Shown: positions 1 to 64,000 of the stretch, in pieces
Numbering within the stretch: position 1 is the first letter of the stretch
Layout of the letters: every line of letters begins with the position of its first letter
NCBI GenBank assembly: GCA_017551675.1
Contig: JAFZLC010000013.1
Span: 62,001 to 126,000, forward strand
Direction of reading: 5' to 3'
Origin: Paludibacteraceae bacterium
GTDB taxonomy: Bacteria > Bacteroidota > Bacteroidia > Bacteroidales > Paludibacteraceae
Length of the DNA: 64,000 nucleotides
The notes under the pieces: generated by a model
The model's input: the letters and a program-made list of their open reading frames with translations, nothing else
What the model was told of the DNA's origin: nothing
Database searches by the model: none
Program-made: the position numbers and the translations under genes

Positions 1-243
1 GTTAAAAGAATTGCAGTGGAAACTGCATTCGCTGCACTTAAGATATATGATGAAAATTTGTATAACAATGTAAATTCAATTCAACAAGTGAATACTAACT
101 TAGGAGAGTATGTTACAGAAAAAGCGTTGGATGGATTGTTTGTGAAGGTGGCTGATAAGGAGTCTGGTATCCGTCATAACGTAGCAGAGCGTACCTCTGA
201 TTTGTTGAAAAAAGTGTTTGGTAGATTGGATACGAACAATTAA
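1..243 (+). CDS. DUF4197 family protein, C-terminal part
   Basis: The reading frame is open from the first base of the window, so the gene starts upstream and only the last 80 codons are seen. The end of the protein carries the conserved DUF4197 tail: YVTEKALDGLFVKVADKE, then a run ending in LLKKVFG. The function of DUF4197 proteins is unknown; full-length members are usually short, secreted, mostly helical proteins of Gram-negative bacteria. A GTG at position 16 is in frame but lies inside the conserved region, so it is not the real start. A terminator follows 22 bases after the stop. Confidence 0.8.
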   Translation, partial: VKRIAVETAFAALKIYDENLYNNVNSIQQVNTNLGEYVTEKALDGLFVKVADKESGIRHNVAERTSDLLKKVFGRLDTNN

Positions 244-265
244 TATTTTACCATATTAAAGATAA

Positions 266-293
266 AAAGGCAGCTGTTGAGGCTGCCTTTTTT
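266..293 (+). terminator. Rho-independent terminator after DUF4197 gene
   Basis: A 9-bp perfect stem, AAAGGCAGC with GCTGCCTTT, closes a 7-base loop and runs into a T tract. It ends the DUF4197 transcript. Confidence 0.85.
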
Positions 294-349
294 GATGCCT
301 TTGACAGATTCTTTCACTCCTTTTGAAAGGACTTTTCTTTAATGAAGAT

Positions 350-365
350 TTTATAGAACTCATCC
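350..365 (-). repeat. Half copy of the GGTGAGTTCTATAAA dispersed motif
   Basis: Read on the minus strand this is GGATGAGTTCTATAAA, one base longer than, and otherwise very close to, the core of the inverted-repeat family seen at 9923, 10124, 21376 and 27804. No second arm is visible nearby. It lies about 95 bases before the Crp/Fnr gene. Confidence 0.55.
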
Positions 366-457
366 ATAATATTTGCCATTACAACTTTTTACGCTTGAAA
401 TTGTGTTAATTAACATTATTTTACTATTTTTGTTCAACTTTTACGAAAATTAAGTTT

Positions 458-1159
458 ATGGTAAAAAAATATGAGTCCGATTATGTCGGTATAGAAGAGG
501 TATCTGACGTGTGGAGAGTGTTGACTCAAGAGCAGTTGACTTATCTCAATCGTAACTGTATGATCCGTAAGTTTAAGAAGAATGAGATGGTATATTGCGA
601 GGGAGAAGTTCCTACGCATGTGTTGTGTGTTGCACAAGGCAAACTGAAGATTTTCCGTACTGGTGTAGGTGGAAGAAGCCAGATTGTCCGAGTGGTAAAG
701 CCGGGAGAGATGTTGGCTTATCGTGCAATGTTTGCCATGGAGAATTTTGTGACGAATGCGTGTGCTTTCGAACCTGTGGTGATATACATGATACCGAGAG
801 ATGTAATCAAGAACTTATTGATGCAGAATAGCGAATTGTCATGGTATTTTATTCATAAACTATCTGTCGATTTAGGTATAGCGGACAAACGAGCTGTTTC
901 GTTGACGCAGAAACATGTGAGAGGCCGATTGGCAGAATCACTCATTTTTTTAAGAGATAATTTCGGATTAGAGGAAGATGGAGCTACATTGGATGTGAGT
1001 TTGTCTCGCGAAGATATCGCCAGTCTTTCTAATATGACAACATCAAATGCAATACGCACCCTCTCATGGATGGCTCATGAGAATATAATTCAGATAGACG
1101 GCCGTAAAATCAAGATTATTGATGAGAACTACTTGTCGTTCTTGAGTAGAAACGGATAA
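458..1159 (+). CDS. Crp/Fnr family transcriptional regulator
   Basis: A 233-residue regulator. The N-terminal two thirds form a cyclic-nucleotide-binding-type beta-barrel (about residues 25-140, with the GELxA-like stretch GEMLAYRAMF). A helix-turn-helix domain follows at about 150-225: SREDIASLSNMTTSNAIRTL is the recognition helix region, then a winged turn, IIQIDGRKIKII. There is no N-terminal cysteine cluster of the kind that binds an iron-sulfur centre in FNR, so oxygen sensing in the FNR manner is unlikely from sequence. The effector and targets cannot be told. It stands alone, with tyrA 67 bases downstream on the same strand. The ATG at 458 is the first start after an AT-rich leader. 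Confidence 0.9.
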   Translation: MVKKYESDYVGIEEVSDVWRVLTQEQLTYLNRNCMIRKFKKNEMVYCEGEVPTHVLCVAQGKLKIFRTGVGGRSQIVRVVKPGEMLAYRAMFAMENFVTNACAFEPVVIYMIPRDVIKNLLMQNSELSWYFIHKLSVDLGIADKRAVSLTQKHVRGRLAESLIFLRDNFGLEEDGATLDVSLSREDIASLSNMTTSNAIRTLSWMAHENIIQIDGRKIKIIDENYLSFLSRNG

Positions 1160-1226
1160 ACACTCATATCGTGTTGACGTTGCAGAAAAGATATGATTTT
1201 ATAAAATTGATTATTATTTGTAAAAA

Positions 1227-2069
1227 ATGACAATAGGAATTATAGGATTAGGATTAATCGGTGGCTCAATGGCCATCGATTTACGTAGAAATAAGTTTGC
1301 AGACCATTTTCTAGGATGTGATAATGTGGAGTTGAATGCGTTGACTGCACAACGTATCGGATTGGTGGATGAAATCGTTACGATGGATGAACTGATTGCT
1401 AAGAGTGATTTGATTTTACTTTCAGTGCCTGTTAGTGCTGCCATTCGTATGCTTTCAGATATATTGGATAAGATATCCGACAACCAATATGTGGTGGATG
1501 TATGTTCCACCAAGGAGAAGTTGAACGATTCTGTTCATTATCATCCACGTCGTAAGAACTATGTAGCATCGCACCCAATGGCAGGTACGGAGTTTAATGG
1601 TCCGTGGGCTGCTATCCCTAATCTGTTTGCTGGTCGTGCGGGAATCATCTGTAATGCAGAGGATTCAGATAGCAAAGCTGTTGAATTGGTTCGCAGAATG
1701 TATGATAGCCTTAATATGCGTATCATCTATATGCGTGCGGCTCATCACGATGTGCATGTGGCTTATGTTTCCCATATCTCGCATGTGATTTCGTTTGCAT
1801 TGGCATTGACCGTTTTGGATAAAGAGAAGAATGAGAAAAACATCTTCGATTTGGCTTCCGGAGGTTTCGCTTCAACTGCTCGTTTGTCTAAGAGTAATGC
1901 AGACATGTGGGTGCCAATCTTCTTGCAAAACAAGGAGAATGTGCTTTCCGTCCTCGATGCTTATATGGATAAACTAAATCAATTCAAGGTGGCTATGGAA
2001 GAAAATGATGAGGCAGCATTACGCCATTTGATTGATGAGGCAAATCGTATCAAACGTATTTTACGTTAA
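1227..2069 (+). CDS. tyrA: Prephenate dehydrogenase (tyrosine biosynthesis)
   Basis: A 280-residue monofunctional enzyme that oxidatively decarboxylates prephenate to 4-hydroxyphenylpyruvate with NAD(P)+. The Rossmann motif GIIGLGLIGGS is at residues 3-13. The family signature SHPMAGTEFNGP lies near residue 115, and the HDVHVAYVSHISH stretch near 172 supplies conserved active-site histidines. There is no fused chorismate mutase or ACT domain. Many Bacteroidales keep tyrA in an aromatic amino-acid operon with pheA and aroF-like genes; here it sits apart, behind a Crp/Fnr regulator. Confidence 0.92.
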   Translation: MTIGIIGLGLIGGSMAIDLRRNKFADHFLGCDNVELNALTAQRIGLVDEIVTMDELIAKSDLILLSVPVSAAIRMLSDILDKISDNQYVVDVCSTKEKLNDSVHYHPRRKNYVASHPMAGTEFNGPWAAIPNLFAGRAGIICNAEDSDSKAVELVRRMYDSLNMRIIYMRAAHHDVHVAYVSHISHVISFALALTVLDKEKNEKNIFDLASGGFASTARLSKSNADMWVPIFLQNKENVLSVLDAYMDKLNQFKVAMEENDEAALRHLIDEANRIKRILR

Positions 2070-2101
2070 CCAGAGATAGAATACAAATTGTTTTAACGAA
2101 T

Positions 2102-2139
2102 AAAGGGTGTGTCGAACTTGCGTTTTGACACACCCTTTT
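2102..2139. terminator. Bidirectional terminator between tyrA and GH44 gene
   Basis: A 12-bp perfect stem, AAAGGGTGTGTC with GACACACCCTTT, extended by A-T/G-T pairs into the loop, lies between two convergent genes. The plus side ends in TTTT and the minus side reads into an A/T-rich tail, so it can serve both transcripts. Confidence 0.85.
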
Positions 2140-2172
2140 GCTTAATATTGTTTGTCGTTAGAAAGACTCTCC

Positions 2173-4032
2173 TTAATTCTGCACACTCAGTAGTGTGGAT
2201 TGAATTCCGTTGGATGTATAGAGTTTCACTACATAGATGCCTGTAGGAAGGTCATCAACCTCTATTTTGGCTTGTCTGGCGTTACATGGCATGCTTTTAC
2301 AGAGTGTACCAACAGTGTTGTATAGCTCTATGTTGTTGATGATGAAGTCGCTCGACACATTAGCCACCTCTGTTGCAGGGTTAGGGTAGAGGGTTGGCTT
2401 TGTTTCTGTCAATGTGTTGTTGACACTGGTCTCTCCGTTGCCTAATATCACTGCTGTGATGGAATAAGCAGGTAATGTCATGCCGAGGGTGTTGCCAGTT
2501 AGTTCAATCGTACCTGTTTCCAAAGCGTTGTTTGTGTGTGAATTGAATGTCTTGGATTCGGGGAGATTCTGAAGCGTGTAAGTGGTGTAGACACCATCTT
2601 GGAATTTTGTGTGTAACACTTGTGTCAATGCATTTTGAACCTTTTCGCTTCGGTTGACGAAGATGACAGTGACAGAGTCGCCTTTGCTGTTTTTAGAAGT
2701 GTAGGCGGATACGTTCTTTTCGTCGCTTGAAACAGCACCCACGTTGATTTCTTTCGCACAACTACTAAAGAGGTGAACCACTTCCCACATGCTGTCATAC
2801 CATGTCCATGGCGTGAAGTATTCCATGCCGTGACGAGAACCTTCACCAATACAAGAAGCGTAGGAGAGGGCTTGTGTCATTTGAGTAGCCGTGTTTTTGA
2901 TGTTGTATTCACCCACACCAAAAGTGATTCCGTTGTCAGAACCGAAGTATTTGATGATCCAATCTTTGCATCGTTCGAAAATATACTCTTTAGTTTGTGA
3001 GTTATCCCAACCACCATTGATCTTTTTGACGCCATTAGCTCCAGGGTAGTTGTAATTTTTATCGTAAAACATTCTGTGAGTTTGTAGCATTTGAGCTTCT
3101 GTGGATACATCTGGGTAGTTGTGAAGGTCTAAGACGTCAATCATTCGTACACCTGATGCTTTCTCCTCTTGAGCGCAGCGCATGATAAAATATTCTAACC
3201 ATGAGTAGGTCTTCCCGTCGACAGTAGGTTGTGTGTTGCCACAGCCATTGAACCAGGTCCATTCGGAAGCGGCAGCAGGACCACAAAGTTTCACGTTAGG
3301 ATTGATCTTACGGATAGCCTTTGCTACTGCAAAATATTTCTGCATAATCTCCTCATACGTGTCATTTGTATAAACGTCCGTTATAACGTCGCTGTGAGTC
3401 CCACCCCAGATCTCCATCTCATTGTCCATGTTCCAATATTCGAATTGGTCCATATTGAGGTTCAAATCATTTTTCCAGTGATTGTAGATGCCTACAGTGG
3501 AGTCGGCAGGCCAATCCTGAAGGAATAGACTCGTGTCGCCTAATTGAACAATGTTTCCATTTTCGTCAAAGGAACCACCTCCGCACATCTTTTTAGAGCA
3601 TCCGCTCCACCATTTTGATTGGTTGTATCCCCAGTCATTAAAGTTATAATCTTTGCTTTTGGCTACCTTCCCCAATAGTTGGAAGGCGAACATACCTTTT
3701 AGGTTAGGTAAATTTTCTTGGAAATCTTTTGCACGTTTGTCCCAATCACAGTCGTATACGTTATTGTACCAGTCGGGGTGACAAGTCAGTTTCTTTCTCC
3801 AGTTGTATTTCGTACAATTATTACCGTCGTTCATACGTTCGAATCGTATTCCCGCCTCTTTTATCAATGAAAATTCAGAGGAGGTGGAAGGAGCTCCGTT
3901 TCTACCATACATATAAGGAGAGATGGCGATGTTGTCGCTTTCTGTATCGATGGTGATGGATATAGGACTTTGTTGAGCATACAAGTTGAATGAAAGTCCA
4001 AGGAGTACTGATGTTAATAGTTTGTGTTTCAT
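2173..4032 (-). CDS. Secreted GH44-like glycoside hydrolase with T9SS sorting domain
   Basis: A 619-residue protein. It has a signal peptide (MKHKLLTSVLLGLSFNLYAQ), a catalytic region over about residues 25-520 and a C-terminal T9SS type A sorting domain from about 546 to the end. The last starts LYPNPATEVANVSS and closes with LPTGIYVVKLYTSNG, the usual form. The catalytic part resembles family 44 endoglucanases/xyloglucanases: E205 in YWNMDNEMEIW is the likely acid/base, followed by GPAAASEWTWF and LDLHNYPD, and E375 in GVGEYN is the likely nucleophile. It should be exported to the cell surface to cut beta-1,4-glucan-type polysaccharides, but the substrate is inferred. No SusC/SusD pair or regulator is adjacent, so it is not in a classical PUL. 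Confidence 0.75.
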   Translation of the reverse strand: MKHKLLTSVLLGLSFNLYAQQSPISITIDTESDNIAISPYMYGRNGAPSTSSEFSLIKEAGIRFERMNDGNNCTKYNWRKKLTCHPDWYNNVYDCDWDKRAKDFQENLPNLKGMFAFQLLGKVAKSKDYNFNDWGYNQSKWWSGCSKKMCGGGSFDENGNIVQLGDTSLFLQDWPADSTVGIYNHWKNDLNLNMDQFEYWNMDNEMEIWGGTHSDVITDVYTNDTYEEIMQKYFAVAKAIRKINPNVKLCGPAAASEWTWFNGCGNTQPTVDGKTYSWLEYFIMRCAQEEKASGVRMIDVLDLHNYPDVSTEAQMLQTHRMFYDKNYNYPGANGVKKINGGWDNSQTKEYIFERCKDWIIKYFGSDNGITFGVGEYNIKNTATQMTQALSYASCIGEGSRHGMEYFTPWTWYDSMWEVVHLFSSCAKEINVGAVSSDEKNVSAYTSKNSKGDSVTVIFVNRSEKVQNALTQVLHTKFQDGVYTTYTLQNLPESKTFNSHTNNALETGTIELTGNTLGMTLPAYSITAVILGNGETSVNNTLTETKPTLYPNPATEVANVSSDFIINNIELYNTVGTLCKSMPCNARQAKIEVDDLPTGIYVVKLYTSNGIQSTLLSVQN

Positions 4033-4209
4033 TTTTTATTGGAATTTTTATGGTTTTGGTTAGACAAATTTATACAAAATTTTTTAAAGAGAATAGCTTT
4101 TTGAAAACTATTCAGAGTTAGATAACAAAGGATTTAGAGCGGATGATTCACAAGGAACCGAGTATGATAAAATTTTCTTAAATTAAGTTTTATTTGTGAA
4201 TTTTTATAG

Positions 4210-4217
4210 TATATTTG
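4210..4217 (+). promoter_or_regulatory. -7 box of the OmpA gene promoter
   Basis: TATATTTG matches the Bacteroidota -7 element TAnnTTTG. The -33 region is T-rich but not a clean TTTG. Transcription from here would give a leader of about 65 bases before the ATG at 4291. Confidence 0.6.
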
Positions 4218-4290
4218 CAAATAGTTTATGTGTATTTTGAAATCTTGTAAGGAAACAATTAAAGTTAAATATAATAGAAATTCTTAAACA

Positions 4291-5757
4291 ATGAAGAAAG
4301 TTTTCTTAGCAGCATGTGCAGCATTGGCATCTATGTCATTATTTGCACAAACAGAGGATACACCTTGGTCTATTGGTGTATACGGCAATAAAATTGAGGC
4401 TGCCAACGATTGGGGAAACAAGTTTTTCCACATTGCAGATGGTTTTTATGGCGGTGCCTCTTTTACAGTGTCTCACTATTTGAATAAGTATTTTGATGCA
4501 GAGTTGCAAGCTTTGTGGGGTCGTTATGGAACAAAAGGTGGCGACTTCAATGCAACAGACCCTGATTTCAAGGCTGGAATGGGCTATGTAGACCTATCTG
4601 GAAAGTATAAGTTCATTCATTCTGATACAACACGTCTTAGTCCGTATGTATTTTTGAGCTTAGGCGCAAGAGCAATCTATGGATTGGGTGAAAGCAGTGA
4701 TTTCCAAACTACACAACCTGATAACGAAGGATTCAATTTCGTTATTGGTGGTGGTGCTGGTGTTGATTTCAGAGTTTCTGATAAATGGGGTCTTCGTTAC
4801 TTCTTCAAATATGGTTATCCTATCGGTGGTACAGCTGATGCAAACGATAATCGTGAATGTGGTAAGTTCAACGACCAACATTTGATTCATAGCTTGGGTG
4901 TATACTTCAACATCGCATTCAACAAGGATAAAGATGGTGATGGTGTGCCTAACAAGTTGGATAAGTGTCCTAACACATTGCCTGAGGCTATTAAATTTGT
5001 AGACGAGAAGGGTTGTGATAAGGATTCTGATGGTGATGGTGTTTTTGACTATTTGGATAAATGTCCTAACACTCCAGCTGGTATCAAGGTTGACGAGAAA
5101 GGTTGTCCTGTTGATACAGATGGTGATGGTGTTACAGATGACATCGATTTGTGTCCTGATACTCCAGAAGCTGCAAGAGGCTTTGTAGATGCAAATGGTT
5201 GTCCATTGGATTCAGATGGTGATGGTGTATTTGATTATCTTGATCAATGTCCTGGTACTCCAGCTGAAGCTAAAGGATTTGTAGACGAGAAGGGTTGCCC
5301 AACTGATAAAGATGGTGATGGCATTTTCGATTACGAGGATGTTTGCCCTGATCAACCAGGTGTAAAGGCTAACAATGGTTGCCCTGAAATCAAGGCTGAG
5401 GTTAAACAAATCTTCGAAAAAGCTTTGAATGGTATCCAATTCGAAACAGGTTCTGCTAAAATCAAGAAATCTTCTAACGGTATCTTGGATCAAGTTGTTA
5501 CTGTTATGAAAGAGAACCCAAGTTGGAAGTTGTCTATCAACGGTCACACTGATAACTCAGGTAAACCAGACAAAAACCAAAAATTGTCTGAGGATCGTGC
5601 TGCAGCTGTTAAGGCTTATTTGGTAAACAAAGGTATCGAAGATAGCCGTTTGACTTCTGCTGGATTTGGTCAAGACAAACCAGTTGCTTCTAACAAGACT
5701 GCTGCTGGTAAGGCTAAAAACCGCCGTGTAGAGTTTATCGTAAGATTCGAGAAATAA
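4291..5757 (+). CDS. OmpA family outer-membrane protein with thrombospondin type-3 repeats
   Basis: A 488-residue protein. It has a signal peptide (cleavage after MSLFAQ), an N-terminal eight-stranded-barrel-like domain (about 21-215, alternating aromatic strands ending in GVYFNIAFNK), and five acidic calcium-binding TSP type-3 repeats (about 217-365, each with DxDGDGV and a CPxTP turn). An OmpA peptidoglycan-binding domain (about 375-488) follows; its NGHTDNSG and AGKAKNRRVEF motifs supply the diaminopimelate-contacting residues. Known relatives are abundant major outer-membrane proteins that tie the outer membrane to peptidoglycan. It has its own promoter and a strong terminator, so it is probably highly expressed on its own. 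Confidence 0.92.
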   Translation: MKKVFLAACAALASMSLFAQTEDTPWSIGVYGNKIEAANDWGNKFFHIADGFYGGASFTVSHYLNKYFDAELQALWGRYGTKGGDFNATDPDFKAGMGYVDLSGKYKFIHSDTTRLSPYVFLSLGARAIYGLGESSDFQTTQPDNEGFNFVIGGGAGVDFRVSDKWGLRYFFKYGYPIGGTADANDNRECGKFNDQHLIHSLGVYFNIAFNKDKDGDGVPNKLDKCPNTLPEAIKFVDEKGCDKDSDGDGVFDYLDKCPNTPAGIKVDEKGCPVDTDGDGVTDDIDLCPDTPEAARGFVDANGCPLDSDGDGVFDYLDQCPGTPAEAKGFVDEKGCPTDKDGDGIFDYEDVCPDQPGVKANNGCPEIKAEVKQIFEKALNGIQFETGSAKIKKSSNGILDQVVTVMKENPSWKLSINGHTDNSGKPDKNQKLSEDRAAAVKAYLVNKGIEDSRLTSAGFGQDKPVASNKTAAGKAKNRRVEFIVRFEK

Positions 5758-5780
5758 GAATTGAATCCTATATATAGAGA

Positions 5781-5809
5781 GAGGGAGCTTTGAGGCTCCC
5801 TCTTTTTTT
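5781..5809 (+). terminator. Terminator of the OmpA gene
   Basis: GAGGGAGC pairs perfectly with GCTCCCTC around a 6-base loop and is followed by a run of T. Confidence 0.9.
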
Positions 5810-5961
5810 GTTGGATACTAGATTTATATCCTGAACGTATAATTTTTTTCTCGTCTGAATATTGAATTTGTTTCTTTGATTTTTGGTCTTAATGGTATAA
5901 ATTTTTTTTCTTTTTTTTGACAATTATTTTTATCTTTACAGAATACTAAAATGGATGCTAT

Positions 5962-7971
5962 ATGGAAATGTTGAAACTGATAAAAAATGACCCATGGTTG
6001 AAACCCTATCAGGATGCAATCGTAGGTAGATATAAATACTATAATAAAAGAAAAAAAGAGATAGAACTAAAACAAGGATCCTTGGCGGATTTCGCAACGG
6101 GTTATCTCTATTTTGGCTTACATAAGATTGCTAAACATTGGGTGTTGAGAGAATGGGCTCCCAATGCAACTTCCATCTGTGTCATCGGTACATTCAATGA
6201 TTGGAAGGAGACGGAGCAGTATCAGATGAAACCATTGCCTAATGGTGTGTGGGAATTGGAATTGCCAGAATCTGCCATGAACCATTTAGACTTGTATAAA
6301 CTTAAAGTTTATTGGAATGGTGGTTGTGGAGAAAGAATTCCGGCTTGGTGTCGCCGCGTCGTTCAGGATGACTATACAAAGGTGTTCTGCGCTCAGGTGT
6401 GGGCTCCTCAACAACCATATAAGTTCTCAATAAAGAAATTCAAACCAACTGTATCTCCTCTCCTTATCTATGAAGCTCATATTGGTATGGCTGGAGAGGA
6501 GGAGAAGGTCTCCACATATACAGAATTTAAAGATAATGTCCTGCCAAGAATTGTGCAGGATGGCTATAACTGCGTTCAGTTGATGGCAATTCAAGAGCAT
6601 CCTTATTATGGTTCTTTTGGTTATCACGTGTCCAGTTTCTTTGCCCCTTCTTCTCGTTTCGGTACGCCAGAGGAGTTGAAGGCACTGATCGATCGTGCTC
6701 ACGAACTGGGCTTGGCTGTTATCATGGACTTGGTTCATTCTCATGCGGTGAAAAATGAGAACGAGGGACTTGGACTCTTCGATGGAACTCGGTATCAATA
6801 TTTTCATGATGGAGAGCGCGGTGAACATCATCAGTGGGATTCGTATTGCTTCAACTATGGTAAAAATGAGGTAATTCATTTCCTTCTTTCTAATTGTAAA
6901 TATTGGTTGGATGAATTTAAGTTTGACGGCTTCCGTTTCGACGGTGTCACCTCCATGATCTATCTGGACCATGGAATGGGTTCTTCTTTCGGCTCTTATT
7001 CAGATTATTATAGTCCTAATCAAGATGGAGATGCCATTTGTTATTTGACAATGGCTAATGAATTGATTCATGAAGTGAATCCGAAGGCTATTACCATTGC
7101 TGAAGATGTTAGCGGCATGCCGGGCTTGGCTGCCAAAATAAAAGATGGTGGTATGGGCTTTGATTATCGTTTGGCAATGGGTATTCCTGATTTCTGGATT
7201 AAGATAATTAAAGAGTGTAGGGATGAGGATTGGAAGCCAGGACATATTCTATATACCTTGACAAATCATCGCGCGGATGAAAAGGTAATCAGTTATGCAG
7301 AAAGCCATGATCAGGCTTTGGTGGGTGATAAAACCTTGATGTTCCGTTTGGCGGATGCCGATATGTATTGGCACATGTCTCGTCTATTCCCATCTTCTTA
7401 TATGGTTGACCGTGCCATTGCGTTGCATAAAATTATACGGTTGATTACCATCTCTACGATCAATGGTGGTTATTTGAACTTTATGGGTAACGAGTTTGGT
7501 CATCCTGAGTGGATCGATTTCCCTCGTGAAGGAAATGGTTGGTCGTATAAACATGCTCGTAGACAGTGGCATTTGGTGGACGACCAAGACTTGAAATATA
7601 AGTATTTAGGTGATTTTGATAAGGCAATGCTTAATTTGGTGAAGTCGGTGACTAAATTCAATGAAACCCCTATCTATCAGTTGTGGGATAAATCGGACGA
7701 TCAAGTGCTTGCTTATCAAAGAGGTGATTTGGTTTTTGTCTATAATTTTCATCCATATAAATCATTTGAAGGATATGGTATCTTAGCAGAGGAAGGCGCA
7801 TATGAAATGGTTCTGAACACGGATGACCCATGTTATGGAGGTTTTGGATTGGTGGATGACAACCAAAAGCATTTCACCATAGAGGATGTGAATAAAACAG
7901 CTGTAGGAAAGGGCTGGTTGCAATTATACCTTCCTTCACGTACTGCGTTTGTCTTCCGTAAGGTGGATTAA
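5962..7971 (+). CDS. glgB: 1,4-alpha-glucan branching enzyme (GH13, eukaryote-like subfamily)
   Basis: A 669-residue enzyme that makes alpha-1,6 branches in glycogen. It has an N-terminal CBM48-type domain (about 50-150, WVLREWAPNATSI then GTFNDW) and the GH13 barrel with all four conserved regions: VIMDLVHSH near 253-261, DGFRFDGV with the nucleophile D327, AEDVSG with the acid E381, and AESHDQ with D450. A C-terminal beta domain closes it. Length and motifs fit the GH13_8 group that also holds eukaryotic branching enzymes, which Bacteroidales use. No other glycogen gene is adjacent. Its stop is one base from the stop of the convergent GSCFA gene, so the two transcripts must overlap or end together. 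Confidence 0.93.
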   Translation: MEMLKLIKNDPWLKPYQDAIVGRYKYYNKRKKEIELKQGSLADFATGYLYFGLHKIAKHWVLREWAPNATSICVIGTFNDWKETEQYQMKPLPNGVWELELPESAMNHLDLYKLKVYWNGGCGERIPAWCRRVVQDDYTKVFCAQVWAPQQPYKFSIKKFKPTVSPLLIYEAHIGMAGEEEKVSTYTEFKDNVLPRIVQDGYNCVQLMAIQEHPYYGSFGYHVSSFFAPSSRFGTPEELKALIDRAHELGLAVIMDLVHSHAVKNENEGLGLFDGTRYQYFHDGERGEHHQWDSYCFNYGKNEVIHFLLSNCKYWLDEFKFDGFRFDGVTSMIYLDHGMGSSFGSYSDYYSPNQDGDAICYLTMANELIHEVNPKAITIAEDVSGMPGLAAKIKDGGMGFDYRLAMGIPDFWIKIIKECRDEDWKPGHILYTLTNHRADEKVISYAESHDQALVGDKTLMFRLADADMYWHMSRLFPSSYMVDRAIALHKIIRLITISTINGGYLNFMGNEFGHPEWIDFPREGNGWSYKHARRQWHLVDDQDLKYKYLGDFDKAMLNLVKSVTKFNETPIYQLWDKSDDQVLAYQRGDLVFVYNFHPYKSFEGYGILAEEGAYEMVLNTDDPCYGGFGLVDDNQKHFTIEDVNKTAVGKGWLQLYLPSRTAFVFRKVD

Positions 7972-7972
7972 T

Positions 7973-8920
7973 CTAAAATTTGATAAAAGGATATTTCTTT
8001 TCTAATTCGGTTATTCTGTTTTGAGTCTGCTCCTGAAAGGTTTTGTAGGAGTGACTCTCAGGATTGAAAGGTCTGTGGTGGAGGGCTTGGTTCAAGCTTT
8101 CCACCTCTTTGTTGATAGCCTTGGTCTCTTCCGAGAAATAACAATCAGAGAATCTTTCCCATATATATTTTAAAGCAAATTCGCTTGGATGAAGCATATC
8201 GTCTGCATAGAAACGATAATCGCGAAGCTCGTCCATCAAAATCTCGTAAGATGGAAAATAAGAACAATTAGAATACATGTCACATATCTTGTCGATGGCA
8301 AGCAGTAGGGTAGCTTTGCTCAGTTGGTTGCCATGAGCACCATCTTTCCAATGACGGATGGGACTGACTGTAAATATGAAGTTGACGTGTTCATTCACTT
8401 TGTGGATTTTCTCGATTGCACTGAGAATGGCGTCGCAACATTCGGTTGTGGACACTCTTCGCCTATTGAATCTGGTGCTTGCGACTTTATGGCAATTGGC
8501 AACAATCTCGTTTGTCTCTGTGTCTTCGTAGATCCATGCGGTTCCTAATGTGATGAAGAGAAAGTCGCACGATTTGATGAACTGATGCGATGCATCAATG
8601 ATAGGGTTGATGTTTGCCAAGTATTCTGAGACTGATAATTGTGCGAATTGACTATGGAAGGAGAATGAGTTCCACACCCCTTCGTGTTCGAACAACTCTT
8701 GTTCAGTCACTTTCTTGTTGTCGACAATTCTGTTGATTGCTTGTAGAATGGAGATGGGATTAAAAAGAATCCCTAATGGGTTGCAGGATACAGAGAATTT
8801 GTGGTCAATCAGTTTTTGACCAATGTTCTCTGTAAAACAAGAACCGAACATCATCACCTTGTTTGAATGGTTGATGTCCAGTTCTTTTTGTATGGGAATA
8901 ATCGTTCGGAATGAATCCAT
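7973..8920 (-). CDS. GSCFA domain protein
   Basis: A 315-residue protein named for its family motif, present here as MFGSCFTENIG at residues 24-34. It is SGNH-hydrolase-like: the GSCF serine, an internal FITLGTAWIYE block near 122-132, TVSPIRHWKDG near 185, and DDMLHPSEFALKYIW near 239, which supplies a catalytic-type Asp/His pair. It has no signal peptide, so it is probably cytoplasmic. Its natural substrate is not known. It lies 7 bases downstream of the OmpA lipoprotein gene, so the two are almost certainly co-transcribed. Confidence 0.85.
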   Translation of the reverse strand: MDSFRTIIPIQKELDINHSNKVMMFGSCFTENIGQKLIDHKFSVSCNPLGILFNPISILQAINRIVDNKKVTEQELFEHEGVWNSFSFHSQFAQLSVSEYLANINPIIDASHQFIKSCDFLFITLGTAWIYEDTETNEIVANCHKVASTRFNRRRVSTTECCDAILSAIEKIHKVNEHVNFIFTVSPIRHWKDGAHGNQLSKATLLLAIDKICDMYSNCSYFPSYEILMDELRDYRFYADDMLHPSEFALKYIWERFSDCYFSEETKAINKEVESLNQALHHRPFNPESHSYKTFQEQTQNRITELEKKYPFIKF

Positions 8921-8927
8921 CTCTGAT

Positions 8928-9881
8928 CTATTTCTTTTCGAGCATAGCCTCCATTAGTTCGTCGAGATTTGGACTAAGAATGATTTCCGTACGTCTATTT
9001 TTGCTACGAGATTCGGAAGTTAGGTTGTCATTGATAGGGCAAAACTCAGCGCGACCAGTGGCAGATATTCTGGCAGGGTCCACATTCGGATTTTGTAGTA
9101 GGATACGAACGATTGCAGTGGCACGTTTGGTACTTAGATCCCAGTTGTCAAGGATGTATCCGTTTCCTCTGTAAGCGAGGCTATCCGTGTGGCCTTCCAC
9201 TACGACGTTGATGTCTTTGTTTTCAGCTAAGAAGTTGGAAAGAGTACTAAGAGCGTTTCCTCCCTTTTCATCCACTTCCCATTTACCTGATTTGAACATT
9301 AGTTTCTCATCAAGACTCACATAAACCTTACCGTTTTTGTTTACCACTTCAATACCTTTTCCTTTGAAGTTGGCAAAAGCAGCAGCAATTTTGTTCCTTA
9401 GGTCTTTCAAGACGCTGTCTTGCTTACTGATGATATTGCTCAGTTCGTTTACCTTTTTCTCTTTCTCAGCCAATTGTTTTTCAGATGCTTTCAAATCATC
9501 CTCTCTTTTTTGAAGCTTTTCTTGTGTTTTTTGCAAGTCGGCCAATAGAGCCTTTACTTCAGCAGAGTTTGTTGCGGAAGTGATTCTGTCGGACAACTGT
9601 TTGTTAGCCGCTTTCAAATCGCGCACTTCCATTTCAGCTTGGTGAAGTGTTTTTGATTGAGAAATAGAATCAGCCATCAACTTGTGAATGGTTTTTTGAG
9701 CAGCCGCTGAGTCGTATTGAAGTTGAGTAATATGTTTCTTCATATCATTGATGTCAACACGTTGAGCTTCGCGTGTGGTTTGGCAATCTTGAAGCTTTGA
9801 ATTAGCTGTGGTTAACTCTTTTTTACTAACACAGGATGTGGCAAGTGCGCCTATTAAAAGAATGGTTGTGAGTTTTTTCAT
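8928..9881 (-). CDS. OmpA family lipoprotein with coiled-coil stalk
   Basis: A 317-residue lipoprotein. The signal peptide ends in the lipobox ATSC, with the lipidated cysteine at residue 17. Residues 25-165 are a long heptad-rich coiled coil (repeated K/E/L/Q). The C-terminal half is an OmpA domain: MFKSGKWEVDE, VVVEGHTDSLAYRG, LSTKRATAIVRIL and SKNRRTEIIL near 283-292. It would be anchored in the outer membrane and reach the peptidoglycan across the periplasm. Related Bacteroidales proteins are annotated as OmpA/MotB-like. It is first in a two-gene unit with the GSCFA gene. Confidence 0.88.
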   Translation of the reverse strand: MKKLTTILLIGALATSCVSKKELTTANSKLQDCQTTREAQRVDINDMKKHITQLQYDSAAAQKTIHKLMADSISQSKTLHQAEMEVRDLKAANKQLSDRITSATNSAEVKALLADLQKTQEKLQKREDDLKASEKQLAEKEKKVNELSNIISKQDSVLKDLRNKIAAAFANFKGKGIEVVNKNGKVYVSLDEKLMFKSGKWEVDEKGGNALSTLSNFLAENKDINVVVEGHTDSLAYRGNGYILDNWDLSTKRATAIVRILLQNPNVDPARISATGRAEFCPINDNLTSESRSKNRRTEIILSPNLDELMEAMLEKK

Positions 9882-9922
9882 TGAAAATACAATTTATTTC
9901 GAGAAAATTGAAATTATCTTTA

Positions 9923-9967
9923 GGTGGCTTCTGTAAACTCATTTTGTGGAATTTTATAGAGCTCACC
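9923..9967. repeat. Inverted-repeat element, GGTGRGTTCTATAAA family (copy B)
   Basis: Arm 9923-9937 (GGTGGCTTCTGTAAA) and arm 9953-9967 (TTTATAGAGCTCACC) are inverted copies, 11 of 15 positions matching, around 15 bases. The element begins about 10 bases past the minus-strand -7 box at 9978-9985, that is at or near the start of the OmpA-lipoprotein transcript. Confidence 0.65.
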
Positions 9968-9977
9968 TTTGCTTATG

Positions 9978-9985
9978 CAAACTTA
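9978..9985 (-). promoter_or_regulatory. -7 box for the OmpA lipoprotein-GSCFA unit
   Basis: Minus strand TAAGTTTG matches TAnnTTTG, about 97 bases before the start codon. The -33 region is not a perfect match. Confidence 0.5.
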
Positions 9986-10068
9986 CATAAATTCTACGAG
10001 ATGAAAGATGAATGAAGAATATTTTTGTCAAAAAATGTTACATTTCACATAGCTAACTTTTTTTTTTG

Positions 10069-10076
10069 TATCTTCG
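10069..10076 (+). promoter_or_regulatory. Possible -7 box of dxs
   Basis: TATCTTCG is one base from TAnnTTTG, after a T-rich stretch. It would give a leader of about 145 bases that contains the hairpin at 10124-10167. Confidence 0.4.
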
Positions 10077-10123
10077 TGCGAATTTATGAAAAACTCCGTT
10101 TTTTATAAAACGAAGAAATTGAC

Positions 10124-10167
10124 GGTGAGTTCTATAAAATCCTACGAAAAGATTTTATAGTGCTCAT
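10124..10167. repeat. Inverted-repeat element, GGTGRGTTCTATAAA family (copy C)
   Basis: GGTGAGTTCTATAAAATC is followed after 9 bases by GATTTTATAGTGCTCAT, an inverted copy with two mismatches. It can fold as a hairpin of about 16 pairs in the dxs leader RNA. Together with copy B it fills much of the 343-base gap between the divergent OmpA-lipoprotein and dxs genes; a smaller CGTTTT/AAAACG hairpin sits at 10097-10112. Confidence 0.7.
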
Positions 10168-10224
10168 ATTGAAAATGTTAATAAGAGGATAATCCTCAAA
10201 ATTAAGGAATAAATAGAGAAGACG

Positions 10225-12135
10225 ATGTCGGATACTGTTGGAGCATTATTGCAGAAGGTTGAATATCCATCAGACTTAAAGAAGCTGAAGGAGGAGGAGT
10301 TGCCTCAATTTTGCCAAGAATTACGTCAGTTTATTATTGATGAATTGTCGCATAATCCAGGACATTTAGGTGCTAGTTTGGGAGTTGTGGAATTGACCGT
10401 GGCTCTTCACTATGTGTATGATATGCCTAGTGACAATATCGTATGGGATGTGGGACATCAGGCTTATGGACATAAGATTATAACGGGACGAAGAACTTTG
10501 TTTCACACCAACCGTCAGTTAGGTGGTTTGTGCGGTTTCCCGAATCCTGCGGAGAGTGAATATGACTCTTTCATTGCAGGTCATGCATCTAATTCCATTT
10601 CAGCGGCATTGGGACTTGATATAGCATCAGCTAAATTAAAAGAAAATAAACATACAGTGGCGGTGATTGGTGACGCGGCTATCAGTGGCGGATTGGCTTT
10701 TGAAGGATTGAATAACACCTCCTTCTACAAAAATAATCTGCTGATTGTCTTGAATGATAATCACATGGCTATTGACACGCCCGTTGGTGGTTTGAGCGAC
10801 TATCTTGTTCGCTTGACTACCTCCAAGACCTACAATAAATGGCGTTACCGCTTTTCTCAATTGATGCAGAAATGGGGATTGATCAATGAGAAGAAAAAAG
10901 GACTGATGATTCGTCGTAACAACTCCTTAAAGGCTGCTATTACGAATCAACATAATATTTTCGAAGGATTAAACATCCGTTATTTCGGACCTGTTGATGG
11001 ACATGATGTTCAGCAATTGGTGAAGATCCTTCGTGAGATAAAAGAGTATGAGGGACCTAAGGTTCTTCATATAAAAACAACAAAAGGAAAAGGATTTAAA
11101 CCAGCAGAAGAGTCTGCTGCCGAGTGGCACGCTCCTGGTAAATTCAATAAGGAGACGGGCGAACGTATTATTCCGCCAATCACAAAGGATACACCACCTT
11201 TGTTTCAGGATGTGTTTGGCCATACATTGTTGGAGTTGGCTCGTGAAAACGAGAAAATTATCGGAATCACACCGGCTATGCCTTCTGGTTGCTCCATGTC
11301 ATTCATGATGCATGAGATGCCAGACCGCGTCTATGACGTAGGTATATCGGAGGGCCATGCAGTGACCTTCTCCGCAGGATTGGCCAAGGAGGGAATGATG
11401 CCATTCTGTAATATCTACTCATCCTTTATGCAACGTGCCTTTGATAATGTGATCCATGATGTCGCTTTGCAGAATCTGGATATGGTCTTATGCTTGGACC
11501 GTGCTGGTTTGGTGGGTGCGGATGGCGCTACTCACCATGGTGCATTTGATTTGGCTGCATTCCGTTGCGTTCCGAATCTGACAATTGCGTCACCTATGAA
11601 TGTCATAGAACTGAGAAACTTGATGTATACGGCTTCTCAGCCAGGACACGGACCTTTTATGATTCGTTATCCTAGAGGAAAGGGCGTCTTACTTGATTGG
11701 CATCTGCCATTCCAAACTATGGAGGTGGGTAAAGGATACTGCGTAACGGAAGGAGATGATGTTGCTGTATTGTCTCTCGGTCCGTTGGGTTATACTGTAC
11801 AAAAGGCCATTTCAAAGGCTAAAGAATTGGGATTGTCGGTTGCTCACTACAACATGCTCTTCTTAAAACCGTTGGATGAGACGTTGCTGCATGATGTGGC
11901 TAAGAAGTTCAAGAAGATTGTGACAGTGGAAGATGGTGTTATAAAAGGAGGTTTCGGTTCCGCCGTGTTGGAATTCCTTGCAGACAATGGCTATACGGGT
12001 CACGTAGTGTCTCGTGTCGGTTTGCCAGATCAATTTGCAACACATGGTACGCCAGATGAATTGTATCATCTTTACGGAATGGATGCGGATGGTGTCTTGA
12101 AGGTTATACAAGAGATAAACAGCAAGATGCCATGA
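10225..12135 (+). CDS. dxs: 1-deoxy-D-xylulose-5-phosphate synthase
   Basis: A 636-residue thiamine-diphosphate enzyme. It joins pyruvate and glyceraldehyde-3-phosphate in the first step of the MEP isoprenoid pathway. Seen: [20 protein letters not shown] near residue 46, the ThDP-binding [16 protein letters not shown] near 149, GPVDGHDV near 253, [10 protein letters not shown] near 370 (catalytic Glu) and [15 protein letters not shown] near 426. Length is normal for the family. The leader is long and holds a hairpin of the dispersed repeat family. A gene for an unknown membrane-anchored protein follows 55 bases later. Confidence 0.95.
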
Positions 12136-12190
12136 ATCTGATTTTTAGGACTCACTAAAAGAAATAACAAAAATTTAATTTTACACGACT

Positions 12191-12967
12191 ATGAGTGGAA
12201 CAAAAATTATTGCGATTGTAGCTGGTGCCTTATTGGCTATTTTCTTGTTATTGAATTTTGTTTTTACTGAGACTCTCGAATATTATGAAGCAGTGTGGGA
12301 TAATACAGTACCTGCGTACGTCTCATTCCGAGATAGGTATCCGGAAGGGAAATATATCAATGAGACGAATAAGAGAAAATCTTTGCTGGAAGATGATTAT
12401 TTTGCACAAAAACGTAAGAAGGATGATCTTCGTGCGTATGAAGAGTTCTTGCATGCCTTCCCTGCAGATAAATATACTGCAGAGGCGACAAGATTGAGAG
12501 ACTCTTTGTTGCAAATACAAAGTGATATCGAAAAATATGGAAACAACTCCTTGTCAAATGGAGAATTTCCATATCAAGCCTTTTTTGGTGAAAATGCAAA
12601 ATCAAACAAGAAATTCAATACAGACGTTGTTGTAGTTGCACCTGTGGCATTTGATATGATTGCTGTGATCAAAGAGAATGATGAAAATGGAAAGGTGGTG
12701 GCTCATGCATATGTGGCAGCAGACAGTACGTATACGTTCAATATCGATAATGGAAAATATCAGATGTTCTTCTACATAGGTAATGGATGGAACCCTAATA
12801 AGCAGATGGAAGATGGCGTGTTAGGAGGATTCGTGCGGAATGAAACCTATTCGAAAGATGATCCTGTGTCGTTGGCTAATGAGGTGATTACATATCGCTT
12901 GAGTATGAGACAACGTAAGAATTCATATAAGTCAAGTTCGAGGTTTGAAGTCTTCCATAGAAAATAA
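12191..12967 (+). CDS. Membrane-anchored protein of unknown function
   Basis: Not recognised. The 258-residue protein has one N-terminal membrane segment (about residues 5-25, IIAIVAGALLAIFLLLNFVF). A charged helical part (30-120) follows, in which two short units, VSFRDRYPEGKYI and YEEFLHAFPADKYT, look like TPR-type repeats. The C-terminal part (about 140-258) is beta-rich with a basic, serine-rich end. The layout suggests an inner-membrane protein with a periplasmic TPR/beta domain. It lies between dxs and aguA on the same strand with short gaps, but neither neighbour explains it. Confidence 0.6.
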   Translation: MSGTKIIAIVAGALLAIFLLLNFVFTETLEYYEAVWDNTVPAYVSFRDRYPEGKYINETNKRKSLLEDDYFAQKRKKDDLRAYEEFLHAFPADKYTAEATRLRDSLLQIQSDIEKYGNNSLSNGEFPYQAFFGENAKSNKKFNTDVVVVAPVAFDMIAVIKENDENGKVVAHAYVAADSTYTFNIDNGKYQMFFYIGNGWNPNKQMEDGVLGGFVRNETYSKDDPVSLANEVITYRLSMRQRKNSYKSSSRFEVFHRK

Positions 12968-12971
12968 ACTT

Positions 12972-12986
12972 TTTATAATACCCACC
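12972..12986 (-). repeat. Half copy of the GGTGGGTTCTATAAA motif before aguA
   Basis: Minus strand GGTGGGTATTATAAA matches 13 of 15 bases of the dispersed motif. It sits in the 33-base gap just before the aguA start. Confidence 0.4.
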
Positions 12987-13000
12987 TAAAGTTTGATGAA

Positions 13001-14017
13001 ATGGCTATACAATTACCACCCGAATGGATTCCTCAGTGTTGTGTCATGCTGACATGGCCTCATGAGAATACGGATTGGAATTATATATTAGAGGATGTCA
13101 CTCGTTGCTATATCAACATAGCACATGAGATTGCAAAACGTGAACGATTACTGATTGTTTGTCAGGATGAGGAAAAGGTTCGTTCTCTATTGTCTGATAT
13201 AGAAGACCGAATCTTGTTCTGTCAAATGAATACGAATGATACTTGGGCGCGAGACCACGGACCAATAACCGTCTATGTGGATGGTCAGCCTTGTTTGTAC
13301 GATTTCCAATTCAATGGATGGGGACTCAAATTTGCTGCTAATTTGGATAACCAGATTACGCGTAATTTGTATGCCTCAGACCTTTTCCCTGCACATACGG
13401 GTTATTTTAACTTCCTGCACTATGTGTTGGAAGGGGGCAGTATCGAGTCGGATGGGTGTGGAACACTTTTGACGACAAAGGAGTGCCTATTGTCGAAAAA
13501 CAGAAACGAACATCTACAGCAAAATGAGATAGAGGATTTCCTAAAAGATATATTTGGATTAAAACGTATCCTGTGGCTTAATCATGGTTGGTTGGCTGGA
13601 GATGATACAGACAGTCATATTGACACCTTGGCACGTTTCTGTGGCAAGGATGCTATTGCGTATGTACACTGTACAGATAAAAATGATGAGCACTACGAGG
13701 AGTTAAAGGCGATGGAAGAGGAATTGAAATCATTCACTATGGAAGATGGAAATCCCTATTTCTTAGTGCCACTTCCTATGCCAGATGCTCAATATGAGGA
13801 TGATTTTCGTTTGCCTGCAACATATGCTAATTTCTTAATTATCAATGGTGCCGTTCTTGTGCCGACTTATCAGTGTAAGCAAGATATGGTGGCATTAGGA
13901 AGGTTACAGAAGGCCTTCCCGAATCACGAGGTGGTCGGGATCGATTGTTCTACATTGATACGTCAGCATGGCTCTTTGCATTGCGTGACAATGCAGTTGC
14001 CACTGGGCGTTTTATAG
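13001..14017 (+). CDS. aguA: Agmatine deiminase
   Basis: A 338-residue enzyme of the peptidyl-arginine-deiminase fold that hydrolyses agmatine to N-carbamoylputrescine and ammonia. Seen: NDTWARDHGPI near residue 78 (substrate-binding Asp), LEGGSIESDG near 145, GDDTDSHIDTLARF near 201 (catalytic His) and the C-terminal nucleophile cysteine in GSLHCVTMQ near 331. It has no signal peptide, so it is cytoplasmic. The next gene encodes the following step, 33 bases downstream, which confirms the assignment. Confidence 0.93.
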   Translation: MAIQLPPEWIPQCCVMLTWPHENTDWNYILEDVTRCYINIAHEIAKRERLLIVCQDEEKVRSLLSDIEDRILFCQMNTNDTWARDHGPITVYVDGQPCLYDFQFNGWGLKFAANLDNQITRNLYASDLFPAHTGYFNFLHYVLEGGSIESDGCGTLLTTKECLLSKNRNEHLQQNEIEDFLKDIFGLKRILWLNHGWLAGDDTDSHIDTLARFCGKDAIAYVHCTDKNDEHYEELKAMEEELKSFTMEDGNPYFLVPLPMPDAQYEDDFRLPATYANFLIINGAVLVPTYQCKQDMVALGRLQKAFPNHEVVGIDCSTLIRQHGSLHCVTMQLPLGVL

Positions 14018-14050
14018 TTAGTTAGGTTCTACACATAAAATTTACGTTCT

Positions 14051-14926
14051 ATGAAGGTAGGTTTGATTCAACAACATAACACGTCTGATGTTAAAGATAA
14101 CATTCAGCGTTTGATTCAAAAAGTGAGAGAGTGTGCTGCACAAGGTGCAGAACTGGTTGTAATGCAGGAGTTGCACAATGCCCTCTATTTCTGTCAGGAA
14201 GAGGATGTCAATCAGTTTGATTTGGCAGAGACGATACCAGGTCCGTCGACCGACACATTCTCAGCTTTGGCTAAAGAACTGAAGGTGGTGATTGTCCTTT
14301 CCTTGTTTGAGAAGAGGGCAGTCGGACTCTATCATAATACAGCAGTGGTGATTGAGAAAGATGGAACCATTGCAGGCAAATACCGTAAGATGCACATACC
14401 AGATGATCCAGCCTATTACGAGAAGTTCTATTTCACACCAGGTGATTTAGGTTTCAATCCGATAAAGACATCAGTAGGTACATTAGGTGTGTTGGTTTGT
14501 TGGGATCAATGGTATCCAGAAGCAGCCCGTCTGATGGCGTTGGCAGGTGCCGATCTTCTTATCTATCCAACAGCTATAGGATGGGAGAGTACCGATCCGC
14601 AAGATGAGAAAGACAGACAATTAGATGCGTGGATTATCTCTCAAAGAGGTCATGCGGTTGCAAATGGTTTGCCAGTTGTCTCTGTCAATCGAGTAGGATA
14701 TGAGTCAGACCCATCGGGTGTTACCAATGGCATCACCTTCTGGGGTGATAGTTTTGTGGCAGGTCCGCAAGGAGAGTTTCTCGCTCGTTTATCCAATACA
14801 GAAGAACAGATTGCCGTTGTGGAGGTCTCTTTGAAACGTTCCGAGGATGTGCGTCGTATATGGCCGTTCCTTCGAGATCGTCGCATTGATTCTTATACGG
14901 AGATCTTGAGACGCTATCGGGACTAA
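14051..14926 (+). CDS. aguB: N-carbamoylputrescine amidase
   Basis: A 291-residue nitrilase-superfamily enzyme that releases putrescine, CO2 and ammonia from N-carbamoylputrescine. The catalytic triad is E40 (VVMQELHN), K113 (YRKMHIPDD) and C150 (LVCWDQWYPE); the DPAYYEKFYFTPGD stretch is typical of this amidase group. With aguA it forms the arginine-decarboxylase route to putrescine, used for polyamine supply or nitrogen gain. The arginine decarboxylase itself is not in the window. Confidence 0.94.
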   Translation: MKVGLIQQHNTSDVKDNIQRLIQKVRECAAQGAELVVMQELHNALYFCQEEDVNQFDLAETIPGPSTDTFSALAKELKVVIVLSLFEKRAVGLYHNTAVVIEKDGTIAGKYRKMHIPDDPAYYEKFYFTPGDLGFNPIKTSVGTLGVLVCWDQWYPEAARLMALAGADLLIYPTAIGWESTDPQDEKDRQLDAWIISQRGHAVANGLPVVSVNRVGYESDPSGVTNGITFWGDSFVAGPQGEFLARLSNTEEQIAVVEVSLKRSEDVRRIWPFLRDRRIDSYTEILRRYRD

Positions 14927-15034
14927 TTAACAAAAGGAGGATAGTTATTAACAAAAAAAGGTTGAAAACTATTTCATGGATAGCAAAATCAGGACTTTAA
15001 GCAAAATAAAAACGAAAGAGACCACTTGACATTC

Positions 15035-15065
15035 TTTTCTATAGTCAAAAAATATTTTATCTTTG
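15035..15065 (+). promoter_or_regulatory. Promoter of the parA-parB operon
   Basis: TTTT at 15035-15038, then 19 bases, then TATCTTTG at 15058-15065, closely matching TTTG-N19-TAnnTTTG. The leader would be about 20 bases before the parA start at 15093. Confidence 0.65.
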
Positions 15066-15092
15066 CGCTAACAATTAAAAAGATACTTTTGT

Positions 15093-15875
15093 ATGGGAAA
15101 GATAATATCATTAGCAAATCAGAAGGGTGGCGTGGGCAAAACAACCACGACAGTCAATCTAGCGGCATCCTTAGCTGTCTTAGAGAAAAAGGTGTTGATT
15201 GTGGATGCAGATCCGCAGGCGAATGCCTCCTCTACGTTTGGGTATGATGTTCGTAGATTGGCACATCCAGATAAGACTGTTTATGAGTGTTTGTTAGGGT
15301 CGATAGATCCGCACGATGCAGTTTTAGATACCGAATTGGATAATTTGAAGATTATCCCTTCTCATATAAATCTTGTTGGAGCTGAGGTTGAATTGGTATC
15401 GATGGAGAATCGTGAAATGTATATGAGAAATACGTTGGGCAAGTTGAAAGACGAATACGACTATATTTTCATAGATTGTTCTCCATCATTAGGATTGATT
15501 ACATTGAATGCTCTAACGGCAACGGATTCAGTGATTATACCTGTACAATGTGAGTTTTTTGCGTTGGAAGGAATTTCTAAGTTGCTGAATACGATTAAGT
15601 TGGTTAAGAGTAAGTTGAATCCAGACTTGGAAATCGAAGGATTTGTGCTGACAATGTATGATCCACGTACCAGACTTAACAACCAAGTGGTTGAGGATGT
15701 ACGTTCTCATTTCGATGATATGGTGTTTAAGACCATCATTCAACGTAACATTAAGTTGAGTGAGGCTCCTAGTTTCCACAAACCAGTTATCACGTATGAT
15801 GCAGAGTCGAAAGGCGCACAGTGTTATATGCAGTTGGCTCAGGAGTTGTTGGAACGTAATAAGGTAAATAATTAA
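15093..15875 (+). CDS. parA: Chromosome-partitioning ATPase ParA/Soj
   Basis: A 260-residue deviant Walker ATPase. The motif [14 protein letters not shown] at residues 11-24 carries the signature first lysine. Walker A' [10 protein letters not shown] is near 39 and Walker [17 protein letters not shown] near 127. The short N-terminus without a DNA-binding extension marks the chromosomal Soj type rather than plasmid ParA. It binds DNA nonspecifically and moves ParB-parS complexes during origin segregation. It is followed by parB after 11 bases. Confidence 0.95.
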
Positions 15876-15886
15876 TCGTAGATGAT

Positions 15887-16804
15887 ATGGCAAAGAAATT
15901 AGGTGGTTTAAGTAGTGGTTTGGATGATATGGACATCGACACCTCTTCTCTGAGAAAAGGTGGCGGTGTGAATGCTCTTTTCGGAGATACCAATGTGAAG
16001 GTGGATGGAGCGTCTTCCATCAACGAAATAGACATTGCTGATATCGAAGCCAATCCAGACCAACCTCGTCGCGAGTTTGATGAAGAGGCATTAGAAGAAT
16101 TGGCAGATTCTATCAAGCAAATGGGTGTCATACAACCTATCACTTTGCGTAAATTAGCTGATCACAAATACCAAATTATTGCTGGTGAGCGTCGTTTCCG
16201 CGCTTCACAGAAGGCTGGACTGAAAAAGATTCCAGCTTATGTTCGTGAAGTGTCTGACGAACAAGTAATGGAGATGGCTCTGATTGAGAATATTCAGCGT
16301 GAAGACCTGAATGCCATCGAAATTGCACTCTCATACCAGAATTTGATGGATAAGTGTGACTATACGCAGGATCAACTGAGCGATCGTGTTGGTAAGAAAC
16401 GTGCGACAGTATCCAATTACGTTCGTTTGCTTCGTTTGCCTGCTGAGATTCAAATGGGCATCAAGGATAAAAAAATCGATATGGGTCACGCCAGAGCATT
16501 GCTCGGTGCAGAGAACTCTGTCGATCAATTGTCCATTTATAATGAAATATTAAAAAACGGACTCTCTGTCAGAAAAGTGGAGGAGATGATTCGAAACATT
16601 GGTAAAAAATCTACAAAAACCAGTAAGGAAAGTAAGAGTTTACCAGAAGAATATGATTCTCTAAAGTCTCGTCTCTCTTCTTTGTTCGAATCAAAGATCG
16701 ATTTATCATGCGATTCAAAAGGAAAAGGGAAAATCACCATTCCTTTCAAAAATGATGATGAGTTCGCTAAAATCATGGAAATTTTTGATTCCATACAAAA
16801 ATGA
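15887..16804 (+). CDS. parB: ParB/Spo0J partition protein
   Basis: A 305-residue parS-binding CTPase. A flexible N-terminus precedes the ParB/Srx domain with PDQPRREFDEEALEELADSI near 57-76 and the CTP-binding GERRFRASQKAGL near 105. ENIQREDLNAIE and the helix-turn-helix GKKRATVSNYVRLLRLP (about 170-186) follow, then a C-terminal dimerisation part. I did not find a convincing parS site in the window. Order parA-parB-DUF5683-LysM transglycosylase is the usual one in Bacteroidales. Confidence 0.95.
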   Translation: MAKKLGGLSSGLDDMDIDTSSLRKGGGVNALFGDTNVKVDGASSINEIDIADIEANPDQPRREFDEEALEELADSIKQMGVIQPITLRKLADHKYQIIAGERRFRASQKAGLKKIPAYVREVSDEQVMEMALIENIQREDLNAIEIALSYQNLMDKCDYTQDQLSDRVGKKRATVSNYVRLLRLPAEIQMGIKDKKIDMGHARALLGAENSVDQLSIYNEILKNGLSVRKVEEMIRNIGKKSTKTSKESKSLPEEYDSLKSRLSSLFESKIDLSCDSKGKGKITIPFKNDDEFAKIMEIFDSIQK

Positions 16805-16814
16805 TTGTTTTTTG

Positions 16815-17543
16815 TTGAAGAATATTCGCATATTATTTGTTTTTCTTTTTTCACTGCACTGTGGTTTCAGTTATGCGGTGGATGGTGTCTCACCTTCTGC
16901 TGCCGATTCCATTTTGACTGATACCGTTGAGGCTGTCATTCCTGAATTCTTTGTTGTTGAGGATAATGCGGGTGATTCCATAAAAAATGTGCAAGCAAAA
17001 ACGAAAAAAAAGATTGAAGATCAACATATAATGAAGGATTACTTCAAACCTGATCCTAAAAGAGCAACGTGGTATGCTATTGTGTGTCCGGGATTAGGAC
17101 AAATCTACAATCGTAGTTACTGGAAATTGCCGATACTTTATGGCGGAATGTTGACGTTTACATACTTGATTCGTTGGAATGGAGGTATGTATAACGATTA
17201 TCATAATGCTTATCATGATATTTTGGACTCCGACCCGACAACTCAGAGTTATTTGTCGTTAGTACCAGAGTATGATGGCTCGCAGACATGGTTGCAATCC
17301 ACTTTGAAATCGAAGACGGAACGCTACCGCCGTGCTCGTGATTTGAGTACGTTTGGTATGGTGGCTTTGTATCTTGTTAGCGTTGTCGATGCGTTCGTAG
17401 ATGCTCACCTTTACGATTTCACTGTGACGGATGATCTCACAATGAGACTGGAACCTGTCTTTAATACAAATGGCTTTGGCGGTTCGATGTATGATAATCA
17501 ATCAATGTACGTCGGACTTCAATGTAGTTTTAGTTTTAAATAA
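16815..17543 (+). CDS. DUF5683 membrane protein
   Basis: A protein of about 242 residues from the TTG at 16815. This start gives a proper signal peptide (KNIRILFVFLFSLHCGFSYA) just after parB. The ATG at 16752 is in frame but overlaps parB by 53 bases and places 21 odd residues before the signal sequence. The DUF5683 core is PDPKRATWYAIVCPGLGQIYNRSYWK, followed by two or three membrane segments (YGGMLTFTYLI; TFGMVALYLVSVVDAFVDAHL) and a beta-rich end. Function is unknown. Its conserved place between parB and a cell-wall lytic enzyme suggests an envelope role. Confidence 0.8.
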   Translation: MKNIRILFVFLFSLHCGFSYAVDGVSPSAADSILTDTVEAVIPEFFVVEDNAGDSIKNVQAKTKKKIEDQHIMKDYFKPDPKRATWYAIVCPGLGQIYNRSYWKLPILYGGMLTFTYLIRWNGGMYNDYHNAYHDILDSDPTTQSYLSLVPEYDGSQTWLQSTLKSKTERYRRARDLSTFGMVALYLVSVVDAFVDAHLYDFTVTDDLTMRLEPVFNTNGFGGSMYDNQSMYVGLQCSFSFK

Positions 17544-17549
17544 TATATA

Positions 17550-18863
17550 ATGAAACGCGCGCTTTTAATTTTTTCTCTTGGTTTTTCTTTTTCTTTGCAT
17601 GCAGTAGAGAAGTCTGATACTTTGTCTCTTGAGGAAGTTTTCACTGAAGATGCTTTGGCTGCAGATTCCCTTTTGTCTTCTACACCTGATTCTGTCGTTA
17701 ATCAGATGGAAAAAGACTACCCAGAATCGTTAGAATCTAATCTAAATGCTCTTTTAAGCATTTATCCTAATACAGTACTCTCTTCAAATTGTGTCTCTGA
17801 TAGCGTGGGACCACAAATTGATGATTCGCTGACTATGGCGAGATTGCAGAAGATTCCTGCTCTCTTCGAGTTGGTTTACAATCCGATTGTGAAAAAGTAC
17901 ATCGAATTGTATACCATCCGTCGTCGGAAACAGATGGAGTATATGTTGGGCGTTGGCAACTACTATTTCCCTATTTTTGAACAAGCATTGGATGCTGCCG
18001 AACTGCCGATTGAATTAAAATATCTTCCAGTGATAGAATCGGCTTTGAATCCTCGTGCTTTCTCTGTTGCTGGTGCTTCTGGTCTATGGCAGTTTATGTA
18101 TGGTACGGGTAAGTTGTATGGCTTGCAAGGAAATAGCTTGATTGATGAACGTAGAGACCCTATAAAGGCAACTGCAGCAGCTGTTCGCTATTTGAAAGAC
18201 CTATATCGTATCTACAACGATTGGGCTCTCGTTATTGCTGCATACAACTGTGGACCTGGTAATGTGAACAAAGCCATCAGACGTTCTAATGGGAAAAAAG
18301 ATTATTGGGCTATCTACCCTTATCTTCCTAAGGAGACAAGAGGTTATGTGCCAGCTTTTATCGCTGCTACTTATGCAATGACCTATTACAAGGAACATAA
18401 GATTTGTCCGGCTCGTGTGGAATTGCCTTTCATCTGTGATACTATCCGTTTGAACGATCGACTTCATTTGGCTCAAATATCAGAGGTGATGGGTATCAAT
18501 TTGGAGGTGCTGAGAAATCTTAACCCTCAGTATAGAAAAGATATTATTCCAGGTAATGGAGAAACGTACACATTATGTTTGCCTCAGCGTAAAGTGAATG
18601 ATTTTATTAATCTGAAAGATTCCATCATTGCTTATAAGGCAGATTCTTTTAATGTCATCACGCGCGTTCAGGTTTTGCCTGCTGCTGCCGATCCTTACTT
18701 TAGAGCTCCTGGTGGAGGTGGAAAGGGTACGTATGTTGTTCGTAAAGGTGATACGCTGTATTCTATTGCCAAAAAGAAGAAAGTGCCTGTAAGTAAGATT
18801 AAGAAATGGAATAACCTACGTTCCGACCATATCTACATCGGCCAAAAACTGAAGATATATTAA
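17550..18863 (+). CDS. Membrane-bound lytic murein transglycosylase, MltD type (SLT + LysM)
   Basis: A 437-residue protein with a signal peptide (ends HAVEK), a spacer, and an SLT transglycosylase domain over about residues 140-310. The catalytic Glu lies in LPVIESALNPRAFSVAGASG, followed by LWQFMYGTGKLYGL and AYNCGPGNVNKAI. A C-terminal LysM domain (about 392-437, TYVVRKGDTLYSIAKKKKVP) binds peptidoglycan, and a second degenerate LysM-like unit may lie near 312-350. It cleaves glycan strands to 1,6-anhydro ends. It is the last gene of the parA operon, 6 bases after DUF5683. Confidence 0.9.
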   Translation: MKRALLIFSLGFSFSLHAVEKSDTLSLEEVFTEDALAADSLLSSTPDSVVNQMEKDYPESLESNLNALLSIYPNTVLSSNCVSDSVGPQIDDSLTMARLQKIPALFELVYNPIVKKYIELYTIRRRKQMEYMLGVGNYYFPIFEQALDAAELPIELKYLPVIESALNPRAFSVAGASGLWQFMYGTGKLYGLQGNSLIDERRDPIKATAAAVRYLKDLYRIYNDWALVIAAYNCGPGNVNKAIRRSNGKKDYWAIYPYLPKETRGYVPAFIAATYAMTYYKEHKICPARVELPFICDTIRLNDRLHLAQISEVMGINLEVLRNLNPQYRKDIIPGNGETYTLCLPQRKVNDFINLKDSIIAYKADSFNVITRVQVLPAAADPYFRAPGGGGKGTYVVRKGDTLYSIAKKKKVPVSKIKKWNNLRSDHIYIGQKLKIY

Positions 18864-18879
18864 TGATTATAGATACTAA

Positions 18880-18923
18880 AAATGAAAGGGGAATGCTCGG
18901 TTGAACATTCCCCTTTTTCATTT
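18880..18923. terminator. Bidirectional terminator, parAB operon and Mur ligase gene
   Basis: AAATGAAAGGGGAATG pairs with CATTCCCC-TTTTTCATTT around a 10-base loop. It lies between convergent genes and has A and T tracts on both sides. Confidence 0.85.
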
Positions 18924-18948
18924 ATGTTTTGTCTTTAATTTGGACTCT

Positions 18949-18971
18949 GTAGGGACGTGGCGTGCCTCGTC
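18949..18971. repeat. REP-like palindrome with GTAG head
   Basis: GTAGG followed by GACGTGGC-GT-GCCTCGTC, a stem with one T-T mismatch. It shares the GTAG head and palindrome plan of the copies at 32147 and 50050. It lies between the terminator and the end of the Mur ligase gene. Confidence 0.5.
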
Positions 18972-18984
18972 TGTTGTACTTGCT

Positions 18985-20367
18985 TTAAGCCAACGCTTTC
19001 ACAATCTCCTTTGCAAAATCGGAGAGTGTAGTGTCTCTTGCTCCCATAATTAAGATGACGTCACCGCTTTTTGCATTTTTCTGTAAAAACGGAATCATCT
19101 CTTTTCTGTCAGGGAAGTAGATAATCTGTTGACTCTTCTTTTCAATTTCTTTCACTACATCAGCGGTTGTCACTTCTCTTGTGACTGTTCCACCTGCATA
19201 ATAGACGTCAGACAAAATCAGTGTGTCAGTAGGTCGTAGAGCTGCGATGGTCTCTGTTTCCAACTCTTTGTGCATAAATTTCAGCGGACCAAATCCGTGA
19301 GGTTGAAACCATGCGAAGACTCTTTCTCCAACGGTCTGACATGCTTTGATTGCACATACAATCTCAGCTGGATTATGAGCGAAGTCATCTATCACAGTTA
19401 TGCCCTTTGCTGTGCCTGCTAATTGTGTGCGGCGGTAGATGCCTCTGTAACGACTTAATGCTTTTGCACAATCAGCAATGCTGACGCCAATCGAATGACA
19501 ACAAGCTATAGCAGCCAATGCGTTCTCCATGTTATGCTTTCCGATAACTGGTATGGTCACCTTCTCTCCATTGCATTTGAATGAGATGGAAAACCCTTCC
19601 TGCTTAAAATCTGTTCCGTTAAATCCGCATGAAACATCAACACCGAAATCATATTGTTTGTCGACTGACAACTCTTTGCTTTTTGGGTGACTTTGGTTGA
19701 CGATGAAACGTTGGGTGGTATGGTCGCGGAAAGTCTTAAACAAGGCTGTCAGTTCGTCATACTCCTTGTGGTCGCGGTCCATATTGAGTAAAAGGGCAAT
19801 TTCAGAGGTGTAGTTGACGATGGATCCGTCTGATTCATCAGCCTCAATCACCAGCCAATCACTTTTGCCCACCCATGCATTGCCTGGCAATCCTTTTTCC
19901 TGTAGGGAGGTGAGTCCTGCACCACTCATGATAGAAGGGGAGACACCATTTTCTTCCAAGATGTGAAAGATCATAGCTGTAGTGGTGGATTTCCCTGATG
20001 TTCCACCCACTGCGATTGTTCGCTTTGTCCTTGATATGGAGGCCAACAATTCAGATCTTTTTATGATGGGAATATTTAATTCTTTTGCTTTCTGATATTC
20101 AATGTTTGTCTCTTCTATGGCAGTGGATACAACCAGTACGTCAACGTCTGGTGTGACACCCGACGCATCTTGAAAATAACATTGAATACCTTGTTGTTCG
20201 AATTGCTCTTGAATGAGCATTTTATTTTCTTTGTTGAAGAGTCTGTCACTTCCAGACACCTTCTTTCCAGTGCCTCTCAGATATTGAGCGATGGCACTCA
20301 TGCCTGTACCAGCAATGCCCACGAAGAAGAAATGTTGGTGGACTTGGTAATCATATTGATTCGTCAT
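18985..20367 (-). CDS. MurC-like Mur ligase
   Basis: A 460-residue ATP-dependent amide ligase of the Mur family. The N-terminal Rossmann motif FFVGIAGTGMSAIAQYLRG resembles the UDP-MurNAc-binding part of MurC. The ATP P-loop is VGGTSGKSTTTAMI near residue 118. EADESDGSI near 172 and NMDRDHKEYDEL follow, then DDFAHNPAEI near 330 in the C-terminal domain. MurC (adds L-Ala) and Mpl (recycles tripeptide) share this plan, and the sequence alone does not settle which. It is not in a division-wall cluster, so it may be a second, recycling or specialised ligase. Its start overlaps the upstream gene by 17 bases, implying coupled translation. Confidence 0.8.
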   Translation of the reverse strand: MTNQYDYQVHQHFFFVGIAGTGMSAIAQYLRGTGKKVSGSDRLFNKENKMLIQEQFEQQGIQCYFQDASGVTPDVDVLVVSTAIEETNIEYQKAKELNIPIIKRSELLASISRTKRTIAVGGTSGKSTTTAMIFHILEENGVSPSIMSGAGLTSLQEKGLPGNAWVGKSDWLVIEADESDGSIVNYTSEIALLLNMDRDHKEYDELTALFKTFRDHTTQRFIVNQSHPKSKELSVDKQYDFGVDVSCGFNGTDFKQEGFSISFKCNGEKVTIPVIGKHNMENALAAIACCHSIGVSIADCAKALSRYRGIYRRTQLAGTAKGITVIDDFAHNPAEIVCAIKACQTVGERVFAWFQPHGFGPLKFMHKELETETIAALRPTDTLILSDVYYAGGTVTREVTTADVVKEIEKKSQQIIYFPDRKEMIPFLQKNAKSGDVILIMGARDTTLSDFAKEIVKALA

Positions 20368-21361
20368 TGTCGTTTACTTTTGTTGTGCCTTTGTTGATAA
20401 TGGGTAATATCAATGTACATAGGAAACCGAATACACAGAAGAATACGATTTCTATGACGTGTGCGATTGCTGCGAAGGTACCAGCTTGTGATTGTGTGAT
20501 GCCATACAGCATAAGTGCTTGTATGGTCATGTACTCATAGGCGCCGATACCACCTTGAGTAGGGACGATCATACCCAGTGCTCCAAACACGTATGTCACT
20601 AATCCAGCTTCCATAGATAGGTCTTTGGAGAAGTCGAACAACCAGAAGGTGGTGTAGAGCATTAGATAATACATGAAAAAGATGAGAAAACTATAGAGTA
20701 GGAACAATCCCTTCTTTTTTATCTTGGTGAATGATTTGAGTCCGTTCCAGATTCCCACGCCCACACCTTTGAATTTTTGAAAGAATTTCAATTGCGCAAT
20801 TTTCTTTCTGAAGAAGATGAAGATGATGGCGCACAAAAGAATTACACCCCATAGATAGGGATTGGTAACGAAATTGACAAGTTTGTCTAACAAATTAACG
20901 TTGGCTAAAAAGTCAACCATGACATCATATTCAAACAAAGCAGCAAGGAAGACGATAGAGAAGGTGATGATAAGGTCGAAGGCGCGTTCTGTTATGACGG
21001 TTCCTACCAATTCACTCATTGGAATTCCTTCGTATTTAGTTAGGACGCCACAACGAGCAATCTCGCCACCCCTTGGAATAAGGTGGTTGACGAAATATCC
21101 GATCATCACAGCCACAAGTGTATTCTTTGTTTTTGGAACTTTAGCGACAGGTTCTATCAGCATATTCCAACGCAAAGCACGAAACCAAGTGCTGAGGAAG
21201 CAGATGATGATGGGAAAGATGATAAATCCCCAGTGTGCATTTTTTAGATTTTCCTTTACATCATTGAGGTCTATTTGTTTGTAGACTAAATAAAAAATCA
21301 AAATACCTAAGCCTAATGATATGATTATCTGTATCGCGTTTTTTAGTTTCTTATTCATCAT
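20351..21361 (-). CDS. Flippase-like/LPG-synthase-type integral membrane protein
   Basis: A 336-residue protein with about eight membrane segments, of the UPF0104/AglD2 family related to the membrane half of lysyl-phosphatidylglycerol synthase. Family marks are WFRALRWNMLIEP near residue 60, GYFVNHLIPRGGEIARCGVL near 88-107 and the late GALGMIVPTQGGIGAYEYM near 262. The soluble aminoacyl-transferase half is absent, so it is not a full LPG synthase; a lipid-flipping or glycolipid-transport role is inferred for such proteins. It is first gene of a two-gene unit with the MurC-like ligase and divergent from rsmA, an arrangement common in Bacteroidales. Confidence 0.8.
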   Translation of the reverse strand: MMNKKLKNAIQIIISLGLGILIFYLVYKQIDLNDVKENLKNAHWGFIIFPIIICFLSTWFRALRWNMLIEPVAKVPKTKNTLVAVMIGYFVNHLIPRGGEIARCGVLTKYEGIPMSELVGTVITERAFDLIITFSIVFLAALFEYDVMVDFLANVNLLDKLVNFVTNPYLWGVILLCAIIFIFFRKKIAQLKFFQKFKGVGVGIWNGLKSFTKIKKKGLFLLYSFLIFFMYYLMLYTTFWLFDFSKDLSMEAGLVTYVFGALGMIVPTQGGIGAYEYMTIQALMLYGITQSQAGTFAAIAHVIEIVFFCVFGFLCTLILPIINKGTTKVNDNDESI

Positions 21362-21375
21362 TATAATTTTTTATG

Positions 21376-21466
21376 GGTGGGTTCTATAAATGCAAAAGCA
21401 CCAAAAAGTTTATCGATTCATAATTCATACTTTTTAATTCAAATTGGTGAATTTATCGAACTTACC
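21376..21466. repeat. Inverted-repeat element, GGTGRGTTCTATAAA family (copy D)
   Basis: Arm 21376-21390 GGTGGGTTCTATAAA and arm 21452-21466 TTTATCGAACTTACC (12 of 15 matching when inverted) enclose 61 bases. The interior shares AAAAAGTT-ATC, a CATA-TTCAT block and GGTGAATTTAT with copy E at 27804, so the two are homologous over most of their length, not only at the ends. It lies in the leader of the membrane-protein gene, downstream of that gene's -7 box. Confidence 0.7.
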
Positions 21467-21492
21467 TATGGAACACACCTTATATGTTATTG

Positions 21493-21500
21493 CAAAGATA
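21493..21500 (-). promoter_or_regulatory. -7 box for the flippase-like/Mur ligase unit
   Basis: Minus strand TATCTTTG fits TAnnTTTG. The resulting leader of about 125 bases includes repeat copy D. Confidence 0.55.
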
Positions 21501-21583
21501 CTTTTTTTTCTTTCCATTTGAAAATAAAGAATTCTTGATGGCATTTTTTTTACATAAAATGGCTCGGTTTTAAACCTTTTTTT

Positions 21584-21591
21584 TACCTTTG
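21584..21591 (+). promoter_or_regulatory. -7 box of rsmA
   Basis: TACCTTTG fits TAnnTTTG. A start of transcription near 21598 leaves almost no leader for the GTG at 21605 but a normal one for the ATG at 21632, which supports the later start. Confidence 0.6.
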
Positions 21592-21631
21592 CGTAATTAT
21601 AAATGTGTCAACTTTAGATAATCAATGGAAG

Positions 21632-22414
21632 ATGATAGTTACGCCCAAGAAATTCTTAGGGCAACATTTTTTGAAAGATCTGAATATTGCCCAGAATATT
21701 GCTGATAGTCTGGCTATAACGGGACCAACGAATGTACTTGAAGTAGGTCCTGGAATGGGCGTTTTGACACAATTCTTATTAAAAAATCCACAAATCAATT
21801 TAAAGGTTGTCGAGTTAGATCGGGAGTCTGTCGTTTATCTAAACGAAAACTTTCCTGATTTGAAGGGACGTATTTTGGCAGAAGATTTTCTGAAATTAGA
21901 TATTTCCAATTTGTTTGGAGGAGAATCATTCTGTGTGATTGGTAATTATCCGTACAATATTTCCAGTCAGATATTTTTCAAGGTGTTGGAGCATCGTGAT
22001 TTGGTGCCAGTATGTTCTGGAATGATACAGAAAGAGGTGGCAGAGCGGATTGCAGCCAAACCGAATAGTAAAGCTTATGGTATATTAAGCGTGCTGTTGC
22101 AGGCTTTTTATGATATAGAATATTTGTTTACCGTACACGAACATGTTTTCGACCCACCTCCGAAGGTGAAATCGGCTGTGATTCGAATGCGTCGGAATGG
22201 TGTTCAACGGTTGGACTGTGATGAGTCGTTGTTCATAAAGGTGGTCAAGACCTCGTTCAATCAAAGACGTAAGATGCTTCGAAACTCAATATCGCCGTTG
22301 GTTCCAAAGGATTCCTTGCTATTGCAAGACCCAATTGCCACGAAAAGACCGGAGCAATTAAGTGTGCAGGAATTTGTCTCTTTGACGAACCGAATAGAGA
22401 AAGAAATGAAATAA
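21632..22414 (+). CDS. rsmA: 16S rRNA dimethyladenosine transferase RsmA (KsgA)
   Basis: A 260-residue enzyme that methylates two adjacent adenosines in the 3' hairpin of 16S rRNA using SAM. Seen: PKKFLGQHFLKD at the N-terminus, the SAM motif VLEVGPGMGVLTQFLL, the catalytic GNYPYNISSQI, and the C-terminal FNQRRKMLRNSI. The ATG at 21632 is preferred: it starts the protein MIVTPKKFLGQHF, as in relatives, while an in-frame GTG 27 bases earlier lies too close to the promoter. corA and obg follow on the same strand. Confidence 0.93.
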   Translation: MIVTPKKFLGQHFLKDLNIAQNIADSLAITGPTNVLEVGPGMGVLTQFLLKNPQINLKVVELDRESVVYLNENFPDLKGRILAEDFLKLDISNLFGGESFCVIGNYPYNISSQIFFKVLEHRDLVPVCSGMIQKEVAERIAAKPNSKAYGILSVLLQAFYDIEYLFTVHEHVFDPPPKVKSAVIRMRRNGVQRLDCDESLFIKVVKTSFNQRRKMLRNSISPLVPKDSLLLQDPIATKRPEQLSVQEFVSLTNRIEKEMK

Positions 22415-22476
22415 AAAATTGTGGTACTGACTATGTGGTTGTCGAATGACGGCACAGACAAAATATAAAGTAAGGT

Positions 22477-23439
22477 ATGCAACAAAATATACAACAAGTC
22501 AGATTGTTTTACTTTGATAATAACAGATTGAAGATAGCAAAGGATATTGACATATTAAAAGAGATTCCTTTGAGTAATTTTGTATGGATTGACTTGAATA
22601 ATGTTGCCCCGGAAACTGAGTCGGAATTGGAGCAGTTCCTGAAAATCTACATTCAGGAGGAAGAGGAAATCGAAGAGATTGAGATGTCTTCTCGTTACAT
22701 TGAGACGGAAGATACGATGGTGGCAAACTCCAATTTCTTGTTAGATTCTTATGAGAAAGAGCCAGTCTCTTTCATCTTAAAAAATGGCATCTTGGTTTCC
22801 GTACGTGATAATTCAAACTTGAAGTCGTTTAATGAAACCGTAAAGAAGTTGTTTGCGAATCCGCGTAACTATCCAACAGGCTATCATATCTTTGTGGCAT
22901 TGATGGAGACGCGAGTGGAGTATGATGCGGATATGATCGAGGATGCAACGAGAGACATTACCAAGCTAAGTAAGTCGATGACGGTAGCAGAGGATGTGGA
23001 TGAAGACGTATTGCTCGCTATCAAAAACATGCAGGAACGTGTCATGCACCTTCGTGAGAACATCATCGATAAGCAGCGTGTGGTTTCCAATGTCTTGAAA
23101 AGTGCATTGATACCTGAAGACTTGAAACCTCGTCTGAGCATGGTTATCAAAGATATCAATTCCCTTATCGAACACACGAAATTCGGTTTTGATCGATTGG
23201 ACTACTTGCAAGATACCTTCCTCGGTTTGGTTAACATCGAACAGAATAAGATCATCAAGATATTTACCGTGGTGTCAGTTATCTTCTTGCCACCAACCTT
23301 GATTGCCAGCATGTATGGTATGAACTTCGATTTCATGCCTGAACTACATTGGCGCTTCGGTTACTTGTTCTCAATCATTCTGATGATTGTTGCTTCTGGA
23401 TTAACATTGTTGTTCTTCAAAAAGAAGAATTGGTTGTAA
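22477..23439 (+). CDS. corA: CorA family magnesium/cobalt transporter
   Basis: A 320-residue inner-membrane ion channel. A long acidic cytoplasmic domain with helical stalk (1-260) leads to two C-terminal membrane helices. The first is followed by the signature MYGMNFDFMPE (GMN selectivity motif at about 284-286), the second ends in FFKKKNWL. The usual C-terminal basic end is present. An acidic patch, EEEEIEEIEMSSRYIE (about 66-81), could bind divalent ions in the regulatory domain. It lies 62 bases after rsmA and just before obg; in many Bacteroides rsmA is followed by another Mg transporter, mgtE. Confidence 0.9.
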   Translation: MQQNIQQVRLFYFDNNRLKIAKDIDILKEIPLSNFVWIDLNNVAPETESELEQFLKIYIQEEEEIEEIEMSSRYIETEDTMVANSNFLLDSYEKEPVSFILKNGILVSVRDNSNLKSFNETVKKLFANPRNYPTGYHIFVALMETRVEYDADMIEDATRDITKLSKSMTVAEDVDEDVLLAIKNMQERVMHLRENIIDKQRVVSNVLKSALIPEDLKPRLSMVIKDINSLIEHTKFGFDRLDYLQDTFLGLVNIEQNKIIKIFTVVSVIFLPPTLIASMYGMNFDFMPELHWRFGYLFSIILMIVASGLTLLFFKKKNWL

Positions 23440-23459
23440 CTTTTTAGTATGTGATAGAT

Positions 23460-24584
23460 ATGGCGGAGACGAATTTTGTTGATTATGTAAAGATATATTG
23501 CCGTTCAGGTAAGGGTGGAGCTGGTTCTGCTCACCTTCATCGTGAGAAATTTACGCCTAAGGGTGGTCCTGACGGTGGTGATGGTGGTCGTGGCGGTCAT
23601 ATCATCCTTCGTGGCAATAAGAATTATTGGACATTGATCCACTTGAAATATGAAAAACATGTTCTTGCAGGAAATGGTGAAAGTGGTGGTCATAGTCGAA
23701 GCTTTGGTGCTGATGGTGAGGACAAAATCATAGAGGTGCCTTGTGGTACCGTTGTATATGATGCCGAGACGGGTGAGTTCTTGTGCGATGTGACAGAGGA
23801 TAAACAAGAGGTGATCCTTTTGAAAGGTGGTAGAGGAGGATTGGGTAATTGGCACTTCAAATCTGCTACGAATCAAACTCCTCGTTATGCACAGCCAGGC
23901 GAACCTGCCATCGAAAAGACGGTCGTAATGGAATTGAAAGTTTTGGCTGATGTCGGCTTGGTTGGTTTCCCTAATGCGGGCAAGTCAACGTTGCTCTCCG
24001 TAGTTTCGGCAGCTAAACCAAAAATCGCAAACTATCCATTCACCACGTTGGAACCTAATTTGGGTATTGTCGCTTATCGTGACCAAAAGTCTTTTGCCAT
24101 GGCAGACATCCCTGGTATCATCGAAGGTGCTTCGGAAGGAAAAGGTATCGGTTTGCGCTTCTTGCGTCATATTGAACGTAATGCCATCTTGTTGTTCTTG
24201 ATACCAGCCGATTCGGATGATATCATGAAAGAATATAATATATTACTCAACGAGTTGGAACAATATAATGATGAACTGTTGAAGAAACAGAGAATCTTAG
24301 CTATATCTAAATCGGATATGCTGGATGAGGAATTGATCCAAGAGATTAAAAAAACACTTCCAACGGATATCCCGACAACATTCTTCTCTTCTGTGACAGG
24401 TGATGGTTTGATGGAGTTGAAAGACCTCATTTGGGCGGAACTAAGTAAGGATGTGGATCGACACATGACACTGACTCATAGACCAATGGAGGTCGATGAT
24501 GATGAGACTGATGAAGATTTTGATGTCGAAATGGATGATGCTGATGATATAGAAATAGATTGGGACGACGAGGAGGTGAAATAA
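23460..24584 (+). CDS. obg: Obg/CgtA GTPase
   Basis: A 374-residue ribosome-associated GTPase. It has the glycine-rich Obg fold (about 1-155, repeated GG turns such as [25 protein letters not shown]) and the G domain: [11 protein letters not shown] as G1, the switch region [32 protein letters not shown] as G3, and ISKSDM as G4. An acidic C-terminal tail follows. It acts in large-subunit assembly and stress control. The ATG at 23460 is chosen: it gives [20 protein letters not shown], the standard start, while the GTG at 23451 adds three residues. Confidence 0.94.
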
Positions 24585-24672
24585 TCTCCTCATCTTTTTC
24601 GCTGTCGTTCTGCCTCTGACGACTGTTGTGAGTGGTTGAATTTGTATTATTTACATCATAAAAAACCATGAA

Positions 24673-27600
24673 ATGAAACACGCTTTTGGTATTATTTTGA
24701 GACGTATTGTAGTCTCTGTGACACTCGCATTCTTATGTATGCCTCTCTTTTCAGAAGAGAACTATTCAGCATATTTGTTTGCCTATTTCAAGGGTGAAGG
24801 CTTGGCTCAAGGTGAACAAATCTATTTTGCGATTAGTCAGGATGGATTGCATTGGACAGATCTGAACGAGGGAAATCCTGTTTTGACATCCTCGCTGGGA
24901 GAAAAGGGACTTCGAGATCCTTTTATCATGCGCTCGGCTGATGGTAGTAAATTTTATGTGATCGCTACCGATTTGAAGATTTATGGGAATGGAAATTGGA
25001 CTGCAGCACAAACGACAGGAAGTAAATCTATTATGGTATGGGAATCAAACGATTTGATTCATTGGTCAGACCAACGTATGTGTCAGGTGGCACCTCAGGG
25101 TGCGGGTTGCACTTGGGCTCCAGAAGCTATTTATAATGATGAGACAGGTGAATACATTGTCTTTTGGTCTTCCAAGATACCATCATCTCAGAATGTGGCT
25201 AATAACGATAATACTCACCGCGTCTATTATTGTACTACAAAAGATTTTGTTCGATTCAGTGAAGCAAAGGTCTGGATGGAACTGAAGAATCAAAGCGGAA
25301 GAACCATCAGTGTGATTGATGCAACGGCTATCAAGGTGGGCAACACTTACTATCGATTTAAGAAAAATGAGGCGACAGAAGCTCATAAATCGGGTATGCC
25401 TTCATCTGGTAAATATATCATAATGGAGAAGTCCAACTCTTTGTTAGGACAGTGGACAGAAATCAGTTCTGATATGAGTCAGATTTCGGGTGTGGAAGGT
25501 CCGACTTGTTTCAAAATGAATAATGAAGATAAATGGTGCTTGTTTCTGGATGATTTCGGAGGAAAAGGTTATTATCCGTTGATAACAAGTGACTTGTCTT
25601 CTGGTAAATTTACGCAGTTGAGTTCTAGTCAGTATTCCTTACCATCGGTGATGCGACATGGATCGGTCATCAATCTGACAGAATCGGAATACTATGGATT
25701 GTTGGCACAATATGATCCTAGTCGAATGACGACCGCCTGCATCAATCCTGCACAACGTCAGCAAACGTTGGAAGGTTGGGGTGTCTCACTCTGTTGGTGG
25801 GCCAATATGTGCGGTAAATGGGATGACAGTAAGTTGGATGATATCATTCAATTGTTAACATCTGAGGATGGATTGAATTATAATATATTCCGATATAATA
25901 TCGGAGGTGGTGACGATCCATCACATTACAACGGACACATGTGTAATGGCAAAGGTAAACGTGCAGAGATGGAGGGCTTTAAGGCAGGAGAGAATACAGG
26001 TTATGACTGGACAAAGGATGCTGGACAACGTAAGGTGTTGCAAAAGATTAAGGCGGCAAGACCAGATGCCATTTTTGAGGCATTCTCCAATTCGGCTCCT
26101 TATTGGATGACTTACAGCGGATGTTCTTCAGGTAATTCCGATGCAGGAAAGGATAATCTGAAACCTGCTTATTACAATCAATTCTGCGATTATCTGATTG
26201 AGGTCTGCAAACACTTTAAAGACGAGTATGGAGTTGAATTTAAGACGTTGGATCCGTTCAATGAGCCCAACACTAATTATTGGGGTGCTAACGGAGGTCA
26301 GGAGGGTTGTCATTTTGATCCTTCTTCTCAAGTTAGTCTGATTCGCGCGTTGTATCCAAAATTAAAACAATCGGGTCTGAAGACCGTCATCTCGGCATGT
26401 GATGAGACAAGTGTCACTACTGCCATTGATGAGTTGAAACTCTATATCAAAGAGGGTGATATCGTACCGATGTTAGGTCAGTTCAATGTGCATACCTATG
26501 GAGGTAATGTGATGGATAAGTCCAATCTTCGTGATCTGATTTTCGAAACGAAACTGCCGTTCTGGATGTCGGAAACAGGTGCAGGAGGCACAGGTATAGC
26601 AGGTAACCTTTCGTTGGCACAACGTATGTTTGATGATATGAATTATCTCTTGCCACAGGCCTGGGTTGATTGGCAGTATGTGGAGGAGGGTAATGATCAA
26701 TGGTGTTTGATAAAAGGTGATTTCAGCAGACAGAGCTACTCCATTGTGAAGAATTGTTATGTTCGTATGCAGGTGACTCGGTTCATCAAGCAGGGATATA
26801 CATTGCTTTCAACAGGTAAGAGTGACTTGATGGCAGCCATCAGTCCGGATGGAACAGAATTGGTGGTGGTGATGTTGAATACGAACACAGCAGATAAGTT
26901 GATCAACCTTGATTTGTCTATGTTGAAGAATCTTTCTTCAACCGCCTCCTTGTATGTCACAAACTCAAAATATGACTGCAAGAAGATGTCTGACATCGAG
27001 ATAGAAAACCATCAGTTGAACTATTTGATGGGACCACAAGAGATTTCAACGGTAATCATAAAGATGGATAAGAGTGATGGTGTGGAACTCTTCAAGGAGG
27101 ATGTGCCATACATGATGGTGCCTCGCTCTGCCACATCAGTAGTGAAAGCCGTGGGAGATGGATTGAAACTATCCCTCTTCTCAGCAGAAGACACCTTGCA
27201 AAGATGGTATTTCCATCCATTGAGTAATGGTAATTATTGCATCTACACGAAACATGATGGACAGAAATTAGCGATTACCGACGATGGTACTTATTATTTG
27301 AAACTCTCCTCATACAATGAAAACAATAAACAACAACAATTTAAAATAGAAGCGTTGGATGATTGTTGTTTCAAGGTGATATCTGCCTCAAATGGCAAGC
27401 TGTTTGATTTGGAAGGCGTCAATACTATATCAGGTACAAGTGTTGGTGTTTGGGAAGCCGGTGCAACAGGTGAGAATGCCCATCGCGAATGGCGCGTGTT
27501 AGCATTTCCATACACATACAAGTCAACAGGTGAGGAGTCTGTTGTGACAGAGCATAATACGGATGCTATGCCTTATGTCTTTGGTGAGAAAAACAACATA

Positions 27601-27783
27601 AAAATCTATAATTTAGCAGAAAACAGCATGGATATCTGCGTGTATGACGTGAATGGCGTATGTATACATCGCATGACAAACGAGAAAAGATCTATTCTCT
27701 CTCTTCCATGCAAACAAGGTGTTTATGTAGTAAAACTATTGGTGAACGGACAAGAGAAGACAGACAAAGTGATTGCAAAATAA
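24673..27783 (+). CDS. Secreted GH43-GH30 fusion enzyme with ricin-type lectin and T9SS domains
   Basis: A 1036-residue multidomain protein. It has a signal peptide (about 1-26) and a GH43-like five-bladed propeller (about 28-345; LRDPFIMRS, TWAPEAIYND and VEGPTCFK contain the acidic residues expected). A GH30-like barrel (about 355-800) begins LEGWGVSLCWWAN; E531 in DPFNEPNTNYW is the likely acid/base and E634 in WMSETGAGG the likely nucleophile. A beta-trefoil ricin-type domain (about 815-960, ending HREWRVLAF) and a T9SS-type end (about 965-1036, closing with GVYVVKLLVNGQ) follow. The GWGxSLxWW opening recalls the GH30 beta-1,6-galactanase group, so the pair may attack type II arabinogalactan; that is inference. 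No SusCD genes are adjacent. Confidence 0.82.
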   Translation: MKHAFGIILRRIVVSVTLAFLCMPLFSEENYSAYLFAYFKGEGLAQGEQIYFAISQDGLHWTDLNEGNPVLTSSLGEKGLRDPFIMRSADGSKFYVIATDLKIYGNGNWTAAQTTGSKSIMVWESNDLIHWSDQRMCQVAPQGAGCTWAPEAIYNDETGEYIVFWSSKIPSSQNVANNDNTHRVYYCTTKDFVRFSEAKVWMELKNQSGRTISVIDATAIKVGNTYYRFKKNEATEAHKSGMPSSGKYIIMEKSNSLLGQWTEISSDMSQISGVEGPTCFKMNNEDKWCLFLDDFGGKGYYPLITSDLSSGKFTQLSSSQYSLPSVMRHGSVINLTESEYYGLLAQYDPSRMTTACINPAQRQQTLEGWGVSLCWWANMCGKWDDSKLDDIIQLLTSEDGLNYNIFRYNIGGGDDPSHYNGHMCNGKGKRAEMEGFKAGENTGYDWTKDAGQRKVLQKIKAARPDAIFEAFSNSAPYWMTYSGCSSGNSDAGKDNLKPAYYNQFCDYLIEVCKHFKDEYGVEFKTLDPFNEPNTNYWGANGGQEGCHFDPSSQVSLIRALYPKLKQSGLKTVISACDETSVTTAIDELKLYIKEGDIVPMLGQFNVHTYGGNVMDKSNLRDLIFETKLPFWMSETGAGGTGIAGNLSLAQRMFDDMNYLLPQAWVDWQYVEEGNDQWCLIKGDFSRQSYSIVKNCYVRMQVTRFIKQGYTLLSTGKSDLMAAISPDGTELVVVMLNTNTADKLINLDLSMLKNLSSTASLYVTNSKYDCKKMSDIEIENHQLNYLMGPQEISTVIIKMDKSDGVELFKEDVPYMMVPRSATSVVKAVGDGLKLSLFSAEDTLQRWYFHPLSNGNYCIYTKHDGQKLAITDDGTYYLKLSSYNENNKQQQFKIEALDDCCFKVISASNGKLFDLEGVNTISGTSVGVWEAGATGENAHREWRVLAFPYTYKSTGEESVVTEHNTDAMPYVFGEKNNIKIYNLAENSMDICVYDVNGVCIHRMTNEKRSILSLPCKQGVYVVKLLVNGQEKTDKVIAK

Positions 27784-27803
27784 TCCTTCCGTTCATAAAT
27801 TTT

Positions 27804-27879
27804 GGTGGGTTCTATAAAAAGTTCATCAAGCCATATTTCATGCTATTTATTTAAAAATGGTGAATTTATAGAACTTACC
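27804..27879. repeat. Inverted-repeat element, GGTGRGTTCTATAAA family (copy E)
   Basis: Arm 27804-27818 GGTGGGTTCTATAAA and arm 27865-27879 TTTATAGAACTTACC match at 13 of 15 inverted positions around 46 bases. It lies 20 bases after the GH43-GH30 stop and just before the glyS promoter. It is the cleanest copy in the window. Confidence 0.75.
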
Positions 27880-27903
27880 TTATGTTTTATGAGAAAAAAA
27901 AAC

Positions 27904-27911
27904 TAATTTTG
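27904..27911 (+). promoter_or_regulatory. -7 box of glyS
   Basis: TAATTTTG fits TAnnTTTG; 19 bases upstream is TATG, a weak -33. It gives a leader of about 50 bases. Confidence 0.5.
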
Positions 27912-27969
27912 TGCCCAATTTGTCAGTGGTTAAAAGCAGAGAAATTAAATAAATAATATAAAAATAGAT

Positions 27970-29517
27970 ATGGCTTCTCAAGAAGATGTTTTTAAACAAT
28001 TAGTGTCTCACTGTAAAGAGTATGGTTTTGTATTCCCTTCAAGTGAGATCTATGGTGGTTTAGGCGCTGTATATGACTATGGTCAGAATGGTGTCGAGTT
28101 GAAGAATAATATAAAGAAATTTTGGTGGGATAGTATGACGCTGTTGCACCAAAACATTGTTGGAATTGATGCAGCAATTTTCATGGATCCTACTACATGG
28201 AAGGCATCTGGACACGTAGATGCATTTAATGATCCATTGATTGATAATCGTGATTCAAAGAAACGTTATCGTGCTGATGTGTTGATTGAAGATCAAATTG
28301 CTAAGTATGATGATAAGATCAACAAAGAGGTAGAGAAAGCTGCTAAGAAGTTTGGAGACGCATTTGATGAGGAGAAGTTCAAAAGCACCAACCCTCGTGT
28401 GTTGGAACACATTGAGAAACGTGATGCACTTCATGCTCGTTTTGCAAAAGCATTGAACGATAATAACTTGGATGAACTAAAACAGATCATCTTGGATGAG
28501 GATATCGTATGTCCTATTAGTGGAACAAAGAACTGGACAGATGTTAAGCAATTTAACTTGATGTTTAAGACGGAAGTCGGTTCGACTGCAGATAGCACTA
28601 CTACCATCTACCTTCGTCCAGAGACTTGTCAGGGTATCTTTACTAACTTCTTGAACGTACAAAAAACAGGTCGTATGAAGATTCCTTTTGGTATCGCTCA
28701 GATTGGTAAGGCTTTCCGTAATGAGATCGTTGCTCGTCAGTTCATCTTCCGTATGCGTGAGTTTGAGCAAATGGAGATGCAGTTCTTCTGCAAACCTGGT
28801 ACAGAAATGGAGTGGTTCAAGCATTGGAAAGAGTTCCGTATGAAATGGCATAAGTCATTAGGCTTGGGCGACCAGAAATATCGTTACCACGATCATGATA
28901 AATTGGCTCACTATGCTAATGCAGCTACAGATATCGAGTTCCAAATGCCATTCGGATTCAAAGAGGTGGAGGGTATTCACTCTCGTACTAATTGGGATTT
29001 GTCTCGTCACGGTGAATTCTCTAAGAAGAAATTGGAATACTTCGATCCAGAAGAGAATAAATCTTACATCCCTTACGTAATCGAGACTTCCATCGGTGTG
29101 GACCGTATGTTCCTTTCTGTTATGGCTGGTTCTTACAAGGAAGAGGCTCTTGAAGGTGGCGACAAGCGTGTTGTCTTGACATTGCCTCCTGCATTGGCTC
29201 CTGTTAAGTGTGCTATCCTTCCTTTGTTGAAGAAAGATGGTCTTCCAGAGAAGGCTACAGAGATTATGAACGAGTTGAAGTTTGATTATAAGTGTGCTTA
29301 CGAGGAGAAAGATACTATTGGAAAACGTTATCGTCGTCAGGATGCTATCGGAACTCCATTCTGTGTAACTGTGGATCATCAGACTTTAACTGATAACACT
29401 GTAACATTGCGTTATCGTGATACAATGGAGCAAGACCGTGTGAAAATCGAAGATTTGCACAAGATTATCGGTGATGCGGTTAACATGCGCAATTTGTATA
29501 AGAAGATTGTTGGTTAA
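27970..29517 (+). CDS. glyS: Glycine-tRNA ligase, single-chain class II type
   Basis: A 515-residue homodimeric-type enzyme that charges tRNA-Gly. Seen: FVFPSSEIYGGLGAVYDYGQ (motif 1 region, residues 17-36), LRPETCQGIFTNF near 216, the motif 2 GKAFRNEIVARQFIFRMREF near 239-258, EMQFF, VIETSIGVDRMFL (motif 3) near 373, and a C-terminal anticodon-binding domain (about 395-515). This is the alpha2 form, not the alpha/beta glyQ-glyS form. It is monocistronic, between its own promoter and a terminator. Confidence 0.94.
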   Translation: MASQEDVFKQLVSHCKEYGFVFPSSEIYGGLGAVYDYGQNGVELKNNIKKFWWDSMTLLHQNIVGIDAAIFMDPTTWKASGHVDAFNDPLIDNRDSKKRYRADVLIEDQIAKYDDKINKEVEKAAKKFGDAFDEEKFKSTNPRVLEHIEKRDALHARFAKALNDNNLDELKQIILDEDIVCPISGTKNWTDVKQFNLMFKTEVGSTADSTTTIYLRPETCQGIFTNFLNVQKTGRMKIPFGIAQIGKAFRNEIVARQFIFRMREFEQMEMQFFCKPGTEMEWFKHWKEFRMKWHKSLGLGDQKYRYHDHDKLAHYANAATDIEFQMPFGFKEVEGIHSRTNWDLSRHGEFSKKKLEYFDPEENKSYIPYVIETSIGVDRMFLSVMAGSYKEEALEGGDKRVVLTLPPALAPVKCAILPLLKKDGLPEKATEIMNELKFDYKCAYEEKDTIGKRYRRQDAIGTPFCVTVDHQTLTDNTVTLRYRDTMEQDRVKIEDLHKIIGDAVNMRNLYKKIVG

Positions 29518-29539
29518 TCCAATCCAATACCAATAAAGC

Positions 29540-29574
29540 AAAGAGGACTCTGCTATAGCTGGGTCCTCTTTTTT
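29540..29574 (+). terminator. Terminator of glyS
   Basis: AAAGAGGAC pairs with GTCCTCTTT around 14 bases and is followed by more T. The TTG codon at 29573 falls in this T tract, which argues against it as the priA start. Confidence 0.85.
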
Positions 29575-29614
29575 GAAATTAAAAACATTATCAATCCATC
29601 GGACAGTTACCCTC

Positions 29615-32071
29615 ATGCAAATGTACATCGACGTCATATTACCATTGGCTTTGGCAAACACCTATACGTATAGGATGCCAGAAGAACTACAGTCGGATGC
29701 CAAGGTGGGTGCGCGTGTGATTGTGCCATTTCAGAAAAGTAAATTCTATACGGCATTGATCTACAATGTTCATTTCACAGAACCACAAGGTTTCGAGGTG
29801 AAAGAGGTTATCGCTCTTTTGGATTCTCAAAGCATTGTTCGTCCACAACAACTAAAACTATGGGAGTGGATAGCCAAGTACTATCAATGCACGTTGGGTG
29901 AAGTGTTCAAGGCGGCGTTACCGTCCGGACTTAAGATGGAGAGTGAAACAATCATATCTGCTGTGCCTGATTTTGAGGCCTCTTCACCCCTGAAAGATAG
30001 AGAACAACACTTGTTGGACTTGTTGGGTAATAAGTCGGTCTCCATTAGCGAACTGAACAAGGCAATGGATATGAAAAATGTCCTGCCTCTCGTAAAACGT
30101 ATGATGGAGATGGGTGCGGTTGAGATTACGGAATCCATTGAGGAAAAATATAAACCTAAAATGGATTTCTTTGTACGTCTTTCTGAATTCTATCATAAAG
30201 AGGATCAACTCTCTGCTCTCATCGATTCTTTGGCTAAATATCCTAAGCAGGAGCAGATGATAATGACCTATCTGCAACTTTCACAATTCCTACAGAAAAG
30301 AGCTGTGCAAGAGGTCTCCAAAAGAGAGCTGATGAAACGATGCGATTCTGTTTCGGCGCTTGGCACACTTGAGAAGAAAGGTGTGCTTGAGATATATAAG
30401 AAAGAGGTCGGACGATTGAATGCCAAGGTGAATGAGGTGAATCCTCTATCTCCATTATCAGAAGTTCAACAACGGGTGTATGAAAGTATTCTGCAACAGT
30501 TTGCAGAGAAACAAACCGTTCTGTTACATGGTGTCACATCATCAGGTAAAACAGAGATCTATCTTCATCTGATACAACACATGATGGAGCAAGGTAAGCA
30601 GGTGTTGTTCCTGTTGCCAGAGATTGCTCTGACCACTCAGATTACCAACCGATTGCGTCGTGTGTTAGGAAACAGCCTGTTGGTCTACCATTCAAAGTTC
30701 TCCGATGCAGAACGAGTGGAGGTGTGGAAACGCCTGTTGGATGATAATTCAGATGTGAAGGTGATATTAGGTGTTCGTTCATCCGTCTTTTTACCGTTCA
30801 AAGATTTAGGATTGGTGATTGTGGATGAGGAACATGAAAACTCCTATAAACAATTTGACCCAGCACCGCGCTATCATGCAGGCAATGCCGCTATCGTATT
30901 GGGGCATATCATGCATGGAAATGTGTTGTTAGGATCGGCAACCCCTTCTATCGAAACCTATACAAATGCGCAGAAAGGCAAGTATGGCTTTGTGGAGTTG
31001 ATGGAGCGCTACGAAGGCATTGAGATGCCAGAGATCCTTGTGGCAGACGTAAAAGAAGCAAGACGCAAGAAGGAGATGGTGATGCATTTCACCCCATTGC
31101 TGTTGACGCAAATGAGAAAGGCTTTGGAACGAAAGGAACAGGTCATCTTGTTTCAAAACAGACGAGGTTATTCTCCCTATATGGAGTGCCGTACCTGTTC
31201 AGCCACACCACGATGCATGAATTGTGATATCAGCCTTTCGTATCATAAGAATACCAATCAGTTGGTCTGTCACTATTGTGGCTATTCGATACCTGTTCCC
31301 TATACCTGTCCGGCATGTGGAATGCCCACGTTGTCACCTGTAGGTTTAGGTACAGAACAGATAGAAGCAGAGGTAGAACAGCTGTTTCCAGAGGCGAAGG
31401 TGGCACGCCTGGATTTGGATGTCGCTAAATCGCGTAAAAGCTACGAAGGAATCATCTCCCAATTTGAACAGGGTGAAATCGATATCCTTGTGGGAACACA
31501 GATGATTTCCAAAGGATTGGACTTTGAAAGAGTTCGCTTGGTGGGAATTATGAATGCGGATTCAACCCTGAACTTCCCTGATTTTCGGTCGTTTGAGCGA
31601 TCATTCCAAATGTTCTCGCAGGTGGCGGGACGAGCAGGTCGTAAGAACAATCGAGGCATCGTAGTGCTTCAGACGGGGGCACCCGACCATCCCGTTGTGC
31701 AAATGGTTCGACAGAATGATTATCAAGGAATGTTTCGTCAGCAGATGATAGAACGCTATGAGTATAAATATCCACCTTACTATCGCTTGATTTTTGTCTA
31801 TTTGAAATCAAAAGACCCGTTAGTATTGGATAGTGCAGCCAATTGCCTTGCCGATGGAATGAGAAAGGTCTTTGCAGATAGAGTATATGGACCAGATAAA
31901 CCATTAGTGGCTCGAATACAGACGTTTTACCTAAAAAAAATAATGCTGAAGGTGGAGGCTCAAGCATCCTTCGATAAAGCAAAAGAGCTATTGAGAGAAT
32001 TGACGAATGAGTTATTGGCACAGAAGGCATACAAAAACGTAGTTGTCAATGTCGATGTGGATCCAATGTAG
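29615..32071 (+). CDS. priA: Primosomal protein N' (PriA helicase)
   Basis: An 818-residue 3'-to-5' DNA helicase that restarts stalled replication forks. It has an N-terminal 3'-end-binding domain (IDVILPLALANTYTYRMPE) and a winged-helix part. The helicase core has Walker A HGVTSSGKTEIYL, Walker B IVDEEHENSYKQ and GSATPSIET. A zinc-binding insert follows (CRTCSATPRCMNCD then CHYCG and CPACG), then GTQMISKGLDFERV and QVAGRAGR. The ATG at 29615 starts the conserved domain; an in-frame TTG at 29573 is rejected because it lies in the glyS terminator. Confidence 0.94.
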   Translation: MQMYIDVILPLALANTYTYRMPEELQSDAKVGARVIVPFQKSKFYTALIYNVHFTEPQGFEVKEVIALLDSQSIVRPQQLKLWEWIAKYYQCTLGEVFKAALPSGLKMESETIISAVPDFEASSPLKDREQHLLDLLGNKSVSISELNKAMDMKNVLPLVKRMMEMGAVEITESIEEKYKPKMDFFVRLSEFYHKEDQLSALIDSLAKYPKQEQMIMTYLQLSQFLQKRAVQEVSKRELMKRCDSVSALGTLEKKGVLEIYKKEVGRLNAKVNEVNPLSPLSEVQQRVYESILQQFAEKQTVLLHGVTSSGKTEIYLHLIQHMMEQGKQVLFLLPEIALTTQITNRLRRVLGNSLLVYHSKFSDAERVEVWKRLLDDNSDVKVILGVRSSVFLPFKDLGLVIVDEEHENSYKQFDPAPRYHAGNAAIVLGHIMHGNVLLGSATPSIETYTNAQKGKYGFVELMERYEGIEMPEILVADVKEARRKKEMVMHFTPLLLTQMRKALERKEQVILFQNRRGYSPYMECRTCSATPRCMNCDISLSYHKNTNQLVCHYCGYSIPVPYTCPACGMPTLSPVGLGTEQIEAEVEQLFPEAKVARLDLDVAKSRKSYEGIISQFEQGEIDILVGTQMISKGLDFERVRLVGIMNADSTLNFPDFRSFERSFQMFSQVAGRAGRKNNRGIVVLQTGAPDHPVVQMVRQNDYQGMFRQQMIERYEYKYPPYYRLIFVYLKSKDPLVLDSAANCLADGMRKVFADRVYGPDKPLVARIQTFYLKKIMLKVEAQASFDKAKELLRELTNELLAQKAYKNVVVNVDVDPM

Positions 32072-32107
32072 TTTTCTTCCAATATTTTTCGTAATTTTGC
32101 ACCGCAT

Positions 32108-32125
32108 GGTCGAATTACATTCGCC
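32108..32125. repeat. Degenerate REP-like palindrome
   Basis: GGTCGAAT-TAC-ATTCGCC, an imperfect palindrome related to the clearer copy 22 bases downstream. The two are separated by unrelated sequence. Confidence 0.4.
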
Positions 32126-32146
32126 GTGTGTTGGTGCTCATTTCAT

Positions 32147-32168
32147 GTAGGGGCGAATAGTATTCGCC
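32147..32168. repeat. REP-like palindrome with GTAG head
   Basis: GTAGG then GGCGAATA-G-TATTCGCC, a perfect 8-bp inverted repeat. It sits in the 131-base gap between priA and the DEAD-box helicase gene, 35 bases before the latter's start. Confidence 0.6.
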
Positions 32169-32202
32169 TATATTGAATAAAGAAATAACTTTTTGAAAAA
32201 AT

Positions 32203-33615
32203 ATGAAGTTTGATGAATTGAATTTAGAGCAAAGTCTGATGGAAGGACTTTCCGCAATGAATTTTCAAGATATGACGCCTGTGCAAGAACAGGCAATCCC
32301 TTTGATTTTAGACGGTAAAGATATTATAGCATGTGCTCAGACGGGTACAGGAAAGACGGCAGCCTATCTGTTGCCGTTGTTAAATAAGATGTTGACGGAA
32401 AAACATGATGAGGATGCGGTGAATGCCATTATTATGGCACCTACTCGAGAGTTGGCACAGCAGATAGATCAGCAGTTGGAAGGGTTTTCTTATTTTTTAC
32501 CGGTTAGTTCCGTTGCAGTTTACGGAGGAAATGATGCCGGAGCATGGGACCAGCAGAAGAGAGCCCTGAAGATGGGTGCCGATTTCGTAATCGCTACGCC
32601 AGGACGTTTGATTTCACACATTTCGTTGGATAATGTAGACTTTTCGAAAGTGAGTTATTTCGTTTTAGATGAAGCCGACCGTATGTTGGATATGGGCTTT
32701 TACGATGATATAATTCAGATTGTGAAGAAGTTGCCTGAGAAACGTCAGACTATTATGTTTTCTGCTACGATGCCACCTAAAATACGTAAATTGGCAGAAA
32801 CCATCTTGCACGAGCCAGCTATGGTGAATATCGCCATCTCCAAACCAGCCGATGGCATAGAACAAGGAGCCTATGTATGTTATGAAGCGCAGAAATTACG
32901 CCTGCTCACATCCATATTGAAAAACGATGAAACGTTAAAAACCATTGTCTTTTCCTCTTCAAAACTGAAGGTGAAGGAGATGACCCGACAGTTGCGTCGC
33001 CAAGGAGTACAAGTGGCTGAGATTCATTCAGATTTGGATCAAGAAGAACGAGATGCCGCTTTGTTGGATTTCAAAAATGGGAAAGTGAAGGTGCTTGTTG
33101 CCACTGATATTGTTTCGAGAGGTATTGATATTGATGATATTGAGTTGGTTATCAATTATGATGTGCCACGAGATGTAGAGGATTATATCCATAGAATTGG
33201 TCGTACGGCTCGAGCTAATCGAAAGGGTAGAGGTCTAACCTTTATTTCGGAGGAAGATCAGGAGAGATTCTATAAAGTAGAACGCTTTTTGGATAAGGTG
33301 ATTGATAAGTTGCCTATGCCGGAGGATTTGGGCGACGGACCAGAGTACGCTCCAAAGCCAAAGAGTAAGGGCCCTCGAAGAGGTAGAGGAGGTCATCACA
33401 ATCACAGAGGAGACCACTCGTCGTCTTCATCACATAGAAATGTGAGGAGAGGGAATCCACAAGAGAGACCTGTAAACGAGCATAAAGAGAACGAGAGACG
33501 AGAAGGAGAGGGGAAGACATCATCTCAGCATCGAAGAAGACCTTTCCACAGAAATAAGAAGAGAGAAGAGAATGGAAACACACAAAGAAGATCAGATGGA
33601 GCAAAAGAAGTATAA
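32203..33615 (+). CDS. DEAD-box ATP-dependent RNA helicase
   Basis: A 470-residue RNA helicase. Q motif region MNFQDMTPVQEQAIPLIL, motif I AQTGTGKTAAYLLPLL near 46, PTRELAQQ, TPGRL, motif II LDEADRMLDMGF near 154, motif III SAT, then in domain 2 ATDIVSRGIDIDDIELVINYD and HRIGRTAR. The last 85 residues are a basic, Arg/Gly/His-rich tail that likely binds RNA, as in RhlE/CsdA-type enzymes. A role in ribosome assembly or cold adaptation is inferred. The next gene overlaps its end. Confidence 0.93.
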   Translation: MKFDELNLEQSLMEGLSAMNFQDMTPVQEQAIPLILDGKDIIACAQTGTGKTAAYLLPLLNKMLTEKHDEDAVNAIIMAPTRELAQQIDQQLEGFSYFLPVSSVAVYGGNDAGAWDQQKRALKMGADFVIATPGRLISHISLDNVDFSKVSYFVLDEADRMLDMGFYDDIIQIVKKLPEKRQTIMFSATMPPKIRKLAETILHEPAMVNIAISKPADGIEQGAYVCYEAQKLRLLTSILKNDETLKTIVFSSSKLKVKEMTRQLRRQGVQVAEIHSDLDQEERDAALLDFKNGKVKVLVATDIVSRGIDIDDIELVINYDVPRDVEDYIHRIGRTARANRKGRGLTFISEEDQERFYKVERFLDKVIDKLPMPEDLGDGPEYAPKPKSKGPRRGRGGHHNHRGDHSSSSSHRNVRRGNPQERPVNEHKENERREGEGKTSSQHRRRPFHRNKKREENGNTQRRSDGAKEV

Positions 33616-34081
33616 CATATTATTTGTATGTCTAGGAAATATTTGTCGTTCAGCAGCGGCAGAGGCCGTGATGAAGTCTATTTTGAAGAAGCATAACGAC
33701 GAACGATTTTATGTAGATTCAGCAGGTATCCTTAGTTATCATCAAGGAGAACCAGCAGATTCGAGAATGCGCTATTTCGCTGGGCAACGAGGTTATGATG
33801 TAACTTCCATATCCAGACCAGTGAAAGGGTATGACTTTGAACAATTTGATATAATTATTGGTATGGATGATTCCAATGTGGAGGATTTGAAGGAACGAGC
33901 AACAACGATTGAGCAGGAGAGCAAGATTCATAAGATGACGGAGTTTACCACACGGACATCAGCCACGAGTGTGCCAGATCCCTATTATGGTGGAAATGAA
34001 GGGTTTGAGCGTGTGATGGATTTGTTGGAGGAGACCTGTGAGGGGTTGTATCAGTATTTGATCCGTACGATTTATGCATAA
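33596..34081 (+). CDS. Low-molecular-weight protein-tyrosine phosphatase
   Basis: A 161-residue phosphatase. The P-loop is FVCLGNICRSAAAEAV, giving the C-x5-R signature with the nucleophile cysteine, and the general-acid aspartate is in VPDPYYGG near the C-terminus. Usual family members read CRSP in the loop; here it is CRSA. The ATG at 33596 overlaps the helicase gene by 20 bases; an ATG at 33572 would overlap by 44 and add eight polar residues. The overlap suggests coupled translation. Substrates are unknown; such enzymes often regulate exopolysaccharide tyrosine kinases, but none is nearby. Confidence 0.9.
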   Translation: MEQKKYNILFVCLGNICRSAAAEAVMKSILKKHNDERFYVDSAGILSYHQGEPADSRMRYFAGQRGYDVTSISRPVKGYDFEQFDIIIGMDDSNVEDLKERATTIEQESKIHKMTEFTTRTSATSVPDPYYGGNEGFERVMDLLEETCEGLYQYLIRTIYA

Positions 34082-34423
34082 AATCGCATAAATATACATC
34101 TGTCAAAAAGATAGTATAAGAGGTAAAAAAGGGTGACAGATGCTTAAAAAAGGGTGGTTTCGTGTCGGTAAATAAGAGAAGAATAGATGCCAGGCGTGAT
34201 ATTGGGGGCAAGAAGTGACAAAATGATTTTATTTAAAGGTTTTCTCTGACAAAAATTTTTTATAAATTTTGAATAATAAACTTTTTGCTTAAAAAAACTG
34301 AAAAAAAATTTTTTATGTAAGTGAATAAGTTTGTATATTTGCATTGTTTTTGAATAAAAACGGTAAGATAAGATTGATTCGGAAAAAGAATACTAGTAAT
34401 TTAAATTTTAAATAGAATACAAA
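34082..34423 (+). promoter_or_regulatory. Intergenic region with gdhA promoter
   Basis: 342 bases without a gene. The -7 box TATATTTG is at 34334-34341, with TTTT 19 bases upstream at 34311-34314. Transcription would start near 34348, giving a leader of about 75 bases. An inverted repeat CATCTGTCA/TGACAGATG lies at 34097-34142, after the phosphatase gene, without a T tract. Nothing else is recognised. Confidence 0.6.
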
Positions 34424-35779
34424 ATGGATGCAAAAGTAAAAGAATTCATGGACAAGGTGATCGCTAAGAATCCAGGCGAGGCACCATTCCACCAAGCAGT
34501 TCAGGAGGTTGTAGAGTCTTTGATGCCATTTATCGAGGCTAACCCTAAGTACAAAGAGGCTAAGATTCTTGAAAGAATGTGTGAGCCTGAGAGAGTAATC
34601 ATCTTCCGTGTTCCTTGGATTGACGATAAAGGAGAGTTCCAAATCAATCGTGGTTTCCGTGTACAAATGAACAGTGCTATCGGTCCTTACAAAGGAGGTA
34701 TCCGTTTGCACCCTTCAGTAAACTTGGGTCTTTTGAAATTCTTGGCTTTTGAGCAAGTTTTGAAGAACTCTTTGACTACTCTTCCAATGGGTGGTGGTAA
34801 AGGTGGTTCTGACTTCGACTCTAAGGGTAAATCAGACAATGAGGTTATGCGTTTCTGCCAAAGCTTCATGACTGAGTTGTTCCGTCACATTGGTGCTGAC
34901 ACTGACGTTCCTGCTGGTGATATAGGAACTGGTGCACGTGAGGTTGGTTTCATGTTCGGACAATATAAGAGATTGAGAAACGAATTCGTAGGTGTTTTGA
35001 CTGGTAAGGGTCTTTCATTCGGTGGATCATTGATCCGTCCTGAGGCTACTGGTTACGGAACAACTTACTTCGCACAATATATGTTGGAGACTAAGGGTGA
35101 TACTTTGAAAGGTAAAACTGTTGCTATCTCTGGTTCTGGTAACGTTGCTCAATATGCAGTTGAGAAATGTACTCAATTAGGTGCTAAGGTTCTTACAGTA
35201 TCTGACTCTAACGGTTCTATCTACGATCCAGACGGAATCTCTAAAGAGAAGTTGGATTTCATCTTCGAATTGAAGAATGTAAAACGTGGCCGTATCAAAG
35301 AATATGCAGCTAAATATCCATCTGCTAAATATTTCGAGAACCAACGTCCTTGGCAAATCGCTGACATCAAGTCTCTTGATGTAGCTATGCCATGTGCAAC
35401 TCAAAACGAGCTTGACGGTGATGATGCAAAGGCACTTCTTGCTAAAGGTGTTAAGGTAGTTGCTGAGGGTGCTAACATGCCTTCTACTATCGATGCTGTT
35501 AACGCATTCATCGCTGCTAAGATCCTTTACTCTCCAGGTAAGGCTTCTAACGCTGGTGGTGTTGCAACTTCAGGTTTGGAGATGTGCCAAAACTCTGGTC
35601 GTATCTCTTGGACAGCTGAGGAAGTTGACAACAAGTTGAAGGGTATCATGAAGAATATCCACGACAACTGCGTTAAATATGGTAAGGAAGCTGACGGTAC
35701 TGTTAACTATGTTAAGGGTGCTAACATTGCAGGTTTCGTAAAAGTTGCTGATGCAATGCTTGCTCAAGGATTAGTATAA
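34424..35779 (+). CDS. gdhA: Glutamate dehydrogenase
   Basis: A 451-residue hexameric-type enzyme that interconverts glutamate with 2-oxoglutarate and ammonia. Seen: RGFRVQMNSAIGPYKGGIRL near residue 73, LPMGGGKGGSDFD near 123-135 with the catalytic lysine, PAGDIGTGAREVGFMFGQY near 164, and the Rossmann GSGNVAQYAVEKC near 238. Length and motifs fit the small, NADP-type family I; cofactor choice is inferred. It uses an unusually uniform set of codons (many GGT, AAG, GCT, TCT), as expected for a highly expressed gene. It has its own promoter and terminator. Confidence 0.94.
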   Translation: MDAKVKEFMDKVIAKNPGEAPFHQAVQEVVESLMPFIEANPKYKEAKILERMCEPERVIIFRVPWIDDKGEFQINRGFRVQMNSAIGPYKGGIRLHPSVNLGLLKFLAFEQVLKNSLTTLPMGGGKGGSDFDSKGKSDNEVMRFCQSFMTELFRHIGADTDVPAGDIGTGAREVGFMFGQYKRLRNEFVGVLTGKGLSFGGSLIRPEATGYGTTYFAQYMLETKGDTLKGKTVAISGSGNVAQYAVEKCTQLGAKVLTVSDSNGSIYDPDGISKEKLDFIFELKNVKRGRIKEYAAKYPSAKYFENQRPWQIADIKSLDVAMPCATQNELDGDDAKALLAKGVKVVAEGANMPSTIDAVNAFIAAKILYSPGKASNAGGVATSGLEMCQNSGRISWTAEEVDNKLKGIMKNIHDNCVKYGKEADGTVNYVKGANIAGFVKVADAMLAQGLV

Positions 35780-35798
35780 TAAAATCCGATACGATAAA

Positions 35799-35832
35799 AA
35801 TCCCCGTCGTGTTCTCGCTTCGGGGATTTTTT
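35799..35832 (+). terminator. Terminator of gdhA
   Basis: AATCCCCG pairs perfectly with CGGGGATT around a 14-base loop, followed by T's. Confidence 0.9.
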
Positions 35833-35857
35833 ATTAAAACTATAAATAAATATTACA

Positions 35858-36754
35858 ATGGGAAAACTAAGAGTTGCTGTTGTCGGTTATGGCAACATCG
35901 GACGTTTCAGTGTTGAAGCGATCCAAGCAGCACCTGATATGGAATTGGCGGGCGTCGTTCGTCGTGACCCATCTTGCAAACCAGCTGAATTGGCTGACGT
36001 GAAGGTGGTTGCCAACATCGATGAACTTGGCAAGGTGGATGTAGCCATCCTTTGCACACCAACCAGAAACATTCCTGAGGTGGCAAAATCTATTTTGGAA
36101 AAAGGTATCTATACGGTAGATAGTTTCGACATCCACGGACAAGTATGGGAGCTTCACCAATCATTGGATGCAGTTGCTAAACAACATAATGTGGCAGCTA
36201 TCATTTCAGCAGGTTGGGATCCAGGAACCGATTCAGTTGTTCGTACTTTGTTGATGGCTATGGCTCCAAAAGGATTAACATATACAAACTTTGGTCCTGG
36301 TATGAGTATGGGTCACTCAGTGGTGGCTCGTGGTAAGAAGGGTGTTAAGAACGCTCTTTCTATGACTATCCCTAAGGGTCAAAGTATTCACAGCCGTATG
36401 GTTTATGTAGAGTTGGAACCAGGTTATACTGCTGAACAAGTCTACGCTGAATTGAAGGCTGACGACTACTTCGCTCATGATGAATTGCACGTTATCCCTG
36501 TTAATAGTGTAGATGACTGCAAAGATATGGGTCATGGCGTATTGATCGAACGCAAAGGTGTATCTGGTAAGACTCAAAATCAATTGTTTGAGTTCCGTAT
36601 GCACATCAACAACCCAGCACTTACCGCTCAAGTCTTGACTTCTTGTGCACGTGCAGTTGTAAAACAACGTCCTGGTTGTTACGCATTACCTGAAATCGCT
36701 CCAATGGATTTGTTGGCTGGCGACAAAGAAACGTTGATTAAGAGTTTGGTATAA
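35858..36754 (+). CDS. ddh: meso-Diaminopimelate dehydrogenase
   Basis: A 298-residue NADPH enzyme that makes meso-diaminopimelate directly from tetrahydrodipicolinate and ammonia, a one-step route to the lysine and peptidoglycan precursor. Rossmann VAVVGYGNIGRFSVEA is at residues 6-21, CTPTRNIPEVAKSIL near 67, TVDSFDIHGQ near 86 and ISAGWDPGTDSVVR near 115; the late MHINNPALTAQVL is also conserved. Placement right after glutamate dehydrogenase links two ammonia-assimilating reductive aminations, although a terminator separates them. Confidence 0.93.
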   Translation: MGKLRVAVVGYGNIGRFSVEAIQAAPDMELAGVVRRDPSCKPAELADVKVVANIDELGKVDVAILCTPTRNIPEVAKSILEKGIYTVDSFDIHGQVWELHQSLDAVAKQHNVAAIISAGWDPGTDSVVRTLLMAMAPKGLTYTNFGPGMSMGHSVVARGKKGVKNALSMTIPKGQSIHSRMVYVELEPGYTAEQVYAELKADDYFAHDELHVIPVNSVDDCKDMGHGVLIERKGVSGKTQNQLFEFRMHINNPALTAQVLTSCARAVVKQRPGCYALPEIAPMDLLAGDKETLIKSLV

Positions 36755-36776
36755 TAAATACTTTCATAGATGAATT

Positions 36777-36806
36777 AAGCCCCCTGCTTTGCTGGGGGCT
36801 TTTTTT
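36777..36806 (+). terminator. Terminator of ddh
   Basis: AAGCCCCC pairs with GGGGGCTT around a 9-base loop; seven further T's follow. Confidence 0.9.
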
Positions 36807-37172
36807 GTTGCTGGTCTCAGCATTAAAAAAGAGGAATTTAGAAATTAAGATGATAAAATGTTATTTGTTATTGATTTTTACATCTATTTCGATGAAAAAA
36901 ACTATCTTTAACCGAGCAACTTTGATTCGAATGAAGAAAAATTGATGATAGTCGTAGAACTTTAAAATAGATAATAATGACGTTAAAAGGTCTATGTAAA
37001 TATTATATTAGTTGTATTAACCAAATTGAAAAGTGGATAGAGATGGTTGATAAAAAAGTTTAAACTATATTGAAGGGTGTTATATAGAATTTTTTAGTAA
37101 TACTCTCCCCGAAGATATTAAAATTGGTGACAAACTTTTTTTGAATAAACATTAAACAAATCGAATGAATGT
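36807..37172. other. AT-rich intergenic region before the AbiF module
   Basis: About 365 very AT-rich bases between the ddh terminator and the first RNA gene. It holds two short open frames, 36849-36944 (31 codons) and 36977-37063 (28 codons, starting MTLKGLCKYYISC). Neither has a recognisable domain or a promoter I trust. I see no transposon ends. It may be leftover sequence from earlier insertions. Confidence 0.4.
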
Positions 37173-37203
37173 TTTGTTTTATAAAAAAAAAGCAATAAAT
37201 TTG
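37173..37203 (+). promoter_or_regulatory. Promoter of RNA copy 1
   Basis: TTTG at 37173-37176, exactly 19 bases, then TAAATTTG at 37196-37203: an exact match to the Bacteroidota consensus TTTG-N19-TAnnTTTG. The RNA element starts immediately after. Confidence 0.8.
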
Positions 37204-37205
37204 CA

Positions 37206-37265
37206 CTCAATATGACCGCTCACGCTTCCCATTGAACAGCGCACCCGAGCGGTCTTCGAGTTTTT
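37206..37265 (+). ncRNA. AbiF-associated structured RNA, copy 1
   Basis: A 60-base element, repeated with one base changed at 38246-38305. Folding by eye: an outer stem GACCGCTC (37214-37221) with GAGCGGTC (37247-37254), 8 perfect pairs. An outer extension pairs ACTCAA (37205-37210) with TTCGAGT (37255-37261) with a bulged C. An inner stem pairs CGCT (37223-37226) with AGCG (37238-37241). The run TTTTT ends it, so it is a compact RNA with a built-in terminator. It lies 18 bases before the AbiF start. A structured RNA next to AbiF/Abi_2 genes is known from comparative studies (the abiF RNA motif), and RNA antitoxin function has been proposed; identity with that motif is my inference. Confidence 0.78.
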
Positions 37266-37283
37266 CTATCTATATTTTGTTTT

Positions 37284-38201
37284 ATGCAATACACTAAACT
37301 ACCTTTATCTGTTGAAGAGCAAATTTCCAAGCTTGAGAAACGAGGATTGCGTTTCTGTAATAAGTGTTTGTCTACTAAATATTTACAGAACATAAGTTAT
37401 TATAGATTACGTGCATTTACGTATCCGTTTCAAAATAACATGGATAACGCCGATCATGAATTTGTTAGGGATGATATCGATTTCATGGATGTTATTGATT
37501 TGTATGTGTTTGATAAGCGATTACGCTCCTTGGTATTCAGCGAGATTGAAAAAATAGAAGTTGCGGTACGTACAAAACTCTCGCTTTATTATTCTCTTTC
37601 TAAAAATGACGCATTGTGGTATGAAAACGAGAATATCTATAAGTCTCCTATCAAGTTTCAGAAAATAATAAGTGATATTAAGTCTGATGTTGATAGAAGT
37701 GATGAAGATTTTATCAAACATTATAGGCAAAAATACGACACTCCGTTAATGCCTCCTTCTTGGATGACTTTGGAAGTCGTTTCTTTTGGTGTACTTAGCC
37801 GATTATATAAGGAACTAATTCCAAGTGTGGAGAAACGTAGTATTGCAAATCAGTTTGGTATCGGTGATGAAAAGATCTTTGCCAATTGGTTACACGCATT
37901 TAACAATTTGCGAAATTGTTGCGCTCATCATAGTAGAATATGGAATCGACGATTTCTTGTTCAAATCAAATTGCCATACAATACAACCTCTGCATTTATC
38001 CCCCGCAAAAAGATTGCTAAAATTAGAAATAACAAATTGTTTGCAATGCTCTCTGCCATAAAGTATATTGTTGATATAATTAGTCCCGATAACTCTTTTA
38101 AGACAAATCTGATTCAATTACTCAATCAGCCTAATCGTCTCCTTTCATTAAAAGAAATGGGATTTCCCCCTGATTGGGAAACTCTACCTGTATGGAAATG
38201 A
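37284..38201 (+). CDS. abiF: AbiF/Abi_2 family abortive-infection protein (HEPN)
   Basis: A 305-residue protein. The Abi_2 N-terminal signature is clear: LPLSVEEQISKLEKRGL, then YLQNISYYRLRAFTYPFQ at 33-50, then FDKRLRSLVFSEIEKIEVAVR at 76-96. The C-terminal part has the HEPN RNase motif R-x4-H at R210-H215, in NNLRNCCAHHSRIWNR. Such proteins act against phages, probably by cutting RNA when released from control; AbiF has been proposed as an ancestor of Cas13. The gene lies between two copies of a 60-base RNA. There is no strong promoter of its own between RNA copy 1 and the ATG, so it may depend on readthrough of the RNA terminator, as in type III toxin-antitoxin loci. Base use is more AT-rich than neighbours, suggesting transfer. 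Confidence 0.88.
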   Translation: MQYTKLPLSVEEQISKLEKRGLRFCNKCLSTKYLQNISYYRLRAFTYPFQNNMDNADHEFVRDDIDFMDVIDLYVFDKRLRSLVFSEIEKIEVAVRTKLSLYYSLSKNDALWYENENIYKSPIKFQKIISDIKSDVDRSDEDFIKHYRQKYDTPLMPPSWMTLEVVSFGVLSRLYKELIPSVEKRSIANQFGIGDEKIFANWLHAFNNLRNCCAHHSRIWNRRFLVQIKLPYNTTSAFIPRKKIAKIRNNKLFAMLSAIKYIVDIISPDNSFKTNLIQLLNQPNRLLSLKEMGFPPDWETLPVWK

Positions 38202-38212
38202 ATAATTTTTAT

Positions 38213-38243
38213 TTTGCTATAACGGAAAAAAACAATAATTTTG
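38213..38243 (+). promoter_or_regulatory. Promoter of RNA copy 2
   Basis: TTTG at 38213-38216, exactly 19 bases, then TAATTTTG at 38236-38243. Spacing to the RNA element is identical to copy 1 although the sequence between the boxes differs. Confidence 0.8.
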
Positions 38244-38245
38244 TC

Positions 38246-38305
38246 CTCAATATGACCGCTCACGCTTCCCATTGAACAGCGCACCTGAGCGGTCTTCGAG
38301 TTTTT
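38246..38305 (+). ncRNA. AbiF-associated structured RNA, copy 2
   Basis: Identical to the element at 37206-37265 except T at 38286 in place of C at 37246, a base just outside the 8-pair stem. The same stems and T run are present. It lies 44 bases after the abiF stop and has its own promoter, so it should be a separate transcript. It is followed by the WG-repeat gene, which starts 75 bases later. It may be a second antitoxin dose or the scar of the recombination that brought abiF in. Confidence 0.75.
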
Positions 38306-38351
38306 AATAACGAATAAAATGTAAGATTTGGTTTTCGATTTTTGCTAAAAA

Positions 38352-38366
38352 ATTATAGACGCCACC
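38352..38366 (-). repeat. Half copy of the GGTGGGTTCTATAAA motif
   Basis: Minus strand GGTGGCGTCTATAAT matches 12 of 15 bases of the dispersed motif. It lies 14 bases before the WG-repeat gene start, like the half copy before aguA. Confidence 0.3.
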
Positions 38367-38380
38367 TAAATAAATGGTTT

Positions 38381-39937
38381 ATGAAAAAACTTATTATCAC
38401 ATTATTCGCACTATCAGTAATGTCCGTGGTTTCATCGGCTTCACTGACAAAAGAACAAACAGAGTCTTTGAACGAGAAAATCAAGGAGTATGACTATGTT
38501 GGAAGTTTCAGCGAAAATAGAGCCCTTGTGATAAAAGACAATAAGGCTGGTTTTATCAATAAGTCTGGTGATGTGGTTATCCCTTTACAATATGAAAAAG
38601 TTGTTTCCTTTAGAAATCTATTCAGGAATGGAATTTGGTGTGATGAGTCGGTGGGTGTTATCGACAGCATGGGCAATCGATTGGTGCCAGAAGGAAAGGT
38701 GAAAAGAATTCTCCAAATTCCCCAAGGACGTTTCTGGGAGATTAATAAATTTCCTGATTTTAAATCGTTGGATATTGTACAAATTGAAACTGAGCCAGGT
38801 AAGACTATTACCTATTGCTTTGAATTCGGGAAGCTTCTCTTTACTATGGATAATGATTGGCCAGTGGTGAATTATTATACGGGGAGAATTCTTTCTACAA
38901 CCCAAAAGAAAAAGAAAAAATATTTAGGTGAAGAGGATCTGAAGAAGCTTGGATTTCAAGATGTTAGCAATGTATATCATTGTGGTTCTTTTGGATATAC
39001 AACAGGAGAATGCTTGGTATTGAAGAAAAATGACAAGTTTGGAATTGTTGACATGAATTTTAAGGAAGTCTATCCTTTTGTCTGCAACAACTCACATTTG
39101 GAATATGTTGATGGTACAGTGCTGGTTAATGAAGTCGTTTATCATGAAGATGGTGATCTTGGTCTTATGGTGTTCCCATTTACCACATCCATATACAAGG
39201 ACAAAAAGGTTTTAGCAAATAATCTTTTTTGTACCAGAGAAATGTATGGAAAATATGTTTTTTTTGAAGGGGGGCAAACCTCGTTCATGGACTATCTGGA
39301 GCAATCCTTAGGTATAAAAACACCAGAGTCGGCAAAAAAAATAAAATTATACACCTTGGATGGTAAAGAGGTGGAATCCATAGCTTTTGGTCAAAACAGA
39401 TTTAGACTTGTTGATAAAGAAGGTGTATCGTCATGGATATATGAGGATGCAAAAGGCAATGCCATTATAAAAGAGCCAGTAGAACTGGTGTCTGGTAAAT
39501 TTGGAGAAAAGGTAATCGCCATACAAACTGCATCAAGTATACAAAATGGACTTGAGATTTTTATTGATATCGCTACGGGTGATACTGCATGGTTTCCTGA
39601 GTCTGCGTTTTGTGGAATGATATTCCCATTTCCCTATCTGGAAGCAGGATTGATAAAAGTTTCGGATTTGTCAAGATATGATTATAAATACAGTCCGCTT
39701 ACCGATTATTATGTCACCTCATCCAGAAGAGATAATGAATTAAATTTGAAATTTATGCGCAGAGAAGAGTACGATGATTCTACTCGTAAAAGCCTCTATA
39801 AAATAAAAAATACAGAAACAAACAAACTCATAGAAAAAGAGTTTCAACAGATAGATTCCTTCTCAGACGAACTACTATTGGTGAGGTTCAATAATAGATG
39901 GTATTTCTTGAATGACGAGGGGGAAGGAATTAAATAA
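38381..39937 (+). CDS. Secreted WG-repeat protein
   Basis: A 518-residue protein from the ATG at 38381, which gives a signal peptide (MKKLIITLFALSVMSVVSSA). A TTG 39 bases earlier is in frame but would place 13 residues in front. Near the N-terminus a WG-type beta repeat is clear (ALVIKDNKAGFINKSGDVVIPLQYEK is its shape). A second unit, VLKKNDKFGIVDMNFKEVYP, is near 218, and a last one near the C-terminus ends WYFLNDEGEG. Such repeats form extracytoplasmic beta scaffolds and have no known enzymatic role. It lies just after RNA copy 2 and may belong to the same accessory stretch, but no functional link is evident. Confidence 0.7.
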   Translation: MKKLIITLFALSVMSVVSSASLTKEQTESLNEKIKEYDYVGSFSENRALVIKDNKAGFINKSGDVVIPLQYEKVVSFRNLFRNGIWCDESVGVIDSMGNRLVPEGKVKRILQIPQGRFWEINKFPDFKSLDIVQIETEPGKTITYCFEFGKLLFTMDNDWPVVNYYTGRILSTTQKKKKKYLGEEDLKKLGFQDVSNVYHCGSFGYTTGECLVLKKNDKFGIVDMNFKEVYPFVCNNSHLEYVDGTVLVNEVVYHEDGDLGLMVFPFTTSIYKDKKVLANNLFCTREMYGKYVFFEGGQTSFMDYLEQSLGIKTPESAKKIKLYTLDGKEVESIAFGQNRFRLVDKEGVSSWIYEDAKGNAIIKEPVELVSGKFGEKVIAIQTASSIQNGLEIFIDIATGDTAWFPESAFCGMIFPFPYLEAGLIKVSDLSRYDYKYSPLTDYYVTSSRRDNELNLKFMRREEYDDSTRKSLYKIKNTETNKLIEKEFQQIDSFSDELLLVRFNNRWYFLNDEGEGIK

Positions 39938-40001
39938 AGAAAATCACGGAGAGTCTCGAGCTGGTGCATCCTTGAAAAATGAATAACTTAATTAATACAA
40001 T

Positions 40002-41918
40002 ATGGAAAATAAAGAAATTGGATTCGTTCGCGTTGCCAGTGCAATCCCAGTGGTGGAGATTGCTAATCCTAAGGTGAATGCAGACAGAATCATATCGCTG
40101 ATAGAAAAAGCAGCACAAGAGAATGTTAAAATTGTATGTTTCCCAGAACTTTGTCTTACGGGTTATACTTGTTCCGATCTTTTTTATCAACGCACTTTGA
40201 TTGAAGAGACGCAAAGACAACTCATTAGAATAAATGAGGCTGCTGGTCAACACGGACTCTATGCCATTGTGGGTGCGCCCTACTATCGTGATGGTAAATT
40301 GTATAATGCGGCTTTCGTGGCAGGTACGGGCGACCGTTTCTTCCATACGGAGGTGGATAAACAATACTTGCCAAGCAATAATGAGTTTTACGAGAAACGT
40401 TGGTTCACCCCTGGATTCGGTGAAAAGAGACAGATCTTTGAGGTCGATGGACTAAAATTCGGCATTGAGATCTGCGAAGACTTATGGATGCCAGCATCTC
40501 CAAGTGACGAGATGTGTCTGGCGGGCGCAGAAATCATCTTCAATCTCTCTGCCAGTGATGAACTGATTGGCAAGGAGGCCTATCGTCGTCAATTGGTGAA
40601 GCAGAAGTCTGCCACGAATGTGTGTGCCTACATCTATACGGGTTCAGGTTTCGGAGAGAGTAGCACCGACCTCGTTTTCTCTGGCACTGCCATTATCGCA
40701 GAAAACGGTAGTCTGTTGGCAACGTCGGAACGATTCTCTTTCAAAGAACAGCTCACCATTGCTGATATTGATGTACAGCGATTGCAGGCGGATCGTTTGC
40801 GCAACTCTGCTTTTATCATTGGCAATCAGAACCCTAACAAGAATAACGAGATTGAAATCACTCGTCTTGAGTCAATCGAGATATATGCCAATCCGTCGGA
40901 TGTGACTCGCACATTTGCGCCACATCCATTTGTTCCGCCAGAGGACGAGATGAAGACTCGCTGCAACGAGATCTTCTCTATCCAAGTGGGTGGATTGGCA
41001 ACACGCTTGTATCACACAGGCATCCAGAAAGCTGTTGTGGGCATAAGTGGAGGACTCGACTCTACACTCGCACTGCTTGTGATGGTGAAGACATTCGACA
41101 AACTGGGTCTTCCGCGTAAAAACATTGTTGGCATCACAATGCCTGGTTTTGGTACCACCGGTCGTACCTATCATAATTCACTCAATATGATGAAGAGTCT
41201 GGGTATTTCTATCAAGGAGGTGGACATTAAGCCAGCATGCTTGCAACACTTGAAAGATCTTGATCATGACCTTTCCGTCCTTGATGTTACCTATGAGAAC
41301 ACGCAGGCACGCGAGAGAACTCAAATCTTGATGGATTATGCCAATAAGATCGGAGGATTGGTGGTTGGAACAGGCGATTTGTCTGAGTTGGTGTTGGGTT
41401 GGGCAACCTACAATGGCGACCACATGAGTATGTATGCTGTCAATACGTCGATTCCAAAGACCTTGGTGAGATACTTGGTGAAATATGCAGCTCTTTACGA
41501 GATGGATGAAGCTGCAAAAGAGACATTGTTGGATGTCTGCGATACTCCTGTCAGTCCGGAACTCCTTCCTGCCGACGATAAAGGAGAGATTGCACAAAAG
41601 ACAGAGGATTTGGTGGGACCTTATGAACTCCACGATTTCTTCATCTACTACACCCTTCGTTTCGGATTGTCACCTACAAAGATTAACTTTATGGCTCGTA
41701 AAGCGTTTGAGGGTAAATATGATGATGCTACGATATTGAAGTGGATGCGCACGTTCTATTGGCGTTTCTTCGCACAACAGTTTAAGAGAAGCTGTATGCC
41801 AGATGGTCCGAAGGTAGGTAGTGTCAACCTCTCACCACGTGGAGATTGGAGAATGCCGAGCGATGCATCCAGCAAGATATGGATTGAAGAGGTGGAACGG
41901 TTGACGAAAAATAAATAA
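40002..41918 (+). CDS. nadE: NAD+ synthase, glutamine-hydrolysing
   Basis: A 638-residue two-domain enzyme that amidates deamido-NAD with ammonia from glutamine. The N-terminal nitrilase-type glutaminase (about 1-270) has the catalytic Glu in CFPELCLTGYTC and Cys in GIEICEDLWMP. The C-terminal synthetase has the PP-loop GISGGLDSTLALLVM near 350, and GTGDLSELVLGWATYNGDHM near 456. The chain ends normally, so both halves are intact. It is a core gene bordered on both sides by accessory or broken sequence. Confidence 0.94.
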   Translation: MENKEIGFVRVASAIPVVEIANPKVNADRIISLIEKAAQENVKIVCFPELCLTGYTCSDLFYQRTLIEETQRQLIRINEAAGQHGLYAIVGAPYYRDGKLYNAAFVAGTGDRFFHTEVDKQYLPSNNEFYEKRWFTPGFGEKRQIFEVDGLKFGIEICEDLWMPASPSDEMCLAGAEIIFNLSASDELIGKEAYRRQLVKQKSATNVCAYIYTGSGFGESSTDLVFSGTAIIAENGSLLATSERFSFKEQLTIADIDVQRLQADRLRNSAFIIGNQNPNKNNEIEITRLESIEIYANPSDVTRTFAPHPFVPPEDEMKTRCNEIFSIQVGGLATRLYHTGIQKAVVGISGGLDSTLALLVMVKTFDKLGLPRKNIVGITMPGFGTTGRTYHNSLNMMKSLGISIKEVDIKPACLQHLKDLDHDLSVLDVTYENTQARERTQILMDYANKIGGLVVGTGDLSELVLGWATYNGDHMSMYAVNTSIPKTLVRYLVKYAALYEMDEAAKETLLDVCDTPVSPELLPADDKGEIAQKTEDLVGPYELHDFFIYYTLRFGLSPTKINFMARKAFEGKYDDATILKWMRTFYWRFFAQQFKRSCMPDGPKVGSVNLSPRGDWRMPSDASSKIWIEEVERLTKNK

Positions 41919-41945
41919 TCATACACAAGATCAGGAAGTTGGTTT

Positions 41946-42148
41946 ATGAATTATAAAATACGTTCGTTTGTGAAATATTTTATTCTTGTATTTATCTTAA
42001 TTCTAATTAGCCTGGGTATCTTTCCGATGAGGTTGTTCAAATCATTGAAATGATAGAGAAGGAAATCGATACTGCTAAAATGCTTAGGGTGAGAACCAAA
42101 GATGGAAAGGTGGAATATCCTCGCCAAATATATGCATTTACAGTTTAA
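41946..42148 (+). pseudogene. Gene debris, short membrane-like protein remnant
   Basis: An open frame starts at 41946 with a hydrophobic segment (FILVFILILISLGI) and stops at 35 codons. A second frame, shifted near 41997-42020, continues as SDEVVQIIEMIEKEIDTAKM and ends at 42148 (RQIYAFTV). The pair looks like one small gene broken by a frameshift, though the parent is not recognised. The surrounding 489-base gap between nadE and DUF2461 holds no other gene apart from the fragment at 42298. Confidence 0.35.
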
Positions 42149-42297
42149 TTTTGCGTTTGTGCAATAGTTTAGAATAGGTGTAAGAAATTTTGCGAAAGCT
42201 CTCTATTTTATTATTTTTGTAAATGTACCATTTCCAAGAGGCAGCTTATGTATTGCTCCTTAAAAATGGAGATGTGCGAAACCAATAAAACTAATAT

Positions 42298-42399
42298 ATG
42301 AAATACCCAATCGGCGTAGAGACATTTGATAAGGTCATCAGCAGGAACTATGTTTACGTTGATAAGACGTCACTTGTGTATATGTTAGAAAGAGGGTGA
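42298..42399 (+). pseudogene. Truncated AAA-ATPase-like/DUF1703 gene (first 33 codons)
   Basis: The frame encodes MKYPIGVETFDKVISR then NYVYVDKTSLVYMLERG and stops. This matches the start of the large AAA-ATPase-like (PD-(D/E)XK nuclease-fused) proteins that are abundant and often broken in Bacteroidales, just before their Walker A loop. The remaining 450 or more residues are gone, so this is a remnant. The DUF2461 gene begins nine bases after the stop. Confidence 0.65.
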
Positions 42400-42407
42400 A
42401 GATAGTT

Positions 42408-43088
42408 ATGAAAGAGATAATCAAATTTTTGCGAGACTTGCAAAAAAACAACAATACGGAATGGTTTCATGCTCACAGAAAAGAGTATGAGGCAGCGCGT
42501 GATCAATTCGGACAGTTTGCTATGAAACTGATAGCTGGTGTGACTCAGTTTGATAAAAGTACGGAAGGCTTGGAACTGAAAGACTGTACGTATCGTATTA
42601 ATCGTGATATTCGCTTCTCGGCAGATAAGTCTCCTTATAAAACACATTTCGGCGTTTTTATCTCTCCAGGTGGTAAGAAGTCGGGACATGCTGGCTACTA
42701 TTTCCACCTTTCCGTGGGTGGTACAGGTTATCCTGATGAGAGTATGATTGCCATTGGTCATTATTGTTATGATAAAAAAGTGGTGGAGATTGTTCGAGAG
42801 GATTTGCAAGATGATGGAAAAAGATTTGATAAGTATATACAGACTGCAGCAAAGGACGGACTTCGCTTGGATTATACCGATGCCTTGAAGAAGGTGCCGA
42901 AAGATCTGACAGACTTTCCATATAAGGATTATTGGCGTCTGAAGACATATTGTTTGGATAAACCGTTGGATGACTCTTTTGTGTGTGATGAACATTTGTT
43001 GGAACATCTACTGGATATCTTCAAAAGAAATCAACCATTCATTGCTTATTTAAATCAGGTGATAGATTACACCAAGGAGGAAGATTAG
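42408..43088 (+). CDS. DUF2461 family protein
   Basis: A 226-residue protein of the TIGR02453/DUF2461 family. Seen: FLRDLQKNNNTEWFHAHRKEY near the N-terminus, YRINRDIRFSADKSPYKTHFG near 63-83, and YYFHLSVGG with a late PYKDYWRLKTY. Its biochemical function is unknown. The ATG at 42408 is preferred to the GTG at 42396, which overlaps the upstream fragment. Its stop is directly followed by the ATG of the EamA gene, so the two are co-transcribed. Confidence 0.85.
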   Translation: MKEIIKFLRDLQKNNNTEWFHAHRKEYEAARDQFGQFAMKLIAGVTQFDKSTEGLELKDCTYRINRDIRFSADKSPYKTHFGVFISPGGKKSGHAGYYFHLSVGGTGYPDESMIAIGHYCYDKKVVEIVREDLQDDGKRFDKYIQTAAKDGLRLDYTDALKKVPKDLTDFPYKDYWRLKTYCLDKPLDDSFVCDEHLLEHLLDIFKRNQPFIAYLNQVIDYTKEED

Positions 43089-44012
43089 ATGTCTGCGAAG
43101 AAAAACCCTATTCGTAAAGGAATCTTTTTTGCGGTGTTAGCCGCTGTTCTATATGCGATAAATGCTCCGTTTTCAAAGATTGTATTGGAACACATGCCAC
43201 CTATTCTGATGGCAGGGTTCCTCTATATCGGTTCTGCTTTGGCAATGCTAATGGTGGGCGGAATGCGTATGTTGCATGGCCGTATCGGACTCGAGAAGAG
43301 TCTGGAAGAGAAGGAGTGGCCCTATATCGTAGCCATGATTCTGTTGGATGTGATTTCCCCAGTCTGCTTGATGATGGGCTTGAAGATGACAACCGCTGAA
43401 AACGCTTCACTACTTAGCAATTTTGAAGTGGTTGTGACAGCTTTGCTTGCCTTGCTCTTTTTTAAGGAGAAAATTAGCCGACGTTTGTGGGTGGGCATTC
43501 TCTTTGTGACAGTCTCGTGTTGTGTCCTCTCTTTCGAAGATATGGATAGTCTCCGCTTCTCGAATGGTTCGCTCCTTGTTGTCCTTTCCGCCTTCTGTTG
43601 GGGATTGGATAATAATTGCACGAAGATGATTTCGGATAAGGACCCGTTACAAATTGTTTTGCTGAAGGGACTCTTCTCTGGTACTATCGCTTTGGTGGTT
43701 GGCTTTTATATGGGAGAGACAATTGAATCGATATGGATGGTAGTCGCAGCCTTGGTGGTGGGCTTGATTTCATACGGTATGAGTGTCTATGTGGATATCT
43801 ATGCACAACGCTATTTGGGAGCTGCTCGTACCAGTGCTTATTATGCCATTTCACCTTTTATTGCTACCGGTCTTTCGTTGCTAATCTTTCAACAGATGCC
43901 ACCCAAAGTCTATTGGATTGGTTTGGTTTTGATGGCTATCGGAGCATGGCTATGCTCGCGTGACACACCTCTTATCAATATCAATCCTAATCGTTCGATG
44001 GAGAAAAAATAA
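43089..44012 (+). CDS. EamA/DMT family transporter
   Basis: A 307-residue inner-membrane protein with ten predicted helices in two EamA repeats (about 10-140 and 155-295). The first repeat ends with the usual TTAENASLLSNFEVVVTALLALLFFKEK and the second with RTSAYYAISPFIATGLSLLIF. Members export amino acids, nucleobases or other small metabolites; the substrate here cannot be told. It is second gene of a pair with DUF2461, starting on the base after its stop. Confidence 0.88.
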   Translation: MSAKKNPIRKGIFFAVLAAVLYAINAPFSKIVLEHMPPILMAGFLYIGSALAMLMVGGMRMLHGRIGLEKSLEEKEWPYIVAMILLDVISPVCLMMGLKMTTAENASLLSNFEVVVTALLALLFFKEKISRRLWVGILFVTVSCCVLSFEDMDSLRFSNGSLLVVLSAFCWGLDNNCTKMISDKDPLQIVLLKGLFSGTIALVVGFYMGETIESIWMVVAALVVGLISYGMSVYVDIYAQRYLGAARTSAYYAISPFIATGLSLLIFQQMPPKVYWIGLVLMAIGAWLCSRDTPLININPNRSMEKK

Positions 44013-44021
44013 TGTTTTTTC

Positions 44022-44057
44022 TTATAAACCCATCAATTGAGTAGGTTTATAAATTTT
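44022..44057 (+). terminator. Possible terminator after EamA gene
   Basis: TTATAAACC pairs perfectly with GGTTTATAA around 13 bases, followed by ATTTTT. It is AT-rich and so weaker than the other terminators in the window. Confidence 0.4.
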
Positions 44058-44175
44058 TAAGGGGTCTTTTTGTTGAAATTTTATTCTAATTTTTGTTTTT
44101 GTTTTAGAATTATATTTTGTTTGTGTATGTTTACTGTGGTTTAAATAGTGAAATTGTTCAAATTTAATAGAATAT

Positions 44176-44207
44176 TTGTCTGCTAATTGTGTTCGGTCTA
44201 TATTTGC
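44176..44207 (+). promoter_or_regulatory. Promoter of metE
   Basis: TTTG at 44176-44179, 20 bases, then TATATTTG at 44200-44207. The leader is only about 25 bases, which leaves no room for a riboswitch. Confidence 0.7.
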
Positions 44208-44237
44208 AAGAAAAAAATAATATTGTAAATAATAGAT

Positions 44238-46589
44238 ATGAAACAAATCAAGACAAATGTATTGGGGCTTCCCAGAATGGGACAAAACAGAGAGTTGAAA
44301 AAAGCCCTTGAAAGTTTTTGGTCGGGCAAAATTTCCGAGTCCGATTTGAAGTCGTGTGGCAAGACTATTAAGAGTTATAATTGGAAGAGACTATCTGACG
44401 CTGGGGTTTCTCTGATTCCGTCTAATGATTTCTCTTACTACGACCATGTGTTGGACTTGTCGTTAACCTTAGGTGTTATTCCTTCAAGATATAACGGACT
44501 TAAGAATGACATCACAAACCTCTATTTTGCCATGGCTCATGGTATTCAGAAAGAGGGACAGGATGTGATTGCGATGGAGATGACCAAGTGGTTCGACACA
44601 AACTATCACTATATTGTACCTGAGTTTGCCAAGAATCAACAGTTTAGCTTGTTCTATAACAAACCTTTACAGGAGTTCAATGAGGCATTAGCGCTTGGTT
44701 ATAAGACTAAACCAGTGGTGCTTGGACCTATCTCTTATTTATTGCTTGGTAAATTTGAGCATCAACACAGTGAAGAATCAGCTTGTTCATGTGGCTGTGG
44801 TGGTTCTCACAAGCATACCAATCGAGATGAAAACTTAGATTTGTTATCCAATCTATTGCCTGCATACATTGAATTATTGCAATCGTTGGAGAAGGGTGGA
44901 GCAGAGTACGTTCAGATTGACGAGCCATATCTTGCATTGGATATTACGGAGAAAACAGCTAAGGCTTATCAAGAAGCTTATAAGAAAATAGCGGAGAGTA
45001 CAACACTTAAAACAATCATCACTACCTATTTTGAAGGATTGGGTGACAATTTGGATTTGGCTGTTTCTTTGCCTGGTTATGCGTTGCATGTAGATCTTGT
45101 CAGTGATGAGAAACAGGTAGATGCTTTGTTAAAGAAACTACCTGCGGATAAGGTGCTCTCTTTGGGATTGGTAGAGGGACGAAATATTTGGATTAACGAT
45201 TTGGAGAACTCAGCCAACATCGTGAAGAAAGCAATCAATTCTTTGGGTGCAGATCGTGTGATTTTGGGTGCTTCTTGTTCCTTCTTGCATGTACCATGTG
45301 ATTTAGCGCAGGAGACCAATGAAAATAGTTTGCCATCGGAAGTGAAATCATGGCTTGCCTTTGCATGGCAGAAAGTGAATGAACTTGAGGTGGTAGCAGA
45401 GTTGGCAAGTGCTCATCCTGATGCGAAGGCGATTGAATATTTAGAAGCAAATAAGAGTGCATTGTCAGCTAGAAAGTTCTCCTCCCTTATTCACAATCAG
45501 CATGTGAAAAAGAGATTGTCAGAATTGAAACCAGAGGATGAAAGAAGAGTATCAGAATACAGTAAACGTGCCGTTCTTCAACATAAAAGACTAACCTTAC
45601 CTCTATATCCGACCACAACCATCGGTTCTTTCCCTCAAACGAAGGAGGTTAGAGCATGGCGTTCTTTACATAAGAAGGGACAGATGTCGGATGCAGAATA
45701 CAAGTCTAATTTGCAAAAAGCTATCAAGGATTGTATCGAATGGCAAGAAGAAATCGGCCTTGATTGCTTGGTTCATGGAGAGTTTGAACGTAATGACATG
45801 GTGGAGTATTTCGGAGAGCAATTAGCAGGATTTGCCTTTACACAGAATGGTTGGGTTCAGAGCTATGGTTCCCGTTGCGTGAAACCACCCGTTATCTTTG
45901 GTGATGTGAGTCGTCCGTTCCCAATGACAGTAGAGTGGAGTAGTTATGCTCAGAGTCTGACGAAGAAGCATGTAAAAGGAATGTTGACGGGACCTGTCAC
46001 GATTTTGAAGTGGTCGTTTGTCAGAAATGACCAACCATTGTCAGAGACTTGCAAGCAGATAGCTTTGGCTATCAGAGATGAGGTGTCCGACCTCGAAAAG
46101 GCTGGTATAGCTATCATACAGATTGATGAGCCTGCCATCAGGGAGGCGTTGCCATTGCGTCATGCAAAATGGGATGAATATTTTAAATGGGCGGTTAGTA
46201 GTTTCCGTATCTCCTCTTCTTCCGTTTCTGATGCCACACAGATACACACTCACATGTGCTATTCTGAGTTCAATGATATCATTCGTGAGATTGCGGATAT
46301 GGATGCCGATGTGATTACGATAGAGTGTTCACGTTCTCAAATGGAACTTTTGGATGTCTTCCATGAGTTTGAATATCCAAATGAGATTGGACCTGGTGTG
46401 TATGATATCCACTCTGCACGTGTGCCATCTGTTGAGGAGATTGTGAATCTGATGGAGAAGGCTAAGAAGTTGATACCGGCAGAACGTCTTTGGGTCAACC
46501 CGGATTGTGGATTAAAGACAAGAGGATGGGAAGAAACACGTCTCTCTTTGATTAACATGGTGAAGGCTGCTGTGTTGTTAAGAAAATAG
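44238..46589 (+). CDS. metE: Cobalamin-independent methionine synthase
   Basis: A 783-residue zinc enzyme that methylates homocysteine with 5-methyltetrahydropteroyl-polyglutamate. Two barrel domains; the C-terminal one has the zinc ligands in HTHMCYSEFND (His and Cys), ITIECSRSQME (Glu) and VNPDCGLKTRGW (Cys). The N-terminal domain opens LGLPRMGQNRELKKALESFW. Odd feature: residues 174-196 form a Cys/His-rich insertion with three cysteines at 183, 185 and 187 and histidines at 175, 177, 191 and 193, where typical MetE has a short plain loop after the LLLGK strand. It could bind metal. The enzyme frees methionine synthesis from B12. Confidence 0.94.
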   Translation: MKQIKTNVLGLPRMGQNRELKKALESFWSGKISESDLKSCGKTIKSYNWKRLSDAGVSLIPSNDFSYYDHVLDLSLTLGVIPSRYNGLKNDITNLYFAMAHGIQKEGQDVIAMEMTKWFDTNYHYIVPEFAKNQQFSLFYNKPLQEFNEALALGYKTKPVVLGPISYLLLGKFEHQHSEESACSCGCGGSHKHTNRDENLDLLSNLLPAYIELLQSLEKGGAEYVQIDEPYLALDITEKTAKAYQEAYKKIAESTTLKTIITTYFEGLGDNLDLAVSLPGYALHVDLVSDEKQVDALLKKLPADKVLSLGLVEGRNIWINDLENSANIVKKAINSLGADRVILGASCSFLHVPCDLAQETNENSLPSEVKSWLAFAWQKVNELEVVAELASAHPDAKAIEYLEANKSALSARKFSSLIHNQHVKKRLSELKPEDERRVSEYSKRAVLQHKRLTLPLYPTTTIGSFPQTKEVRAWRSLHKKGQMSDAEYKSNLQKAIKDCIEWQEEIGLDCLVHGEFERNDMVEYFGEQLAGFAFTQNGWVQSYGSRCVKPPVIFGDVSRPFPMTVEWSSYAQSLTKKHVKGMLTGPVTILKWSFVRNDQPLSETCKQIALAIRDEVSDLEKAGIAIIQIDEPAIREALPLRHAKWDEYFKWAVSSFRISSSSVSDATQIHTHMCYSEFNDIIREIADMDADVITIECSRSQMELLDVFHEFEYPNEIGPGVYDIHSARVPSVEEIVNLMEKAKKLIPAERLWVNPDCGLKTRGWEETRLSLINMVKAAVLLRK

Positions 46590-46597
46590 ATAAAAAA

Positions 46598-46621
46598 CCG
46601 CGAGACAGAAATGTCTCGCGG
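46598..46621. terminator. Strong hairpin after metE
   Basis: CCGCGAGACA and TGTCTCGCGG form 10 perfect pairs closed by a GAAA tetraloop. On the plus strand no T run follows; on the minus strand TTTTTT does. It may still stop metE transcription, but as drawn it is a minus-strand terminator with no minus-strand gene upstream of it. Confidence 0.5.
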
Positions 46622-46776
46622 GAAAATGAAAAAGAGATAGATATATTCGGAATAAATTACTACCTTTGTGAAAAAGGTGTACAAAAAATGAACAATACAG
46701 AGTATGTGGGTAATCGAGCACATATTACAAGATGAAATGTTTTTTGTACTAATATTAATTCCGAATATTTCTATAT

Positions 46777-47694
46777 ATGAATACAAAATCAAAATATTCT
46801 CTACGTTTCTGTGCAATTATTGGATTTCTCGTTTTAATGGAAATTCTTTTTTGCGCATTCGTTATATTCGGTGAGAAGCAACATCTTTTGTTTTTAATAC
46901 TGATTGTGCCGTTTTTTCTAGTTGCTAAATGGATATTGAAATTCTATAAAGTATTTCCTTCTGTTACGATAACTAATGATGAAATTGTACTTGACTATTT
47001 GATGGGGAGCAAACGTATCTCAATCGATGATGTTTGCGAATTTCAGTTGACAGATAGTTTCCCTATATCCAAATGGGTTAATCCGCAGGAAACGAATGGA
47101 TTTTCTATAAGTACAAAGGAAGAAGAACAATATATATTCTATGAAAAATATTACAAGAATCCACATGAGCTAAGAGCTATATTTGCACAAATTACAAACA
47201 TGAACTTTGAGCCTAGAAATTCTGCGATTGATAATCCTTTGACTTCATTTTCAGGTCCGATATCGTTTAAGTTCGAAATAATAAACATTGCTATAGGTTT
47301 GATATTGTTTTTTGTGTCGTTGCTGTTCGATTTGCCATATGGAACAGGAGTATTATTCGTTATTTCTATTGTCTGTATATGTGTTGGTTGTTCTATGATA
47401 TTTGATAACATACGTGATTTCTTAACAATAGAGGTGGAAGGTGAGGAAATCCGTTTCAAACGCTTGTTGTCCGGTAAGGTGATTACAGCAAACCTTAATG
47501 ATATCCTTACCTGCAATCTCTCTTTTTTGAGTATTTACAATGGATACACTGGCATTGCTTTTAGTTATATTACACCCGATTATAGACGGAATGTTATAAA
47601 AGGATCAAATCTGAAAGCTGAAGTGTGGAATGAACTTGTAGAGATACTAGAAAAAAATGGTGTGCCAGTCACTGGTGTTACTATTGATAGTTGA
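46777..47694 (+). CDS. Membrane protein with two PH-like domains (copy 1)
   Basis: Not assigned to a named family. The 305-residue protein has two pairs of membrane helices (about 10-50 and 165-205), each followed by a small beta domain of bacterial-PH type. The first is FPSVTITNDEIVLDYLMGSKRI with DVCEFQLTDSFPISKW; the second is FLTIEVEGEEIRFKRLLSGKV with a final helix WNELVEILEKNG. A close paralogue is at 49101-49991. The lipoprotein gene follows after 22 bases. The module looks like an envelope system of unknown role. Confidence 0.65.
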   Translation: MNTKSKYSLRFCAIIGFLVLMEILFCAFVIFGEKQHLLFLILIVPFFLVAKWILKFYKVFPSVTITNDEIVLDYLMGSKRISIDDVCEFQLTDSFPISKWVNPQETNGFSISTKEEEQYIFYEKYYKNPHELRAIFAQITNMNFEPRNSAIDNPLTSFSGPISFKFEIINIAIGLILFFVSLLFDLPYGTGVLFVISIVCICVGCSMIFDNIRDFLTIEVEGEEIRFKRLLSGKVITANLNDILTCNLSFLSIYNGYTGIAFSYITPDYRRNVIKGSNLKAEVWNELVEILEKNGVPVTGVTIDS

Positions 47695-47716
47695 TAAAAC
47701 AAAAATATATATAGAT

Positions 47717-48952
47717 ATGCATAAACCATTCATTCATTACAAGCATTGTTGCTTTTCTCTTCGAGTATTACTTATACTCCCGTTTTTATTTATGATGAGT
47801 AGTTGTAGTCATACAAGTGAAAAAAGAATAATGACTACGAATGATACTATAGGTTATAACTGTATTGCCTATTGGGTGCATGGCTATATGAAGCATATAG
47901 GAGAAATACCGACGAAAGAAGAATTTCTAGAGTATAATGATGTAGGGGATGCTGTGGAGTCTTATTTGGGTATTAAGGGAGAACATTTAGAAAAAATTCT
48001 TTCGGATACGCTATATCAAGAGCTTGATTATACAGAAATATTTCAGTGTACTTCTGCTTCGTCTTTTGAGTTTGCTACGCCACAAGGCATCTTTATTGCA
48101 TCTAATTACTTGTTGACGCATCCAACTATACAATTTATCAATCAGGACTCTTGTTTGCTTGTTGTGGATAGTACAGTGTATGAACATGATGGTTCGATAG
48201 CGAAAATGTCTCTCTCTATGCCGGAAGTTATGATTAAGGATTCTGCTTACTACTACAAGGGCGTAAAACTTTCGTCTATAAAAGAATATGATAATAAAGC
48301 ATTCTTTGAAATTGATGCACCCAATAGACCTATTCTCATAGATTATAATTCACCAGTGGAACTGATAGACACTTTGTGTACATATTTTTTTGGTATATAT
48401 AAGGTAAGAACTAAACCTATAGGACGTGGCGATAAGTATATCTGTCTGTATCATTCGGCTCCTCATGTACGTGAGGCTGATTCTGTTTCGAACTTGCCAG
48501 TTTATGTATTAACAGATTCTTTAAAACAGATAATAGGATATATTGACGAATATGAATTAGATGAGGAACCTCCTTTTGATATGCAACCTACGTCTCCTTT
48601 TGAACAAAATGATGAAGTAATGAAACAAGTTGATGATGAAGCTCTATTAAAAAAGTTTGTTTATGATGTTCAACGTGCACAATCGGTAATTTATCGAAGC
48701 AATGATACTATCTATTTGAATGGGAAACCAGTAAATGATAGTTGTAGTGTGAATGAGAAATCAATCCTTATTGATTTGACGCACGATAATACATATAGGG
48801 ATGTATGTGAAATTGCTCGATTCCTTATAAAGAAGACATCATCAAAAGACTTTAAACGTTCTAGATATTATTTCAAATCTGATGACAAGATATATAAGTA
48901 CCTTATAAATAAACATCCGGAATGGAAAGTAAAAGTTACTTCTGATGATTGA
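47717..48952 (+). CDS. Lipoprotein of unknown function
   Basis: A 411-residue lipoprotein from the ATG at 47717. This start gives the signal peptide and lipobox (FLFMMSSC); the TTG/GTG frame extension upstream overlaps the previous gene. No domain is recognised after the cysteine. The protein is mostly beta with many Asp, Tyr and Ser and ends in a basic helix (KYLINKHPEWKVKV). Its 5' end is repeated in broken form at 48979-49100, which shows that the gene pair was duplicated. Confidence 0.65.
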   Translation: MHKPFIHYKHCCFSLRVLLILPFLFMMSSCSHTSEKRIMTTNDTIGYNCIAYWVHGYMKHIGEIPTKEEFLEYNDVGDAVESYLGIKGEHLEKILSDTLYQELDYTEIFQCTSASSFEFATPQGIFIASNYLLTHPTIQFINQDSCLLVVDSTVYEHDGSIAKMSLSMPEVMIKDSAYYYKGVKLSSIKEYDNKAFFEIDAPNRPILIDYNSPVELIDTLCTYFFGIYKVRTKPIGRGDKYICLYHSAPHVREADSVSNLPVYVLTDSLKQIIGYIDEYELDEEPPFDMQPTSPFEQNDEVMKQVDDEALLKKFVYDVQRAQSVIYRSNDTIYLNGKPVNDSCSVNEKSILIDLTHDNTYRDVCEIARFLIKKTSSKDFKRSRYYFKSDDKIYKYLINKHPEWKVKVTSDD

Positions 48953-48978
48953 TAAAATAACAAAAATGTATCATAGAT

Positions 48979-49100
48979 ATGCATAACCCATTCACCCATG
49001 CCAAGCATTGTATCTTTTCTCTTCGAGTATTATTTATACTCCCTTCTTATTTGTGATGAGGAGTTGTAGTCATACAAGTGTAAAAAGAATACTGAATAAC
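48979..49100 (+). pseudogene. Broken 5' end of a second lipoprotein copy
   Basis: Reading from the ATG at 48979 gives MHNPFTHAKHCIFSLRVLFI, nearly the same as the start of the intact lipoprotein, then a frameshift and stop. After the shift the lipobox (MRSCSHTSVKR) is readable in another frame, and the copy then passes straight into the second membrane-protein gene. The rest of the lipoprotein has been deleted. Confidence 0.75.
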
Positions 49101-49991
49101 ATGAATACAAAATCAAAATATACTCTACGTTTCTGTGCAATTATTGGAATGATCCTTTTCTTGGAAATTCTTTTATGCGTACTTCTTTTATTCTTGTTGA
49201 GTAATAATCATTATCAGTTGTCTTTAATGCTGATTGTGTCGATTTTTCTAGTTGGTTGGTGGATGCAGAAATACTTTAAAGTAGTTCCACCTGTTACGAT
49301 AACTAACACAGAGATTATCATCGGCTATTGGGTGTGGTCTAAACGTATCTCAATCGATGATGTTTGCGAATTTCAATTGACAGATAGTTTCCCTATATCA
49401 AAATGGATTTCGGGAGATCGTGTGACGAATGGTTTTTCAATAAGGACAAAGGCGGATGAGGAATATGTATTCTATGAAAGATTTTACAAAAATCCACATG
49501 AATTAAGAGCTAGATTTGCACAGATTACAAACATGAACTTTGTACCTAGAGATTCTGCGATCGATAATCCTTTTACTTCGCTTACTTCTCCTTTGTCATT
49601 TAAAATCGAGATAATATTATTCTGGGTGTCCATTGTTCTAGCCATACTCTTTTTTTTCTTAGCTAAATCACCTGGATATGAATACTTGTTTTTTCTCTCT
49701 TTTCTTTTTATTTTATTTGCTTTTGTTATTGTTGGTTCGATATATGAAGACAAACGAAACTTCATAACAATTGTTGAAGTGGAAGGTAAAGAGATTCGTT
49801 TCAAATACAATTTTCCATCCAGTAGAGTAATAACAGTAAACATTAATGATATCATCACCTGCAATTTCATTGTCTTGAATGATTTAGAAATTGGTTTTGT
49901 TTATATTACACCTGATTTTAGACGAGTTGTTATAAAAGGATCAAATCCTGTGTGGACTGAGCTTATAGTGATACTAGATGCCAGTCACTGA
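49101..49991 (+). CDS. Membrane protein with two PH-like domains (copy 2)
   Basis: A 296-residue paralogue of the protein at 46777-47694, with the same start (MNTKSKYTLRFCAIIG) and the shared SKRISIDDVCEFQLTDSF, FYKNPHELRARFAQITNMNF and SSRVITVNINDIITCN blocks. Four membrane helices, with two PH-like domains placed as in copy 1. An upstream in-frame extension to 49008 is not the start, because it is made of the broken lipoprotein remnant. The copies have diverged more in the second membrane pair than in the first PH-like domain. Confidence 0.65.
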   Translation: MNTKSKYTLRFCAIIGMILFLEILLCVLLLFLLSNNHYQLSLMLIVSIFLVGWWMQKYFKVVPPVTITNTEIIIGYWVWSKRISIDDVCEFQLTDSFPISKWISGDRVTNGFSIRTKADEEYVFYERFYKNPHELRARFAQITNMNFVPRDSAIDNPFTSLTSPLSFKIEIILFWVSIVLAILFFFLAKSPGYEYLFFLSFLFILFAFVIVGSIYEDKRNFITIVEVEGKEIRFKYNFPSSRVITVNINDIITCNFIVLNDLEIGFVYITPDFRRVVIKGSNPVWTELIVILDASH

Positions 49992-50049
49992 TGTTCCTTG
50001 GATGATGGTATTAAATATTTTAAATAATTGAATTTGTCTGTCGGTTACC

Positions 50050-50077
50050 GTAGAGACGCACGGCCGTGCGTCTCTAC
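50050..50077. repeat. Perfect 28-bp REP-like palindrome with GTAG head
   Basis: GTAGAGACGCACGG followed directly by its reverse complement. Lies between the convergent membrane-protein and vor genes, six bases from the vor terminator. Sequences of this GTAG type are repeated in many bacterial genomes. Confidence 0.75.
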
Positions 50078-50083
50078 ACAAAA

Positions 50084-50118
50084 AAATGACGTACGTCGTA
50101 GATCGACATACGTCATTT
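50084..50118 (-). terminator. Terminator of the vor operon
   Basis: AAATGACGTACGTCG with a 5-base loop and CGACATACGTCATTT, one mismatch in 15 pairs. On the minus strand it is followed by TTTT, so it ends the operon at 50137-52797. Confidence 0.8.
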
Positions 50119-50136
50119 ATAGGAGGTATGATAACC

Positions 50137-50673
50137 TTACTTAATAATCTCCATTCCTTTTTTCAAGGCAGCCTCATTCATTGGGATGAGGTGGTGGTGA
50201 CGTTCAGGAAGGGTTTTCTTCAAACCTTTCAATACATTTTCCAACTCTACGATAGGTCTGATTTTCAAGAATCCACCTAATAGAATCATGTTGAAGGATT
50301 TAGCTGCATTCATTTCGATGCAGGCATCCATTGCATTGATTTTGTGGATGTTGATATCTGTTCTGGTTGGTTCTGTAGTGATTCCGTATGGATCGTAGAT
50401 CAATGTTCCACCAGGCTTAACAGACTTTTCAAACTTGTCCAATGATTGTTGGTTCAAGATGATAGCCGTGTCGTAAGAGTTTAAGATAGGGGAACTGATT
50501 TTCTCGTCACTTAAGATAACGGTTACGTTGGCAGTACCACCACGTTGTTCAGGACCGTATGCAGGCATCCAAGTAACTTCCTTGCCTTGCATCAAACCAG
50601 AGTAAGCAAGAATCTTACCCATAGAGAGAACTCCTTGTCCTCCGAATCCAGCTATGATGATTTCTTCTTTCAT
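50137..50673 (-). CDS. 2-oxoacid:ferredoxin oxidoreductase, gamma subunit
   Basis: A 178-residue gamma subunit. The N-terminal nucleotide/CoA-binding motif is IIAGFGGQGVLSMGKIL, followed by PAYGPEQRGGTANVTV near 38-53 and a C-terminal helix pair. It is the last gene of a four-gene operon (ferredoxin, alpha, beta, gamma) with gaps of 6 to 22 bases. The complex oxidatively decarboxylates a 2-oxoacid to its acyl-CoA and reduces ferredoxin. Confidence 0.9.
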   Translation of the reverse strand: MKEEIIIAGFGGQGVLSMGKILAYSGLMQGKEVTWMPAYGPEQRGGTANVTVILSDEKISSPILNSYDTAIILNQQSLDKFEKSVKPGGTLIYDPYGITTEPTRTDINIHKINAMDACIEMNAAKSFNMILLGGFLKIRPIVELENVLKGLKKTLPERHHHLIPMNEAALKKGMEIIK

Positions 50674-50684
50674 ATCTTCTGATT

Positions 50685-51461
50685 TTATTTGTTAGCGTCT
50701 TTGTCAATTAAATCTCCGAGTGGATATTCAGGGAACATGTTTTCCTCCATCCATTTATTGGCTTTCTCTGGTGATAGTTTCCAACCAGATGAGCATGTAG
50801 AGACTACCTCTACGACGCTTGCACCACCTTTACCGTCCATGCAGTTTTCGAATGCTTTGCGTATTGCTTTCTTAGCTTTACGAACAGCAGCTGCTGTTTG
50901 CACACTCTGACGAGTCACATAGCGGATTCCATCCAAATCTTTCAATTGGTTGGTGATTTTCAGTGGGTAACCATTCAGTTTATAGTCACGACCGTAAGGA
51001 CAAGTGGCTGTTTTCATACCTTCAATGGTAGTTGGTGCCATCTGACCTCCTGTCATACCGTAGATACCGTTGTTGATGAAGATGATAGCGATGCTCTCAC
51101 CTCTGTTGCAAGCGTGGATGGTCTCTGCTGTACCAATGGCAGCTAAGTCACCATCACCTTGATAAGTGAAGACGAGTTTGTTAGGACGAAGACGTTTGAT
51201 AGCTGTAGCCAAAGCTGGCGCACGACCGTGAGCTGCCTCTTCCCAATCGATGTCGATGTAGTTGTAGGCAAATACTGCACAACCTACAGGAGTTACACCG
51301 ATGGTGTCTTCTACTAAGCCCATCTCTTCAATTACTTCTGCAACTAATTTATGAACGACACCGTGACTGCATCCTGGGCAGTAGTGCATTGGATTGTCAT
51401 TCATGATATCTGGTTTCTTGTATACCAGATTCTCGGGTTTTATTATATCTTCTAATGCCAT
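50685..51461 (-). CDS. 2-oxoacid:ferredoxin oxidoreductase, beta (ThDP) subunit
   Basis: A 258-residue thiamine-diphosphate subunit. The cofactor motif runs GDGDLAAIGTAETIHACNRG near 94 to NNGIYGMTGGQMAPT near 123-137. Cysteines in YCPGCSHG near 28-35 are typical of beta subunits that carry a [4Fe-4S] cluster. The start overlaps nothing; 22 bases separate it from the alpha gene. Substrate may be 2-oxoglutarate or branched-chain 2-oxoacids. Confidence 0.9.
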   Translation of the reverse strand: MALEDIIKPENLVYKKPDIMNDNPMHYCPGCSHGVVHKLVAEVIEEMGLVEDTIGVTPVGCAVFAYNYIDIDWEEAAHGRAPALATAIKRLRPNKLVFTYQGDGDLAAIGTAETIHACNRGESIAIIFINNGIYGMTGGQMAPTTIEGMKTATCPYGRDYKLNGYPLKITNQLKDLDGIRYVTRQSVQTAAAVRKAKKAIRKAFENCMDGKGGASVVEVVSTCSSGWKLSPEKANKWMEENMFPEYPLGDLIDKDANK

Positions 51462-51483
51462 TTTCTTTTCCGATTAAGTGAAA

Positions 51484-52563
51484 TTACATTAATTTGGTCT
51501 TCACTGCATTGACAATCTCGTCTGGTGTGAATACGATACCTCCCAAACGTCCGTAATGCTCTACTGGAACTTTTCCGTTGACAGCCAAACGTACATCTTC
51601 AACCATCTGACCTGCGTTCAACTCAACAGATAACATGGCTTTTACTTTGTTAGCATAGCCTGCAATCGCTTTCGTTGGGAATGGCCATAGTGTGATTGGA
51701 CGAAGTAGTCCTAACTTGATTCCTTCTGCGCGTGCTATCTCACATGCTTTCTGACAGATACGTGCGGAACATCCGAATGCTACCAATAGATACTCTGCAT
51801 CGTCGCATAAAATCTCTTCGTAACGTACCTCGTTCTCTTCGATCTGTTTGTATTTGGCTTGGAAACGAAGGTTGTTTTGCTCCATTACCTCTGGCTTCAA
51901 CTCCAATGAGGTGATGATGTTGTTCTTACGAGACATCTTTCTTCCGGTAGCAGCCCAAGGACATTGCTTTTCAACCTCCTCGTCGGTACGTCTTGGTTTG
52001 AAATCAGGAAGAACCACCTTCTCCATCATCTGTCCGATAACTCCATCTGCCAAAATGATAGCTGGATTTCTATATTTGAATGCTAAGTCGAAAGCAAGAC
52101 CTACAAAGTCTGCCATCTCTTGCACAGAAGCTGGCGCTAATGCAATTAGTCGATAATCACCATGTCCTCCACCTTTCGTGGTTTGGAAATAATCAGACTG
52201 ACTTGGCTGAATTGTTCCTAATCCAGGACCTCCACGCATTACGTTGACAATCAAGGCTGGCAACTCAGCTCCTGCCAAATAAGAGATACCCTCTTGCATC
52301 AAGGATACACCCGGACTTGAAGAGGATGTCATTACTTTTTTACCTGTGGCAGCTCCACCATACACCATGTTGATGGATGAAACTTCACTTTCTGCTTGCA
52401 ATACTACCATTCCTGTTGTCTTCCAAGGCTCTACTTCCATTAAGGTCTCCATCACCTCAGACTGCGGAGTGATAGGGTAACCAAAATAACCATCGCACCC
52501 ACAACGAATAGCTGCATGGGCGATCGCTTCGTTACCTTTCATTAACTTTACTTCTTCGCTCAT
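51484..52563 (-). CDS. vorB: 2-oxoacid:ferredoxin oxidoreductase, alpha subunit (VorB type)
   Basis: A 359-residue alpha subunit. Seen: KGNEAIAHAAIRCGCDGYFGYPITPQ at the N-terminus, SSSPGVSLMQEGISYLAGAELP near 81-102, and MRGGPGLGTIQPSQSDYF near 109-126. Closest in form to the 3-methyl-2-oxobutanoate (ketoisovalerate) subunit VorB that Bacteroidales carry, although KorA-type 2-oxoglutarate enzymes look alike. In an anaerobe it feeds electrons from amino-acid breakdown into ferredoxin. Confidence 0.85.
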   Translation of the reverse strand: MSEEVKLMKGNEAIAHAAIRCGCDGYFGYPITPQSEVMETLMEVEPWKTTGMVVLQAESEVSSINMVYGGAATGKKVMTSSSSPGVSLMQEGISYLAGAELPALIVNVMRGGPGLGTIQPSQSDYFQTTKGGGHGDYRLIALAPASVQEMADFVGLAFDLAFKYRNPAIILADGVIGQMMEKVVLPDFKPRRTDEEVEKQCPWAATGRKMSRKNNIITSLELKPEVMEQNNLRFQAKYKQIEENEVRYEEILCDDAEYLLVAFGCSARICQKACEIARAEGIKLGLLRPITLWPFPTKAIAGYANKVKAMLSVELNAGQMVEDVRLAVNGKVPVEHYGRLGGIVFTPDEIVNAVKTKLM

Positions 52564-52569
52564 CTTATC

Positions 52570-52797
52570 TTAATCTATTTTCGTTTTATACACTGAAATA
52601 CATCCGTCAGGACATACAATACCACAACTTGCGCAACCTACGCACGCATCTTCATTTGCCATGATGGCGTAATTGTAACCTTTCGCATTTACTTGCTTGG
52701 ACATTGCCAATACATTTGCGGGACATGCAACGACACATAACTGACAGCCCTTGCACCTATCCTTGTTAACAACAACAGCACCTTTGATTTTAGCCAT
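52570..52797 (-). CDS. Ferredoxin-type delta subunit (2x[4Fe-4S])
   Basis: A 75-residue protein with two CxxCxxCxxxCP motifs: CKGCQLCVVACP at 16-27 and CVGCASCGIVCP at 52-63. It passes electrons from the alpha/beta subunits to free ferredoxin. First gene of the operon. Confidence 0.92.
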   Translation of the reverse strand: MAKIKGAVVVNKDRCKGCQLCVVACPANVLAMSKQVNAKGYNYAIMANEDACVGCASCGIVCPDGCISVYKTKID

Positions 52798-52831
52798 ATT
52801 ACTATTTTTAAATATCGATATAAATTATCTG

Positions 52832-52839
52832 CAAAGTTA
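52832..52839 (-). promoter_or_regulatory. -7 box of the vor operon
   Basis: Minus strand TAACTTTG fits TAnnTTTG, 35 bases before the ferredoxin gene. The dispersed-motif copy at 52856 covers the place where the -33 contact would be. Confidence 0.6.
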
Positions 52840-52855
52840 TAATTTTTTTCCTAAT

Positions 52856-52870
52856 GGTGAGTTCTATAAG
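52856..52870 (+). repeat. Half copy of the GGTGAGTTCTATAAA motif at the vor promoter
   Basis: GGTGAGTTCTATAAG matches 14 of 15 bases of the motif as seen in copy C. No second arm is found. Confidence 0.6.
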
Positions 52871-52921
52871 TTCAACGTTTTTAAAATAAAAAATTTGAAT
52901 TGCGGGTTGATAAACTTTTGT

Positions 52922-55213
52922 TTATTTGCGAGAGCTCTTTTTCCCCCTTTTTCTCTCTGCTTTATTGGCATCTCGATTGCCCGTTTCTTGGATGAATCTG
53001 ACATTCACTCTTTTTACATCTTCTGCCACAGTTAGCACTATCGCCTCTACATCTTCCTGCCTCTCCGTTGCTACACTGTCTTCATATTGCTTCTCAATCT
53101 CCCAAATGCCTTTGCTCCCTTCTATGGAGAATCGCAATTCTCTGTTCTTGTAATATTTCCCTTTGAATGATTGGGTGACAAGTGGTATGTCATTCATTCT
53201 GAATGTCTTCTGCGTTTGTGCCTGACATTGAAAGGTGACAGCTAGTGTGTCTCCTAACTGAAAGAATTGCTGCATGTCGTAGGGTAAATAATCCAATCTT
53301 CCATTGATCCACTCTTTTGTTTTCTGAATCTCCACTTCCCAACTGTGATTGGGCTCTGGAAGGTTGGGGTAAAGAGCTTTCATATAGGGATACTCATATT
53401 TGATGAGACCGACGAAACTGTCGATTTCCGTACAGATTCTCTCTGCTGTATAGAAATCACCTATGTAAATGGTGGTGCGGTCGATAAACTCATTTCTGAA
53501 TTTCTCGTTGCTCATCATCACTTGAAATAACTTCACTTGGTTCTCTTTGTTCGACCATAGTTCGATGAATGGATCCTTCCGTAGTGCATGGTGAAGGTAG
53601 GCATCTCTTTTATATACCCAATCTCTGTATGCATAACCTAATCCGTAGTCCAAATCTTTGGCTATCCATTTCCATTTGGCACCCGTACTGTCTTGCTCTT
53701 TCCAAAGTATACTGTTGTTGCCTGGAAAATCTACGTTTATGTGGATATAATTCAAAATCTGAAGGTTGATGTATTCCTCCATCTGAATGAGCTTGTATAG
53801 GGTGTCATAATTGATGGGCTCCGTGTTGTATAACGCTACTAAGCGGTCAAACTCCTCTTTGTTGCCAGCATGAACATTTTTCCAATTGCTGATTTGATCA
53901 AACTTCTTTTGTGGATGATGATTGGCCCTCACAAAATCACCATTGCTTCGTTCTCGTATGTTTAACACGCCCTGATACTGCCCATTGATATAGCAGATGC
54001 ATGGTTGACATGCACTGTAATCCAGATTGACATACGGACAGAAGGTGTGCAGACAAACGGCATCTCTAAAATGCGTATACATGCAGTCTTGTCCGCTATT
54101 CCTTAATTGAATGGATTTGCTATGACGTACATTGGGTTTCTCTTTCCAGAATGGATAGTTGAAATCGTTTTTTGAGAATCGTTTATTGGCATATAGATTC
54201 AGTGATTTCATTGCTTTGAACCTTGAACCGTTGCCTCCTACGCGAAGTTCAATCATCTGGTTGATAGCGCTGGTAGAGTCTTCTTTTGGAAAATATTCCA
54301 CATTGCATGGTCGACGGAATGCGGCAGACCAATCTTCACTGTAATCGAATGCTAATACGCCTTCTCTGGTTGGAGTGGTGTCGTATAACATTAGACTGTC
54401 CGTTACAAGTGATATGACGGGAAGTGTGATTTCTCTATTGTGGAAAATGTACGAATGCGTTTTTGAAATGGGGGAGTGCCATCCATCGGCAAATTGTTTG
54501 GCTCTGATGATGGTGGTTTTGTCGATTCGGATGGAGTCGGGTACTATCGGACTTGACTCGTTGGGTTCGCTGCCATTCGTTGTGTATCGTATGATTGTTC
54601 CATGGGGAGCCGTTTTGCTAGGTTGGATTTTTAAGAAGAAAGGTTGCTTGAAGAGTCCTCCCTTTGTCGAGAATTTAGGATTACCTAAAAGACTGTCGCT
54701 AAAGGCAGAGTCGTTTGCTCGTAGGGGAGTTGAACGCATTAGAAAATGCCAGCCCTTAGTTTCCTCATCCATTCTTCCGTATGAGATATCAGGTGCAAGC
54801 ATGGAAGGAACCTTCACATGGTCTACCATCTGATTATTGGCATTGAAGAGGAATAGTTCACTTTCACCATCCGATTTGATTCGAAAGTCGGTATGATTGC
54901 CTGTTTTTTTCTTGTCGCAATAGATTAGATGAAAACCATGAGGGGGGATTTTGACAGAGTCGGTCAGAGTATATGCAAGAGAGACATTAGACGTCGTTCC
55001 AATCTTCCATCCAATGGTGGATAGCGTATCATTGCTGGGATTGTACAACTCCACCCATGAGTCGGGCAACTCGTTCAGATCGTCCATTGTGCCATGGACG
55101 TTAGAGTGCATGATCTCTGTCATGATGAGTGTATGGGCATTCAGGCACATGCTCATCAATGAGAAGGAAAGCAATAATACCAATTGGGTGATAATCTGTC
55201 TAATGTCTCTCAT
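52922..55213 (-). CDS. Secreted CotH-kinase protein with lamin-tail and chitobiase-type domains
   Basis: A 763-residue protein with a signal peptide (cleaved after CLNAH). A lamin-tail (LTD) domain follows (about 27-155; LPDSWVELYNPSNDTLSTIGWKI in parts), then a chitobiase/Fn3-like domain (about 190-265; IIRYTTNGSEPNES). A CotH-type kinase domain spans about 290-640: GGNGSRFKAMKSL, GVLNIRERSNGDFVRAN and the metal-binding WIAKDLDYGLGYA. CotH proteins phosphorylate other secreted proteins in spore-formers; the role in Bacteroidota is unknown. The C-terminus is strongly basic (KAERKRGKKSSRK), and no T9SS domain is seen. It ends 125 bases beyond the vor operon start and lies after an alcohol dehydrogenase gene. 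Confidence 0.82.
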   Translation of the reverse strand: MRDIRQIITQLVLLLSFSLMSMCLNAHTLIMTEIMHSNVHGTMDDLNELPDSWVELYNPSNDTLSTIGWKIGTTSNVSLAYTLTDSVKIPPHGFHLIYCDKKKTGNHTDFRIKSDGESELFLFNANNQMVDHVKVPSMLAPDISYGRMDEETKGWHFLMRSTPLRANDSAFSDSLLGNPKFSTKGGLFKQPFFLKIQPSKTAPHGTIIRYTTNGSEPNESSPIVPDSIRIDKTTIIRAKQFADGWHSPISKTHSYIFHNREITLPVISLVTDSLMLYDTTPTREGVLAFDYSEDWSAAFRRPCNVEYFPKEDSTSAINQMIELRVGGNGSRFKAMKSLNLYANKRFSKNDFNYPFWKEKPNVRHSKSIQLRNSGQDCMYTHFRDAVCLHTFCPYVNLDYSACQPCICYINGQYQGVLNIRERSNGDFVRANHHPQKKFDQISNWKNVHAGNKEEFDRLVALYNTEPINYDTLYKLIQMEEYINLQILNYIHINVDFPGNNSILWKEQDSTGAKWKWIAKDLDYGLGYAYRDWVYKRDAYLHHALRKDPFIELWSNKENQVKLFQVMMSNEKFRNEFIDRTTIYIGDFYTAERICTEIDSFVGLIKYEYPYMKALYPNLPEPNHSWEVEIQKTKEWINGRLDYLPYDMQQFFQLGDTLAVTFQCQAQTQKTFRMNDIPLVTQSFKGKYYKNRELRFSIEGSKGIWEIEKQYEDSVATERQEDVEAIVLTVAEDVKRVNVRFIQETGNRDANKAERKRGKKSSRK

Positions 55214-55225
55214 GTTAATTGTCTT

Positions 55226-56404
55226 CTATAAGGAAGCGTTTAAAGCTATTGTGTAAATGTTTTCAATATCTTTTTTGTTAAGATGAACGAAACCGCCGGT
55301 TTCACCTTCTCCGATACCGAAACTTTTCACCAATTTAGGTATGTCTTCGCCTCTTGCTCCCAATTCTTTGAAATTGATTGGCATTCCGATGCTGGAAAGG
55401 AATCGTCTGAATGCGATGATACCTTCTTTGGCAGTCACTTCCGGATGTTGGAAGTTCATCTGACAACCCCAAACGCGGGTAGCCACTTGCGCGAAACGCA
55501 TAACGTCATGTTGCATCACATATTCCATCCATGCAGGCATGATGACAGCCAATCCTGCTCCATGTGCGCAGTCGTATAGTGCGGATAGTTCGTGCTCGAT
55601 GCCATGACTGTTCCAGTCTTGCTCGCGACCCACACCCGTAATATTGTTGTGACAAACCATGCCGGCCCACATGATGTTGGCGCGTGCCTCATAGTTGTTA
55701 GGATCTTGTATGACGCGAGGAGTCTCTTTAATCATTGTCAGTAAGATGGCTTCGCAAAGACGGTCGGTGATTTCCACCTCCTGTGTGTTGGTGAAGTATC
55801 TTTCGAATGTATGAGCCATGATGTCTGTCGCTCCACATGCTGTTTGATAAGCAGGAAGTGTGCAGGTAAGTTGAGGATTCAAGATAGAAAATTTAGGTCG
55901 AATACAGTCGCCACTGGCACCTCTCTTCAACATGCCATCCTCTTTGGTGATGACAGAATCGCCAGAACCTTCACTACCAGCAGCAGCTATGGTGAGGACA
56001 GTTCCGATAGGAAGGGCTGTAGTAGGCTTTTTGCCACTATAGAAATCCCAAAAATCACCGTCGTAAGGAACACCCATGGCAATGGCTTTAGCGGAGTCGA
56101 TTACAGAACCACCACCGACGGCCAGGATGAAATCGATTTTCTCTTTTCTGCAGATCTCAATTCCTTTGTATACAAGAGAATCGTGCGGGTTCGGTTGAAC
56201 ACCACCCAATTCCACGTATGCGATGCCTTCTTTCTCCAAGGATTTTTTTACACGGTCTAACAAACCAGATTTCTTAGCTGAGTTGGAACCAAAATGTAAC
56301 AGGATTTTAGAACCGCCATGCTTTTTGACGTATTGTCCACATTCATTTTCTCTTTCTTTACCGAAAACAAATTCGGTCGGACTGTAAAAATTAAAGTTCT
56401 TCAT
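55226..56404 (-). CDS. Iron-containing alcohol dehydrogenase (YqhD/butanol-dehydrogenase type)
   Basis: A 392-residue group III alcohol dehydrogenase that reduces aldehydes with NAD(P)H. Dinucleotide motif AVGGGSVIDSAKAIA near 95-109 and metal-binding residues in GATDIMAHTFERYF (Asp, His) and EHELSALYDCAHGAG (two His). FNFYSPTEFVFGK at the start is typical of YqhD-like enzymes. Aldehyde detoxification or fermentative alcohol formation is likely. It is 12 bases before the CotH gene on the same strand. Confidence 0.88.
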   Translation of the reverse strand: MKNFNFYSPTEFVFGKERENECGQYVKKHGGSKILLHFGSNSAKKSGLLDRVKKSLEKEGIAYVELGGVQPNPHDSLVYKGIEICRKEKIDFILAVGGGSVIDSAKAIAMGVPYDGDFWDFYSGKKPTTALPIGTVLTIAAAGSEGSGDSVITKEDGMLKRGASGDCIRPKFSILNPQLTCTLPAYQTACGATDIMAHTFERYFTNTQEVEITDRLCEAILLTMIKETPRVIQDPNNYEARANIMWAGMVCHNNITGVGREQDWNSHGIEHELSALYDCAHGAGLAVIMPAWMEYVMQHDVMRFAQVATRVWGCQMNFQHPEVTAKEGIIAFRRFLSSIGMPINFKELGARGEDIPKLVKSFGIGEGETGGFVHLNKKDIENIYTIALNASL

Positions 56405-56508
56405 GTTTATATAATTTCGTTCTTGATTTCTACAAAGATACTCTTTTTTATGTGTTGATAGTTGTTTTTTTTAGAATTTTAGAATGAAGGTTTCGGGGTC
56501 GCAATAAA

Positions 56509-56536
56509 AAAGGTGGATTTTTACAAACCCACCTTT
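56509..56536 (-). terminator. Terminator of the aminotransferase gene
   Basis: AAAGGTGGATTT and AAACCCACCTTT form 11 of 12 pairs around 4 bases; on the minus strand TTTTTT follows. Confidence 0.8.
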
Positions 56537-56559
56537 GATAAGATATTATCATGTTTTAT

Positions 56560-57759
56560 TTATTTCAAAGCAGCCAATGCGTTTTTGATGCGAGAGAAAG
56601 CTTCTTTTAAGTTTTCCTCTGAAGTTGCGTATGACATACGAATGCAGTCAGGGTCGCCGAATGATTCACCGCCTACACAAGCCACATGGCCTTCCACCAA
56701 TAGATACATAGCCAAATCAGAAGCGGAGTTGATTACATCACCCTTTGGAGTTTTCTTTCCGAAGAAAGATTTACACTCAGGGAATACGTAGAATGCACCA
56801 TCTGGTTTGTGGCTCATATTCAAGTTTGGTATGTCTTTAATCATGTCAACAACAAGATCGCGTCTGCGTTCGAATGCTTTTCTCATCTCTTCCACGCAAC
56901 TTTGGTCGCCAGTGTAAGCAGCTTCAGCCGCTTTTTGAGTGATAGAGCAGCATCCAGAAGTATATTGACCTTGAAGTTTGTTGCATGCTTTAGCAATCCA
57001 TTCAGGAGCAGCGATCCAACCAAGACGCCAACCAGTCATTGCATATCCTTTAGATACACCGTTGACAATGATGACACGATCTTTGATTTCAGGGAATTGA
57101 GCGATGCTTTCGTGCTTTCCGATGTAATTGATGTGTTCATAAATCTCATCGGCCAAGATGTATACATTAGGATGCTTAGCTAATACATCAGCAAGAGCCT
57201 TCAATTCGCTTTTAGAATAGACGCTACCAGTTGGATTAGAAGGAGAGCAAAGAATTAACAATTTTGTTTTAGGTGTAATGGCAGCCTCTAATTGAGCAGG
57301 AGTCATTTTAAAGTTTTGGTCCATGCCAGCCTTAACGATGACACAAGAACCTTCAGCCAATTTCACCATTTCAATGTAGCTAACCCAATAAGGAGCAGGT
57401 ATGATTACTTCGTCACCTTTGTTTACTAAACAAAGAACTGCATTACAAACCGACTGTTTAGCACCTCCTGATACGATAATCTGACTAGCTTCATAGTCCA
57501 AACCGTTCTCTTTTTTTAACTTCTCAACAATGGCTTTTCTTAAAGGCATAAAACCTGGCACAGGAGAATAGAAAGAGAAATTGTCGCTGATAGCTTTTTG
57601 TGCAGCTGCTTTGATGTGATCAGGTGTATTGAAATCTGGTTCACCTACACTTAAATTAATTACATCAATGCCTTGAGCTTTTAACTCTTGACTTTTTTGC
57701 GACATAGCCAACGTTGCAGATGGAGCAAGTGCGGCTATACGATCTGATACTTGATTCAT
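56560..57759 (-). CDS. Aspartate-type class I aminotransferase
   Basis: A 399-residue PLP enzyme of fold type I. Seen: NLSVGEPDFNTPDHIK near 35, SNPTGSVYSKSELKALADVL near 174, the PLP-lysine in VNGVSKGYAMTGWRLGW near 232-248, and a late RMSYATSEENLKEA that binds the substrate carboxylate. Closest to the Bacteroidota aspartate/prephenate aminotransferases. It could supply aspartate or, with tyrA elsewhere, arogenate. Single-gene transcript, divergent from iorB. Confidence 0.9.
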   Translation of the reverse strand: MNQVSDRIAALAPSATLAMSQKSQELKAQGIDVINLSVGEPDFNTPDHIKAAAQKAISDNFSFYSPVPGFMPLRKAIVEKLKKENGLDYEASQIIVSGGAKQSVCNAVLCLVNKGDEVIIPAPYWVSYIEMVKLAEGSCVIVKAGMDQNFKMTPAQLEAAITPKTKLLILCSPSNPTGSVYSKSELKALADVLAKHPNVYILADEIYEHINYIGKHESIAQFPEIKDRVIIVNGVSKGYAMTGWRLGWIAAPEWIAKACNKLQGQYTSGCCSITQKAAEAAYTGDQSCVEEMRKAFERRRDLVVDMIKDIPNLNMSHKPDGAFYVFPECKSFFGKKTPKGDVINSASDLAMYLLVEGHVACVGGESFGDPDCIRMSYATSEENLKEAFSRIKNALAALK

Positions 57760-57928
57760 TTTTTTTAATTGATAATTATGTTTACTTTCGGTTTAAAATA
57801 CTGAAAAACAATATTTTAACTTTTGTTTTCTTCCTTTTTTTTCAATTTGCAAATTTATAAAAAAATATTATTCGTACAAAAAGATTGTAAAGAAACTATT
57901 TTGCTTACTTTTTGTCTGATTTTTTTCT

Positions 57929-57936
57929 TACCTTTG
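57929..57936 (+). promoter_or_regulatory. -7 box of iorB
   Basis: TACCTTTG fits TAnnTTTG, about 105 bases before the iorB start. It shows that iorB is transcribed on its own here, not as the second gene of an iorA-iorB unit. Confidence 0.6.
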
Positions 57937-58042
57937 CAAAGAACGAAGTACTTTCTGTTGTATATTTCCAAATTTGACATGGGAAGGTCCTTTGGAGAAT
58001 TAATTATGGTTGAAGTTAAACAAGTTTAAAGATTATAGAAAA

Positions 58043-58618
58043 ATGAAGACCGATATAATACTGTCAGGTGTAGGTGGACAAGGAATCTTGTCTATTGCTG
58101 CTGTCATAGGTGAAGCAGCTGTAAAAAACAATTTATATATGAAGCAAGCAGAGGTTCACGGAATGAGTCAACGTGGTGGCGACGTGCAGTCAAACTTGCG
58201 TATTTCAGACCAACCTATTGCATCTGATTTGATTGCTAAGGGGGCTGCCGATTTGATTATCTCATTGGAACCAATGGAGGCTCTTCGTTATTTGCCTTAT
58301 TTGAAGGAGGATGGTTGTGTAGTGACCAACAGTGCTCCGCTTATCAATATACCTGATTACCCTTCTATTGATGAGGTGCTCGCTGAAGTTAAAAAGGTGA
58401 AGAATCATGTGATCATTGATGTTGATTCTATTGCAAAAGAGGTAGGTTCACCTCGTGTATCAAACATCGTTATGTTGGGTGCTTCCCTTCCTTTCTTGGG
58501 TATTCCTTCTGAGATGGTAGAGGAGGGTATTCGCTCTATATTTGCTCGTAAGGGTGAGGATATCGTTAATATGAATTTAAAAGCATTGGCAGCAGGAAAG
58601 TCTGCTTCTGGTAAATAA
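58043..58618 (+). CDS. iorB: Indolepyruvate:ferredoxin oxidoreductase beta subunit, without adjacent iorA
   Basis: A 191-residue subunit. The N-terminal DIILSGVGGQGILSIAAVIG is followed by EVHGMSQRGGDVQSNLRI near 42-59. IorA (the large ThDP subunit) and IorB oxidise aryl pyruvates from aromatic amino acids and reduce ferredoxin. In many Bacteroidota iorA lies directly before iorB; here the divergent neighbour is an aminotransferase and no iorA is seen in the window. The ATG at 58043 is chosen; an earlier TTG at 58010 is out of register with relatives. DUF4293, GNAT and another aminotransferase genes follow closely. Confidence 0.88.
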   Translation: MKTDIILSGVGGQGILSIAAVIGEAAVKNNLYMKQAEVHGMSQRGGDVQSNLRISDQPIASDLIAKGAADLIISLEPMEALRYLPYLKEDGCVVTNSAPLINIPDYPSIDEVLAEVKKVKNHVIIDVDSIAKEVGSPRVSNIVMLGASLPFLGIPSEMVEEGIRSIFARKGEDIVNMNLKALAAGKSASGK

Positions 58619-58639
58619 TAGAATAATTGGTCTACTGAT

Positions 58640-59167
58640 ATGTTACAGCGTATTCAAACATTGTACATTGCGATTGCTTTTGCTTTGACATTTCTTTTGT
58701 TGTATATTCCCATGGCTGATTTGGATGTGACAGGTCTTACATCTGCAGCGGGAACCGTTTTGGCTGAAAAATATTCATATACGGCTGTCGGTGTGAAACA
58801 ATATCTTACAGATCCTAATTTTAGTGGTGCTGTAAGTGGTTATTATAGTCATTCTGTTGCGTTGTTGATTCTTGTTATTCTTATTCTGTTGATCGATGTG
58901 CTCATCGTGGTACTCTATAAGAAAAGAATTCTTCAGATGAGAATCTGCATCTTCAATATTATGATGAACTTGGGCGTATATGCTCTGTTCTTCTTATTTG
59001 TGATGACTACATCCAATGAGATTACTTCCTCCTTGGGTGTCTCTACTCCGATGAACTATCATCTGCCTCTCACTTTTCCAGTGATTAATTGTGTTCTCAT
59101 TTATTTGGCCTTCCGTGCCATTCAAAAAGATGAGGCATTGGTTCGTTCACTTGATAGAATACGCTAA
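58640..59167 (+). CDS. DUF4293 membrane protein
   Basis: A 175-residue protein with four membrane helices (about 6-26, 70-92, 98-122 and 133-153). The start MLQRIQTLYIAIA and the end YLAFRAIQKDEALVRSLDRIR are the family's constant parts. Function unknown; restricted to Bacteroidota as far as I know. Its stop overlaps the start of the GNAT gene by one base. Confidence 0.85.
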   Translation: MLQRIQTLYIAIAFALTFLLLYIPMADLDVTGLTSAAGTVLAEKYSYTAVGVKQYLTDPNFSGAVSGYYSHSVALLILVILILLIDVLIVVLYKKRILQMRICIFNIMMNLGVYALFFLFVMTTSNEITSSLGVSTPMNYHLPLTFPVINCVLIYLAFRAIQKDEALVRSLDRIR

Positions 59168-59682
59168 TGAATTTTGTAGGAGAAATAGTAACACTTCGTG
59201 CCGTTGAACCATCTGATGTGGATCTGCTCTACAAGTGGGAGAATGATGCTACATTATGGGGAGAGGGAAGTGCTATCGCTCCTTATTCCAAATATCATTT
59301 ACAATCGTATGTGGATACCGCTGGCGATATCTTCTCATTACGCCAAATGCGATTGATGATTGTTTCTAATCAAGAACAGGCTACCGTCGGTTGTGTCGAT
59401 CTCATCGACTTTGAACCTCGCTTTGCAAGAGCAGAAGTGGCTGTCTTGGTTGATACTCCTTATCAAAATAAACGTTATGCAACGGAGGCTTTGAGACTGA
59501 TGAAAAATTATGCTTTTCGTTTCCTCTGTCTGCATCAGTTGTATGCGTATGTTGGAGAATTTAACAATGCTTCTTTGCGCCTTTTTACCTCTGCGGGCTT
59601 TCAGAAAACAGTCTTGCTGAAAGAGTGGTATCGTGATGAGGATTGGAAAAATTGTTGGTTGATGCAATTGATTAATGAATAA
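59167..59682 (+). CDS. GNAT acetyltransferase, RimJ/RimL type
   Basis: A 171-residue acetyl-CoA-dependent N-acetyltransferase. The start VTLRAVEPSDVDLLYKWEND and the acetyl-CoA-binding stretch VDTPYQNKRYATEALRLM (about 98-115) are of the RimJ/RimL subgroup. It probably acetylates an alpha-amino group of a protein or an amine; the target is not known. TAATG start/stop overlap with the DUF4293 gene. Confidence 0.87.
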   Translation: MNFVGEIVTLRAVEPSDVDLLYKWENDATLWGEGSAIAPYSKYHLQSYVDTAGDIFSLRQMRLMIVSNQEQATVGCVDLIDFEPRFARAEVAVLVDTPYQNKRYATEALRLMKNYAFRFLCLHQLYAYVGEFNNASLRLFTSAGFQKTVLLKEWYRDEDWKNCWLMQLINE

Positions 59683-59693
59683 AAAATATAGAT

Positions 59694-60989
59694 ATGTTAG
59701 ATAAGAATGTGGTAAAATCGGTGATTGATAGTCTCAATTTGCCAGATTTTAGTAAGGCTACAATTCGTGAAATTGTAACAATTGCCAATAAGGTGGAAGC
59801 CTTGACGGGAGAGAAATATGTTCGTATGGAGATGGGTGTTCCAGGTTTCGCTCCAGACAAGATTGGTACAAAGGCTGAAATAGAAGCTCTTCAGGCGGGT
59901 GTCGCATCTAAGTATCCTATGTTGGATGGTCATCCTGAATTGAAAAAGCAAGCTTCTCGTTTTGTGAAGGCTTTTATTGATGTGGATGTTAATCCAGAAG
60001 GTTGTGTCCCTGTTTCTGGCTCTATGCAAGGTACTTACGCCTCTTTCTTGGTTTCTGGTCAATGTGATAAAAAGAAAGATACGGTCTTGTTTATCGACCC
60101 TGGTTTCCCTGTTCAAAAGACTCAGCTGTTGGTTTTGGGTATGAAGTATGAATCCTTCGATATGTTCCAATACAGAGGTAAGGAGCTAATCGATAAGGTG
60201 GAGAGCTATTTGCAAAAAGGAAACATCTGTAACATTATCTATTCTAATCCGAACAATCCTTCTTGGTTCTGCTTGACAGAGGAAGAGTTGAAAGGTATCG
60301 GTGAATTGGCTACAAAATATGATGTGATTGTGATGGAGGATTTGGCTTACTTCGCTATGGATTTCCGTAAGGATTTAAGTCAACCTTATAAAGCTCCTTT
60401 CCAACCAACGGTGGCTAAGTATACCGATAATTATATCTTATTAATATCCGGCTCGAAGGCATTCAGCTACGCTGGTCAACGTATCGGTGTGACTGCTATC
60501 TCAAATAAAATTTTCCATCGTTTCTACCAAGGTTTGGCTGACCGCTATACAATTGGTGAGTTTGGTATGATTTTCGTCAACAGAATTCTTTATGTTCTCT
60601 CCTCTGGTACTTCCCATTCAGCTCAATATGCCTTGGCGGCTATGTTTAAGGCTGCTTGTGATGGTGAATACAACTTCTTGGAGACCGTTCGCGAATACGG
60701 AAACCGTGCTGCTAAAATGAAAAAGATATTTATCGATAATGGTTTCCATATCGTTTATGATAAGGATATCGACCAAAATATCGGTGATGGTTTCTATTTC
60801 ACAGTTGGTTATAAGGATATGAAGGGTGGCGATTTGATGTATAAATTGCTCTTCTACGGAATCAGTGCCATTAGTTTGGATACTACAGGTAGTAAGCAAC
60901 AAGGATTACGCGTTTGCACATCCTTTATTAAAGATAACCAATACGAAGATCTTCAAAATCGATTGGCTGAATTCGCTAAAGAAAACTAA
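59694..60989 (+). CDS. PLP-dependent class I/II aminotransferase
   Basis: A 431-residue fold type I enzyme. PLP contacts are IIYSNPNNPSWFCLTEEEL near 182 (Asn), VMEDLAYFAMDFR near 213 and the Schiff-base lysine in LISGSKAFSYAGQRIGV near 251-267. The closing part has GLRVCTSF, where the arginine binds the substrate carboxylate. It forms an apparent four-gene unit with iorB, DUF4293 and GNAT. The pairing with iorB suggests a role in aromatic or other amino-acid fermentation (deamination, then oxidative decarboxylation), which is inferred. Confidence 0.85.
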   Translation: MLDKNVVKSVIDSLNLPDFSKATIREIVTIANKVEALTGEKYVRMEMGVPGFAPDKIGTKAEIEALQAGVASKYPMLDGHPELKKQASRFVKAFIDVDVNPEGCVPVSGSMQGTYASFLVSGQCDKKKDTVLFIDPGFPVQKTQLLVLGMKYESFDMFQYRGKELIDKVESYLQKGNICNIIYSNPNNPSWFCLTEEELKGIGELATKYDVIVMEDLAYFAMDFRKDLSQPYKAPFQPTVAKYTDNYILLISGSKAFSYAGQRIGVTAISNKIFHRFYQGLADRYTIGEFGMIFVNRILYVLSSGTSHSAQYALAAMFKAACDGEYNFLETVREYGNRAAKMKKIFIDNGFHIVYDKDIDQNIGDGFYFTVGYKDMKGGDLMYKLLFYGISAISLDTTGSKQQGLRVCTSFIKDNQYEDLQNRLAEFAKEN

Positions 60990-61010
60990 TTTGTTTTTAC
61001 CTATATTAGA

Positions 61011-61043
61011 AAAGGCTGTCCATATTGTTGGATGGCCTTTTTT
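61011..61043 (+). terminator. Terminator of the iorB-aminotransferase unit
   Basis: AAAGGCTGTCCA pairs with TGGATGGCCTTT (two G-T pairs) around 6 bases and runs into T's. Confidence 0.85.
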
Positions 61044-61071
61044 GTCTTCTTGAAAGTTTCTTCTTGTATTA

Positions 61072-61102
61072 TTTGCAAGGAATGGAAATTTTATTACTTT
61101 TG
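61072..61102 (+). promoter_or_regulatory. Promoter of the AAA ATPase gene
   Basis: TTTG at 61072-61075, exactly 19 bases, then TACTTTTG at 61095-61102, a perfect consensus. The leader is about 25 bases. Confidence 0.75.
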
Positions 61103-61131
61103 CATTATTATAAAATAATAATTTGTAGTGT

Positions 61132-62256
61132 ATGCAGTCTAATCCGTTCATAATCAGTGGTTACGTCTCTTCTGAATATTTCTGTGATAGGGAAGCAGAG
61201 ACGGAACGTCTATTGCATGAGGTTGAAAATGGCAATAACGTGGCAATCATAGCTACCCGTAGGATGGGAAAGAGTGGTTTGATCAGACATACCTTTCAGC
61301 GAAAGGAAGTCTCGTCGAACTATTATACTTTCTTTGTGGATATCTATTCGACAAGATCGTTGCGAGAATTTGTTTTTATGTTGAGTCGAGAGATACTAGA
61401 GAAGTTGAAACCGTATGGAATGAAGGCAATCCAAGGATTTTGGAACAGTGTTAAGTCGTTGCAGACTGGTATCTCTTTTAGTCCGATGGGGGAGCCATCC
61501 TTTAATTTTCAGTTGGGTGATTTACGTCAATCGGAGAATACGTTGGATGAGATATTCAGCTATTTGAAACATGCGGACCGTCCATGTCTGGTGGCCATCG
61601 ATGAGTTTCAACAGATTGCTACTTATCCAGAGAAGAATGTGGAGGCTTTGTTGCGATCATACGTACAACAATGTGCGAATGCAAGGTTTATCTTCTCAGG
61701 TAGTCAGCGCCATACGATGGGTGTGATGTTTTCTAGTCCAGCGAGACCATTCTTCCAAAGTGTTTCTATGATGCATCTGGAGGCGATTGACGAAGAGAAA
61801 TACAAAGTCTTTGCCTGCAATCATTTCGAAAAAAATGGTAAGAAGTTGCAACCAGAAGTCGTTTCGGAGGTGTTTCGTATTGCACAGGGAATCACATGGT
61901 ATGTTCAGAAACTTTTCAATACGTTATATGCTAAGACGGCGAAAGGGGAGACTTGTACGAAAGAGATGGTACAATCATCATTGGATGAGATCCTTTCAAC
62001 TATGGATTATACCTATCGGGAGACGTTGTTTCGTATGCCAGAAAAACAGAAAGAGGTGTTCATTGCCATTGCTAAAGAGGGGCATGCTAAATCAATTACA
62101 TCAGGGGCCTTTATACATAAGTATCGATTGCCATCCTCCAGTATGGTTCAGTCGGCAGTGAAGGGATTGCTTGAACGTGATTATCTTACCTATGAGCAAG
62201 GAGAGTATTCGGTGTATGATCTTTTTTTGACATATTGGATTCAAAAGAATTATTAA
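61132..62256 (+). CDS. AAA/STAND-like ATPase (archaeal-type ATPase family)
   Basis: A 374-residue protein. It starts NPFIISGYVSSEYFCDREAE, typical of the archaeal-ATPase/DUF234-related family found in many Bacteroidota. The Walker A loop is ATRRMGKSGLIRHTF near 41-55, with the conserved arginines that precede the lysine. Walker B is CLVAIDEFQQIATYPE near 151, and a sensor-like FIFSGSQRHTM is near 186. A C-terminal winged-helix domain (about 290-374) follows, so it may bind DNA. Function unknown. It is a solitary gene with its own promoter and terminator, and might be a mobile or regulatory ATPase. Confidence 0.78.
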   Translation: MQSNPFIISGYVSSEYFCDREAETERLLHEVENGNNVAIIATRRMGKSGLIRHTFQRKEVSSNYYTFFVDIYSTRSLREFVFMLSREILEKLKPYGMKAIQGFWNSVKSLQTGISFSPMGEPSFNFQLGDLRQSENTLDEIFSYLKHADRPCLVAIDEFQQIATYPEKNVEALLRSYVQQCANARFIFSGSQRHTMGVMFSSPARPFFQSVSMMHLEAIDEEKYKVFACNHFEKNGKKLQPEVVSEVFRIAQGITWYVQKLFNTLYAKTAKGETCTKEMVQSSLDEILSTMDYTYRETLFRMPEKQKEVFIAIAKEGHAKSITSGAFIHKYRLPSSSMVQSAVKGLLERDYLTYEQGEYSVYDLFLTYWIQKNY

Positions 62257-62345
62257 TATCAACCTATTGTTACACTAACTCTATTAATAAAATATGGGTA
62301 ATATGGTTAATTTTAGTGACAAATGCGTTTTGTTTTCAAAAAAAA

Positions 62346-62380
62346 AGTGTGCCAAAATTGAATTTCGACACACTCTTTTT
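62346..62380. terminator. Bidirectional terminator, AAA ATPase gene and clpC
   Basis: AGTGTG and CACACT, with an inner AAATT/AATTT pairing, flanked by A and T runs. It lies in the 143-base gap between two convergent genes. Confidence 0.7.
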
Positions 62381-62399
62381 CAGTTAGTATGAGTTGAGG

Positions 62400-64000
62400 C
62401 TATACCTTGCATTGTATAGCTTTTTTCTCTTCGTCGTAATCGATGGTGATGGTGTCACCTTGTTTGATTTTGTTTGCTAACAAGACCTCAGCCACTTCAT
62501 CCTCAACATATTTTTGAATGGCACGTTTCAATGGTCTGGCACCGAATTGAATATCGTATCCTTTTTCGGAGATAAAGTCTTTTGCCTTTTCTGTTAGCGA
62601 CAGATGATAGCCCATTTTCTCGATTCTCTCGTAGACGCTCTTCAATTCCAAATCGATGATTTTGAAGATGGACTCTTTCTGAAGTTGATCGAACATGATG
62701 ATGTCATCAATACGGTTCAAGAATTCAGGAGAGAATGTCTTATTCAAAGCTTTTTGAATGACGCTATGAGCGAATTGTTTGTCTTCCAAGTTTACTGTCA
62801 TGGAGAAACCAACACCCTTTCCGAAGTCCTTTAACTGACGTGTTCCCACGTTGGAAGTCATGATGATGATTGTGTTTTTGAAGTCTACCTGACGACCTAA
62901 ACTATCAGTCAAGCGACCCTCGTCGAGGACTTGAAGTAATAGGTTGAAGACATCGGCGTGAGCTTTCTCAATCTCATCAAGTAGGATGATGGAGTAGGGC
63001 TTACGTCTGACACGTTCAGTCAGTTGTCCACCCTCTTCATAACCGACATATCCTGGAGGTGCTCCAATCAGTCTTGAAACGGAGAATTTCTCCATGTATT
63101 CACTCATATCAATACGGATAAGAGCGTCGGTGGAGTTGAACATCTCTTTTGCCAACATTTTTGCCAAATAGGTTTTACCGACACCTGTTGGACCCACGAA
63201 GATAAACGATCCGATAGGACGGTTAGGGTCTTTCAATCCGATTCGACTACGTTGGATGGATTTGACGATTTTAGTGACAGCATCGTCTTGTCCGATGACT
63301 TGTCCGATGAGTTTTTCACTCATGTGACGAAGTTTCTCGCTCTCTTCTTGAGCGATATTTTGAATAGGAACGCCTGACATCATGGAGATGACCATTTTCA
63401 CCTGTTCTTCATCCACGTTTTGGCGTTCATTTTTCATTTCATTTTGCCATTCAATCTTAGCATCTTCAATGGCTTGAGTGCATTGTTTCTCTTGGTCGCG
63501 ATAGTTAGCCGCCAATTCAAAATCTTGATCGGAGACAGCCTTTTCTTTAAGTTCTTTGAATTGTTGTCTTTTCTTCTCAAGGTCAGTGATTGAGTTAGGC
63601 ATCGTCACGTTAGAGATGTGAGTGCGGGCACCCGCTTCATCGAGAGCATCAATAGCCTTGTCTGGGAAGGAACGGTCTGTGATGTATCGTTCCGTATATT
63701 TGACGCACGCTTTAAGCGCCTCTTCCGTGTAGGTTACGTAGTGGTGGTCTTCATAACGTTCTTTGATGTTATGAAGGATTTGTAGGGTTTCCTCTGCGGT
63801 AGTAGGTTCCACCAGCACTTTTTGGAAGCGACGTTCCAATGCACCATCCTTCTCGATGTGTTCACGATATTCGTTAAGCGTGGTAGCACCGATGCATTGA
63901 ATATCGCCTCTAGCCAAAGCAGGTTTCAGAATGTTGGCAGCATCTAGAGAACCAGGGGACGAACCAGCACCAACGATTGTATGAATCTCGTCGATGAATA
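62400..64000 (-). CDS. clpC: ClpC-type ATPase, C-terminal part
   Basis: The frame runs on to the right edge of the window, so the gene's N-terminus lies beyond it. The visible 533 residues hold the end of the first AAA domain (IDEIHTIVGAGSSPGSLDAA, GATTLNEYREHIEKDGALER and RRF) and a UVR-like linker (KEKAVSDQDFELAANYRDQE). The complete second AAA domain has FVGPTGVGKTYLAKML Walker A, ILLDEIEKAHADVFNLLLQ Walker B and PEFLNRIDDIIMF. The linker is of ClpC rather than ClpB length. It unfolds proteins for ClpP. A good ending, without truncation, is at 62400. Confidence 0.9.
   Translation of the reverse strand, partial: FIDEIHTIVGAGSSPGSLDAANILKPALARGDIQCIGATTLNEYREHIEKDGALERRFQKVLVEPTTAEETLQILHNIKERYEDHHYVTYTEEALKACVKYTERYITDRSFPDKAIDALDEAGARTHISNVTMPNSITDLEKKRQQFKELKEKAVSDQDFELAANYRDQEKQCTQAIEDAKIEWQNEMKNERQNVDEEQVKMVISMMSGVPIQNIAQEESEKLRHMSEKLIGQVIGQDDAVTKIVKSIQRSRIGLKDPNRPIGSFIFVGPTGVGKTYLAKMLAKEMFNSTDALIRIDMSEYMEKFSVSRLIGAPPGYVGYEEGGQLTERVRRKPYSIILLDEIEKAHADVFNLLLQVLDEGRLTDSLGRQVDFKNTIIIMTSNVGTRQLKDFGKGVGFSMTVNLEDKQFAHSVIQKALNKTFSPEFLNRIDDIIMFDQLQKESIFKIIDLELKSVYERIEKMGYHLSLTEKAKDFISEKGYDIQFGARPLKRAIQKYVEDEVAEVLLANKIKQGDTITIDYDEEKKAIQCKV

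Follow-up and report, generated by a model that had tools for sequence, protein, structure and literature searches.

Background

AbiF proteins and their small structured RNAs form a kind of toxin-RNA module that has already been demonstrated elsewhere: neutralisation of an RNase toxin by an RNA antitoxin has been shown for the AbiF of C. difficile and stated for PbAbiF, from a Prevotellaceae bacterium (PMC12373285, PMC12737573). The C. difficile RNA binds AbiF directly and neutralises it, whether supplied in cis or in trans, and this RNA, RCd22, limits transcription of abiF by termination, the gene being reached by read-through (PMC12373285). PbAbiF, of which there is a structure together with its RNA (PDB 8vz6), forms a homodimer that contains two copies of the RNA, and the double substitution R210A+H215A makes it inactive (PMC12373285). 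It has also been reported that Cas13 probably descends from AbiF, and that the AbiF RNA was a precursor of the guide RNA (PMC12737573).

Here, I describe an abiF locus in a stretch of 64,000 nucleotides of a Paludibacteraceae genome (hereafter the window), which is new in two respects, namely a divergent form of the RNA that Rfam misses, and a copy of this RNA on either side of the toxin gene. The locus is probably a type III-like RNA-antitoxin/HEPN-toxin (AbiF) module with two independent antitoxin RNA genes.

Organisation of the locus

All features lie on the forward strand. A promoter region (37165-37205; TTTTG, 19 nt, TAAATTTG) of the Bacteroidota type TTTG-N19-TAnnTTTG precedes RNA1 (37206-37265), a divergent abiF-type structured RNA with a TTTTT tail, assigned by the covariance model R1, covariation and fold. 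The abiF/abiD gene follows (37284-38201), encoding an Abi_2 family HEPN protein of 305 aa with R210-x4-H215, for which Pfam, PADLOC and PDB 8vz6 provide the evidence. Immediately 3' of its stop codon come a second promoter region (38202-38245; TTTTG, 19 nt, TAATTTTG) and RNA2 (38246-38305), a second copy of RNA1 with its own TTTTT tail, which is matched by R1 and whose body is kept in related genomes. A previous examination of the letters alone (the sequence-only reading) had placed the two 60-base elements at these very positions, in one orientation on either side of the gene, and had noted a single-base difference between them. The elements lie on the strand of the intact Abi_2 gene, and the difference is a C at 37246 against a T at 38286 (identity 59/60); position 37173, at which it had the locus begin, is merely promoter upstream of RNA1.

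A BLAST search of the whole genome with the first copy as query returned only two copies of the element, both in this locus, and the genome holds a single Abi_2 gene. The neighbouring genes are of the housekeeping kind and the locus is not in a defence island. Elsewhere in the same genome (L174, contig C43:1057-1092) there is a third, apparently decayed RNA of the canonical abiF type, scoring 41.8 bits with RF03085, the Rfam model of abiF RNA, and having no abiF gene near.

The protein matches Pfam PF07751 (Abi_2) with 191.5 bits (cut-off 25.6) over model positions 1-184 of 184, and the PADLOC profile AbiD with 246.9 bits; NCBIfam has no family for it. Its only relative in the PDB is 8vz6 (PbAbiF), aligned over residues 8-305 (E 4e-53, about 35% identity). 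The identification as Abi_2/AbiF stands on the Pfam and PADLOC profiles and on full-length similarity to PbAbiF. The R-x4-H HEPN motif is R210-NCCA-H215: R210, N211, H215 and H216 are invariant among 19 aligned homologs, 8vz6 included.

A divergent abiF-type RNA

Each element comprises an 8-bp stem and an inner stem of 3-4 bp, and ends in TTTTT. Compared with dinucleotide shuffles the folds have z-scores of -3.2 (RNA1) and -3.6 (RNA2), with 0/200 and 1/200 shuffles, respectively, being as good. The covariance model R1, built from seven other Bacteroidota loci that all lie outside the genus of the window, matches in the 64-kb window solely RNA1 (61.2 bits, E 4e-15) and RNA2 (60.8 bits, E 6e-15). 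In the model-fitted alignment of 41 matches (A5), which leans towards structure and to which shuffle and slide controls were applied, 96.1% of the cells are paired and 9 of 11 pairs are changed on both sides; the covariation score is 0.549 as against 0.166 for shuffles and at most 0.112 for slid controls, the latter bringing the paired cells of the same alignment rows down to 32-51%. A5 was used for the pair counts because in the MAFFT alignments (A1-A3) the 3' strand came out in the wrong place, owing to an internal loop of either 5 or 6 nt. Covariation in homologous elements, the lack of which the sequence-only reading had named among the findings that would speak against it, is strong. As for the helices it had drawn, the 8-bp and 3-bp ones are strongly supported, whereas the outermost 3-bp CTC/GAG helix is weak, with 60% of the cells paired in relatives.

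The conserved parts of the RNA are a bulged A, the CGC/GCG inner stem, a loop UUCCC...GAxCA and a 3' internal loop starting with CACC. The T at 38286 of RNA2, absent in the two related genomes that carry the same locus (L034 and L035, see below), would, according to the predicted fold, form a pair with the bulged A and, if the modelled pairing forms, could alter the inhibitory strength of this copy.

A search with RF03085, proposed earlier as a check, leaves both elements unmatched: over positions 37000-38500 there is no match at the gathering threshold or at E up to 10. Other Rfam families yielded chance matches of snoRNA type only. Since RF03085 misses both elements, their kinship to abiF RNA had to be shown via relatives. 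A comparable hairpin stands shortly before the gene in nearly all relatives of abiF. In L036 (protein 46% identical) RF03085 exceeds its cut-off, with 38.9 bits, just upstream of abiF, as it does just upstream of the abiF relative of the Verrucomicrobia genome L040, and it scores 58.5 bits upstream of the genes of L157/L158, whose proteins are 88-89% identical to PbAbiF. At L025 both RNAs of a tandem pass RF03085 (canonical, 61.3 bits; divergent, 43.7 bits), and L170, a locus on a B. fragilis plasmid, likewise passes RF03085 with a score of 40.1 and has 41.2 with R2, a second covariance model that was used for the genomes of the order. Because such intermediate loci score in both models, the window RNAs represent the divergent end of one continuous family, and these bridging loci, along with covariation, support the view that the elements are structured RNAs of the abiF kind. 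Their consensus architecture (covarying 8-bp and 3-bp helices, bulge, 3' internal loop) and their position beside abiF agree with abiF RNA. They are filed here as a divergent relative of RF03085 and not as a member of the Rfam family. As Rfam misses the divergent form, abiF RNAs of Bacteroidota are under-counted; the alignment made here directly yields an improved model.

Promoters, termination and the position of RNA2

Among 40 distinct sequences upstream of homologous RNAs, 34 have the motif TAnnTTTG immediately before the RNA, compared with 1.2% of shuffles, and in 32 a TTG precedes the motif by 17-23 nt; RNA1 and RNA2 of the window have both promoter parts, at a spacing of 19 nt. A scan for the sigma-70 consensus, which is expected to fail in Bacteroidota, gave nothing above shuffles, and a simple terminator scan did not report the elements, their loops being longer than the scan allows. 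The promoter regions of RNA1 and RNA2 are about 69% identical and the downstream flanks about 41%, so that the duplication probably took in the promoter. With a promoter motif and a T-run of its own, each RNA copy appears to have the gene layout of a type III toxin-antitoxin system. Given that the gap between the T-run of RNA1 and the ATG of abiF is only 18 nt, abiF is most likely transcribed by read-through from the promoter of RNA1, as in the case of C. difficile RCd22 (PMC12373285).

It might be thought that RNA2, which begins 44 nt past the abiF stop and terminates in TTTTT, works chiefly in cis, providing the abiF mRNA with its 3' end and terminator, in which case the full-length toxin mRNA would have an inhibitor at both ends; the 5' copy of C. 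difficile is, for its part, a terminator-type leader (PMC12373285). Such a role is unlikely, in view of the full promoter motif directly 5' of RNA2 and of the other abiF loci searched, none of which has a convincing 3' copy; a 3' copy is, by the same token, not needed to end an abiF mRNA. A candidate 3' copy in the Verrucomicrobia genome L040 was rejected as too weak (14.1 bits, E 0.38).

Distribution of abiF-type RNAs

The two-sided arrangement had been called unusual, and bracketing of abiF was indeed encountered only in three genomes of one genus (the window's, L034 and L035) among 358 genomes of the family, 393 of the order and 395 of the phylum, with the proviso that searches of more than 40 genomes were filtered more strictly, at the cost of weak matches, and may have passed over some doubled loci. 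In the family, 49 genomes together have 63 RNA places by R1, and no pairs are spaced by about 1 kb except those of the three genomes; in the order, R2 found RNAs in 51 genomes, with tandem pairs in G467 and G525 and no further bracketed pair; in the phylum, RF03085 found single copies in 8 genomes. Viral contigs that contain the core pattern number 28, and each has a single match.

Doubling alone is not unprecedented, because tandem RNAs upstream of abiF exist, as does a two-motif RNA in C. difficile (PMC12373285). Two tandems (L025:1331-1488 and L116:516-635) pair a canonical-like with a divergent RNA, and in a third (L115:1168-1477) a complete RNA is followed by an apparent N-terminal remnant of abiF and then by a second RNA with an intact abiF.

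Between roughly a quarter and a third of the RNAs located in the family are solo: some 18 of the 63 places lack an abiF match over a distance of roughly 1.5 kb (one lies at a contig end), 4 have a detectable remnant of the gene (L090, L103, L121 and L128), and L118, L125 and L127, which are among the 18, show short abiF-like N-terminal stretches by eye. L077, L078, L080, L082, L085, L086, L097, L117, L119, L122-L124 and others have no abiF nearby. Promoter and structure persist in many of the solo copies, several of which have the full promoter motif and a perfect stem; this fits an RNA that does no harm in the absence of the toxin and may be kept. At L126:1492-1543 an abiF-type RNA, with no abiF, lies directly 5' of a gene resembling the R subunit of a restriction enzyme (Pfam domains HSDR_N, ResIII and SWI2_SNF2); the start of the gene directly downstream of the L116 tandem, where abiF is likewise absent, resembles this gene by eye.

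Such loci can be read as stages, from the L115 tandem with its apparent remnant through solo RNAs with remnants to solo RNAs without a trace of the gene, and they lend themselves to another account of the window, whereby RNA1 alone works and RNA2 is the relic either of a tandem RNA-abiF duplication that lost its second abiF, or of an older solo RNA beside an inserted unit. That RNA2 of L034 is without the G at -7 of its promoter points the same way. A relic is a possible but rather doubtful origin of RNA2, owing to the manner in which this copy has been conserved.

Conservation of the second copy

In the window, L034 and L035 the RNA-abiF-RNA unit lies 3' of the same gene, the diaminopimelate dehydrogenase (dapDH). 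The abiF of L034 is 99% identical to that of the window; the abiF of L035 is 87% identical and has a frameshift near codon 31, both RNAs of this genome being intact. Since L034 has lost the G of TAnnTTTG in the RNA2 promoter and the abiF of L035 is frameshifted, either part of the unit can decay. Both RNA bodies nevertheless stay 95-100% identical among the three genomes while their flanks diverge, for which reason the second copy is probably functional. In every comparison the body of RNA2 is identical at 58/60 positions, compared with 72-87% for the promoter regions and 55-83% for the downstream 40 nt; four-fold degenerate sites of abiF are 60% identical between the window and L035 (52/86), and at that rate 58/60 would have a P of about 6e-11. 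These figures argue against a mere relic, and so do the promoter motif of RNA2, intact in two of the three genomes, and the stretch 3' of RNA2 in the window, where a search for an abiF remnant gave chance matches only. Concerted evolution or gene conversion between the copies could contribute to this pattern, or mimic selection, although in L007-L009, which are single-copy relatives, the RNA body is nearly the same with no partner copy.

Directly 3' of RNA2 the window has a large gene for a WG-repeat protein (38342-39937), whereas in L035 the site carries a different gene (YdcF-like by eye); RNA2 is hence not the leader of one conserved gene.

The block common to the window and L035 spans just the interval from the RNA1 promoter to the end of RNA2, and the other genus members whose site and flanks were read are devoid of the entire cassette, RNA and abiF alike. 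One might suppose from this that the RNAs are simply direct repeats bounding a mobile cassette, i.e. its insertion or excision ends, with no RNA function. The supposition is highly improbable: compensatory changes in the RNA are strong, most other abiF loci have a single upstream RNA, the empty sites of the genus members searched bear no scar in the form of a solo RNA after dapDH, and neither a transposase nor a target duplication was seen.

Working model

The RNA-antitoxin/HEPN-toxin module put forward in the sequence-only reading is borne out as regards the protein family, the catalytic residues, the kind of RNA and the conservation of both copies; a direct match to RF03085 is the part that failed. 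In a module with two antitoxin RNA genes, AbiF would be a toxin with HEPN ribonuclease activity, probably homodimeric, held inactive by the binding of abiF-kind RNAs of about 55 nt from the two separate flanking genes. RNA1 would in addition form part of the abiF leader, the majority of transcripts from its promoter ending at its T-run and rare read-through giving the abiF mRNA. RNA2, from its own promoter, would supply antitoxin RNA independently of abiF transcription. When the supply of RNA drops, e.g. upon phage attack, free toxin would cut RNA and growth would stop. Toxicity, RNA binding, neutralisation and read-through control are here attributed to the window locus by analogy with characterised relatives, and it is plausible that RNA2 is transcribed and raises the antitoxin dose, possibly doubling it as first suggested.

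A further conjecture, to which little likelihood is attached, is that the 3' RNA gene and the solo copies are kept as free-standing antitoxins against own or incoming AbiF, that abiF-type RNAs would spread or persist independently of the toxin, and that the bracketed locus may be a step towards multi-RNA arrays around a Cas13-related nuclease. Two-sided, tandem and solo loci display RNA copy number variation around the AbiF nuclease before CRISPR-like arrays, and with the near-identical RNA pair both dosage and a single-base change beside the conserved bulge can be tested cleanly.

Comparison with known systems

The phage-encoded, type III-like AbiF/RCd22 system of C. difficile has the same upstream order of promoter, RNA and terminator, and likewise makes two abiF motifs available (PMC12373285); there, however, both motifs reside in one upstream RNA, whereas in the window they belong to two genes, upstream and downstream of the toxin. 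With PbAbiF-AbiFr (PDB 8vz6) the locus shares a full-length Abi_2/HEPN protein, about 35% identical and with R210/H215, as well as a small upstream hairpin RNA composed of outer stem, bulge, inner stem and 3' internal loop. Close relatives of PbAbiF have the canonical RF03085 RNA, upstream only, while the RNA of the window has a loop that is longer and different, and is present on both sides. From RF03085 itself come the outer stem, the single-base bulge, the 3-bp inner stem, the loop and the 3' internal loop of 5-6 nt as shared features, the difference being that the window copies, a divergent Bacteroidales form, fall below any threshold. The lactococcal abortive infection systems AbiD, AbiD1 and AbiF have in common with the locus the family of their protein, PADLOC giving that of the window the name AbiD.

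Follow-up and report, generated by a model that had tools for sequence, protein, structure and literature searches.

A recombining tandem array of membrane protein and lipoprotein genes, with a lipoprotein gene remnant found in three species, in Paludibacteraceae

Results

Layout of the array

In a 64,000-nucleotide stretch of a Paludibacteraceae contig (JAFZLC010000013.1; the whole stretch is hereafter the window), two paralogous membrane protein genes (M1 and M2) flank an intact lipoprotein gene (L) and the broken start of another (r). The block comprising the end of L, r and M2 has been exchanged between species, and we are largely confident that the region is the present-day state of a recombining tandem M/L array with the history proposed below. 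An earlier, sequence-only reading had described a tandem duplication with one lipoprotein copy broken. The paralogous M pair and the broken r bear this out, but the array is older, recombined and exchanged, with a chimeric L, rather than the result of a single local event. The order that it gave for the four genes, and their coordinates, agree with the ORF list:

46643..46675, + strand: 33-bp stretch common to the region just 5' of M1 in three relatives
46661-46668, + strand: TACCTTTG, inside the 33-bp stretch upstream of M1
46777..47694, + strand: M1, ORF for a 305-aa membrane protein
47717..48952, + strand: L, ORF for a 411-aa lipoprotein (MSSC, Cys30); a chimera with its breakpoint near 48191
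48935..48978, + strand: L-r junction, where the end of the L coding sequence plus the spacer is similar to an M-gene 3' tail and M-L spacer (local alignment)
48979..49095 (approximate end), + strand: r, 5' remnant of a second lipoprotein gene
49056..49100, + strand: possible alternative M2 start (ATG 49056), judged from the sequence only
49101..49991, + strand: M2, ORF for a 296-aa paralogue of M1 with a shortened C terminus
50050..50077, no strand: 28-bp perfect palindrome, 3' of M2

The host is a rumen bacterium, and the site, which adjoins porG-porB-porA, is variable among rumen Bacteroidales; relatives are filed as uncultured Bacteroidales or Paludibacteraceae. The upstream stretch recurs at 87.9% over 33 bp in the relatives G091, G139 and G151. 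The Bacteroidota -7 element is TAnnTTTG, which we take TACCTTTG to fit, and the stretch is a putative promoter of M1. The palindrome has 11 sites in its own genome at up to two mismatches (control, 0) and may be a terminator or a dispersed repeat.

Age of the M pair and origin of the remnant

M1 and M2 are related membrane proteins, as had been claimed, with 165 of 303 aligned residues identical (54%, E 4e-98). A recent duplication of M1 to give M2 was considered and rejected: dS between the two is 0.53, a value close to or above the distance that separates the window and G139 in three genes (dS 0.41-0.49; CotH stands at 0.80). The M paralogues are thus old. Both had been called full length, and both ORFs are indeed open, but a small deletion close to the 3' end of its gene has shortened the window M2 at the C terminus, to 296 aa as against 307 aa for the G091 counterpart and 313 aa for that of G139.

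The remnant begins with a 25-codon ORF (48979-49056; MHNPF...PSYL) that ends in a stop; its lipobox region (FVMRSCSHTSVKRILNN) continues in a different frame, which runs into M2 without a stop, so that the signal peptide and lipobox lie across two frames, just as the earlier reading had it. The r copies of G091 and G139, on which the comparison was made, resemble L at its 5' end over 121 bp of DNA (87.6%, E ~1e-37), and the window copy is identical to both of these over 148 of 148 bp. The similarity of r and L extends to some 40 bp before the start codon of each with a local alignment score of 48, a score reached by none of 500 dinucleotide shuffles (maximum 40), and therefore is not a chance resemblance of signal peptides. 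We conclude that r is a fragment of a lipoprotein gene. The sequence 5' of it resembles the 3' part of a membrane gene now lost, followed by an M-L spacer.

Because an identical r is present in two other species, its decay is not peculiar to this genome; separate decay in each species was likewise rejected, since the block was recently exchanged. A possible objection is that r has been kept because it works: it would be a leader of 25 codons, its stop overlapping a second possible start of M2, so that translation of M2 is coupled to it and M2 gains 15 residues. A 250-bp run around r (48930-49179) has no difference among the three species (38 of 5000 column shuffles, p 0.0076), and the r stop and ATG 49056 overlap as TGATG, in frame with M2. 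However, the run was chosen post hoc and its p value is 0.031 under a block-wise shuffle; it also spans the M2 start, where the first 61-63 codons have a dS of zero between the window and G091, as patchy exchange would give. Moreover, the TGATG overlap goes back to a Met-Met in the lipoprotein signal sequence, and r, being invariant, offers no codon-level signal. We therefore rejected a functional r, deduced from perfect conservation, as the main reading, and regard the leader as improbable.

Exchange between species and a chimeric lipoprotein

The L-end/r/M2 block is also found in two other species of the genus, and the array exists in different states: G151 has M alone, without L, r or M2; G139 has M1-L1-r-M2; and G091 has a partial M0 in the arrangement M0-M1-L1-r-M2-L2. 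The unequal copy numbers that the sequence-only reading had proposed looking for are thus present among relatives.

Between the window and G091, dS is 0.054 for M2, far under that of the adjacent porG (0.301) and of four other core genes (Fd 0.778, porB 1.066, porA 1.101, DMT 1.689), which shows that the block was exchanged recently. Between the window and G139, dS for M2 is 0.035, with metE at 0.429 and DMT at 0.409; here low values are found in porG (0.009), porB (0.069) and porA (0.157) as well, and the por tract is close in G151 too, even though G151 lacks L, r and M2, so exchange was not confined to the array. Identity between relatives shifts abruptly along the region.

L itself is a recombinant of two lipoprotein paralogues. 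To the left of position 48191, 41 of 48 informative sites are L2-like, and to the right 155 of 164 are L1-like; no permutation of 20,000 was as extreme. We propose that deletions removed M' and the greater part of L' from an ancestral array M1-L1-M'-L'-M2-L2, r being what is left, and that an unequal crossover joining an L2-type to an L1-type gene produced the arrangement in the window. Whatever the function of these genes, a single scrap of a broken gene has come to lie in three species by exchange and not through three events, and the shared r is a caution against taking remnants for local decay.

Distribution

M was found in 4 of the 16 genomes of the genus and in 5 of 300 family genomes, the latter count including a match in G118 (50 residues of a membrane segment, E 3.6e-4) that we dropped as probable chance; among 344 order genomes, only its own genome had M. 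L was found in 9 of 300 family genomes, in 9 of 200 relatives in a separate search and, among 338 order genomes, again only in its own. The pair therefore recurs in relatives, as the earlier reading had suggested checking, but is not obligatory: M occurs without L in G151, and L without M in, for example, G054, G003 and G062. In a scan of named genomes, M1 was matched in 0 of 66 stretches and the alignment of L in 7 of 36. Viral contigs yielded neither M (0 of 134) nor L (0 of 66), and plasmids searched with L and phages searched with M1 gave no match. A literature search combining Paludibacteraceae, tandem duplication and lipoprotein returned nothing.

Predicted structure of M and L

Each M may consist of two units of a transmembrane hairpin and a PH-like domain, with fold support for the first PH domain only. 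In M1 the predicted order, from a weak model and hydropathy, is a hydrophobic pair, a PH-like domain, another hydrophobic pair and a second beta-rich domain. Hydropathy exceeds 1.6 over residues 7-60 and 160-213 of M1, and only over 6-38 and 163-217 of M2, whose second helix falls under the threshold. Two PH-like domains had been claimed for each protein. The first (about residues 58-147) finds support in fold comparison, with Z up to 8.2 over 76-77 residues at rmsd 2.5-3.0, although the model is weak, and both structure models obtained have a low mean pLDDT (48.7 and 40.5). The second is only predicted, its low-confidence secondary structure having a strand and helix order that fits the PH fold, and the halves show no detectable sequence similarity: their hhalign score of 22.2 does not exceed the highest score of 30 column shuffles (22.4), leaving an internal repeat unsupported. 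The structure search that the earlier reading had proposed, run with Foldseek on M, gave 544 matches at E up to 10 and none at E <=0.001; the top match was p40phox (probability 0.13), and the best 50 of the 544 were mostly PH-fold by title. One sequence match of M to a solved structure (a single row, E 0.13) was judged to be chance.

In L, Cys30 is invariant in all nine aligned sequences. Pfam finds TonB_C in two of the nine (G103 and G074, C-terminal, E 1.4e-18) and not in the window L. The by-eye idea of an ExbD-like C-terminal part had no Pfam match, a fold search of L gave nothing usable (best E 0.88), and its one solved-structure sequence match (a single row, E 0.024) was judged to be chance. 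Fast evolution and the chimeric structure of L would suit a phage receptor or other exposed antigen, with the array as a device for variation. Surface lipoproteins, however, carry an acidic export signal after the lipobox, which the residues SHTSEKR at this position in L do not provide, and TonB_C, carried by two L relatives, is a periplasmic module; we consider the exposed-antigen alternative very improbable.

Selection and possible function

The earlier reading had held that selection keeps both M genes. M is constrained, with dN/dS of about 0.5 (0.34-0.68 in 21 pairs, counted on seven of the eight M genes, with the partial M0 excluded) and 0.11-0.53 in the first PH domain, but far less strongly than the neighbouring core genes (0-0.091). 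Values for L are 0.52-0.96 (six pairs). Whole-gene dN/dS is below 1 in all M and L pairs, and relaxed constraint therefore explains these values as well as an arms race would.

We tentatively favor, as the explanation of the whole, a recombining M/L array with a protective mechanism. M would be an inner-membrane protein whose PH-like parts lie on the cytoplasmic side, and L would be lipid-anchored, facing the periplasm; together they would protect the envelope from a membrane-active antagonist (a secreted peptide or an injected effector), with specificity supplied by L and by the variable membrane segments. Envelope protection as the function of M and L, taken by itself, is a doubtful proposition. 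It gains from the PH-like first domain of M, from the link of 2TM + bPH2 proteins to bacteriocin handling in Gram-positives (PMC8657885), and from the fast-evolving orphan immunity arrays described in gut Bacteroidales (PMC12247911). It is weakened because bPH_2 and bPH_8 are unmatched in the genome search, the models are weak and M and L are often apart, and because the PH proteins treated in PMC8657885 export a bacteriocin. Neither M nor L matches a defence or immunity family in Pfam, NCBIfam or PADLOC. Among ORFs of at least 60 aa in 42-54 kb and of at least 200 aa in 1-42 kb, read by eye, we recognised no gene for a toxin, a bacteriocin or secretion near the array. The fullest version, a hitherto undescribed module of envelope protection in rumen Bacteroidales, with a two-unit inner-membrane M and a periplasm-facing L, diversified by unequal crossing-over, traded between species and with r as a coupled M2 leader, seems quite unlikely.

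A contrasting possibility, to which we give about the same tentative weight as to the array with a protective mechanism, is that the genes are dispensable and weakly constrained, a cargo gained, lost and recombined under little selection at an intergenic site prone to recombination. This agrees with the presence of M in a minority of the genus and of other genes at the site in 10 of the 12 remaining genus genomes (10 sites examined), with the raised dN/dS of M and L, and with the partial M0 of G091 and the shortened M2 of the window. It accords less well with the constraint on the first PH domain, where many residues are invariant across paralogues, with the open M1, M2 and L in all three species that have both M genes, and with the repeated interspecies exchange, which suggests a benefit. 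Were protection true, Gram-negative gut bacteria would possess a PH-domain membrane shield similar in design to Gram-positive bacteriocin-handling proteins, and the array would supply a natural set of recombinant alleles with which to map specificity.

Comparison with known systems

M and L have no family name in Pfam, NCBIfam or PADLOC, and the claim that they match no described system stands for these databases. The weak Pfam matches of M, which we set aside, are to DUF2244 (E 0.017 at best, in one of eight members) and DUF2207_C (seven of eight members, best E 0.092; in the members listed it lies on a membrane segment); the best NCBIfam E value is 0.015, and the sole PADLOC match, of M2 to a 4TM effector model, is at chance level (E 0.97).

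Among the closest designs is that of YdbS/YdbT of B. subtilis and DdE/DdF of E. faecalis, which are built of 2TM + bPH2 units (one in YdbS, three in YdbT) and are tied to bacteriocin handling in Gram-positives, and PH proteins are described as exporting a bacteriocin (PMC8657885). The predicted hydrophobic pair and PH-like domain of M resemble this unit, and M could accordingly be a transport or export component for a small peptide or lipid, with L as its periplasmic partner. We consider this unlikely: a bPH_2 (PF03703) search of the window's own genome, taken to E 10, gave no match (with a control positive in 7 of 14 known genomes), the partner next to M is a lipoprotein gene instead of another gene for a PH protein, L is not always present where M is, and no peptide gene was recognised by eye in the ORF lists (at least 60 aa in 42-54 kb, at least 200 aa in 1-42 kb). 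M also differs in its two predicted units, with fold support in the first only; G118 aside, our searches recovered it from a single genus.

SunI confers immunity to sublancin (PMC6391423). The SunI-like family bPH_8 (PF23491) weakly matches two of the eight M proteins (best E 0.29), whereas a search of the window's own genome at E up to 10 found nothing (control positive in 6 of 14). The TonB_C lipoproteins of G103 and G074 share their N-terminal part with L (31% identity in the alignment) and differ in the C-terminal TonB_C. The rAID orphan immunity arrays of gut Bacteroidales, whose genes are related to T6SS immunity genes, are recombinase-associated, and the proteins studied in that work have SUKH (PMC12247911), whereas M and L have no Pfam or NCBIfam family; what the M/L array has in common with them is that it too is an array, fast-evolving and carried by Bacteroidales.

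Array organization

The source genome spans 3.3 Mb in 58 contigs, the window being positions 62001-126000 of its contig. Four array elements lie there in the same direction between metE and the convergent porG, genes whose names (like those of the other por genes) are assigned from the look of the sequence. M denotes a membrane-protein family, L a lipoprotein and r a broken remnant.

Array elements and flanking genes in the window
44238-46589, metE, flank on one side of the array
46777-47694, M1, same direction as L, r and M2, ORF
47717-48952, L, same direction as M1, r and M2, ORF
48979 to about 49095, r, same direction as M1, L and M2, remnant resembling the 5' end of L
49101-49991, M2, same direction as M1, L and r, ORF
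50137-50673, porG, convergent with the array

M1 and M2 are related (165 of 303 aligned residues identical), and r matches the 5' end of L at 87.6% over 121 bp, so that the ORFs and both alignments bear out the arrangement proposed in the sequence-only reading, including the remnant as a lipoprotein start. The remnant begins with a 25-codon frame ending in a stop; its lipobox part lies in another frame, open into M2. Near the M2 3' end a small deletion (49945-49991) relative to G139 and G091, two other species of the genus, gives a shorter C terminus. After M2 is a perfect 28-bp palindrome (50050-50077), found at 11 places in its own genome at up to two mismatches and at none in the control. 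Unlinked to the array is an abortive-infection-type Abi_2 family gene at 37284-38201 (PF07751, E 2.2e-56).

Distribution and array states

M is present in 4 of the 16 genus genomes, the source genome counted (3 of the 13 at least 90% complete), and L in 6 of the 16 plus three genomes from two other genera of the family. The seven named L counterparts come from assembled metagenomes and are listed under uncultured Bacteroidales or Paludibacteraceae; three of their titles mention rumen or reticulum, and RUG and RUI names likewise indicate rumen. As the sequence-only reading had proposed looking for, copy numbers are unequal: a relative, G151, has a single M without L, G139 has M1-L1-r-M2, and G091 has a partial M0 followed by M1-L1-r-M2-L2, against M1-L-r-M2 in the window. 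The 3' end of the partial M0 (179 aa; 10939-11478 of the G091 stretch L029) contains near copies of the window palindrome (10948-11005), so the repeat may mark the M0 break. Between M0 and M1 of G091 stands a different membrane-protein gene on the opposite strand; this gene also adjoins M1 in G139 and G151, but is missing from that place in the window.

L also occurs without M (e.g. G054, G003 and G062), and in G103 and G074 its N-terminal part is fused to TonB_C. Such lipoproteins, with a TonB C-terminal domain and adjoining a leucine-rich-repeat protein, lie at 6983-7852 of fetched stretch L035 and 6239-7108 of L036; the domain swap may hint at the role of L.

Twelve genus genomes lack M, and the 10 porG neighbourhoods fetched from these hold other genes at the site. 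The variable site holds a further kind of tandem pair: near porG in other genus genomes, related secreted proteins of ~700 aa lie side by side (stretches L080, L082 and L085, the first L085 protein being cut by the stretch end). Relatives also have, next to porG, a second membrane-protein family without a name, of about 250-300 aa (L031 4838-5608, L080, L083, L084, L085); four members scanned gave no Pfam family above chance.

Exchange between species

Synonymous distances (dS) between the window and G091 are 0.78-1.69 for core genes (Fd 0.778, porB 1.066, porA 1.101, DMT 1.689), 0.301 for porG, but only 0.054 for M2. Against G139, metE, DMT and a third gene show 0.41-0.49 and CotH 0.80, M2 shows 0.035, and low values continue across porG (0.009), porB (0.069) and porA (0.157). 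Because these three por genes are equally close between the window and G151, which lacks L, r and M2, exchange reached the neighbourhood and not the array alone. In 120-bp windows against G091, a high-identity block takes in the final third of L, continues across r and M2, reaches porG and drops off in porB. Since M2 dS is far below core dS and this block spans r, the best reading of an r that three species carry unchanged is a single event spread by exchange.

Chimeric L and mosaic M1

The two G091 lipoproteins differ at 212 sites where window L matches one of them. Left of 48191, 41 of 48 sites are like the second lipoprotein (L2), and to the right 155 of 164 are like the first (L1), a pattern reached by 0 of 20,000 permutations. 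Window L is a chimera of L2-type and L1-type genes; unequal crossover between the two would yield the M-L-r-M order. M1 looks mosaic as well, because its 5' end is close to M2 (dS 0.128 over the first 61 codons) but the rest is distant (0.51-1.63 in the remaining three regions). Window M1 lies at dS 0.74-0.80 from the M1 of G139 and G091, which are 0.18 apart, and is not their close counterpart.

Origin of the remnant

Directly upstream of r is a likeness to the M-L spacer and an M gene tail (score 48, against a maximum of 40 in 500 shuffles), and r ends near the M2 start. The simplest reading is that r would be the leftover of a longer array from which a whole M gene (M') and the body of a lipoprotein gene (L') were deleted. 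The last L residues, VTSDD, lie in the M-like tail and are absent from the second G091 lipoprotein and from L relatives of other lineages, which fits this deletion. Alternatively r could be a working leader: an ATG that overlaps its stop is in the reading frame of M2, and a 250-bp run including r shows no difference among the three species (column shuffle, p 0.0076; block shuffle, p 0.031). This is improbable, as the invariant run reaches into M2 and patchy recent exchange explains it equally well. The interpretation made from the sequence is thus upheld in part: instead of a single duplication with one local break, dS, the shared identical r and chimeric L together point to a recombining, traded array carrying a shared relic.

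Selection and predicted folds

Whole-gene dN/dS is 0.34-0.68 for M (21 pairs, partial M0 excluded) and 0.52-0.96 for L (six pairs), against 0-0.091 for core genes (eight compared with G139 and with G151, and five of these with G091, whose fetched stretch lacks counterparts of the other three). The M and L genes are constrained yet fast-evolving. Over seven M pairs the ratio is 0.11-0.53 in the first PH domain, 0.46-2.0 in TM1-2, 0.37-1.04 in TM3-4 and 0.24-1.56 in the second soluble domain, values that are singly rough because the regions are small, with few changes and a mosaic history; window M2 against G091 M2 has zero synonymous change in both TM regions, hence no ratio there.

The N terminus of M is positively charged. 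Two hydrophobic regions each precede a soluble part, and by hydropathy each has room for a helix pair, although the second helix of M2 falls under the threshold used. Its predicted model is weak (mean pLDDT 48.7, 7 sequences). Foldseek gave no match at E <=0.001; most of the 50 matches listed carry PH-fold titles. VIA-align of residues 58-147 reached Z 8.2 over 76-77 residues, where Z <8 may reflect only a common arrangement and Z 8 was attained by 3 of 991 chains. This suggests a PH-like first soluble domain; of the two such domains per protein previously proposed, the second is putative. Significant mutual similarity between the M halves was not found. L has a single N-terminal hydrophobic segment, an invariant Cys30 (9 of 9 sequences), no family match, and a model too weak for use (pLDDT 40.5).

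Possible function

The PH-like parts of M would lie in the cytoplasm and L on the periplasmic side, with the variable membrane segments in between. Neither M nor L could be assigned to any of the families tested, and inspection by eye of the listed ORFs (60 aa or more at 42-54 kb, 200 aa or more at 1-42 kb) revealed neither a toxin nor a peptide gene beside the array. By analogy we tentatively favour envelope protection, a putative role that we rate as rather doubtful; the array could with no less probability be cargo under weak constraint. The analogy is twofold. Gram-positive PH-domain membrane proteins, whose layout resembles that predicted for M, have a part in the handling of leaderless bacteriocins (PMC8657885, PMC11580447, PMC7332713). 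In gut Bacteroidales, fast-evolving orphan immunity genes guard against T6SS effectors (PMC12247911).
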